NCBI GenBank assembly: GCA_016788185.1 | Contig: JAEUTF010000219.1 | Span: 1-38,266, forward strand | DNA: 38,266 bases | Direction: 5' to 3' | Origin: Bacteroidia bacterium | GTDB taxonomy: Bacteria > Bacteroidota > Bacteroidia > AKYH767-A > OLB10 | Shown here: one piece after another, positions 1-38,266 of the stretch | Layout: the number at the start of each line of letters is the position of its first letter | How positions within the stretch are numbered: position 1 is the stretch's first letter | Made by a program: the position numbers and the translations under genes | Notes under the pieces: generated by a model | The model's input: the letters and a program-made list of their open reading frames with translations, nothing else | Told to the model about the DNA's origin: nothing | Database searches by the model: none

Positions 1-354
1 TATCCGGAAGCCGACAGCGCCTTCAGCAAAGTAACGGAACTCAGCCCCAACTGGCCCAACGGGCATCTGTACCGGGGCCGCACCAACGGTCAACTGGATT
101 CGACCTATACTTCACTCGCGGCCATCCCTCATTACCAGAAGTACATTGAACTCGTTTCCGCCGATTCGGCCAATTCAGCCAAATACAGCAGAGAGCTGAT
201 TGAAGCCAACAGTTATATAGCGGTGGCGCATCTCCGTAAAAAAGACTGCAGGACCTCTCTGGAATACTGGAACAAGGTATTGGCCATTGATCCAAAAATT
301 CAGCAGGCCACCGACGCCATAAAAATCATAAGGGAGTCGAAAGACTGCAAATAA
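1..354 (+). CDS. TPR-repeat protein, C-terminal part (5' end outside window)
   Basis: The reading frame is open from base 1 and ends with TAA at 352-354, giving the last 117 residues of a longer protein. The visible part has the helix-pair pattern of tetratricopeptide repeats: an alanine/aromatic-spaced helix ending in ELSPNW near residue 17, and a second repeat ending in LAIDPK near residue 98. TPR units are protein-protein interaction scaffolds, and in Bacteroidota many sit in exported or outer-membrane lipoproteins. The signal region and any other domain lie upstream of the window, so the role cannot be given. The Cys-containing tail (ESKDCK) is unremarkable. It converges with the gene at 506-1192. 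Confidence 0.75.
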   Translation, partial: YPEADSAFSKVTELSPNWPNGHLYRGRTNGQLDSTYTSLAAIPHYQKYIELVSADSANSAKYSRELIEANSYIAVAHLRKKDCRTSLEYWNKVLAIDPKIQQATDAIKIIRESKDCK

Positions 355-403
355 GTTTCTTGAAAGGATTCCTTTTCAGGGAAGCAAGGAAAGGGTCACC
401 ATG

Positions 404-432
404 AACAGCCGGAATGGCACAAAGCGGCTGTT
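404..432. terminator. Hairpin between convergent genes, possible terminator
   Basis: AACAGCCG at 404-411 pairs perfectly with CGGCTGTT at 425-432 around a 13-nt loop, in the 151-bp gap between the TPR gene and the minus-strand gene ending at 506. The position fits a shared terminator, but the following T-run is short (about three T), so the call is weak. Confidence 0.4.
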
Positions 433-505
433 TGAATGAAAACCCGGATGGCAGTAAAGAACTGCTGAGGGAGTGCCTCCCGCCCAATATCTTTTAATAC
501 ATCGA

Positions 506-1192
506 TCAGGCTTCCGGGCCTGAATCCCCTTCAAACTTAAAGCCCAGTCTTTTGCTGGTACTGATGGTGCTTTGCATGGTGTTCACCATCGCTTCAAAAA
601 CGGTAATCTCTTTCATGGCATCGAAAGGCGGAACGCTGGCATCGATGTCGAGACTGAACGAAAGACAGTTTTCAACGAGTGAACGTATACTTTCGGCACT
701 CACACGTGAATTTGTATAATCGTTGAAAAGGATACCGAGCTGGCGCTTACCTTCCACGAAGAAGTTTCCTTCCCGGTTGACAAACATTCTCGCGACAAGG
801 TGTCCGACATCGTTCTTTCGGTCAAACTTAAAGGAGTCGGACAGGAAATTGTAAATACTGATCATACCCACCGTGGCACGGGTATGGTCAAGGCTGACGT
901 ACGAGTTTTTCCAGACCGGATGGGAAGGATCGAAAACAAAGGCGTTGGTATGCATGATGAAAATGAGCAGATCATCGGCCACTTTGATCTCTGCTTCGAA
1001 GGTTCCGCGATCCTTGTACTGAATTTTGATCCTGGAGTCAACCTTGTGCACTTCCCTTCTCAGATCGCTTTCAACCTGCTGCAGCACCAACTTCAGTTGC
1101 TGCAATACCGCATAGGTCTGATCGGTAACATCCTTCACCAATCCACCTTTGGAGAGGAGAAGTTTAACAAGCGGTGATGAGGGTTCGTTCAT
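506..1192 (-). CDS. Conserved-looking hypothetical protein, 228 aa
   Basis: I do not recognise a family. The 228-residue product has no signal peptide or membrane segment and should be cytoplasmic. An N-terminal helical stretch (residues about 20-55, Leu/Gln/Glu-rich, coiled-coil-like) is followed by an alternating hydrophobic region (about 60-150) that reads as a beta-rich domain with the segment GMISIYNFLSDSFKF. A final helical part ends in an acidic tail. Good codon structure over the whole length and the lack of a competing frame support a real gene. It lies 128 nt downstream of proS on the same strand and may be read from the same transcript. No function is proposed. Confidence 0.7.
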   Translation of the reverse strand: MNEPSSPLVKLLLSKGGLVKDVTDQTYAVLQQLKLVLQQVESDLRREVHKVDSRIKIQYKDRGTFEAEIKVADDLLIFIMHTNAFVFDPSHPVWKNSYVSLDHTRATVGMISIYNFLSDSFKFDRKNDVGHLVARMFVNREGNFFVEGKRQLGILFNDYTNSRVSAESIRSLVENCLSFSLDIDASVPPFDAMKEITVFEAMVNTMQSTISTSKRLGFKFEGDSGPEA

Positions 1193-1320
1193 GTACAGGT
1201 CGGTTAAATGGCAACTCCTGATTATACTTTTTATTCATTCCCGTTCATTCCCGGATCAAAGAATGCCCGGTTCCGATCACAGATCCGGACTACATTCTTC
1301 GTCCTTTGTGCTCTCTGAAA

Positions 1321-2796
1321 TCAATAGGCACGGGCGAATATCACCCGTTGGGTGGAAGGATTCCCAGTGAGGATACACTTACCCTGTTCCTGTTTATTGT
1401 GGAGCGGAATACACCGAATGGTAGCTTTGGTCATTTCTTTGATCTTCTGCTCTGTTTCAGAGGTGCCATCCCAGTGCGCATAAATGAAGCCCCCTTTCTC
1501 ATCCAGAATTTTATTGAATTCCTCCCAGGAGTCGGCCCGGTACGTATTTTCTTCGCGGAAATCGAGGGCCTTTTTGTAAATATTGTCCTGAATTTGATTC
1601 AGCAGATGCTCAACTTTCAGGTCGAGATCCGTAATCTGATAGACCGACTTCTCCCGGGTATCACGGCGGGCCACTTCCACGGTCCCGTTTTCCATGTCTC
1701 TGGGCCCGATGGCTATTCGAACCGGAACCCCCTTCAATTCGTATTCGGCAAATTTCCAGCCCGGCTTGTGGGTATCCCGGTTATCGTATTTGACGGTAAT
1801 GCCTTTTGCTTCGAGTGATTTTTTCACCGGAGCTATAAAAGCATTCAACTGATCGAGCTGATCAAAATTTTTGTAGATCGGTACGATCACTACCTGGATC
1901 GGCGCCAGACGGGGCGGAAGCACCAGGCCATTGTCGTCGCTGTGTGACATTATCAAGGCTCCCATCAGTCGTGTGGAAACACCCCATGAAGTAGCCCAGA
2001 CATACTCCTGTTTTCCCTCTTTTGAGGTGAACTTCACATCAAATGCCTTCGCGAAATTCTGACCCAGGAAATGAGAAGTTCCGGCCTGCAGGGCCTTCCC
2101 ATCCTGCATCAAGGCTTCAATACACATCGTATCGAGCGCTCCGGCAAACCGCTCATTGGCTGATTTAGAGCCCTTTATAACGGGAAGGGCCAACACCTCT
2201 TCCGCAAAAGTGGCATAGACATCCAACATTCTTCTCGTCTCCTCCATGGCCTCCTCGGCGGTGGCATGGGCGGTGTGCCCTTCCTGCCAGAGGAACTCGG
2301 CCGTCCGAAGGAACAAACGTGTACGCATTTCCCAGCGAACCACGTTGGCCCATTGGTTGATCAGCAGCGGGAGGTCACGATACGACTGAATCCAGCCGCG
2401 GTAGGTATTCCAGATGATGGTTTCGGAGGTGGGTCGTACAATGAGTTCTTCCTCGAGTTTGGCATCTTCATCCACCACGATTCCGCCACCGTTCGGATCA
2501 TTCTTCAGCCTGTAGTGGGTGACCACGGCACACTCCTTGGCAAAGCCCTCTACGTGGCTGGCTTCTTTGGAGAAAAATGATTTTGGGATGAAGAGCGGAA
2601 AATAGGCGTTCACATGGCCTGTATCTTTAAACATCTTGTCCAGATGCTGCTGCATCCGTTCCCAGATGGCGTACCCATACGGTTTGATCACCATACAGCC
2701 TCTCACAGCGGAGTTTTCCGCCAGGTCGGCTTTGATCACCAGGTCCTGGTACCACTGGGAATAATTTTCACTTCTCGGAGTTAATTGTTCGCTCAT
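1321..2796 (-). CDS. proS: Prolyl-tRNA synthetase (short, archaeal/eukaryal type)
   Basis: Charges tRNA-Pro with proline using ATP in the cytoplasm. The 491-aa protein shows class II synthetase signatures: the proline-pocket segment RPTSET near residue 122, motif 2 ([15 protein letters not shown]) near 154-168, and motif 3 ([10 protein letters not shown]) near 289. An anticodon-binding domain and a C-terminal extension ending in a conserved-type Tyr (ARAY) follow; there is no YbaK editing insertion. This is the short ProS form usual in Bacteroidota. The ATG at 2794-2796 is chosen over one 57 bases upstream because homologues begin close to the PRSENYS segment. A -7-like AAACTTTG (2813-2820, minus strand) lies 16 nt upstream, one base off TAnnTTTG. 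Confidence 0.95.
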
Positions 2797-2936
2797 ATCC
2801 TTTCTATCTTTACAAAGTTTGGCATTGTGTTTGCCTGCCCTCTGACACGACAAAATTGGAAAACAGACCGCACATAGCCAATCATTATTAAACCAATAAA
2901 AAATCTTAGAGTCAAAAAAGCCGGTCGAACATGATA

Positions 2937-2944
2937 AAAGGAGG
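2937..2944 (+). promoter_or_regulatory. Strong Shine-Dalgarno sequence that decides the lipoprotein start
   Basis: AAAGGAGG lies 7 nt before the ATG at 2952. It favours that ATG over the in-frame ATG at 2931, which has no such sequence. Most genes in this window show no clear Shine-Dalgarno, as is normal in Bacteroidota, so a near-perfect one stands out. Confidence 0.6.
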
Positions 2945-2951
2945 AAAAGCC

Positions 2952-4793
2952 ATGAAAAATGTAACTCTCGCGCTTGTTTCAGCTGCCATCAGCATCAGTT
3001 CCTGTTCATCAGGGCGCATGGCCAGCCGCGATTACGATGATGTTTATTATTCAAACCGTGATGCCATCGAAGAGGACTACAACCGCAACAGCGGCCGGGA
3101 TCAGGAGCCATCACGCAGCAGGACAGAAGATTACACTCCTTCCCGCGAGCAAGGCAACGACAACAATTACCGACCATCGGATGATCAACAGGGCGGAGAA
3201 AATCAGCCGGCTGAAAACGACCGTTTCCGCTATGATTCCAGCCAACCGGATTATTCTACTTCCGAAAACAGGGAAGGCCAGGATGGCAAAACGTATGTCA
3301 CCAACAATTACTATTACGACGATGATGACTATTACGATTATGCCTACTCGGCACGCATCCGTCGTTTTTACCACCCGGTAGGCTGGAGTTATTACGATCC
3401 TTTCTACACCAATCTTTACTGGTACGACTACAATCCTTACTCCTGGGGCGTGAGTTTATACTGCACCTATAACTGGTGGCGCCCCACCTTTTACACCGGC
3501 TGGGGATGGAACAGCGGCTGGAGCGTCGGCTTTGGATACGGTCCTTCCTGGGGATGGGGGAATCCCTACGGTGGCTGGGGCAACCCTTACGGCGGCTGGG
3601 GATGGAACGGAGGTTACTGGAACGGATACAACCATGGCTACTGGAACGGGTATAACCAGGGTTATTGGAACGGGTATTATGCCGGTTTGTATAACGGTAC
3701 TTTTAACCCCTATTACTTCAACAGCATGGACTCCTACAGTTACTATTACGGACCCCGCAACGGACGGAACAATGTGGCCAGCAATGTGGCCGGCGGAAGA
3801 AGTATCGGCGAAGTGTACGGACGCAGCCTGGCAGCCGAACAACCGAAGAGTCCGCGCAATGAAAGCGCATTTGATGGAAGTAGCGCCATCGGCCGTCCTA
3901 AAAGAGAGATCAAACCGCTCGGCAATGAACTAGCCTCACCGGGAAAAGGTAGTGAATCATCCGGTCGTCCGAAGTTCACCCGTGAAAACCCCAAAGGCGT
4001 CAGGGACAACAGTTCTGAAACCGTTACGCCACGCAACAACAATCCCAAAGCCGGTGGTTCAGAGGGTGTGAATCCAGGGAGCAACAACCCCCGGAACAAT
4101 GCAGGAGATGCGGTGAACCCGCGCTCTGCAGATCCGAAGGCTACCAATCCCCGCAACAACGGCGATAACTATACGCCCCGCAGTACTGATCCGAAAAGCA
4201 ATCCCCGTTCAAACGACGATGTTTATACTCCGAGGCAGAATGAACCCAAAACAAACAATCCCCGGAGCAACGATGGGTACACGCCACGTGAGAGTAATCC
4301 ACGGAACAATCCGCCGGCGAACAACGATAACTACACCCCACGGAATAACAATACACCCAAAGGGAATGCGACACCCAGGAGCAACGATGGCTATACGCCA
4401 AGAAACAATCCGGGCATGAGTACTCCGCGCTCCAACGAAAACTATGCTCCACGTGAAAACGGACCTTCCAAATCATCTCCCCGTAATTCGCGCAATGACA
4501 ATTACACTCCCCGTCAGGACAATTATTCCATCCCGAACTCCGGCAGGCCAAAAAATGAGCGCAACGAATACAATGCACCTTCAGGCCCCACCCGTAATTC
4601 GGAACCCAGGGAAATACGCCAGCCCCGTGGTAACAACTCCGGCCCACGCAGCTTTGAAACACCACGTTCGAACGGCGGCAGTGAAATCAGGAGCAACAGC
4701 CGCAGTAACAGCAGCCCTTCCTTCTCTGCTCCTTCCAACAGCCGCCCTTCCGGCGGAAGCGGAGATAACAGCGGCGGACGCAACAGGCGATAA
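2952..4793 (+). CDS. Lipoprotein with aromatic Gly/Tyr/Trp zone and Asn/Pro/Arg-rich repetitive tail
   Basis: A 613-aa exported protein of unknown function. A short signal ends in the lipobox ISSC, so Cys18 should be lipidated. Residues about 20-115 are polar and acidic. Residues about 116-267 are extremely aromatic, first [13 protein letters not shown], then tandem WGNPYGG and GYWNGYN units. The remaining ~345 residues are low-complexity, basic and rich in Asn, Pro, Arg and Ser, with an imperfect repeat close to [10 protein letters not shown]. No catalytic domain is visible. The composition predicts disorder with sticky aromatic patches, suiting a surface or periplasmic matrix, adhesive or wall-binding role, but this is inference. 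It is divergent from proS. The start at 2952 rests on the Shine-Dalgarno sequence and on the signal peptide. Confidence 0.85.
3550..3690 (+). repeat. Intragenic tandem repeats coding WGNPYGG and GYWNGYN units
   Basis: Within the lipoprotein gene, near-identical short units recur: two copies of WGNPYGG followed by three copies of a GYWNGYN-like heptapeptide. The DNA repeats are close enough to permit slippage, so copy number could vary between strains. Confidence 0.7.
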
Positions 4794-4807
4794 AAAATAA
4801 TACGTAC

Positions 4808-4888
4808 AGGCTGCAGCAAGCAACGGACCTCCCTTGAGGCGCCCATCAAAGTGGCCTTCAGGAAATACTTCCGAAACTGCTGCAGCCT
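4808..4888. promoter_or_regulatory. 11-bp perfect inverted repeat enclosing smaller hairpins; structured-RNA candidate
   Basis: AGGCTGCAGCA at 4808-4818 is the exact reverse complement of TGCTGCAGCCT at 4878-4888. The 59-nt interior holds smaller self-complementary pieces, CCTC/GAGG near 4829-4840 and GGAA/TTCC near 4861-4872. A transcript could fold as a closed multi-branch structure. It fills the 122-bp gap between the lipoprotein and the FadL-like gene, so it could be a 3' stabiliser or terminator of the first or a leader of the second. The right arm is followed by only two more T and then CTC, so it is not a classical terminator. Confidence 0.5.
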
Positions 4889-4915
4889 TTCTCATTCAAT
4901 CAAGTAACCACCAAT

Positions 4916-6406
4916 ATGAAAACCGGATTTTCAATACTTCTGCTTCTCACAGTGTCCATCACACGTCCTGCTTCAGCTCAAACGGATGCCGATGTCCTGC
5001 GCTTCAGCATGCTGAACTATGGAAGTACCGCCCGTTCTATGGGTATGGGCAATTCATTTGCCGGACTGGGTGCCGATTTCAGTTCACTCGCAAGTAACCC
5101 TGCCGGTATTGCTCTTTATAAAAGGTCTGAATTCAGCTTCAGTCCGATGTTTTCCAACCGCTCCATCGATGCCAGTTTTATCGGTAAAGATGTAAATGAC
5201 AACTTCTTTAAGTTTGCTTTTGGAAACCTGGGCATGGTCTGGGCCACTTCAAGAGAAAAGAGTTCATCCCCCTGGAAAGGTTTTGCTTTCGGACTCGGCT
5301 ATAACCGGACCAATGATTTCAGCGGCCGTTACACCGCAGAAGCCGGGAACGGAAAAAATTCTCTGCTTGACAATTATCTGGAACAGGTGGAGGGAGTGGA
5401 TCCGGACGATATCCCCAATTACTTCCCCTTTGATGTTGATCTCGCCTGGCAAACTTTTCTCATTGACACGTTTACTTCCGGAGGAGATGTTTACTATTAC
5501 AGTGCCTTGCCCTTTGCAGGTGCGTTGCAACGAAAATCGCTCGAGACGCGCGGTGGACAAGGCGAATGGGATTTCACATTCGGAGGCAATTACAACGAAA
5601 TGCTGTACCTGGGTTTCACGCTGGGTATAGCGTCCATTCGCTATGAAGAAGAAAGCACCTGGGAAGAAGAGGATAATATGGACACCATACCTTATTTTGA
5701 AAAATACCAGTTGAATCAAAATCTGAAGACCAGCGGAAGCGGTATCAATTTTAAATTCGGCGCCATTTTCCGGCCTGCAGACCCCATCCGCATCGGCGTA
5801 GCCATTCACAGCCCTACCTGGTATACGCTGGTGGATGAATATTCCACCAGTATCCGTACCGACCTTCAGGATGGGAATATCCGTGATTACAGCGGACCGG
5901 TTTTCATCCCATTCGATTACAACGTCACCACCCCCTTTCGTGTATTAACCAGCCTGGCACTCATCATGGGGAAACATGGTGCCTTTAATGTCGACTATGA
6001 GTTCCTCGATTACAGCCATGGAAGAATACGCCCGGTAGACCGGAGTTTCTCGTCTGATTTCAATCCCGTAAACAATGCACTGAGAAAAAAATATACGGCC
6101 TCTCACAACCTGCGGGCCGGCATCGAATTCCGTGCTGATCAGTTGCGCTTCAGAGCAGGAGGATTCTATTCCACTTCGCCCTTTGTGACAGCCCTTCGGG
6201 CTTCGGATGAAACCGACCTTAGCCGTTACGGATTCACAGGCGGTATAGGATTCAGAGAGAAAAAGTACTTTATCGATGCAGCCTATTCCTGGTCACAGCA
6301 GGGATCATACCTTCAGCCGTACACCCTGAACAATCAAACAACAGAAGGTATCACCTTCAAACAAACCGATAACCGTGTATTGATTACGGTTGGATTTTTA
6401 TTTTAA
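4916..6406 (+). CDS. OmpP1/FadL-family outer-membrane transport protein
   Basis: A 496-aa outer-membrane beta-barrel of the FadL/TodX/OmpP1 group, which passes hydrophobic molecules such as fatty acids or aromatics across the outer membrane. A signal peptide is cleaved around Ala21 (PASA/QTDAD). The N-terminal plug-like segment with ARSMGMGNSFAGLGAD and ASNPAGIA (about residues 40-68) is the hallmark of the family. Alternating amphipathic strands follow to the last residues VLITVGFLF, ending in Phe as outer-membrane barrels do for BAM recognition. Bacteroidota relatives are often labelled 'hemin receptor', but the substrate cannot be read from the sequence. It starts 122 nt after the lipoprotein gene, behind the inverted repeat. 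Confidence 0.85.
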   Translation: MKTGFSILLLLTVSITRPASAQTDADVLRFSMLNYGSTARSMGMGNSFAGLGADFSSLASNPAGIALYKRSEFSFSPMFSNRSIDASFIGKDVNDNFFKFAFGNLGMVWATSREKSSSPWKGFAFGLGYNRTNDFSGRYTAEAGNGKNSLLDNYLEQVEGVDPDDIPNYFPFDVDLAWQTFLIDTFTSGGDVYYYSALPFAGALQRKSLETRGGQGEWDFTFGGNYNEMLYLGFTLGIASIRYEEESTWEEEDNMDTIPYFEKYQLNQNLKTSGSGINFKFGAIFRPADPIRIGVAIHSPTWYTLVDEYSTSIRTDLQDGNIRDYSGPVFIPFDYNVTTPFRVLTSLALIMGKHGAFNVDYEFLDYSHGRIRPVDRSFSSDFNPVNNALRKKYTASHNLRAGIEFRADQLRFRAGGFYSTSPFVTALRASDETDLSRYGFTGGIGFREKKYFIDAAYSWSQQGSYLQPYTLNNQTTEGITFKQTDNRVLITVGFLF

Positions 6407-6472
6407 GTTTGCCCGCGCCGGCCATTGTTCAGCAGCCTGCCCCCACTCTCATAAACCAAAATACAAAGTAAG

Positions 6473-6500
6473 AAAGCGCTGTGCCCATGCAGGGCGCTTT
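6473..6500. terminator. Bidirectional terminator-like hairpin
   Basis: AAAGCGC at 6473-6479 pairs with GCGCTTT at 6494-6500, with a 14-nt loop and a short T-run on the plus strand. It lies between the convergent FadL-like and glycosyltransferase genes, the expected site for a shared terminator. Confidence 0.6.
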
Positions 6501-6532
6501 TGATTATATTCCGGCTTGAACACTATCAAACG

Positions 6533-8446
6533 TCACCAGGGAAGCACCGTAAAGCGGACTTCATCAATACAAACCTTTTCGCCTGCCGGATTGTAGAAAT
6601 AAACACTGACCAGGTCATCCGGACGCAGTTCCTCCACGAGCTTGTATCCGGCATAAAAAGTATTCCAGCCATCTTTTTCCATTTCATACTCGCTGAAATT
6701 TACCCCGCGCCACAAAATGGTTTTACCGTTTCGGTCAACCGATACAACTCCCTTTACCTCACGTAAATCTTCATCGCCCCTGAATCTGCACTTCAAGTGG
6801 TACACCGCCCCCTGGCTGAAACCCAGATCAACTGCCACGGTTTTGATACCGGGACTGTACTCCTGGCCCGGCGCCATGACAATGCACCATTTTCCCTCGC
6901 TGGCGATGCTGTCGGTACGAAATAAACTGTCATTGCTCCAACGCAATGTTTCGAACCCGTTCATGGTCTGGAAGAGCGGTGCTGGCTTCTGCACCTTCGG
7001 CAAACTGCTGTCTTTTGAGTAGACCAAAACGCCGGCGTTGAAGAAACTGTCGCGTTCCACGAGATAGGGAAATTTCTCTTCGAGAATCATTTCCACTTCC
7101 GGCGCATGGTAATTGTTTGACCAGGCATGAATGAAATGACTGACCATTGCAGAATCTGCCAGTTTTTTCAGCTCTATAAAATGCGGCGGCCGGTTGCAGA
7201 GATATTGCCTGAATTCCGGTGAATCGGGCAAACGACGGGAATAATAGTGAATATAGTCGGGGTTTATCACATTCACCGTTGCCAGGCTGTTTGCCCGGCC
7301 GTACTGCCTTGTGTATTCAGCACATTTAGCGGCCACTTCTTTAAACGGCGCGAAAAACTGCGTTGAATAAAATTTATGAATAAAAACGGTATCGATAGCC
7401 GTCACAACGAGCAAGAGAAAAGGCAGAAAATACTGCCAGGGTTTAGACATGCGCTCGTCCAGCCAGGAAAACATCAGGAGTACAATGAAAGGAAAACTAA
7501 ACAACAGGATCGAATACTGAAATACAGGATTCTTAAATACCGAATAGAAATATGCCACCAATGCCGGCAGGAGGAAGAACACAGCCGCGAAGGTATGTTT
7601 GCGGGACCATCTCGTCCGTCCCTTCACCTGCAGCAGGGTGAACAATGAAAAAAGGACCAACAGCCCGAAGAGAACCGGACTTCCGTTAAAACAGTACAGC
7701 AGGTAGTTCCAGATGGCCTCCCTTCCCGGAGGGCCGAGCCAGCCTTCGGGGCCACCCAGGCCCCCAATGCTGAACTGGGTGATGAACACACTTACGTTCG
7801 GAATGTAGGCCAGGATCATCAGTACTCCGCAGAGGAGATAGGAAGGGCGCGCCTTCGGGTTAATTTGAAACAAACCGCTTAACCCAACAATGGCCGCAAA
7901 AAGAAAACTGAAATAATGCGAATACATGCACCCCACTCCACCTGCAATAAAGAGCAGGCCGTCCTTCCATTTCCAATCCACATTCTTCCATACGATGTTT
8001 GACCATGCATAAACAAGAAGCAAACTGAAAAACAATCCCGGACTATAGGGCCTGGCCAATTGTGCGTACAAGATGGGAAACGCGAGGGCGGCGAATACGG
8101 CGCTCGCAGCCAAAGCCGGAAATCTGCCAAAAAAATTCCGGCCCGTCAGGTAGAACAAGCAGACCGAGGCGACGCCCATCAGCACGAATGGCAGCCGTAA
8201 AAAGAATTCACCGGTACCGGCAAGATGGGTCCAGCACCAGAGAAACGACTGCACCCCTGCAGGGTGCATGTCATTCAGCCGAACTCCTTTTTCAATCATC
8301 TCGGCAAAACTTCCGAACTGCAGACGAGAAAGCGCACTGAGTTCATCGTTACTGAGTGACCAGTCGCTGAAATGATAAAAACGGAGGAAGGCACCGGCCG
8401 CGACGATGAGCAGCGCCAGTTTATCCTCCAATTCAAATTTCTTCAT
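6533..8446 (-). CDS. GT-C type membrane glycosyltransferase (GT39/ArnT-like) with C-terminal soluble domain
   Basis: A 637-aa integral membrane protein expected to move a sugar from a polyprenyl-phosphate carrier to an acceptor on the outer face of the inner membrane. After the first membrane segment (about 9-24) comes the acidic loop motif NDE (Asp34-Glu35), where GT-C enzymes keep the catalytic Asp, and the loop NDMHPAG. About ten further hydrophobic segments reach residue ~360. The last ~270 residues are soluble, and the final ~140 read as a beta-sandwich resembling carbohydrate-binding modules. The ATG at 8446 lies 2 nt past the rlmB-like stop with AGGAAAG in front. An upstream ATG at 8476 would overlap that gene by 28 nt and is less likely. 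Donor and acceptor are unknown. Confidence 0.8.
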   Translation of the reverse strand: MKKFELEDKLALLIVAAGAFLRFYHFSDWSLSNDELSALSRLQFGSFAEMIEKGVRLNDMHPAGVQSFLWCWTHLAGTGEFFLRLPFVLMGVASVCLFYLTGRNFFGRFPALAASAVFAALAFPILYAQLARPYSPGLFFSLLLVYAWSNIVWKNVDWKWKDGLLFIAGGVGCMYSHYFSFLFAAIVGLSGLFQINPKARPSYLLCGVLMILAYIPNVSVFITQFSIGGLGGPEGWLGPPGREAIWNYLLYCFNGSPVLFGLLVLFSLFTLLQVKGRTRWSRKHTFAAVFFLLPALVAYFYSVFKNPVFQYSILLFSFPFIVLLMFSWLDERMSKPWQYFLPFLLLVVTAIDTVFIHKFYSTQFFAPFKEVAAKCAEYTRQYGRANSLATVNVINPDYIHYYSRRLPDSPEFRQYLCNRPPHFIELKKLADSAMVSHFIHAWSNNYHAPEVEMILEEKFPYLVERDSFFNAGVLVYSKDSSLPKVQKPAPLFQTMNGFETLRWSNDSLFRTDSIASEGKWCIVMAPGQEYSPGIKTVAVDLGFSQGAVYHLKCRFRGDEDLREVKGVVSVDRNGKTILWRGVNFSEYEMEKDGWNTFYAGYKLVEELRPDDLVSVYFYNPAGEKVCIDEVRFTVLPW

Positions 8447-8448
8447 GA

Positions 8449-9225
8449 CTACTTTCCTGTTGTGTTTCGCTGACACATAATTTCATACAAGACCATTCCG
8501 GCCGCCACTGAAACATTGTACGAGGAAATGCTACCCTGCATCGGCAGTTTCACCCTGACATCGCAACGCTTCAGGTACTCCTGCGAAACACCGTTCTCCT
8601 CACTTCCCATGATAACGGCCAATGGTCCTGTCAGGTCACTTTCACGGGCAAGGATATCCGCCTTTTCCGTACAGGCGGCGATTTTAAATCCTGATGTATG
8701 CAGGAAGTCAATGGTATTTTTCAGGTTATCTTCCCGGCAAACCGGAAGATGGTGCAAGGCGCCCGCACTGGCTTTCATGGCATCCCCGTTGATGAGGGCC
8801 GATCCGCGGGAGGGAATGACGAGCGCGTGAACGCCGGAACATTCCGCTGTGCGGGCGATCGCACCCAGGTTACGTGTATCGGTAATCCGGTCAAGAATCA
8901 GGATCAGGGGGACTTTGCCTGATTCAAAAAGGCCCGGGACCAAATCTTCCGTACTGTAATAGGTCACCTGGCTCAGGTAAGCAATCACTCCCTGGTGATT
9001 GCTGCGGGTAATTCTGTTCAGTTTCTCACCGGGCACCACCTGGAAGTGCAGGCCGGCCTGTTTCAGGGCCTCTCGCAGCTCACGCAGGAGCGGATTGTTC
9101 AGACCCTGCTGGATAAAAATACGCTCAAACTCCTTTCCCGAATGCAAAGCCTCCAGTACGGCACGCGTTCCGTACACCATGGTCATTTCGCTTCCCTGCA
9201 TAAATCTGTCTTTATCGTTTATCAT
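8449..9225 (-). CDS. rlmB: TrmH/SpoU-family RNA 2'-O-methyltransferase, RlmB-like
   Basis: A 258-aa SPOUT methyltransferase that uses S-adenosylmethionine to methylate a ribose 2'-OH. By architecture it matches the 23S rRNA G2251 enzyme RlmB. The N-terminal substrate-binding domain (about residues 15-85, with VYGTRAVLEAL) is followed by the knotted domain: motif 1 DTRNLGAIARTAECSG, motif 2 IMGSEENGVS, motif 3 LPMQGSISSYNVSVAAG. The start at 9225 is set by an ATGA overlap with the stop of the upstream gene, implying translational coupling. A longer reading frame from 9282 would overlap that gene by 61 nt. Methylated position is inferred from family; a tRNA-targeting TrmH paralogue cannot be excluded. 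Confidence 0.88.
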   Translation of the reverse strand: MINDKDRFMQGSEMTMVYGTRAVLEALHSGKEFERIFIQQGLNNPLLRELREALKQAGLHFQVVPGEKLNRITRSNHQGVIAYLSQVTYYSTEDLVPGLFESGKVPLILILDRITDTRNLGAIARTAECSGVHALVIPSRGSALINGDAMKASAGALHHLPVCREDNLKNTIDFLHTSGFKIAACTEKADILARESDLTGPLAVIMGSEENGVSQEYLKRCDVRVKLPMQGSISSYNVSVAAGMVLYEIMCQRNTTGK

Positions 9226-10517
9226 CGTTCGAAGTCGTTTACCACTCTGCCCTGCCTCCAGTGATCCACGGCAATGTACCATACGTTTTCATACACTGCC
9301 TGGCGGATGAGCGCATAATCATTCTCGGTAAAAGGATTGTTCATTTTACGGAACAGAAAAAGCATATCCGGAAATCCCGCCAGGTTGGAATAGGTCCATT
9401 GTTCCGTTTCACCGTCACGGTAAATGGAATGTGGCCGGCCAAGAATCATATGAATCATGCCGCGATCGGTTTTCCAGCCCTCCAGGTACGATGTAAAGAG
9501 CCGGTTGGCCTCCTGCACCCGGTTGTAATACGTTCGGATCAGAAAACGCGCCCTCTCCGGCGAACCGCCTATGTCCAGCCAAAAACCGTCGAGTGCCGCT
9601 TTCTTGTCATCGGCTTGCATCAGCTGATGATATTCCTTCCGGGTAGTCAGGTAACGTGTAGCTTCAATCAACTGTTCCGCCCTTGTAACTTTCGGGAAAT
9701 CCTTCTCAAAACAGGTCACGGTCAGTCCACCGTTCAGCAAGGTGTCGGGCTGAAAGAAATAGATGCCCGGCTGCGTCAGTCTTACAGCCGACCACTGTTC
9801 GCGTTCCAGCCTGAAAACACTGTCTGAACGCATTTCAAACACTTCGTCCTCCACCACCCTGAAGGGCAATACCGCCAGGGGGAATTTTCGGAAATAACAA
9901 CGCACCCAGAGAAACTCTGTCCCGGGCCACTGCGATCCGATCGAAAACGTGGAAGGACCGGAAAGCCGGCTCTCGTAAAGATAGCTTCCGAGTGAATCTC
10001 TCAGCAAAAAATTCTGGGGAGAAAGCACATCGTGGGCTTTCAACACCAGATAGCGGCTGGCATCGGTCTTCCGGTTCAGATCCGAAAACACCAGTTTCAA
10101 AACAGCACTCCCTTTCGGAGGCAGCGGTATCCGGAAGTGATCCCTGAAACCGGCGTCATTGGACGGGGACCAGATTTCAAAAGCGGCGGATCCCGAATCA
10201 AGAGGTACTTTGCTGTTGTATGATGCATAAACCGAATAGTGCAGCTTCATTCGGGCCATGTACCTCTCCCCTGCATTCATGTACAACAAGGAACCGGCAG
10301 GAATGGAAAAATACAGCACTGAACTGTCACTGCCATCGTGGTAAATCAATGCTTCGGGTGCCAGTATGTCGCTGGTGTATGAAAACTGCGTCGTAAGGTT
10401 CTCCTGACTGAGTCGGGAGGGGGTGTTGCAGGCGCCCAGAAAAAGCAGCAGCAGGCAAAGAGCGCATGCTGCTCCGGACTGTAAAATACAGGCTTCAACA
10501 AGCGCCGCAGACCTCAT
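9222..10517 (-). CDS. GWxTD-domain lipoprotein
   Basis: A 431-aa predicted lipoprotein: a hydrophobic stretch at about 16-28 ends in FLGAC, making Cys30 the lipidated residue. The middle is beta-rich. The C-terminal ~110 residues form the GWxTD domain named for its motif, here EGWKTDRGMIHMILGRP near residue 347, a domain common in Bacteroidota and of unresolved biochemical function. It starts 4 nt after the rmuC stop and its own stop overlaps the next start by ATGA, so it is in one transcription unit with rmuC, the RlmB-like gene and the glycosyltransferase. The ATG at 10517 is chosen over 10592 because the latter would overlap rmuC by 71 nt and place 25 basic residues before the signal. Confidence 0.82.
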   Translation of the reverse strand: MRSAALVEACILQSGAACALCLLLLFLGACNTPSRLSQENLTTQFSYTSDILAPEALIYHDGSDSSVLYFSIPAGSLLYMNAGERYMARMKLHYSVYASYNSKVPLDSGSAAFEIWSPSNDAGFRDHFRIPLPPKGSAVLKLVFSDLNRKTDASRYLVLKAHDVLSPQNFLLRDSLGSYLYESRLSGPSTFSIGSQWPGTEFLWVRCYFRKFPLAVLPFRVVEDEVFEMRSDSVFRLEREQWSAVRLTQPGIYFFQPDTLLNGGLTVTCFEKDFPKVTRAEQLIEATRYLTTRKEYHQLMQADDKKAALDGFWLDIGGSPERARFLIRTYYNRVQEANRLFTSYLEGWKTDRGMIHMILGRPHSIYRDGETEQWTYSNLAGFPDMLFLFRKMNNPFTENDYALIRQAVYENVWYIAVDHWRQGRVVNDFER

Positions 10518-10521
10518 GCGT

Positions 10522-11901
10522 CTAAAGGGGCATCGTGGTCGTGCTCGCACTGTGCGCATCGTCGTTGTCATCAATATCCTCGGTACGGTCAATCAGTTTC
10601 TGGTTGATCTGCTTGCTGGTTTTGAGTCCCAGTTTTTTCAGGTTTTCCACTTTCGATACCAGGTTGCCACGACCGCTGTGCAGCTTGTTCATGGTGCTTT
10701 CGTAGGCCGATTGAGCATCCTGCATTTTCTTGCCCACCGCAATCATATCGTCAATCAGTGCAGCAAATTTATCGTAAAGGTCGCCCGACTGTTTGGCAAT
10801 TTCCAGCGCATTCTTATTCTGGTACTCGAGTCTCCAGATACTGGCAATGGTACGCAAGGTGGCCAGCAAGGTGGAGGTGGTGACAATCACAATATTCCTG
10901 TCGAAGGCCTCATTGAACATTTCGTGATCCTGCTCCACAGCCAATGCGAAAGCAGGTTCTACCGGTACGAAGAGTAAGACAAAATCGAGTGTTTTGATCT
11001 GGTAGAGGTTCTGGTAATTCTTCGCGCTGAGGTCCCGTATGTGTTTACGCATTGAACCCAGATGCTCTTTGAGGGCCATCGCCCTAGCCGCTTCATCCTC
11101 TGCATTGCAGTAACGCTCATAGGCTATTAATGATACTTTTGAATCCACCACCAGGCTTCTTCCTTCCGGCAGGCTGATGATTACATCCGGCTGTAACCTG
11201 CGTCCTTCATCCGACTGCAGACTCGACTGAATAAAATACTCACGCCCTTTCACCAGTCCTGAGCGTTCCAGTACTTTCTCCAGAATCATCTCCCCCCAAT
11301 TTCCCTGCGTCTTTGATTGGCCTTTCAACGCGGTGACAAGGTTGCGGGCCTCATCACCAATCGATTTGTTAAGGCTCTGCAGCTGCCCCAATTGCTCGCG
11401 CAGTGACTGGTGTTCCCTGATCCGCTCTTCATGGGTTTGTCTCACCTGTGTTTCAAAGCGGTCAATTTTTTCACGCAAGGGCGAAAGAATATCATCCAGC
11501 TTTACCTTATGCTCCTCCTGTATCCTTTGCGCATTCTTTAATACAATTTCAGATGCAATGGTACTGAACTGTTCTTTCATCTGTTGTCGGATGGACTCCA
11601 GGTCTTTGCGCTGATCCTCGAGCCGGGCTTCCAGCGCCTGCGCGGCAGACTCTGATTTTACCTTTTGCGACACCGTCTCAGCCAATTCGCTTCTCAACTG
11701 AAGAGCGGTAGTTTCCACCTTCAGCAATTGCTGACGTGCATCTTCCAACTGCTGCAAAGCCACGGCCTTTTGTTTCTCGGCCTCGCTGAGCAATTCGGGT
11801 GGCACCCCCGGGGAGGAATTTTTCAATGATTTAAAATACAACCAGGAAATGAGCGCTCCGAGCAACAAACCAAGCAATAAATTCATCCATTCCATCATCA
11901 T
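10522..11901 (-). CDS. rmuC: DNA recombination protein RmuC
   Basis: RmuC limits rearrangements at short inverted repeats and carries a PD-(D/E)XK-related nuclease fold. The 459-aa product has the standard layout: one N-terminal membrane anchor (about residues 6-24), a long coiled coil (about 35-190), then the RmuC domain with GNWGEMILEKVLERSGL near 205-220, VVDSKVSLIAYERY near 250 and TLDFVLLFVPVEPA near 305. It opens with three consecutive ATG codons (11901, 11898, 11895). A TATCTTTG promoter element ends one base before the first, so transcription probably begins inside this ATG run and the second or third may be the real start. It heads the four-gene minus-strand run. Confidence 0.93.
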   Translation of the reverse strand: MMMEWMNLLLGLLLGALISWLYFKSLKNSSPGVPPELLSEAEKQKAVALQQLEDARQQLLKVETTALQLRSELAETVSQKVKSESAAQALEARLEDQRKDLESIRQQMKEQFSTIASEIVLKNAQRIQEEHKVKLDDILSPLREKIDRFETQVRQTHEERIREHQSLREQLGQLQSLNKSIGDEARNLVTALKGQSKTQGNWGEMILEKVLERSGLVKGREYFIQSSLQSDEGRRLQPDVIISLPEGRSLVVDSKVSLIAYERYCNAEDEAARAMALKEHLGSMRKHIRDLSAKNYQNLYQIKTLDFVLLFVPVEPAFALAVEQDHEMFNEAFDRNIVIVTTSTLLATLRTIASIWRLEYQNKNALEIAKQSGDLYDKFAALIDDMIAVGKKMQDAQSAYESTMNKLHSGRGNLVSKVENLKKLGLKTSKQINQKLIDRTEDIDDNDDAHSASTTTMPL

Positions 11902-11902
11902 A

Positions 11903-11910
11903 CAAAGATA
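11903..11910 (-). promoter_or_regulatory. -7 promoter element TATCTTTG of rmuC
   Basis: An exact match to TAnnTTTG on the minus strand, one base before the first ATG of rmuC. With transcription normally starting a few bases after the final G, the mRNA should be leaderless. No good -33 TTG was found at the usual distance. Confidence 0.55.
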
Positions 11911-11965
11911 GCAAATGCAGCAGCAGGGCTGTCCCGGAATGACCCGGTGTATTCAGCCCCGGCTT

Positions 11966-12424
11966 CTATAATTCCATAAATTCCGGAAGGTCGGCCAGGA
12001 ACTCAAAATTATCCCGAATTCGCTGAAGACAGTAGTGCTCCAGGCCGTTGGTCAGCACCAAAAAGGGTACTTCCAGGGTAAAATTATAACGTGCGGCCTG
12101 TAAAAATGTATCCTGCGACAATTTTACGGAAGTCGATTTACACTCGGCAATCAGCCAGGGTTTCCCCTGGCGGTTGTACACCACGATGTCGGCTCGTTGC
12201 GACAAGCCATTCACTTTCACCAGTTTTTCCACTGCCATCAAGGCGGGAGGATACCGGCATACCTCACTCATGTAGCGGAGCAGGTTTTGCCGTACCCATT
12301 CCTCCGGGGTGAGGGCCACAAAACGTTTCCTTACACTGTCGTAAATTTGCTTACTTTGCCCTAGCTCACGAACCCGGAATGAAAAATCCGGGAAGTTGAG
12401 TGGTTGAAGCAGGTAATCCTTCAT
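11966..12424 (-). CDS. Stand-alone HsdR_N-type PD-(D/E)XK nuclease-fold protein
   Basis: A 152-aa protein resembling the N-terminal nuclease domain of type I restriction subunit R (HSDR_N) but without helicase domains. The catalytic pattern is visible: Glu66 in MAVEKLVK, Asp79 in RADIVVYN, and Glu94-Cys-Lys96 in LIAECKS, followed by Gln109. That is a complete D-ExK site, so nuclease activity is plausible. There is no methylase or specificity subunit nearby, arguing against restriction-modification. Small proteins of this kind are widespread as single genes in Bacteroidota, often beside holA as here, which suggests a housekeeping DNA role; that is inference. It is divergent from the AMP nucleosidase gene and sits 64 nt upstream of rmuC. 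Confidence 0.82.
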   Translation of the reverse strand: MKDYLLQPLNFPDFSFRVRELGQSKQIYDSVRKRFVALTPEEWVRQNLLRYMSEVCRYPPALMAVEKLVKVNGLSQRADIVVYNRQGKPWLIAECKSTSVKLSQDTFLQAARYNFTLEVPFLVLTNGLEHYCLQRIRDNFEFLADLPEFMEL

Positions 12425-12428
12425 CGTT

Positions 12429-12436
12429 CAAAAATA
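12429..12436 (-). promoter_or_regulatory. -7 promoter element TATTTTTG of the HsdR_N-type gene
   Basis: An exact TAnnTTTG on the minus strand, 4 nt before the ATG at 12424. This predicts a leaderless or nearly leaderless transcript. Confidence 0.55.
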
Positions 12437-12487
12437 CTATTCTCCGGCCTAGCCTCTTTTATAAACACGCAGCAGAAAAGCCATCTT

Positions 12488-13258
12488 ATGAAAAACAAAA
12501 AGGAAATTGTTGAAAACTGGCTTCCCCGCTATACGGGGGAAAAGCTTGAAAAATTCGGCAAATACATCTTACTTACTAATTTCCAGCACTATGTCGACCT
12601 GTTCGCAAAATGGCACAAGGTGAAGGTGATTGGTGCCGGAAAACCGATGAGTTGCGCTACCGCCAAGGGAATTACCATCATTAACTTTGGAATCGGCAGT
12701 GCCAATGCAGCAACGGTCATGGATCTGCTCAGCGCCATTAAACCCAAGGCTTGTCTGTTCCTTGGAAAATGCGGGGGGCTGAAAAAGAAAAACAAAGTCG
12801 GCGACATGATTTTACCCATTGCCGCGATTCGTGGTGAAGGTACTTCCAACGATTACCTTCCCGCCGAAGTACCTGCCTTACCGGCCTTCAGCCTTCAAAA
12901 GGCGGTTTCCACCACCATCAGGAATTTTGGCAAGGATTACTGGACCGGTACCGTATACACCACCAACCGCAGGGTATGGGAACACGATTCGGAATTCAAG
13001 AAATTACTGACCAAACTGCGTTGCATGGCCATCGATATGGAAACCGCTACAATTTTCATCACCGGATTCGCCAACCAGATCCCTACGGGCGCCTTATTGC
13101 TGGTGAGCGACCAACCGATGATTCCGGAAGGCATTAAAACAGCCGACAGCGATACGCATGTAACCAAAAGTTATGTGGAAGAACACATCCGTATCGGCAT
13201 CTCGGCATTAAACGAGCTCATCAACAACGGACTCACGGTTAAACACCTGCGTTTTTAG
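12488..13258 (+). CDS. amn: AMP nucleosidase (short, phosphorylase-superfamily form)
   Basis: Predicted to split AMP into adenine and ribose 5-phosphate in the cytoplasm. The 256-aa product is a compact member of the purine nucleoside phosphorylase/UDP phosphorylase superfamily: the glycine-rich segment NFGIGSANAATV near residue 65, LGKCGGLKKKNKVGDM near 95, the substrate-binding DMETA near 182, and SDQP near 205 where the family keeps its general-acid Asp. It lacks the N-terminal domain of the longer E. coli Amn. The ATG at 12488 (MKNKKEIVENW) is chosen because the extension to 12404 would overlap the divergent gene and carries no conserved sequence. Specificity for AMP is family-based; another purine nucleosidase is possible. 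Confidence 0.85.
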   Translation: MKNKKEIVENWLPRYTGEKLEKFGKYILLTNFQHYVDLFAKWHKVKVIGAGKPMSCATAKGITIINFGIGSANAATVMDLLSAIKPKACLFLGKCGGLKKKNKVGDMILPIAAIRGEGTSNDYLPAEVPALPAFSLQKAVSTTIRNFGKDYWTGTVYTTNRRVWEHDSEFKKLLTKLRCMAIDMETATIFITGFANQIPTGALLLVSDQPMIPEGIKTADSDTHVTKSYVEEHIRIGISALNELINNGLTVKHLRF

Positions 13259-13318
13259 AGGAAAATAATCCGTAAAGCAAAGAAGGTTTGTGCAGCATAA
13301 CGTACTCATTGCGATAAG

Positions 13319-14371
13319 ATGGCGATAAAGACATTTGAAGACATCAGGAGGGACCTCCGGAATAAAATATACTATCCCATTTATTTGTTGCAGGGCGATG
13401 AACCCTATTACATCGACCAGCTCACCGATCTGCTCGAGAATACGGTGCTTGATGAGATGGAAAGGGAATTCAACCAGACGGTGGTTTACGGAAAAGATTG
13501 CGAAGTACTTGGACTGATCAGTGCGGCGAAACGCTACCCCATGATGTCCAATTACCAGGTGCTGATTGTAAAGGAGGCACAGGAAATCAAAGCCTTTTTT
13601 CCAAAGTCGAAGGATGATACCGATGCGGATGCCAAAGATCAGGCCAGCCCCCTCCTCCACTATCTCCAGCAGCCCTTGTCGTCCACATTGCTGGTGCTCC
13701 GTATGAAATACAAGGGGCTTGACAAACGCGGCAAGCTGTATAAAGCGATAGAAAAAAACGGTGCGGTTTTAGAAACCAAGAAGCTGTACGATGACAAGCT
13801 CCCGCAGTGGATTGAAACTTACCTTTCGGGCAAGAACACCAAAATCACGCCGAAGGCCTCGCTGCTCATGGCGGAACACCTGGGCAATGATCTGTCGCGT
13901 ATTGCCAACGAATGCGATAAATTACTGATCAACCTGAAGCCCGGTGAAACCATCGATCTGAAGCACATCGAACTGTACATCGGCGTGAGCAAGGAATTCA
14001 ATGTCTTTGAGTTTCAGAAGGCGCTCGGAAGGCGTGATTTCCTGACGAGCATCAAAATTGCCAATTACTTCAGCGCAAACCCCAAAAACAATCCCATCCA
14101 GGTTACGATGGCGGTGTTGTATTCCTATTTTTCCAAACTGCTGCTTTATCATTCGCTGGCCGATAAATCAAGAAATAATATTGCGGCTGCCCTGAAAGTG
14201 AATCCGTTCTTTGTTGACGATTACAATACTGCCGGGAGAAACTATTCGCCGGACAAACTTGTTTCCATCATTACTATCCTGCGTGAATTCGACCTGAAAT
14301 CAAAAGGGCTGGGTTCCGGCGGCGGTGACGGAGATTTACTGAAAGAACTGGTATACCGGATAATGCACTGA
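13319..14371 (+). CDS. holA: DNA polymerase III subunit delta
   Basis: The delta subunit of the clamp loader, which opens the beta sliding clamp at primed DNA. The 350-aa length and organisation fit HolA: N-terminal domain with IYLLQGDEPYYIDQLTDLL near residues 20-38, where delta contacts the clamp, a degenerate AAA+ region without a Walker A, the helical middle with NDLSRIANECDKLL near 190-203, and the C-terminal collar domain ending in GDLLKELVYRIMH. It begins 60 nt after amn and ends 3 nt before mqnA in the same frame, so holA and mqnA are almost certainly cotranscribed. Confidence 0.93.
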   Translation: MAIKTFEDIRRDLRNKIYYPIYLLQGDEPYYIDQLTDLLENTVLDEMEREFNQTVVYGKDCEVLGLISAAKRYPMMSNYQVLIVKEAQEIKAFFPKSKDDTDADAKDQASPLLHYLQQPLSSTLLVLRMKYKGLDKRGKLYKAIEKNGAVLETKKLYDDKLPQWIETYLSGKNTKITPKASLLMAEHLGNDLSRIANECDKLLINLKPGETIDLKHIELYIGVSKEFNVFEFQKALGRRDFLTSIKIANYFSANPKNNPIQVTMAVLYSYFSKLLLYHSLADKSRNNIAAALKVNPFFVDDYNTAGRNYSPDKLVSIITILREFDLKSKGLGSGGGDGDLLKELVYRIMH

Positions 14372-14374
14372 GCC

Positions 14375-15172
14375 TTGAACGAAAAAACACTGAAAATATC
14401 CGTCGTCTCCTACCTGAACTCCAGGCCATTTATGCTTGGCCTTAAAAAGTTTGACGGCCAATCAAAATACAGGATCAGTCAGGACATTCCCTCGGTTTGT
14501 GCAGAAAAACTGATTAAAAATGAAGCCGACATCGGACTCATTCCGGTGGCTATGATCGCCTCGCTTCCCGAATCGCACATTGTCACATCCTGTTGCATAG
14601 CGGCCGATGGCGCGGTAGACTCTGTGGTGCTCGTGAGCCACCAACCGCTCTCTGAGATCCATGAAGTAATTCTGGATACCGAATCCCGCACGTCGGTCAT
14701 GCTTGCCCGTATCCTTGCCCGTGAATGGTGGCATATACAACCGAAATGGGTGGCACAAAAAGCGAGTGATGATTTTTCCGATCCCCTTCACACCAAAGCG
14801 GCCGTCATGATCGGCGACAAAGCCCTGCGTTACAAATCCCTGTACCCCTATTGTTACGACCTTGCTGAAGAATGGAAGAAATTCACCGGACTTCCCTTTG
14901 TTTTTGCAGCCTGGGTAAGCAACAAAGAAATTTCAGCGGAGGATATCCGTACCCTGGAACTGGCCTTTAAGGATGGGCTGAACCGACGCGATGAATTGCT
15001 GCTTCAGTTAAAAGAAGAATACCCCGGTACGGACTTAAGGAATTACCTCTACGAAAAAATCAGGTATCATCTCGGTGAAAAGGAATGGCAGGGTTTACGT
15101 TTGTTCCTGTCAAAATGCCGACAGGACGAATACCGGTCATCAGGCCCGGTCCCCTCCGCCGAGGTCAAATAA
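14375..15172 (+). CDS. mqnA: Chorismate dehydratase MqnA (futalosine menaquinone route)
   Basis: Removes water from chorismate to give 3-[(1-carboxyvinyl)oxy]benzoate, the first step of futalosine-dependent menaquinone synthesis. The 265-aa protein has the periplasmic-binding-protein-like fold of the family, with the N-terminal SVVSYLNSRPF (residues 9-19), EADIGLIPVAMI near 50 and a later FVFAAWVSNKE near 175. The start is TTG at 14375, three bases after the holA stop. The first in-frame ATG lies inside the conserved N-terminus and would delete SVVSYLNSRP, so the TTG is preferred. The last 33 bases overlap the convergent small ORF at 15140-15427. No other mqn gene is in the window. Confidence 0.9.
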   Translation: MNEKTLKISVVSYLNSRPFMLGLKKFDGQSKYRISQDIPSVCAEKLIKNEADIGLIPVAMIASLPESHIVTSCCIAADGAVDSVVLVSHQPLSEIHEVILDTESRTSVMLARILAREWWHIQPKWVAQKASDDFSDPLHTKAAVMIGDKALRYKSLYPYCYDLAEEWKKFTGLPFVFAAWVSNKEISAEDIRTLELAFKDGLNRRDELLLQLKEEYPGTDLRNYLYEKIRYHLGEKEWQGLRLFLSKCRQDEYRSSGPVPSAEVK

Positions 15173-15427
15173 ACGGTCTGTATCTTCCGACAATTTTTTT
15201 ATCAGTTGCATCTGAACATTGCTCAATCCTGCCAGCGGTTTCTTGTGCTTCCTGCTGAGTTTGTCGGAAGCCGAATTTGCTTTCTTACGATCGGGCATCA
15301 AACGCAGCATCAGTTCATTGGTAAAGGCAAGCCGGTCGGCCGGCTCCAGTTGCTGCAGCAAGGCTTTCAGTTTCGAAACACATTGATCGAGTTCGGATTT
15401 AATCGCTGAAGTAGTTCCGGTTTTCAT
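15140..15427 (-). CDS. Small basic helical protein, 95 aa, downstream of the histidine kinase
   Basis: I do not recognise a family. The 95-residue product is predicted to be helical and soluble: KSELDQCVSKLKALLQQLEP near residues 10-30, a Lys/Arg-rich linker around 50-66 and a final helix LIKKLSEDTDRLFDL. It follows the histidine kinase gene on the same strand after 42 nt, so it could be cotranscribed. Its 3' end overlaps mqnA by 33 bases on the opposite strand. It lacks kinase, receiver and DNA-binding signatures. A real gene is likely from the codon pattern and spacing, but less certain than its neighbours. Confidence 0.55.
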   Translation of the reverse strand: MKTGTTSAIKSELDQCVSKLKALLQQLEPADRLAFTNELMLRLMPDRKKANSASDKLSRKHKKPLAGLSNVQMQLIKKLSEDTDRLFDLGGGDRA

Positions 15428-15469
15428 GGCTGGGATTTCCGGCTTTTACGAGGCCTTGCGCTGAAGGTT

Positions 15470-17221
15470 TCAGGCCAGGGCATCTTCCAGAAACAAAGCT
15501 TCGTCCACTTCCTTCTTCACTTTGGGCCAGGTAAAGTAGAACGTTGCGCCTTTACCCTTTTCAGAGTCCACCCAGATTTTTCCTCCCTCCTCCTCTATTA
15601 TTTTCTTAACAATGGCCAGTCCTACGCCTCTTGATTCCACTTCATCCCTGGCATTCAGTGTCTGGAAAATGACAAATATTTTTTCATGATAGCGGGCTTC
15701 AATACCGGGTCCGTTGTCCCTTACAAAAAACCTCCAGGCATCGCCGTTATCTTCACAACCAATCTCCACCTGAATGTCCTCCTTGTCGTTGTACTTGATG
15801 GCATTGTGAATGAGGTTCAGAAAGACCTGCTGCAACTTCACTCTTTCGGCTTTCATTTTAGGCAGGTTGTCCCTCACGTTGATGATGGCATTGGCCGGTG
15901 GGCCGATGAGATCGATGGACTCCCGTACCAGTTCATCGGATGCGAACGGCAGAAGTTCACCGGCTTTTTTGGAAGCCTTGGTATAATCAAGAATGCCATT
16001 GATGAGGCCTTCCATCCGCACCACACGACCCTTGATGGTATTGAAATGGTCCTTTATTTCAAGCGGCAGACGCTCACCCATGTCCTCCTCGATCCAGCCC
16101 GTCAGGTTGCCGATGGCACGGAGCGGCGCTTTCAGGTCATGAGAAACCACATAGGCAAACTTATCGAGTTCGGCATTGGTCTTCTCGAGGTTTTTCATGT
16201 AGCGGTTCATTTTGTCTTCCGCCTTCTTCCTCGGTGTAATATCACTTTCGATAAAAATAAAACGCTCTTCCACTCCGTCATCCGAGGTAATGGGTGTCAT
16301 GGTCACCTGTGTCCAGAACGGCGTAAAATCTTTTTTCACTTTCAGTACTTCACCGGAGAACGGCTGATGTTTTGACATGGCCTCCTCCAGTTCGCTCAGC
16401 GTTTTCTGGTCGGTGGCTTTACCCTGCAGCAGGATGTGCGGCTTCTTTCCAACCACCTCCTCAAACGAAAAACCGGTTAATCTGACAAATCCATCGTTCA
16501 CCCATTCCGCCACGCCCTGGTGATCCGTAATCACAATGGCATTATCGGCTTTGCTGGCTACAATGGAAAGTTTGTGCAACTCCTTGTTTTTCTCACGCAA
16601 TTCGTTTCGTTGTTCCGTGATGCGTTCAATGACGACGTTCTTACCGCTTTCCAGGTAATTCATTTGCGCTGACAGGATCAGCATGGCCAGGAAAAAGGTA
16701 CTCAGGTAATCGAAATTGATCATCTCCGGCGAATCCCCGATCAACACGTTGGATATCCAGTTGGTATTTTCGGTGATGTACCAGAAGAAAATCACGTGCA
16801 GGGCGATCAGGCCAAAAACGATACGCCCGGCAAAGTTTCCAAGGAGCATATAACCGAGCAGCATGGTACCCGCCATGTACATGATGGCGGAGGCCCTGAT
16901 ACCTCCCGAGTAGTAAGAAATGATGTGAAGGGTGGTAAATGCCGCCAGGACGATTACATAATAGGACAAGCGGTGATTTCTGTGATAAGGAAGGCTGAAA
17001 TAATTCACCACCAGCACCAGATCGAGCAAGCCAATGAGGATTCCGGAAAAATTCCCAACCTCCACCACAAACAGGGCCTGGATGAAGGCATAGAAAATGA
17101 CCGATCCGGCCGTCAAGGTGGTGGTCCGGAATAAGCGGTACCGCTGCCGGGCGATCAGATCGTCGGCCGGGATACTGTTTTGGTATCGCTCACTATTTTT
17201 AAACACCTTGAACAGCCTCAT
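15470..17221 (-). CDS. Membrane PAS-domain sensor histidine kinase
   Basis: A 583-aa inner-membrane sensor that should autophosphorylate and pass phosphate to a response regulator. About six hydrophobic segments (residues ~30-190) form an intramembrane sensor with little periplasmic sequence. A short coiled coil (200-225), a PAS/PAC domain (~225-330, with VNDGFVRLTGFSFEEVVGKK), and a phytochrome-like kinase core follow. The core has the H box YVVSHDLKAPL with His361, the N box NLIHNAIKYND, and ATP-lid boxes DNGPGI and GVGLAIVKKI, all intact. The ATG at 17221 is chosen over an in-frame TTG at 17230. The divergent receiver protein at 17366 is the natural candidate partner, since phytochrome-type kinases often work with Rcp1-like single-domain regulators. 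The stimulus is unknown. Confidence 0.92.
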   Translation of the reverse strand: MRLFKVFKNSERYQNSIPADDLIARQRYRLFRTTTLTAGSVIFYAFIQALFVVEVGNFSGILIGLLDLVLVVNYFSLPYHRNHRLSYYVIVLAAFTTLHIISYYSGGIRASAIMYMAGTMLLGYMLLGNFAGRIVFGLIALHVIFFWYITENTNWISNVLIGDSPEMINFDYLSTFFLAMLILSAQMNYLESGKNVVIERITEQRNELREKNKELHKLSIVASKADNAIVITDHQGVAEWVNDGFVRLTGFSFEEVVGKKPHILLQGKATDQKTLSELEEAMSKHQPFSGEVLKVKKDFTPFWTQVTMTPITSDDGVEERFIFIESDITPRKKAEDKMNRYMKNLEKTNAELDKFAYVVSHDLKAPLRAIGNLTGWIEEDMGERLPLEIKDHFNTIKGRVVRMEGLINGILDYTKASKKAGELLPFASDELVRESIDLIGPPANAIINVRDNLPKMKAERVKLQQVFLNLIHNAIKYNDKEDIQVEIGCEDNGDAWRFFVRDNGPGIEARYHEKIFVIFQTLNARDEVESRGVGLAIVKKIIEEEGGKIWVDSEKGKGATFYFTWPKVKKEVDEALFLEDALA

Positions 17222-17365
17222 ACCTTTCAATTCCTAATTAAACCGCTTTTTGTTTGAATTAAATAATTATACATTTGACCAAGCGTAAAGCAGAATCGGG
17301 ATTCTTGCTTTCTGTATACGTGAACGAGCCATTGTTGTTACACCCTCCTGTAATATTCTGCCGAA

Positions 17366-17794
17366 ATGAGTGAACGAACGCTTACGATTCTGCACATTGA
17401 AGATGACCAGGTTGACCGCATGGTGATAGAAAGGGTCATCAAACGTCTGAATATTACCAACAACATCCTTCATGCCGCCAATGGTGAAGAGGCGCTGGAG
17501 CTCTTAAAACGCAGCCAGACATCCGGAGCCCCCGAGTCGATACCGAATGTGATCCTGCTCGATATTAACATGCCCAAAATGAACGGGCTCGAATTTCTTA
17601 AAGAACTCAGGGCAGAACCCCATTTCAGACACATCAGCGTTTTTGTTGTGACCACCTCCAGCGACGATGCGGATAGAAAAGAGGCCTATCAGTACAATGT
17701 GGCCGGTTATATCATTAAACCGGTAGATATCAGTCAATTTGAATCCACTTTTCAGATTCTGGCCAATTACTGGAAAATCTGTGAATGGCCATAA
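17366..17794 (+). CDS. Single-domain (Rcp1-like) response regulator
   Basis: A 142-aa protein consisting only of a receiver domain. All active-site residues are present: the acidic pair Asp13-Asp14, phospho-acceptor Asp66 in LLDINMP, Thr96/Thr97, and Lys118 in IIKPVD. The spacing and insert before Asp66 (SQTSGAPESIP) resemble Rcp1-type regulators that serve phytochrome-like kinases. With no output domain it probably acts by protein contact or as a phosphate shuttle. It is divergent from the kinase gene across a 144-bp gap. Confidence 0.92.
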   Translation: MSERTLTILHIEDDQVDRMVIERVIKRLNITNNILHAANGEEALELLKRSQTSGAPESIPNVILLDINMPKMNGLEFLKELRAEPHFRHISVFVVTTSSDDADRKEAYQYNVAGYIIKPVDISQFESTFQILANYWKICEWP

Positions 17795-17854
17795 GCCTCT
17801 TTTAAAAAATTAATTCGCTTGTACTTTTAGAATCAAAATATGGATTATTCCGTC

Positions 17855-19144
17855 CTATGCTTTGGCTCTTTTATCCAACTTAAAAAAGCGTGTGATTTCC
17901 TTTAAGCCGGTTCCCGTGTCCTTCATGGCTTGAGGCAGCTGAACAGCGATTTCATTCAACAAAGCTTCAATATCCTCTTTCGTCATGTGCAACGACAGCG
18001 GTATACGTAAGCCGGTATTGTTGTAAGAAACACTGGGGAAGACGGACAAATTCACATAGAAACCGTTGTTCAACAAGCGGCTCACCATGTTGTATCCCAT
18101 TTGCGGTTTACCGAGACAAACGAATTTCACCGGCGAAATATCGTCGGAGAGCATGGGAATATCCAGCAGGCGGGCGGTTTGATTAAAATACTTGATCCGA
18201 TCCTGCAATTGCTTCTGCAGTGTATAAATCTCGGCCGAAAGATGGATTTTCGCAGAGGCTACAGCGGCGCCAAGAATCGGAGGGGGCACCTGGATAGAGA
18301 AAATGGAGGTTTTGCCATAATCGTGTACTCTCCGGTATTCTTCCTCGTTCGGGAACACCATTACTCCACCGCTGGCTCCAAAGGCTTTGCCCATGGACGT
18401 GGTCAGGTACATCCGTGGATGCGAAGGCACCTGGCTCATGACATATCCTGCACCGTTTTCGCCGGACCAGCTCATCCCATGCGCATCATCGATATAGAGA
18501 TGAAGTTGCTCATGAAGATCCATCAATTTTACGATGTCCTTCACCGGAGCCAGATCACCGAACATCGAGTACACGCCATCAGAAAGGTACCAAATTTTTT
18601 TATTCGTCAGGCTCAACTCCTTCACCCTGTCTTCCAGAATGTCGAGGCGGTTGTGGCGGATCACCTCCACGTGGATGTTTCTTTCTTTCAGCAGGGAGAC
18701 CGCCATTTGCACACTGGAATGTACACTGACATCCATGATGATGGCGTCCTCGTCACCGATCAGAATGGGCAGGTTGCTGAGGTGACCAAGGGTTGTGGTA
18801 TTGAAAACAGCGGCCGGGGCCTTGAATATCCTGCTGAGTTTTTCTTCAAGTTCACCGTAGAGCGGTGAGGACAGGTAGGAACGGGAGGAGGAAAACTGAA
18901 CCCCGAAACGGGTAACCGCATCGATGGCTCCGGCCATTAAACGCTGGTCGAGGTCGAGGCCCAGGTAACTGCAGGAACTGAAATTTTTTATTCTTTTCCC
19001 CTTCAGGGTGATGTGGCGACCATCGAGCTCTGTATCTTCAATGGTCTGTAAAATTATTCCCAGATTTTTACCTGAGATGGATACTTCATCCAATAATGCC
19101 AGAATCTGTTCATGCTTGCTTTTTACGCTATCGCCGATTTCCAT
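17855..19144 (-). CDS. Alpha-oxoamine-synthase-like PLP enzyme (aminotransferase class I/II fold)
   Basis: A 429-aa cytoplasmic PLP enzyme of the group that condenses an amino acid with an acyl thioester (BioF, KBL, serine palmitoyltransferase, CqsA). Cofactor residues can be placed: His142 (VHSSVQ) stacking on PLP, Asp219 and His222 in DDAHG, and Lys253 in SMGKAFGASGG forming the Schiff base. The usual glycine motif GTGSGGSR is replaced by GVQFSSSRSYLSSPL (81-95), so this is not an ordinary BioF, KBL or SPT. Similar proteins occur in other Bacteroidota. A role in making an acylated amine, such as a sphingo- or sulfonolipid precursor or a signal molecule, is possible but unproven. No lipid genes are adjacent. 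Confidence 0.8.
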   Translation of the reverse strand: MEIGDSVKSKHEQILALLDEVSISGKNLGIILQTIEDTELDGRHITLKGKRIKNFSSCSYLGLDLDQRLMAGAIDAVTRFGVQFSSSRSYLSSPLYGELEEKLSRIFKAPAAVFNTTTLGHLSNLPILIGDEDAIIMDVSVHSSVQMAVSLLKERNIHVEVIRHNRLDILEDRVKELSLTNKKIWYLSDGVYSMFGDLAPVKDIVKLMDLHEQLHLYIDDAHGMSWSGENGAGYVMSQVPSHPRMYLTTSMGKAFGASGGVMVFPNEEEYRRVHDYGKTSIFSIQVPPPILGAAVASAKIHLSAEIYTLQKQLQDRIKYFNQTARLLDIPMLSDDISPVKFVCLGKPQMGYNMVSRLLNNGFYVNLSVFPSVSYNNTGLRIPLSLHMTKEDIEALLNEIAVQLPQAMKDTGTGLKEITRFFKLDKRAKA

Positions 19145-19303
19145 AAGCCTGTATCTTGCTTTACAGTACCGGCAATATAATTAAAGTTCCGATATTTTCG
19201 ATAAAATTAAGTTTAGGTTTGAATTAATATACCCTTTCCGGCACGCAGTTATCAACCTGATCGTGTTAATTCGAAATGCGAATGAAGGCGTATTTCAGCA
19301 ATG

Positions 19304-19325
19304 AAAAATGAGGCCGAAGCACCTC
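19304..19325 (-). terminator. Terminator with UUCG-type loop
   Basis: On the minus strand GAGG (2-nt bulge) C closes on G CCTC around a TTCG tetraloop, followed by ATTTTT. It lies about 60 nt after the stop of the gene at 19384-21324 and is the likely terminator of that transcript. The 239-bp gap between that gene and the PLP-enzyme gene shows no other feature I can support. Confidence 0.55.
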
Positions 19326-19383
19326 TCTGTGATCAAAAGAGGCGACGGGTAGCGAAGGTTAGTTTCTGAAACCAGGGACCGCT

Positions 19384-21324
19384 TTAGTTCAGACCGGCCG
19401 GTAGCCCCGCGGATACTTTTAACTCGAATCCGTTGTAGCGCAAGTCCCCCAGGTTGACTTTGCACTGATCCTCTACAGACAAATTCTGGGAGAGGTTCAG
19501 CACCTGGGTCGGACTGGTTTTGTTGACGATCAGCCGGAAAACCGCATTGTTCCTGGGATAGGTGGCAAAAACACCGGTTTGCTGTGGCTGACTGGAGGTA
19601 TAATAGTAATAGGTTGCACCGGAATGGTACAATCTTTTTGCGGTCTGTATGTTTCCAAGGTCACCATGCGTATAAATTCCCTCCGCATGCCCAATTCCCA
19701 AGACGGCCTTATCCTCCAGGATAAAAGCGCCATCGCCTTTGATCTCCACCTGTTCGCAATACAACTCCGCCCCCTGCGTCACCGTAAAACTACGGTCCTT
19801 TGAAATTTCACCGAACTCATCGCCCTTTATCTGCAGCGAATGGCGGTCGGACAAAATCATATTTCCGAGGCGTACCTGGCAGGCCGGCTTTTGCAACCAG
19901 CGGCTATTTCCAGGGCCAGTGATCAGGATGGATGACATTTTGCTGATATCTGTGATAAAGCTGCCATTCAGCAGGATCAAATCCCCCACAATTTTCAATT
20001 GCAGGGCAGAAGCGCTTTTAGAGGTAGCCACATCCGTGAATTTACCTCCTTTCAAAATCAGGTCACCGCCCACCGTGAAGGAGGCCGTTCCATTTTCAGA
20101 GCCGGAAAAAATACCGCCGGTCTGAATAAAATTACCGTCAATCTGCAAGGCTGTATTGCCCGTAAAGACAATTCCCCGGGGAGAGGATCCCGTTTTTCTG
20201 ATTTCGAAATCGCCTTTTACACGGGTGATTTTTCCACCGAGGTCTTCAACGGTACTTTCCTCCGCATCCAGAACCAGGTTGCCGAATTCAATTTCCTTGC
20301 GGAACGTGAGACTTCCATACCTGAAAAATACCTGCGAAGAGGACTTGTCAAAATTACAGGTGAAGCCTGGAAACAGGCCTGTATTGTTGTGAATGTACAT
20401 CGCTCCGTTTTCCATCTGCATTTCATTGAATGCAAAAAAATCATAGATGCTGGTATCCATTTGTACCACGCCACCACAAGCCACCATCATGGTGTTGAGT
20501 CGAAGGGGTGAAGTGATCCTCAGCTCTCCTCCCTTCTCCACCACCAGGGTTTGCAGGGAGGAGCCGGTACTGCTGATCATGCGGTGGCCGGCCTGGATGA
20601 AATAGCTGTTTCTGGACTCACTCATCTGCCGCGGCGGCATCCCCGATCCATCCCTTCTGGAATTCCATGAATTCACTTTGTTGACGGCATAATTCCCCAT
20701 GGAATAGTAGGGCACATTGGCCTGTACAAAACGCTTTCCCATCGGGTCGCTGATGATGGGCAGATAGGAGATGGCTCCGATCCTGATTTCCTGACAGGTG
20801 GCATCCACGGTACCCGGACCGGCACTGGCTTCCGGTTTGACATCGAAACTCAGCCAGAAATAATTTTTCCCCGGCAGTAATGTCTGGGAAGCTGAAAATA
20901 CAATGGGTTTATCCGTGACCTGCGCGACCGTTGCCCCCACATTTTGCTGAAGAGAAAACGAAGGGTCGTTACCGGTATACCAAAGCCGGGCATTTTCAAT
21001 GTTGTTTTCCACCGGCAGGGAGGTACCCCTGGCCGTAAAGGTCATTGAACTTATTTTTACCGGTGTTCCTTTTCCGTTGGTTTCCACCACCAGACCGATT
21101 ACTTTCTGGTTGATACTGCCACGCAGGATTTTAGTTGTATCCTGGAATACGGTAGCCTGCTTGAAAGTCATGGAGGACTGTGCTCTCCCCTCTTCTTCCC
21201 TGGTAATATTAAAAACGATGATGAGCAGGGCGACCAGTCCGGCTGTTGCGGTAACCGCAGCGACCAGTCCCAGTCGCAGGGTGGTTTTCAGTGCGGTGGT
21301 CTGACGTAAATTCTTTCTCGCCAT
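19384..21324 (-). CDS. Exported/anchored beta-rich protein with sialidase-associated N-terminal domain
   Basis: A 646-aa protein with a hydrophobic N-terminal segment (about 18-39, signal anchor or uncleaved signal). Next comes a domain resembling the BNR-associated N-terminal domain of neuraminidases (about 50-185: TKILRGSINQKVIGLVVE, ENARLWYTGND, LLPGKNYFWLSFDV). Such domains accompany surface proteins of Bacteroidota but have no catalytic residues themselves. From about 260 onward are repeating beta units with recurrent GDxxI/L steps (KGDFEI, DGNFIQ, GGDLIL, VGDLIL), consistent with a beta-helix. No catalytic sialidase blades (Asp boxes) and no type IX secretion C-terminal domain are visible. 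A structural or adhesive surface role is inferred. Confidence 0.7.
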   Translation of the reverse strand: MARKNLRQTTALKTTLRLGLVAAVTATAGLVALLIIVFNITREEEGRAQSSMTFKQATVFQDTTKILRGSINQKVIGLVVETNGKGTPVKISSMTFTARGTSLPVENNIENARLWYTGNDPSFSLQQNVGATVAQVTDKPIVFSASQTLLPGKNYFWLSFDVKPEASAGPGTVDATCQEIRIGAISYLPIISDPMGKRFVQANVPYYSMGNYAVNKVNSWNSRRDGSGMPPRQMSESRNSYFIQAGHRMISSTGSSLQTLVVEKGGELRITSPLRLNTMMVACGGVVQMDTSIYDFFAFNEMQMENGAMYIHNNTGLFPGFTCNFDKSSSQVFFRYGSLTFRKEIEFGNLVLDAEESTVEDLGGKITRVKGDFEIRKTGSSPRGIVFTGNTALQIDGNFIQTGGIFSGSENGTASFTVGGDLILKGGKFTDVATSKSASALQLKIVGDLILLNGSFITDISKMSSILITGPGNSRWLQKPACQVRLGNMILSDRHSLQIKGDEFGEISKDRSFTVTQGAELYCEQVEIKGDGAFILEDKAVLGIGHAEGIYTHGDLGNIQTAKRLYHSGATYYYYTSSQPQQTGVFATYPRNNAVFRLIVNKTSPTQVLNLSQNLSVEDQCKVNLGDLRYNGFELKVSAGLPAGLN

Positions 21325-21396
21325 GGCGGAGCTGTGCGTTTTATTCCTGCTTTTATACTACGATCCGGGAATAATGTTGCAGCCATGGCCGGAAAT

Positions 21397-21442
21397 GCCG
21401 GAGGGCCTGCAGGTAAACCAGGTTACCCGCAGGCCCTCCGGC
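21397..21442 (-). terminator. Long hairpin downstream of hppD
   Basis: GCCGGAGGGCCTGC (21397-21410) pairs perfectly with GCAGGCCCTCCGGC (21429-21442), and a further 5 bp (GGTAA/TTACC) stack inside, leaving a 6-nt loop. It starts 13 nt after the hppD stop on the minus strand. The following T-run is only three bases, so it may stabilise the mRNA end rather than terminate by itself. Confidence 0.6.
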
Positions 21443-21455
21443 CTAATGACTATGC

Positions 21456-22550
21456 TTATAAATTACCCCTCAAGGCCTGCTCGCGCTCTATGGCTTCGAA
21501 AAGCGCCTTGAAATTGCCCTTCCCGAAAGAACGGGCACCCTTCCGCTGGATGATCTCAAAGAAAACCGTAGGGCGGTCTTCCACCGGCTTGGAGAACAAC
21601 TGCAGCAGGTAGCCTTCCTCATCCCGGTCGACCAGGATGCCAAGGCGGGCCAGGTCGTCCATGTCTTCATCAATTTTACCCACGCGACTGGTCAGTTCAT
21701 CGTAATAGGTCCGCGGGACGGAAAGGAAATCCACTCCTCTCTCCTTGAGTTTGGTGACCGTTTCAATGATGTTGTTGGTAATGATGGCGATATGCTGCAC
21801 CCCGGCACCATGATAGAATTCAAGGTACTCATCGATCTGTGATTTCTTCTTTCCTTCGGCCGGTTCGTTGATCGGAAATTTAACATACCCGTTGCCGTTG
21901 GAAACCACTTTCGACATCAGGGCGCTGTATTCGGTGCTGATATCCTTATCATCGAAAGTGATGATCATTTTGAAGCCCATCACCTCTTCGTAAAACTTCA
22001 CCCATTCGTTCATTCGGCCGAGTTCCACGTTGCCCACGCAATGATCCACATATTCCAGACCTACCGGCTCCGATTTAACGGCGGAACTCATGGCTTTGTA
22101 GCCGGGAAGAAAGGCGCCTTTGTAGTTCTTCCTTTCAATGAATTTATGAATGGTTTCACCATAGGTATGAATGGCAGCCACTTTTACTTCGCCGAATTCA
22201 TCCGTCAGGGTCACCGGCTGTGTATGCGCTTTTGCACCACGCGCCATGGTTTCATAAAAAGACTTTTCGGCGTCATCCACCCAGAGGGCCAGTACCTTAA
22301 CCCCGTCGCCGTGCTGGGCCACGTGTCGGGTTATTTCGTGATCGGGATGCAGGGCGGTTGAAAGAACGAAGCGCACCTTGCCCTGTTGCAGGACATAGGA
22401 GGCACGGTCACGCACCCCGGTTTCGGGGCCGGAATAAGCAACCAGCTGAAAACCAAAGGCATGCTGATAATAGTAAGCGGATTGTTTGGCATTCCCCACA
22501 TAAAATTCGATGTGATCGGTGCCATTCAGGGGAAGGAAGTCGGTAGACAT
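21456..22550 (-). CDS. hppD: 4-hydroxyphenylpyruvate dioxygenase
   Basis: Converts 4-hydroxyphenylpyruvate, O2 and Fe(II) to homogentisate in tyrosine breakdown. The 364-aa protein has two vicinal-oxygen-chelate halves. The iron ligands are visible: His170 in EYVDHCVGN, His253 in GVQHIAI and Glu332 in FFEIIQRKG. Length and the C-terminal GNFKALFEAIEREQ match the family. The ATG at 22550 (MSTDFLPLNG) is chosen over 22649 because the extra 33 residues are not conserved-looking and a TAAATTTG promoter element lies between. No other tyrosine-degradation gene is in the window. The promoter region carries an 11-bp-period direct repeat. Confidence 0.95.
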   Translation of the reverse strand: MSTDFLPLNGTDHIEFYVGNAKQSAYYYQHAFGFQLVAYSGPETGVRDRASYVLQQGKVRFVLSTALHPDHEITRHVAQHGDGVKVLALWVDDAEKSFYETMARGAKAHTQPVTLTDEFGEVKVAAIHTYGETIHKFIERKNYKGAFLPGYKAMSSAVKSEPVGLEYVDHCVGNVELGRMNEWVKFYEEVMGFKMIITFDDKDISTEYSALMSKVVSNGNGYVKFPINEPAEGKKKSQIDEYLEFYHGAGVQHIAIITNNIIETVTKLKERGVDFLSVPRTYYDELTSRVGKIDEDMDDLARLGILVDRDEEGYLLQLFSKPVEDRPTVFFEIIQRKGARSFGKGNFKALFEAIEREQALRGNL

Positions 22551-22570
22551 GTTGGAAGCGTTTGGGAGAA

Positions 22571-22578
22571 CAAATTTA
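22571..22578 (-). promoter_or_regulatory. -7 promoter element TAAATTTG of hppD
   Basis: An exact TAnnTTTG on the minus strand, 20 nt before the hppD ATG. No clear TTG at the -33 distance. Confidence 0.5.
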
Positions 22579-22590
22579 CAGGTATTCGTG

Positions 22591-22611
22591 GTAAAATGCG
22601 AGTAAAATGCG
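22591..22611. repeat. Direct repeat GTAAAATGCG x2, 11-bp period, upstream of the hppD -7 element
   Basis: GTAAAATGCG at 22591-22600 is repeated exactly at 22602-22611. The period equals one helical turn and the pair covers the -20 to -40 area relative to the predicted -7 element, a position where a regulator could bind. Confidence 0.45.
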
Positions 22612-22662
22612 CGGAATGCAGTTTGTAAAAAGCAGACAGGTACCGTCAAAGCCGCCGGTTTG

Positions 22663-23190
22663 TTACTCCTCGTCTCTTCTGGCTTTTGACTGCTGCTGCC
22701 ACTTCAGTTGATCCAGTATGCGCTCGAACAGCTGCGTAAACTCTGAAATCTCCACGGGTGGGGCTTCGTGGTTCACCAGGATCTGCCGCCGGGCTCTGAA
22801 ATCAGAAATCCAGAGCAGATAAGCAGGGTAATCGGCCAGGTACTTATTGATGTAGGCCGTATCCTTCTCCTCCATTTTGTATTGACGAATCAGCGCATAC
22901 AGGGATTGTAATTGCTCATCGTTCAACTGAGCGCTCCAGGTTCCGGTCTTTTTAACATGCCGTTCCCCTTCATAGGTAGCATATCCGCTTTTATACACCA
23001 TGGCTTTATACTGCGGGCAGGCGCCAAAACAGGCACCCCGGCTGATCCCGGCCAGCAGCGAATCTTTGGTCTGTACCGCCACCTCCGGTTTAGCCCCCGC
23101 AGCGGTTTCCGGCTTATGTGATTTACAAGCCGGGAAAAATGCAAATGAACAGGCAAGCAGAAAGAACAATAAGAAGGAACTTGTTTTCAT
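22663..23190 (-). CDS. DUF6438 lipoprotein
   Basis: A 175-aa predicted lipoprotein; the signal ends in FPAC with Cys22 as the lipidated residue. The DUF6438 signature follows at residues about 48-90: SRGACFGACPQYKAMVYKSGYATYEGERHVKKTG, read here as two pieces around a Cys-rich GACFGAC turn. The family is common in Bacteroidota, has no known function, and is likely periplasmic or surface facing. The tail is basic and Gln-rich. It lies between yidC upstream, separated by a terminator, and hppD downstream, which has its own promoter, so it is probably transcribed alone. Confidence 0.8.
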   Translation of the reverse strand: MKTSSFLLFFLLACSFAFFPACKSHKPETAAGAKPEVAVQTKDSLLAGISRGACFGACPQYKAMVYKSGYATYEGERHVKKTGTWSAQLNDEQLQSLYALIRQYKMEEKDTAYINKYLADYPAYLLWISDFRARRQILVNHEAPPVEISEFTQLFERILDQLKWQQQSKARRDEE

Positions 23191-23213
23191 GGTGAACGGG
23201 GCTGGAATTTAAA

Positions 23214-23240
23214 AGAGCGCAGGGGAATTTCCTGCGCTCT
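23214..23240 (-). terminator. Rho-independent terminator of yidC
   Basis: On the minus strand AGAGCGCAGG pairs with CCTGCGCTCT (10 bp, 7-nt loop) and runs into a T-run, 5 nt after the yidC stop. A good classical terminator. Confidence 0.8.
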
Positions 23241-23245
23241 CTCTG

Positions 23246-25126
23246 TTACTTATTCGGGAGTTTATAACCTCTGTCTTTTGCCATTTTCTCGAGTCGCTGC
23301 TGAAACTTTGACTTGGTCTGGCTGGCCGGACGCTTTTTGTTCTCCTGGATTTTACGGTGAATTTCATCGTCATCCACGAAGGCCTTAAACAGGTATTGCT
23401 GACCGATACTGATGATGTTGGCGAGGAAGTAATAATAACTCAGGCCCGCCGAATAATTGTTAAATACCCCCAGGAACACAATCGGCATGAGGTACATCAT
23501 CCATTTCATTTGCGGGTTGGTCATGGTGCTTTGACTGTTCACCATGGTGATGAGGAGTGTAGAGATGGTCATCAACAGGGTGAACAAACTCACGTGGTCG
23601 CCGTAGCCCCATATGTGAAACGGAAGGTCGAGGATGGAATCGTAGGTACTCAGGTCTTTTGCCCAGAGGAAACTCTCCTGACGCAACTCGATGGACTGCG
23701 GGAAGAAGCGAAACATGGCGATCAGGATGGGGAGCTGGAGCAACATGGGAAGGCAGCCTCCCAGCGGACTCACCCCGGCCTTGCGGTACAGTCCCAGCAT
23801 CTCCTGCTGCAGCTTCATGGGTTCTTCCTTGAATTTACCCTGAATCTCTTCGATCTCCGGACGCAAGACCTTCATTTTGGCCTGTGACAAATACGCTTTG
23901 AACGTAAGCGGCAGCAGCATGATTTTAATGGCAATGGTGAGCACCAGAATGATGATGCCGTAATTCCAGCTGAAACTGTTCAGAAAGTTAAAAATCGGAA
24001 TGACAATGAAGCGGTTTACCCAACCGAAAATGCCCCAGCCGAGCGGGATCTGCTTTTCCAGGTGGTCGCCGGCCTTTTTCAGCAACTGGTAATGGTTCGG
24101 GCCGATATAAAAATGCATGGCAAAGGATTCCCGTGCTCCATGATTGTAGGGAAGCGTAAAGGAGGCATTCATTTGTTTCACCCAGTCATCCCCTTCGGTG
24201 CCTGCAATGGTTTCGATGCGGGTGGGTTTATCAAAGGCCTGATCGGCCACCAGTACCTGGGTGAAGAACTGCTGCTTCATCGACACCCACTTCAGTTTCG
24301 TTTTGATTTCTTCCGCTTCATCCGAAGTTTCACTCAGATGATCCACTTCACCCTCGTCATCGGCAAACATGTAATACATGGTGGCGTTGGCACGCTCGGC
24401 GGCGATGTCCTTTTCCTGTTTATGAAGTCGCTGTACCCAATTGAGCTCCACATAGCCGGCATTGGAGGCGATGACCTGCTCCAGACCCACAAAGTTCACC
24501 CTGAAGCCGAGCCGGTATTTGTCGCCGCTGAGTGAATATTCATATTCTATATAACGTTCAGGGCTACCCGCTTCCAGACGCATCGACAGAGTGGTACTGT
24601 CTGTTCCTTTCACGGAAACATTTTTTCCGGAAGAACGGAAGAAGAGTTCATTGGTGGAGATGCTTCTGTTCTGCGCGAAAAAATTCAGTCCAAAGCGGGT
24701 GGAGTCACTGTCAAACAAGACCACGGGGTTGCCCTCGGAGGTCTTGTACTGTTTTAATTCAACCGATTTCACCCTGCCGCCACGGGTCGTTAGGTTTACC
24801 TTCATGACCTCATTTTCCATGGTGATGACCTCCTCGGAGCCTGTGGCGCCGGAGGCAAATGCGCCAAGCATGTCGGCTGCCAGGGCGGCTTTTGCCGAAT
24901 CATTCAGCAGGGAATCGGCAGGAGCCTGGTTCACCTTTTTCGATGCAGCTTGAGCGGTTTTCAGCTGAGCGGCTGCCTGGGCAGCGGCCTGTTCTTCCAC
25001 CTTCGCGATGCTGTCCTGCTGCCTTTTCAGGGCTGCAATCTCCTCATCGCTGGGAGCATTCATAATACTAAAACCTATGAGAATCAGGCCTATAATAAAC
25101 AGCCCGATCATTGACTGACGATCCAT
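23246..25126 (-). CDS. yidC: Membrane protein insertase YidC
   Basis: Inserts and folds inner-membrane proteins, alone or with SecYEG. The 626-aa product has the Gram-negative layout: an N-terminal membrane segment (about 5-22), an Ala/Gln-rich linker, a large periplasmic domain (about 95-350), then the conserved five-segment core starting near FGWVNRFIVIPIFNFL (~365). The core includes AKMKVLRPEIEEIQGKF and the hydrophobic SPLGGCLPMLLQLPILIAMFRFF stretch (~450-475). The C-terminus is basic (KKRPASQTKSKFQQRLEKM), suited to ribosome contact. It lies 68 nt after pyrG on the same strand with its own TATTTTTG element and is closed by a strong terminator. Confidence 0.96.
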   Translation of the reverse strand: MDRQSMIGLFIIGLILIGFSIMNAPSDEEIAALKRQQDSIAKVEEQAAAQAAAQLKTAQAASKKVNQAPADSLLNDSAKAALAADMLGAFASGATGSEEVITMENEVMKVNLTTRGGRVKSVELKQYKTSEGNPVVLFDSDSTRFGLNFFAQNRSISTNELFFRSSGKNVSVKGTDSTTLSMRLEAGSPERYIEYEYSLSGDKYRLGFRVNFVGLEQVIASNAGYVELNWVQRLHKQEKDIAAERANATMYYMFADDEGEVDHLSETSDEAEEIKTKLKWVSMKQQFFTQVLVADQAFDKPTRIETIAGTEGDDWVKQMNASFTLPYNHGARESFAMHFYIGPNHYQLLKKAGDHLEKQIPLGWGIFGWVNRFIVIPIFNFLNSFSWNYGIIILVLTIAIKIMLLPLTFKAYLSQAKMKVLRPEIEEIQGKFKEEPMKLQQEMLGLYRKAGVSPLGGCLPMLLQLPILIAMFRFFPQSIELRQESFLWAKDLSTYDSILDLPFHIWGYGDHVSLFTLLMTISTLLITMVNSQSTMTNPQMKWMMYLMPIVFLGVFNNYSAGLSYYYFLANIISIGQQYLFKAFVDDDEIHRKIQENKKRPASQTKSKFQQRLEKMAKDRGYKLPNK

Positions 25127-25144
25127 TCAGGGAAATTTAAGCCG

Positions 25145-25152
25145 CAAAAATA
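25145..25152 (-). promoter_or_regulatory. -7 promoter element TATTTTTG of yidC
   Basis: An exact TAnnTTTG on the minus strand in the 68-bp pyrG-yidC gap, 18 nt before the yidC ATG. yidC may therefore be transcribed independently as well as by read-through. Confidence 0.5.
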
Positions 25153-25194
25153 CACATCCTGCGGGGATGAAAGGCCGAAAACCGGCATCAAATT

Positions 25195-27253
<2,059 letters not shown>

Positions 27254-27748
27254 ATGCACCTCCTGGAAACAAAACAATTCCTTCCCATTGAACTGGAAGA
27301 AGCCTGGGAATTCTTTTCCTCACCGGCCAACCTGAAAGCCATTACGCCGGAACACATGGGTTTTGAAATCCTGTCGGGATTCCGAAACGGTGAAAGCATG
27401 CATGCAGGGATGGTCATTCGTTATATCGTAAAGCCATTGCTCAAGTTGCCGATGCACTGGGTGACTGAAATCACGCATGTGAAGGCACCCCATTACTTCG
27501 TAGACGAGCAGCGGTTTGGTCCTTACTCCTTCTGGCATCACCAGCACTTCTTCACCGCAGTGGAAGGCGGGGTGGAAATGCGCGATGTGGTCCATTATAA
27601 AATACCGGGAGGTCCCATCGGCAAACTGGCCAACCATTTTTTCATACGCAGGAAAGTGGAAGAAATTTTCAGATACCGCTATCTTAAACTGGAATCGCTC
27701 TTTGGCCGTTTCCAACCTTCCCCGCAGCGAACTATCCGTACGTCCTGA
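27254..27748 (+). CDS. SRPBCC-family ligand-binding protein
   Basis: A 164-aa protein with the START/polyketide-cyclase-like helix-grip fold: an opening strand and helix (HLLETKQFLPIELEEAWEFFSSPANLKAITPEHMGF), central strands including WVTEITHVKAPHYFVDEQRFGPYSFWHHQHFF, and a long C-terminal helix. Relatives bind hydrophobic ligands or act as cyclases. No catalytic residue is diagnostic, so the ligand is unknown. No signal peptide is present, so it should be cytoplasmic. It ends 80 nt before DUF2851; the gap holds the CGTTTATA dyad. Confidence 0.82.
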   Translation: MHLLETKQFLPIELEEAWEFFSSPANLKAITPEHMGFEILSGFRNGESMHAGMVIRYIVKPLLKLPMHWVTEITHVKAPHYFVDEQRFGPYSFWHHQHFFTAVEGGVEMRDVVHYKIPGGPIGKLANHFFIRRKVEEIFRYRYLKLESLFGRFQPSPQRTIRTS

Positions 27749-27761
27749 ACCGCTGATCAAA

Positions 27762-27789
27762 CGTTTATATCCGTCTATAAACGCTTATA
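27762..27789. promoter_or_regulatory. Perfect dyad CGTTTATA-N6-TATAAACG plus third half-site; operator candidate
   Basis: CGTTTATA at 27762-27769 and its exact complement TATAAACG at 27776-27783 are separated by TCCGTC. A further near-copy, CGCTTATA, begins at 27782. There is no T-run, so it is not a terminator. It sits 40-70 nt before the DUF2851 start, fitting a binding site for a dimeric regulator. Confidence 0.45.
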
Positions 27790-27828
27790 AAATGCCTGGC
27801 CGGCAGGAGGTCCTGACTTTTGTCTTTC

Positions 27829-29118
27829 ATGCAGGAAGAATTTCTATATTATCTCTGGCAGTACCGTTTACTTTACCCTTCCCTGCTGCATCTTGAAAGC
27901 GGTGAAACGCTGGAAGTGCTGCACCCGGGTTACAGAAATCACGAAAGCGGCCCTGATTTCTTTAATGCCCGCCTGCGCATTGCCGGCCTGCTCTGGGCGG
28001 GAAATGTGGAGCTTCATGTCAAATCAAGTGACTGGGAAAAACACGGACACCGCAACGATCCGGCCTATGACCACATCATCCTGCATGTGGTACATGGACA
28101 CGATGCCGAATTGAAACGCAGTGATGGCAGTGCGATACCTACCCTGGTAATGGATGGCAAATATCCTCCGGAATACCTTGAACACTATAAGCTGCTCATG
28201 CAGGGTGCTGCCGAACATGTCAGTTGCAGCCGGCAATTGAACGAGGTTCCCGATCAGCATAAAACACTCTGGCTCGACCGGCTGCTCACCGAAAGGCTGG
28301 AAAGCCGCTTTAAAGAAATCGACCGGATGCACCTGCTGGGTGGCAAAAGCTGGCCACAGACCTTTTACCGCGTACTGGCCAAAGGTTTTGGCTTCAGGAC
28401 CAATGCCCTTCCTTTCGAACTTCTCTCACAGGCGGTACCGTACGACCTCATGCTTCGACACCGGCATGTGCCGGAAGAACTTGAAGGACTTTACTTCGGA
28501 CAGGCCGGACTGTTACCACCCGGCCCCTCCGACCCATATGCTGAACGGCTTCGGAAACACTACCGGTATTTCAGACACAAGTACCAGTTAAGCCCCTTAT
28601 CGGCTCATCTCTGGAAATTCGGAGGGCTCCGGCCACTTAATTTTCCGACCCTCCGCATTTCACAGTTTGCCATGCTCCACCACAGCCACGAACATCTGCC
28701 CGACAAAGTGATTTCAGCCGTAACCATTGAGGAACTTTACCGGGTTTTTGACATCAGCGTCAGCGATTACTGGTACCATCATTTCCGCTTCGGCAGCCCT
28801 GCGGATCCTTTAAAGAAAGTTCTGGGCAGGGATTCTATCCGGAACCTGCTGATCAACGCCGTGATCCCCTTTCTGTTTTACTACGGAAGGAGACAACATC
28901 TCCAGGTGCTGTGTGACAAAGCCCTGTACTGGATGGAGCAACTGGAACCCGAAAAAAACCGTATCACCCGACAGTGGCTGGAAAGTGGCTGGAAAGCCCG
29001 TGATGCGGGCCAGTCCCAGGCGCTGCTTCACCTCAAAAAACATTATTGCGATTATAAAAAATGTGTAAATTGCGGCATTGGAAAATTTCTGCTCAGTCAA
29101 TCATGTACACACTCATAG
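27829..29118 (+). CDS. DUF2851 protein
   Basis: A 429-aa member of DUF2851, a Bacteroidota-centred family with no assigned function. Typical segments are EEFLYYLWQYRLL at the start, GYRNHESGPDFFNARLRI near 35-50, GNVELHVKSSDWEKHGH near 60-76 and DHIILHVVHGHD near 84-95. The GPDF...E.H...W..H pattern with conserved Asp, Glu and His residues recalls a nuclease-like active site, but that is only my reading. The C-terminus has a Cys cluster, HYCDYKKCVNCGIG, which might bind metal. The ATG at 27829 matches the family N-terminus; an in-frame TTG at 27820 has AGGAGG 9 nt ahead and is an alternative. The end overlaps the PspC gene by 16 nt. Confidence 0.85.
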   Translation: MQEEFLYYLWQYRLLYPSLLHLESGETLEVLHPGYRNHESGPDFFNARLRIAGLLWAGNVELHVKSSDWEKHGHRNDPAYDHIILHVVHGHDAELKRSDGSAIPTLVMDGKYPPEYLEHYKLLMQGAAEHVSCSRQLNEVPDQHKTLWLDRLLTERLESRFKEIDRMHLLGGKSWPQTFYRVLAKGFGFRTNALPFELLSQAVPYDLMLRHRHVPEELEGLYFGQAGLLPPGPSDPYAERLRKHYRYFRHKYQLSPLSAHLWKFGGLRPLNFPTLRISQFAMLHHSHEHLPDKVISAVTIEELYRVFDISVSDYWYHHFRFGSPADPLKKVLGRDSIRNLLINAVIPFLFYYGRRQHLQVLCDKALYWMEQLEPEKNRITRQWLESGWKARDAGQSQALLHLKKHYCDYKKCVNCGIGKFLLSQSCTHS

Positions 29119-29336
29119 AAAATATCAAATCCTGGTTTGAGCGTCAGGCTTTCGGGGTTTGTGACTGGTGGGGAGAAAAACTGAGTATCCCTTCCGCCAA
29201 CATCCGTATGTACTTTATTTATGCCTCTTTTCTTACCGTTGGCTCCCCGATCATCCTGTACCTCTCCATGGCCTTTTTGAAAAAACTCAGAACCATGATG
29301 ACTGAGCAAAAGCGGGGCAGCGTGTGGGATCTTTAA
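29103..29336 (+). CDS. Small PspC-domain membrane protein
   Basis: A 77-aa protein with a PspC-like core: an amphipathic start, the segment GVCDWWGEKLSIPSANIRMYFIYASFLTVGSP, and one main membrane helix (about 34-56) followed by a basic tail. PspC domains belong to envelope-stress systems, but no PspA or PspB is nearby and small free-standing PspC proteins are common in Bacteroidota. The ATG at 29103 lies inside the end of the DUF2851 gene (16-nt overlap), implying coupled translation. An extension to 29061 would be mostly DUF2851 coding sequence. Confidence 0.82.
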   Translation: MYTLIENIKSWFERQAFGVCDWWGEKLSIPSANIRMYFIYASFLTVGSPIILYLSMAFLKKLRTMMTEQKRGSVWDL

Positions 29337-29531
29337 TCCCGTCAGACAATTGTTTTCTACCAGAGTATGTCCTCAAAAATTATCCTGTTTCCGATTACAC
29401 CCGGCCCCCTTTTTTTTACTTTTCTCCTAAGGAGATGCCGGCCAATTCCCGCTATCCCGGAATTCAGTCCTGATAGGCATAAAAAGGATCCTTACTTTAT
29501 CCGGGAGAAGACCTGCGATGACAAAAGACCT

Positions 29532-29539
29532 TAATTTCG
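29532..29539 (+). promoter_or_regulatory. -7-like element TAATTTCG of the potassium-channel gene
   Basis: One base off TAnnTTTG and 4 nt before the ATG at 29544, the same short spacing as the rmuC and HsdR_N-type genes. No proper -33 TTG was found. Confidence 0.4.
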
Positions 29540-29543
29540 CCTG

Positions 29544-30554
29544 ATGCACAAGAAGCATTTCCAGTTTCTTCGAAAATTAAGGGTTGCGGCCTTTATGATT
29601 CTGGGCACCATGCTTTTTGGTATTGCGGGCTATATGCTCATTGAAAACTACACGCTCAGCGAAGCGCTTTATACTACAATTATCATTCTTTCCACCGTGG
29701 GTCTTGGTGTGGTGCATACCCTGTCGGATGCGGGAAGATGGTTTACGGTTGGCCTCATTGTACTCAGCCTGGGTATTTTCGCTTATGGGATCTCCATGGT
29801 CACTTCCTACATAATGGAAGGAGAACTTCAGCGCTATTTCAAATACAGAAAAGTCATAAAGATGATTGATAAAATTGAAGACCATATCATTGTTTGCGGG
29901 TATGGCCGGAACGGGAAACAAGCCTGCGAACAACTGGCCTCCCACAATCATCCCTTCGTGGTGATTGAAAATGGTGAAAAGGGCCTGACGGAACTTCGCG
30001 AATACGAGAACTTCCTTTTCATAGAAGGGGATGCCACACGCGACGAAATACTACTGGAAGCCGGTATCGAAAAAGCAAGGGCGCTGATCACCACCCTGCC
30101 GAACGATGCCGCCAACGTATTCGTGGTACTCACCGCCCGTGAGCTGAACCCGACAATGAAGATCATCAGCAGGGCCTCGGAAGACAGCTCCGAAGGAAAG
30201 TTACGTCGTGCCGGAGCCAACAATGTGATCATGCCGGATAAAATCGGGGGGACTCACATGGCCACCCTGGTGACGCGACCCGATGTTCTCGAATTCATTG
30301 ATCACATCACCGGCCGCATCAACATCCGGCTGGAAGAGATCCGTTGCAACAATTTAAAAGAAAGCTACAAAGGAAAGACCATCCGCGAGCTTGAAATAAG
30401 AAATAAAACCGGTGCCAACATCATCGGTTTTAAAACCAGTGAAGGCGAATACATCATCAATCCCAACCCTGACACCATCATGAAACCCGATTCAAAGCTC
30501 TTCGTTTTAGGAACGGTGGAAGAAGTTGACATACTCATGAAAGTACTTTTCTGA
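29544..30554 (+). CDS. Two-helix potassium channel with TrkA (RCK) domains
   Basis: A 336-aa MthK/Kch-like inner-membrane channel. Two membrane helices (about 13-33 and 68-90) flank a pore loop with TVGLGV at residues 51-56. An RCK N domain starts at DHIIVCGYGRNGKQ with the Rossmann GxGxxG at 119-124, and a TrkA-C domain ends at TVEEVDILMKVLF. RCK domains gate the pore in response to nucleotides or Ca2+. The filter departs from the usual TVGYG(D/E) or TVGFG(D/E): Leu replaces the aromatic residue and Val the acid after the second Gly. Ion selectivity therefore needs testing. It is followed 18 nt later by the RmlD-type gene. Confidence 0.9.
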   Translation: MHKKHFQFLRKLRVAAFMILGTMLFGIAGYMLIENYTLSEALYTTIIILSTVGLGVVHTLSDAGRWFTVGLIVLSLGIFAYGISMVTSYIMEGELQRYFKYRKVIKMIDKIEDHIIVCGYGRNGKQACEQLASHNHPFVVIENGEKGLTELREYENFLFIEGDATRDEILLEAGIEKARALITTLPNDAANVFVVLTARELNPTMKIISRASEDSSEGKLRRAGANNVIMPDKIGGTHMATLVTRPDVLEFIDHITGRINIRLEEIRCNNLKESYKGKTIRELEIRNKTGANIIGFKTSEGEYIINPNPDTIMKPDSKLFVLGTVEEVDILMKVLF

Positions 30555-30572
30555 AAAAAAGCGATAAAAAAA

Positions 30573-31484
30573 ATGAAAATCCTCGTTACAGGGTCTAACG
30601 GACTTCTCGGACAGAAACTGGTCTATGCCTTGTCGGACAGATCTGAAATCCAGCTGGTGGCCTGCGCACGCGGAGAAAACAGAATCAGACGAAAGACCGG
30701 TTACACCTATATTTCAGCCGACCTGAGCGACGAGAGCCGTGTCAGGGAAATCCTTCAAAAGCATCAGCCCGATTGCATCATCCATACCGCGGCGATGACC
30801 AATGTGGACGCCTGTGAACTGGATCCCGAAAGTTGCAAAAAACACAATGTCGACAGCGTCCGGTACCTGCTGGATGCCTGCAAAAACCCGGCTACCCATT
30901 TCATTTACCTCAGTACAGATTTTGTTTTTGACGGGACGGCAGGGCCTTACCGTGAAACCGATCCGATCAATCCCCTGAGTGTGTATGCGCGCTCAAAGGC
31001 CGAAGCGGAAACGATGATCATGCACAGCGGACTTCCATGGGCTATTCTCCGCACCATGATCATATACGGTGTGGTGGACGATGCCCAACGTTCCAACATC
31101 GTGTTGTGGACCAAGAGTTCGCTGGAAGAGGGCAAAGACATCCGTGTAATCAGCGATCAGTTCCGTGGACCAACCCTGGCCGAAGACCTTGCCGATGCCT
31201 GCATCCAGGCAGCACTTCACAGAAGAACCGGGCTGTATCATGTTTCCGGACGGGAAGTGCTTTCCATTCTGGAAATTGCCTGCAGAGTCGCTGATTTTTT
31301 CCACCTGGATAAAAAACACATCCATCCGGTTAGCACAGCTGAATTGAATCAGCCTGCATTGCGTCCTTTAAAAACAGGATTCATTATTGATAAAGCGGAA
31401 AAAGAACTGAACTATCATCCCAGGAGTTTGGAAGAGGGACTTGAAATATTATCCGATCAATTGCGAAAGAAAGAGTCCCACTAA
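30573..31484 (+). CDS. RmlD-type sugar-nucleotide reductase (extended SDR)
   Basis: A 303-aa NAD(P)-dependent extended short-chain dehydrogenase resembling dTDP-4-dehydrorhamnose reductase. Visible are the dinucleotide motif TGSNGLLG (residues 6-13), HTAAMTNVDACE (71-82), the catalytic STDFVFDG with Thr115, and Tyr138-x3-Lys142 in YARSKAE. Other rmlABC genes are absent nearby, so the substrate could be another nucleotide sugar or even a non-sugar. It is 18 nt downstream of the channel gene and likely cotranscribed, though no functional link is obvious. Confidence 0.85.
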   Translation: MKILVTGSNGLLGQKLVYALSDRSEIQLVACARGENRIRRKTGYTYISADLSDESRVREILQKHQPDCIIHTAAMTNVDACELDPESCKKHNVDSVRYLLDACKNPATHFIYLSTDFVFDGTAGPYRETDPINPLSVYARSKAEAETMIMHSGLPWAILRTMIIYGVVDDAQRSNIVLWTKSSLEEGKDIRVISDQFRGPTLAEDLADACIQAALHRRTGLYHVSGREVLSILEIACRVADFFHLDKKHIHPVSTAELNQPALRPLKTGFIIDKAEKELNYHPRSLEEGLEILSDQLRKKESH

Positions 31485-31498
31485 CAGGCAAGCCAAAG

Positions 31499-31520
31499 TA
31501 CATTCCTGCGCGGTAATGTA
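31499..31520. terminator. Hairpin between convergent genes, possible terminator
   Basis: TACATTCC at 31499-31506 pairs with GG(T)AATGTA at 31512-31520, with one bulged base and a 5-nt loop, followed by TTATT. It sits exactly between the stops of the RmlD-type gene and the minus-strand gene. Confidence 0.4.
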
Positions 31521-32336
31521 TTATTGACCGAAACGGAACCCGATATTCACACCCGCTTCGATCATGCCCGATGTTTTTTTGAACGTAGAAAGCACAGCGC
31601 CGTATTCCGGCACTTCGGGAGTCCCTTTGTACTCAATACCGATGTCACGTTTCTTCATGTAAAAATACCGTGTGCCGGCCCCTGCATACCATTCAAAAAC
31701 GAAACCACCGCCCGAGAATTGTCCGCCGTAAACAAAGATCACGTTGAGCTGTCGTTCCATTTCCTTGAATTGCTGAGCCGGATTATAATTCAGTTCTTTA
31801 TCGGCATAAACGCCGTCGGCTCTCCAGTTGTAGCGCCGGTATTCAAAGCGACAACCGATAAAACTGGTTTGCGGAGAGGCAAAGGAGGAAAACTGCAGTT
31901 TCGGCATGACGGAAACAAAGGCCCCGGTTTTCACTTTCCGGAAATCGTAATCGTAAAAAAAGTCTTCCAGGTCTTTCATATTCTCCCCTTTCCAATGCGG
32001 TGAATTGAAGTCGCTGAGAAAGTATCCGTTGTTCTCTTCGGTACCCGTTGCCGCTTCGAAAAAATGGTTCTTCCGGGTGATGCCCAGGCCGATTTCCACA
32101 GCGGCCATCGGAGAAAACTCCGGCTGGAAGTAGAGCCCGATTTTGCCCGACAAGGGATCCAGCACCCCGTACTTTACCGTAGCATTGAACACCCATTCGG
32201 AAACGGGACCGGAGGCAGGGATGGGCGTGCCGGTAGTTGGAGTAACCGGAGGCACAACCTGCGCAATCAATCCCCTACTACCCAGTATGCCTACGAGGAG
32301 CAGGCAGCATTTTACATTGTTCAGCTTCGAAAACAT
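31521..32336 (-). CDS. Predicted exported outer-membrane beta-barrel-like protein
   Basis: A 271-aa protein with a signal peptide cleaved near residue 25 (GLIA/QVV), a Pro/Thr-rich linker (about 26-46) and then alternating strands with Tyr/Phe/Arg-rich ends. Examples are VFNATVKYGVLDP, MAAVEIGLGITRK, FIGCRFEYRRYNW, LNVIFVYGGQFSGGGFVFEWYAGAGTRYFYMKK and the final MIEAGVNIGFRFGQ. This pattern fits a small outer-membrane beta-barrel. I do not recognise a named family. It lies downstream of secDF on the same strand but behind the strong secDF terminator and with its own promoter element, so it is a separate unit. Confidence 0.7.
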   Translation of the reverse strand: MFSKLNNVKCCLLLVGILGSRGLIAQVVPPVTPTTGTPIPASGPVSEWVFNATVKYGVLDPLSGKIGLYFQPEFSPMAAVEIGLGITRKNHFFEAATGTEENNGYFLSDFNSPHWKGENMKDLEDFFYDYDFRKVKTGAFVSVMPKLQFSSFASPQTSFIGCRFEYRRYNWRADGVYADKELNYNPAQQFKEMERQLNVIFVYGGQFSGGGFVFEWYAGAGTRYFYMKKRDIGIEYKGTPEVPEYGAVLSTFKKTSGMIEAGVNIGFRFGQ

Positions 32337-32341
32337 GCCTA

Positions 32342-32349
32342 CAAATGTA
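32342..32349 (-). promoter_or_regulatory. -7 promoter element TACATTTG of the barrel-like gene
   Basis: An exact TAnnTTTG on the minus strand, 5 nt before the ATG at 32336, predicting a leaderless or nearly leaderless mRNA. Confidence 0.55.
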
Positions 32350-32477
32350 CGCAGGCCTCCCTCAAAAAACCTAAATATTCAGGACGCCAATCTTTCGCTT
32401 CAACCTGCCTGTACCTCGTTTCACCTTGAATTCAGGCAGGACGGGGAACTGCTCCATCCGTAAAGTATTACCATAAA

Positions 32478-32513
32478 AAAAGAGGCTGTCTCAGGGATGA
32501 GACAGCCTCTTTT
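32478..32513 (-). terminator. Strong terminator of secDF
   Basis: A perfect 15-bp stem (AAAAGAGGCTGTCTC with its complement) around a 6-nt loop, with A and T runs at both ends. It lies 21 nt after the secDF stop and could work in both directions. Confidence 0.9.
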
Positions 32514-32534
32514 GGATCTGGATTCTGACCTTGC

Positions 32535-35500
32535 TTATTTCGATGCTTTCTTATCAAGGTCCACCACGATAGGCGCCGCCACACACAGTGAACTGTAGGT
32601 ACCTACCACAATACCGATCAGCAGGGCGAAGGTAAATCCGCGGATCACGTCACCGCCGAAAATAAAGATCGCCAGCAGTACGAAGAAGGTGGTTAAGGAG
32701 GTATTTAAGGTACGGCTCAGGGTGGAATTCAGGGCGTTGTTCACCACAATTTTCTTATCGAGGTGCGGATGAATACCCAGGTACTCGCGGATACGGTCAA
32801 AGACCACCACGGTATCGGTCATGGAATAACCCATTACGGTAAGTACCGCTGCAATGAAATCCTGGTTGATCTCAAGGGTAAAGGGCAATACACCATTGAA
32901 GATGGAGAAGATGGAAAGAATCAGCAACACATCGTGCAGCAAGGCAAGGGTTGCACCGAGTCCATACTGCCATTTCTTGAAGCGCACCAGGATGTAAATA
33001 AACATCAGGGCGCAACCAAAGAGTACGGCCAGCAAGGCGGATGATTTAATGTCATCGGCGACGGTAGGTCCTACCTTCTGGGAATTGATAATCTTGGTGG
33101 CTTTGAAAGAAGGCTCGTCGATACTGGCATAATATCCCTTGACGCCCTGATACAATGCCGCAATCACTTTGGCCTCCGCTTCGGCAGTGTTCTCCTCGAT
33201 CAGGTAATCGGTGGTGATCTTATAACGATTATCCGTACCGAAGGTCTTGACATCCGGAGCTTCGCCAAAAGGCCCGGCGAGGGACTGGCGGACTTCCTGC
33301 GTTGAAAGCGACTTCTCGAACTGTACCACATAGGTACGTCCTCCGTCAAAGTCTACACCAAAGTTGAAGCCTTTGAGAACGATACTCGCGATACCACCCG
33401 CGATCAATAAAGCGGAAATGGTGTAGAATATCTTACGGTTCTTTACAAAGGGAAGATTGATGTTATGGTAAATATCCCTGGAGAAGGTATTCCAGAATGA
33501 AATCTCCTTGTTGGTATCGAGCATCCATTCGAACACCAGGCGACTGATGAAGATGGCACTGAAGAGTGAACAGAGGATACCGATGATCAGCGTCGTGGCG
33601 AAGCCCTGCACCGGACCGCTACCAAAGGCATAGAGGATAATTCCCAGCAAGAGGGTGGTCACGTTGGAGTCAATGATGGAGGAAAGAGCGTGACGGTATC
33701 CGTCGGAGATGGCCAGGCGTATTCCCTTCCCAAGGCGTAATTCTTCGCGCACCCTTTCAAAGATGAGGATGTTGGCATCCACCGACAGGGCGATGATGAG
33801 TACGATACCCGCAATACCCGGCAGGGTGAGTACCGCCCCCAGCGAAGCCAGCACGCCAAGGATGAAGAACATGTTACAGATCAGGGCAAAGTCGGCTACA
33901 AAGCCAGCCTTGTTGTAATACACCACCATGAAAATAAATACCACCACCAGGGCTACGATGAAGGAAAGCAAACCATTGCTGATGGCTTCTTTACCCAGTG
34001 AAGGACCGACTACCGCTTCTTCAACAATCCGTGCGGGAGCCGGCAGTTTACCTGCTTTCAGAATGTTGGCAAGGTCTTTCGCCTCGTTGATTTCGAAGTT
34101 GCCGGTAATGCTGGAATTCCCGCCCGGAATCTCACCCTGGACGGTAGGAAAACTATATACATATTCGTCAAGTACAATGGCGATGGATTTGCCGATGTTT
34201 TCGCCGGTCAGACGTTTCCATGTTTTGGCACCCTCGGGATTCATGCGCATGCTGATCTCCGGCTTGCTGTTAAACTGGCCGAAGTCCTGACGGGCATCCG
34301 AAATGGCACCGCCGTCCAACGGGGCTTTTCCGTCACGTCCGGTCACCTTGATGCCAATGAGTTCAAGCGACGGCGTGTCGGCGGTACGCGGCTTCACCGT
34401 CCACAATAAACGGAGGTTTTTCGGCAATGTGGCTCGCACATCTTCGCGGGCCAGGATGGCGTTCACTTTTGACGTATCCTTGATCAGGGCATAACCGATG
34501 ACACACTGCTTGTCCACGAGATTTTTCTCGTCCTGGGTACGAACCTGTCCATCGGCGGGGAACAGTACTGCAAAGAGCGGGTTCTCGCGGGCGAACTCTT
34601 CAAATGATTTTCCGCCGGCCGTATCCTGCTTCGCAGTCGAATCCTTTCCCATTTTATCCACCAGAGAAGTGCTGGCGGTTGTGTCGGCCTTTGCTGAATC
34701 GACGGGGAGTTGCGCGACTGCACCGGTATCCGTACCCGTCAGGTTGAGGGCCCGGGCCAATGAATCCTTCTTGCTTTCATCGGCAAGCAGTTTGTTCACG
34801 TTCACCAAGGCGGGAGCCACTTCACCAAAGTTGTAGGTTTCCCAGAACTCCAGTTTGGCTGTACCCTGAAGGAGTTTACGCACACGATCCGGTTCTTTCA
34901 CTCCGGGCAATTCAACGAGAATCCTGCCGGAACCCAATTGCTGAATGTTCGGCTGGGTAACGCCAAACTTGTCGATACGTGTACGGAGGATGTTAAACGA
35001 CCTGCTGATGGCGGCATCCGACTCTTCCTTGAGCACTTTCAATACCTGCTCGTTGGTGGAGTTGAATTTAATTTTATCCTGGTTTTCAATGTTGGCAAAA
35101 ACGGCCGCCAGGCTGGCGTTTGGATCCACCTCGTTAAAAGCCTGGCCGAAGAGGCTCACAAAATCCTTGTTGCTGCTTCGCTGCAATTCAAGTGCACGGT
35201 CGATGGCTTTCTTGAAAGTGGCATCACTGGCATTCTGACCCGCCATGGAGCGAACGAGGTCCACCACGGACACTTCCATGGTCACGTTCATTCCTCCTTT
35301 CAGGTCAAGACCCAGATTCAGTTCCCGCTCTTTACACTCGCGGTAACTGTAGTTCTTCATACCCAGGTTGTAAACACCTTTCGGACCGATTGAATCGAGA
35401 TATTCTTTCTCTTTTACGGGATCGCCATTGGCAAATTCTTTTGCGTCACCCTCCACACCTCGGGTTACCAGGGTAAATGAAAGCTGATAGAGGCAAACGA

Positions 35501-35546
35501 GGGCCAGGATGATGGCAAATAGCTTAATCGCACCTTTACTTTGCAT
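32535..35546 (-). CDS. secDF: Fused protein translocase subunit SecDF
   Basis: Uses proton flow to help pull secreted proteins through SecYEG. The single 1003-aa chain contains SecD (1 to ~650) joined to SecF (~690-1003), the fused form usual in Bacteroidota. Features include the N-terminal membrane segment, SecD motif LDLKGGMNVTMEV near residue 80, a large periplasmic domain with an Asp/Ser/Ala-rich insert (about 265-320), and the membrane core with VDANILIFERVREELRLGKG. In SecF are GVDFDGGRTYVVQF, SMTDTVVVFDRIREYLG and LNTSLTTF. Both sets of six membrane helices are recognisable. It has a well-formed promoter and a strong terminator, so it is a single-gene unit. Confidence 0.97.
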   Translation of the reverse strand: MQSKGAIKLFAIILALVCLYQLSFTLVTRGVEGDAKEFANGDPVKEKEYLDSIGPKGVYNLGMKNYSYRECKERELNLGLDLKGGMNVTMEVSVVDLVRSMAGQNASDATFKKAIDRALELQRSSNKDFVSLFGQAFNEVDPNASLAAVFANIENQDKIKFNSTNEQVLKVLKEESDAAISRSFNILRTRIDKFGVTQPNIQQLGSGRILVELPGVKEPDRVRKLLQGTAKLEFWETYNFGEVAPALVNVNKLLADESKKDSLARALNLTGTDTGAVAQLPVDSAKADTTASTSLVDKMGKDSTAKQDTAGGKSFEEFARENPLFAVLFPADGQVRTQDEKNLVDKQCVIGYALIKDTSKVNAILAREDVRATLPKNLRLLWTVKPRTADTPSLELIGIKVTGRDGKAPLDGGAISDARQDFGQFNSKPEISMRMNPEGAKTWKRLTGENIGKSIAIVLDEYVYSFPTVQGEIPGGNSSITGNFEINEAKDLANILKAGKLPAPARIVEEAVVGPSLGKEAISNGLLSFIVALVVVFIFMVVYYNKAGFVADFALICNMFFILGVLASLGAVLTLPGIAGIVLIIALSVDANILIFERVREELRLGKGIRLAISDGYRHALSSIIDSNVTTLLLGIILYAFGSGPVQGFATTLIIGILCSLFSAIFISRLVFEWMLDTNKEISFWNTFSRDIYHNINLPFVKNRKIFYTISALLIAGGIASIVLKGFNFGVDFDGGRTYVVQFEKSLSTQEVRQSLAGPFGEAPDVKTFGTDNRYKITTDYLIEENTAEAEAKVIAALYQGVKGYYASIDEPSFKATKIINSQKVGPTVADDIKSSALLAVLFGCALMFIYILVRFKKWQYGLGATLALLHDVLLILSIFSIFNGVLPFTLEINQDFIAAVLTVMGYSMTDTVVVFDRIREYLGIHPHLDKKIVVNNALNSTLSRTLNTSLTTFFVLLAIFIFGGDVIRGFTFALLIGIVVGTYSSLCVAAPIVVDLDKKASK

Positions 35547-35575
35547 TGATATAACAGATTAATTTATAGAGCCGG

Positions 35576-35606
35576 CAAATATAGGAGAAGACGGCATACG
35601 AAACAA
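35576..35606 (-). promoter_or_regulatory. secDF promoter, TTG-N20-TATATTTG
   Basis: On the minus strand TTG (35604-35606) is followed after 20 nt by TATATTTG (35576-35583), matching the Bacteroidota primary sigma-factor consensus in both boxes and in spacing. It lies 29 nt before the secDF ATG. Confidence 0.7.
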
Positions 35607-35879
35607 TTTAAACAAAGGTTAAAAGACCACCCGCGGGTTGGAACATTTCACTGTAAATCAATTAGATAAAATAAGACTCCCGGAAACTTATAACCGGAGA
35701 CGATTTGCACTTCGCTTTTCGGGTGCCGGAAGACATAAAAGACAAGAAACTTCAGATCCGGTTCTCCTGCCTGATTGTGAAGGCGATCGGCGAACCGGTG
35801 TCGTTCTTTGCCGGAGGTAACAGGTGCTCCATCGGATTCAGATCGTATCGGCTGACCCATGGGCCCGGGGATTCAGCCA
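35607..35879. other. Intergenic region between divergent secDF and glycosyltransferase, no gene supported
   Basis: The full gap is 367 bp and carries a promoter at each end. Short frames of 60-78 codons exist on both strands (for example 35705-35941 plus, starting with TTG, and 35648-35860 minus), but they overlap each other and match nothing I recognise. The base composition resembles the coding regions, so a decayed gene is possible. Confidence 0.4.
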
Positions 35880-35908
35880 TTGATTTACTCTTCAATGCCC
35901 TACCTTCG
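35880..35908 (+). promoter_or_regulatory. Promoter TTG-N18-TACCTTCG of the first glycosyltransferase
   Basis: TTG at 35880-35882 and TACCTTCG at 35901-35908 (one base off TAnnTTTG) are 18 nt apart, within the usual range. The element ends 5 nt before the GTG start, predicting a leaderless transcript that begins at or next to GTG. Confidence 0.55.
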
Positions 35909-35913
35909 CCACC

Positions 35914-37044
35914 GTGCCGGCGAGAATTATCATCAGCGTAACATCCGACCTGGTTACCGACCAAAGGGTTCAGCGTGCTTCGGCCGCCCTGAAGGAAGCG
36001 GGATACCAGGTGATGCTCATCGGACGCCGTTTACCAGGTTCTATGGACATGCCGGGAAAACGCTACCGATCCACCCGTTTCCGCTTGTGGTTCAACAGAG
36101 GGCCGGCCTTCTATGCCAATTACAATATCCGGCTGGCCTGGTATCTCCTCTGGCACCATGCCGATATCCTCCTGAGCAATGACCTCGACACGCTGCCGGC
36201 AAATTATCTGATATCGCGGATAAAAAGAATACCGCTGGTGTACGACAGCCATGAGTACTTCACGGGGGTTCCCGAACTGGTATCGCGTCCTAAAATACAG
36301 GCGATCTGGAAAAAAATAGAAAGGATCCTCGTTCCGCGCCTACGTTATGCCTATACCGTAAACGACAGCATCGCGAAGCTTTACAAAGAGGAATACGGCA
36401 TTGATTTCAAGGTCATCCGCAATGTACCGGAAAACCGCTACCAGGCAATACGGGATCTTACTACTTTACGCAGATCCCTCGGTTTGCCTTCCGATAAAAA
36501 AATAATCCTGCTGCAAGGTGCCGGAATCAATGTAGATCGCGGTGCCGAAGAAGCGGTGATGGCCATGCGTCACCTCCACGATGTCCTTTTGCTCATCGTA
36601 GGCGGCGGAGACGTTATTCCGGAACTGAAAAACAGGGTACACCGGCTCGGGATCAGTGAGAAAGTAAAATTTGAAGGCAAGAAAACTCCGGCCGATCTTT
36701 TTCTTTACACGTCCTGTGCAGACCTGGGCCTGACCCTGGACAAGGACACCAACCTGAACTACCGGTACAGCCTGCCGAACAAGCTCTTTGATTACATCCA
36801 GGCCGGCATTCCCATCCTGGCGAGCGACCTCCCCGAAATCCGCGCCATCGTTGAGAGGTACCAGGTAGGACTGATCAGCCCGAACCATCAGCCCGAAGAA
36901 CTCGCTTTGCTGATGAGGAAAATGCTGGACGATGAAAGTGCCAGGAAAACCTGGAAAGAAAATCTGGCCAGGGCTGCCCAAACATTGAACTGGGACGCCG
37001 AACGTGTTAAACTCCTTACCCTCTTCAAATCCATTGGACGGTAA
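35914..37044 (+). CDS. GT-B glycosyltransferase (GT4-like)
   Basis: A 376-aa cytoplasmic or membrane-associated glycosyltransferase expected to use a nucleotide sugar. The N-terminal half opens with ARIIISVTSDLVTDQRVQRASAALKEAGYQV and contains DILLSNDLDTLPANYL and LVYDSHEYFTGVPEL, typical of this clan. The C-terminal half has ILLQGAGINVDRGAEEAV, IVGGGDVIPELKNR and the donor region SLPNKLFDYIQAGIPILASDLPEIRAIVE. The first Glu of the usual EX7E motif is Asp here (FDY). The start is GTG at 35914; no ATG is available before conserved sequence. It overlaps the next gene, so the two are coupled. Probably makes a surface glycan; sugar unknown. Confidence 0.88.
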   Translation: MPARIIISVTSDLVTDQRVQRASAALKEAGYQVMLIGRRLPGSMDMPGKRYRSTRFRLWFNRGPAFYANYNIRLAWYLLWHHADILLSNDLDTLPANYLISRIKRIPLVYDSHEYFTGVPELVSRPKIQAIWKKIERILVPRLRYAYTVNDSIAKLYKEEYGIDFKVIRNVPENRYQAIRDLTTLRRSLGLPSDKKIILLQGAGINVDRGAEEAVMAMRHLHDVLLLIVGGGDVIPELKNRVHRLGISEKVKFEGKKTPADLFLYTSCADLGLTLDKDTNLNYRYSLPNKLFDYIQAGIPILASDLPEIRAIVERYQVGLISPNHQPEELALLMRKMLDDESARKTWKENLARAAQTLNWDAERVKLLTLFKSIGR

Positions 37045-38155
37045 AAAACTCCATATTGTATCCTTTGATGTACCATGGCCCGCCGACTATGGCGGAGTGA
37101 TCGATGTGTTTCATAAACTGAGACATCTTCATGCACAGGGTTTAGAAATCATCCTGCATTGCTTTCAATATGGAAGATCTGAAAGTGAACTGCTGAAAAA
37201 ATTTGCGAAAGCGGTGTACTACTATCCCCGTTTCACCGGCAAAGGAAAACTGCTGCATGCGCAACCGTATATCGTTTTATCCAGAAAACATCCGGAATTA
37301 ACGAAGAATCTCTCCGGCGACGGCGCACCGATTCTCTTCGAAGGCCTGCACAGCACTTCCTGCTTACGTCATCCTGACTTCCGGAACAGAAAAAAAATCA
37401 TCAGGGCCCACAACATTGAACACGCGTACTACCGGCAACTGGCCAGATCGGAGCACAATTATTTCAAGAAGGCCTACCTGCTTTCAGAAGCCCTGAAACT
37501 GGAAAAATACGAGTCCGTTTGCAGAGAAGCTGACCTGGTGGCAGGAATTTCTGCCTCCGATACCCTGCATTTCCGGGAACTCTGTGACCGTGCTTTTTTA
37601 CTTCCGCCCTTCCATGGCTATGACGAGGTGTTGGCGCAGGAGGGCAGAGGAAATTACTTCCTGTACCATGGCAACCTGGGGGTTTCAGAAAACGAAGCCG
37701 CGGCCCTCTGGCTGACCGAAGAAGTGGCACCCCAACTGAATGCGGAGCTCCTGATTGCCGGTCACAAACCCGGGCCAGGACTCAGAAAAATGATCCTTAA
37801 GCAGAGCCATGTACGTCTCATAGAAAGTCCTTCGGAAGATTTGCTCAACCAGCTGATCAGGGAAGCGCAGGCCCACCTGATGCCTGCCTTCCAGGCCAGC
37901 GGCGTGAAGTTAAAATTACTGCACGCTCTGTTTAACGGACGTCATGTGCTGGCCAACCGGAACATGCTCGCGGGGACCGGGCTGGAAGACCTTTGCATCA
38001 GGGCTGAAAGCGCCGGTGACTTTATCAGTGCCGCGAACGGTATTTTAAAAACCGGTTTTGAAAAAGCGGATATACACAAACGTGAGGAGGTGCTCGGGCT
38101 GAAATATTCCAACCGCACCAATGCCCGGCGGCTGATCGATCAGATATGGCCGTAA
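37004..38155 (+). CDS. Second glycosyltransferase (GT-B, divergent)
   Basis: A 383-aa protein starting at GTG 37004, or 373 aa from TTG at 37034, both overlapping the previous gene. The conserved part begins KKLHIVSFDVPWPADYGGVIDVFHKLRHLHAQG, with the glycine loop of GT-B acceptor domains. RAHNIEHAYYRQLA near residue 137 and ISASDTLHFREL near 188 are also typical. The C-terminal donor region FQASGVKLKLLHALFNGRHVLAN aligns with GSGIKxKLLEAL...G of relatives, but His replaces the Glu that normally contacts the donor sugar. It may be an active variant or need its neighbour. Likely works with the upstream transferase on the same glycan. Confidence 0.82.
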   Translation: MLNSLPSSNPLDGKKLHIVSFDVPWPADYGGVIDVFHKLRHLHAQGLEIILHCFQYGRSESELLKKFAKAVYYYPRFTGKGKLLHAQPYIVLSRKHPELTKNLSGDGAPILFEGLHSTSCLRHPDFRNRKKIIRAHNIEHAYYRQLARSEHNYFKKAYLLSEALKLEKYESVCREADLVAGISASDTLHFRELCDRAFLLPPFHGYDEVLAQEGRGNYFLYHGNLGVSENEAAALWLTEEVAPQLNAELLIAGHKPGPGLRKMILKQSHVRLIESPSEDLLNQLIREAQAHLMPAFQASGVKLKLLHALFNGRHVLANRNMLAGTGLEDLCIRAESAGDFISAANGILKTGFEKADIHKREEVLGLKYSNRTNARRLIDQIWP

Positions 38156-38169
38156 AGGCCCGGCGCGGC

Positions 38170-38266
38170 TTATTCCACCGGACTCACTTTACCCTGCTCC
38201 ACCCGTACCACCCGTGAAGGGAATTTTTCCATCAGGCCGTAGTTATGGGTTACCATGACCACCGCC
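38170..38266 (-). CDS. ftsE: FtsE-like ABC transporter ATP-binding protein, C-terminal end (partial)
   Basis: The last 32 codons of a minus-strand gene that continues past the window, ending in TAA at 38170-38172. The residues VVMVTHNYGLMEKFPSRVVRVEQGKV contain the H-loop His of an ABC ATPase (VTHN) and the short basic tail typical of FtsE, the partner of FtsX in cell division. A closely related ABC ATPase such as LolD cannot be ruled out from this piece. It converges with the second glycosyltransferase, 14 nt apart. Confidence 0.7.
   Translation of the reverse strand, partial: AVVMVTHNYGLMEKFPSRVVRVEQGKVSPVE

Follow-up and report, generated by a model that had tools for sequence, protein, structure and literature searches.

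A predicted lipoprotein family of Bacteroidota encoded between the genes for prolyl-tRNA synthetase and a FadL-type barrel

What is the function of a lipoprotein whose middle consists largely of Tyr, Trp, Gly and Asn and whose long tail is basic? Such a protein is encoded in the stretch of Bacteroidia bacterium DNA analysed here (38,266 nucleotides of contig JAEUTF010000219.1, referred to as the window). A preliminary description, made from the letters alone, took it for a self-associating, adhesive or polymer-binding surface material, possibly phase-separating. That description overlooked a locus with a FadL-type barrel gene which is found across Bacteroidota, and a reading based on a conserved core, a paired barrel and a bare tail is more informative than one based on surface material.

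The lipoprotein gene and its product

The gene starts with an ATG at 2952 behind a GGAGG at 2940–2944, so that the open reading frame, its frame and its start are correct. Its product carries a signal peptide with the lipobox Cys that defines a bacterial lipoprotein. The features of the locus are:

1321–2796, minus strand: proS, prolyl-tRNA synthetase gene, the divergent neighbour in every locus examined
2797–2951, no strand: intergenic region shared by proS and the lipoprotein gene, with promoter-like conserved blocks (alignment of six relatives)
2952–4793, plus strand: lipoprotein gene, 613 amino acids, single copy in the genome (sequence, genome search)
2952–3005, plus strand: lipoprotein signal peptide, lipobox ISSC, lipidated Cys18 (sequence)
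3036–3053, plus strand: N-terminal arm DDVYYS, residues 29–34 (50-member alignment)
3261–3491, plus strand: conserved aromatic core, residues 104–180 (profile, identity to relatives)
3492–3689, plus strand: Trp/Gly/Tyr/Asn repeats including GYWNGYN units (25–52% identity to relatives within the order)
3690–3761, plus strand: second conserved block, residues 247–270 (84%, 71% and 57% identity at genus, family and order level)
3762–4790, plus strand: basic Asn/Pro/Arg/Ser tail, residues 271–613, RR at the end (13% identity at order level)
4916–6406, plus strand: FadL/Toluene_X-family outer-membrane barrel, 496 amino acids (Pfam PF03349, 37.9 bits, cut-off 29.7)

Tyr, Gly, Asn and Trp make up 56% of residues 112–299, and residues 300–613 contain 18% Asn, 14% Ser, 14% Pro and 12% Arg, with a net charge of +19. 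The richest 100-residue stretch holds 36 Tyr and Trp residues, against 13 in the runner-up among the 24 open frames of the window longer than 250 amino acids. The aromatic middle and basic Asn/Pro/Arg-rich tail on a lipid anchor were thus described correctly. So was the layout as not that of an enzyme: nothing enzyme-like was found, and Pfam gave no match to the full protein or to residues 1–300 of the 50 members. NCBIfam returned four matches to the full lipoprotein, all far under cut-off, and scattered weak ones among the 50 members, each in at most three of them. The window holds no Rfam elements, and the PDB no convincing solved relative of the core (ybiA, 0.048). No stable globular fold was predicted, as the same description had anticipated, AlphaFold2 giving a pLDDT of 48.1 and a pTM of 0.20 for residues 1–300 (50 sequences). 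The phrase "built of repeats", however, was overstated. GYWNGYN-type units exist, but Tandem Repeats Finder reported just 3555–3601 (21 bp × 2.2) and 3612–3677 (24 bp × 2.8), about 110 bp in total.

Searches for homologs did uncover a family. The lipoprotein query (P0001) matched 45 of 61 related genomes and the core profile (A3) 48 of 61. Nine loci are those of MAGs filed as Sphingobacteriales, Bacteroidales, Chitinophagales and Flavobacteriales, plus Chryseobacterium gwangjuense; the Sphingobacteriales MAG locus shares its contig with L003, and L031, also on the contig of L003, was left out. The mean identity of the core to that of the window was 78% within the genus (3 members compared), 67% within the family (10), 65% within the order (9) and 61% in Bacteroidales (3), while that of the barely alignable tail dropped from 37% to 7% over the same range of relatives. 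Since the core is conserved and the tail diverges, the middle of the lipoprotein is not generic low complexity; that label had hidden the non-repetitive core (residues 104–180) and the N-terminal arm. In the 50-member alignment D29 and D30 of the arm are at least 90% conserved and Y32 is invariant. The DDVYY-type arm sits 9–14 residues past the lipid Cys across members, and a variable linker separates it from the aromatic core in the window lipoprotein. Protein length ranges from 558 to 675 amino acids among species of one genus, mostly through the tail, which supports the preliminary description on this point. The clearest repeat expansion in the family was seen in a Bacteroidales MAG (L034:3659–6265; 869 residues), with near-perfect tail repeats of the units NKPVNPANNDNRVSPTN and NNSSRTPASNSTTTTPS in several copies each.

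In a phylum-wide sample the core profile matched at least 5 of 395 genomes, with at most 14 candidates scored per genome and absences therefore soft; so few matches point to strong divergence of the core in other families. In other families of the class a Tyr/Trp/Gly/Asn-rich protein is encoded directly upstream of the barrel in 28 of 29 loci, a count made by composition or motif that includes L096 and L098 (no arm motif) and L080, L087, L088 and L099 (short or broken frames). Most of these proteins possess a D[DG].Y arm, and a basic end rich in Gly and Arg is common among them. This shows that the family, as predicted from its sequences, continues in diverged form beyond the reach of the core profile. 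Not counted as members were L049 and L052, where the barrel lies at a contig end with no upstream gene, and L055, which has no recognisable core. In the latter a small lipoprotein-like frame between proS and the barrel (L055:2222–2737, complement-strand coordinates) is a minimal version that lacks the aromatic core and keeps a lipobox, GDDAY and a tail rich in Pro and Lys. A literature search found no description of this lipoprotein family, and gave no support to a supposed link to the Cytophaga cellulose cluster chu_1276–1280. The family is an unnamed one, which many Bacteroidota carry between the prolyl-tRNA synthetase and FadL-type barrel genes.

Gene order and the adjacent barrel

The gene at 1321–2796, which we take to be proS from its sequence, is found upstream in divergent orientation in all 50 members (38 + 12). 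Every locus examined has a prolyl-tRNA synthetase gene and, divergent from it, a gene for a protein whose tail is rich in Pro. Within 2797–2951, blocks nearly identical in several of the six relatives aligned (CTTTACAAAGTTTGGCA.. and ACAAAATTGG..ACCGCACAT) are probably two divergent promoters, a role suggested by the alignment.

On the 3' side, 46 loci have enough DNA to look for the barrel gene (L016, L032, L033 and L035, with fewer than 50 bases downstream, being excluded), and in 44 of them it comes next on the same strand, after a gap of −4 to 254 bp (median 64). In the window the gap is 122 bp and co-transcription of the barrel gene (4916–6406) with the lipoprotein gene is probable. The two exceptions are L034, with its barrel at another place in the genome, and L036, a Chitinophagales MAG in which the lipoprotein is present and no barrel match was found in the genome. 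In three Bacteroidales MAGs, L034 among them, the barrel match is located away from the lipoprotein, and the surroundings of one such unlinked barrel (L067) contain no lipoprotein of this kind. Among the 61 related genomes the barrel was found in 56, and on the same contig and strand for 46 of the 48 core matches; the remaining two are G015, with the lipoprotein gene at a contig end, and G037, with a 129-amino-acid core frame and no barrel match. At the level of the class the barrel profile matched at least 96 of the 98 genomes listed, with at most four candidates scored per genome and absences soft.

Does this gene order reflect a physical pairing? An essential neighbour such as proS can preserve gene order without interaction, and the linkage to the barrel is not absolute, as L036 and the three Bacteroidales MAGs demonstrate. 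The lipoprotein might accordingly be an envelope linker independent of the barrel, its basic tail binding peptidoglycan or another anionic polymer and its neighbourhood being a fossil order kept by proS. The composition of the Pro/Arg/Ser/Asn tail is in keeping with this, since the last 150 residues carry a net positive charge in all 50 members (L032 and L035 being cut by a contig end), and so are the occurrence of the lipoprotein without a barrel in L036 or unlinked to one in Bacteroidales, and a proS neighbour that is more constant than the barrel. We nevertheless consider it doubtful: a barrel gene is kept directly downstream in nearly all loci, and over 41 loci the pairwise distances of core and barrel remain correlated once proS is accounted for (partial r 0.36, a value reached in 4 of 2000 permutations of the labels). 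The corresponding partial correlation of lipoprotein and proS is 0.25, and the permutation test leaves some shared ancestry in.

The product of 4916–6406 is itself readily classified. It scores above the PF03349 cut-off and has the N-terminal hatch of FadL/Toluene_X barrels, and its AlphaFold2 model (pLDDT 86) is a confident FadL-type barrel with this hatch. The structures most similar to the model were CymD (Z 34.5), FadL (~32) and BamG (~31), followed by a type IX secretion system (T9SS) translocon chain (~25); TodX was also among the matches (CymD, FadL and TodX, Z 31–34.5). Conservation averages 0.75 in the hatch against 0.60 in the barrel part. Antibody matches of the barrel in the PDB were due to chance.

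Predicted membrane side and sequon depletion of the tail

The available text of the BAM study (PMC12578637) takes at least two acidic residues among the six that follow the Cys as the mark of surface lipoproteins. A lipobox is present in 41 of the 50 members (40 by regular expression, L005, with NISC, by eye), and the other nine have an ordinary signal peptide without lipobox Cys. The acidic signal, a rule of thumb, was found in 0 of 40 lipidated members of this set, 36 of which have no acidic residue at all in these positions, and in 0 of 24 lipidated members of a second set. The control, SusD of relatives, had it in 5 of 9 proteins by script and 6 of 9 after the misplaced Cys of L100 was read by eye, and all nine had at least one acidic residue after the Cys. 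No T9SS C-terminal sorting domain occurred among the NCBIfam matches obtained with the full protein up to an E of 1. The missing export signal, the nine signal peptides of non-lipid type and the lack of a T9SS domain together predict that the lipoprotein is probably on the periplasmic side.

These results weigh against the surface exposure assumed in the preliminary description. A material displayed outside and self-associating through aromatic repeats would agree with the aromatic, Gly- and Asn-rich composition, with the failure to predict a fold and with tail lengths and repeat numbers that differ between species, and there is a Tyr/Gly/Asn-rich structure on the outside of Bacteroidota in loop EL3 of BamA (PMC12578637, in the text available). 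Yet a free-form adhesive needs no strongly conserved core, and its display would have to dispense with both the acidic signal shown by most SusD of relatives and a T9SS domain model, and to accommodate the nine members with ordinary signal peptides. We regard surface material as improbable, and a partner of the barrel inside the envelope as more likely than a sticky substance outside.

The tail was further analysed for O-glycosylation sites. The sequon of Bacteroidota is D-[ST]-[AILMTV] according to the available part of PMC8550257; the corresponding part of PMC12871550 states that about half of noncytoplasmic proteins contain it, with enrichment mainly in Bacteroidota, and that Glu in place of Asp is not tolerated in B. 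fragilis. Among 43 tails of the first set, from which seven near-identical members had been left out, a single sequon was observed versus 17.7 expected from 20-residue shuffles. The reversed motif occurred 19 times (17.6 expected), E-[ST]-[AILMTV] was in excess (31 observed, 19.0 expected), and D[ST] without the third residue of the sequon was more mildly depleted (38 observed, 59 expected). In a second set of 25 further proteins, excluding L072 (upstream gene of another kind) and L075–L077 (duplicates of L059, L058 and L061), the second halves contained no sequon against 5.0 expected, whereas the whole proteins showed no depletion (15 observed, 11.8 expected). Because composition differs along the protein, local shuffles and a Fisher test conditioning on neighbours were preferred to whole-protein shuffles. 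This test, run with the same exclusions, gave, with significance inflated by sequence relatedness as in all these statistics, an odds ratio of 0.08 (p=0.00046) for both sets, p=0.008 for 37 first-set representatives and a non-significant p=0.23 for the second set alone. The ProS and OMP controls carry little weight, conserved positions dominating them. A less strict sequon would include DSS at 95 of the window lipoprotein. The Ser/Thr-rich tail seems, by these counts, to be kept bare of O-glycans.

Depletion that is strongest in the tail is also what would be expected if glycans blocked passage through a pore. RcsF, a proteobacterial stress sensor, is a lipoprotein threaded through a barrel, and by analogy the disordered tail could pass through the lumen of the co-encoded FadL-type barrel to be shown outside, the lipid staying in the membrane. 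Barrels of this type, however, have an N-terminal hatch, and since the hatch is here the better conserved part, we think such threading very unlikely.

A putative barrel partner and known systems

Our leading reading, put forward tentatively, is that the protein belongs to an ancient family of Bacteroidota lipoproteins, mostly disordered and located in the outer membrane, which are partners of the specific, adjacent FadL-family barrel. A core that is conserved yet unfolded alone suggests folding upon a partner, for which the barrel encoded alongside is the natural candidate. The lipid would anchor the lipoprotein to the outer membrane, with the inner leaflet as the most likely location; the DDVYY arm may, together with the aromatic core, dock at the periplasmic side of the barrel or at its N-terminal hatch, and fold only there; and the long, basic, presumably unglycosylated tail could span the periplasm, for example to peptidoglycan. 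It is the physical interaction, the membrane side and the ligand of the tail that we infer here.

Should lipoprotein and barrel assemble into a complex, a very widespread component of the outer membrane in Bacteroidota would still lack an assignment, given a barrel so common in the class and an upstream gene of the lipoprotein kind in nearly every locus of the best-scoring families checked. Having neither a Pfam nor an NCBIfam model, the lipoprotein is new to the curated families. Its tail would offer a natural example of an exported, Ser/Thr-rich segment avoiding the general O-glycosylation of the phylum, which makes directly testable what O-glycosylation would harm.

Among known FadL-family systems, FadL, TodX and CymD (PF03349) resemble the barrel in its predicted fold and in the N-terminal hatch, where an NPAG motif is conserved; we know of no such lipoprotein adjoining the FadL system of E. 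coli. PorV of the type IX secretion system is a FadL-family relative (PMC12578637, text available). The likeness extends to T9SS translocon chains among the structural matches and to a weak PorV-family NCBIfam match, but the barrel reaches 34.9 bits, under the family cut-off of 90, and its structural score is below those with FadL or BamG.

BamG can be ruled out as the identity of the barrel, since neither the protein nor profile A1 matched a BamG chain in a PDB search up to an E of 1. The genome has its own BamG (L042:1294–2565), which matches solved BamG at 4.8e-50, and the two proteins share the fold alone. Within L042:719–3220 this BamG is found directly before a presumed LptC-like protein and after what we take to be a pantothenate-kinase-like ORF. 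A bolder proposal, which we hold to be possible but rather doubtful, is that besides BamG and PorV this is a third FadL-family barrel acting as an envelope machine, with the disordered lipoprotein as its dedicated subunit, the Tyr-rich core folding on the barrel and the tail actively kept free of O-glycans for binding to, or threading through, something where glycans would be an obstacle.

The closest precedent is the BamG–BamH pair. Solved structures of BAM complexes show the lipoprotein BamH docked through its conserved N-terminus on BamG, a FadL-family barrel, and bamG2 and bamH2 make up a putative operon, as described in the available portions of PMC12578637 and PMC12611786. In a PDB search up to an E of 5, core profile A3 picked up no BAM chain. 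BamH has a fold and is exposed at the surface, unlike the window lipoprotein with neither a predicted fold nor an export signal, and a precedent that is itself a surface lipoprotein would, by analogy, argue against a periplasmic partner. As in BamG–BamH (Bt4367/Bt4306, Fjoh_1412/Fjoh_0823), nevertheless, the locus combines a FadL-family barrel with a lipoprotein bearing a conserved N-terminal arm.
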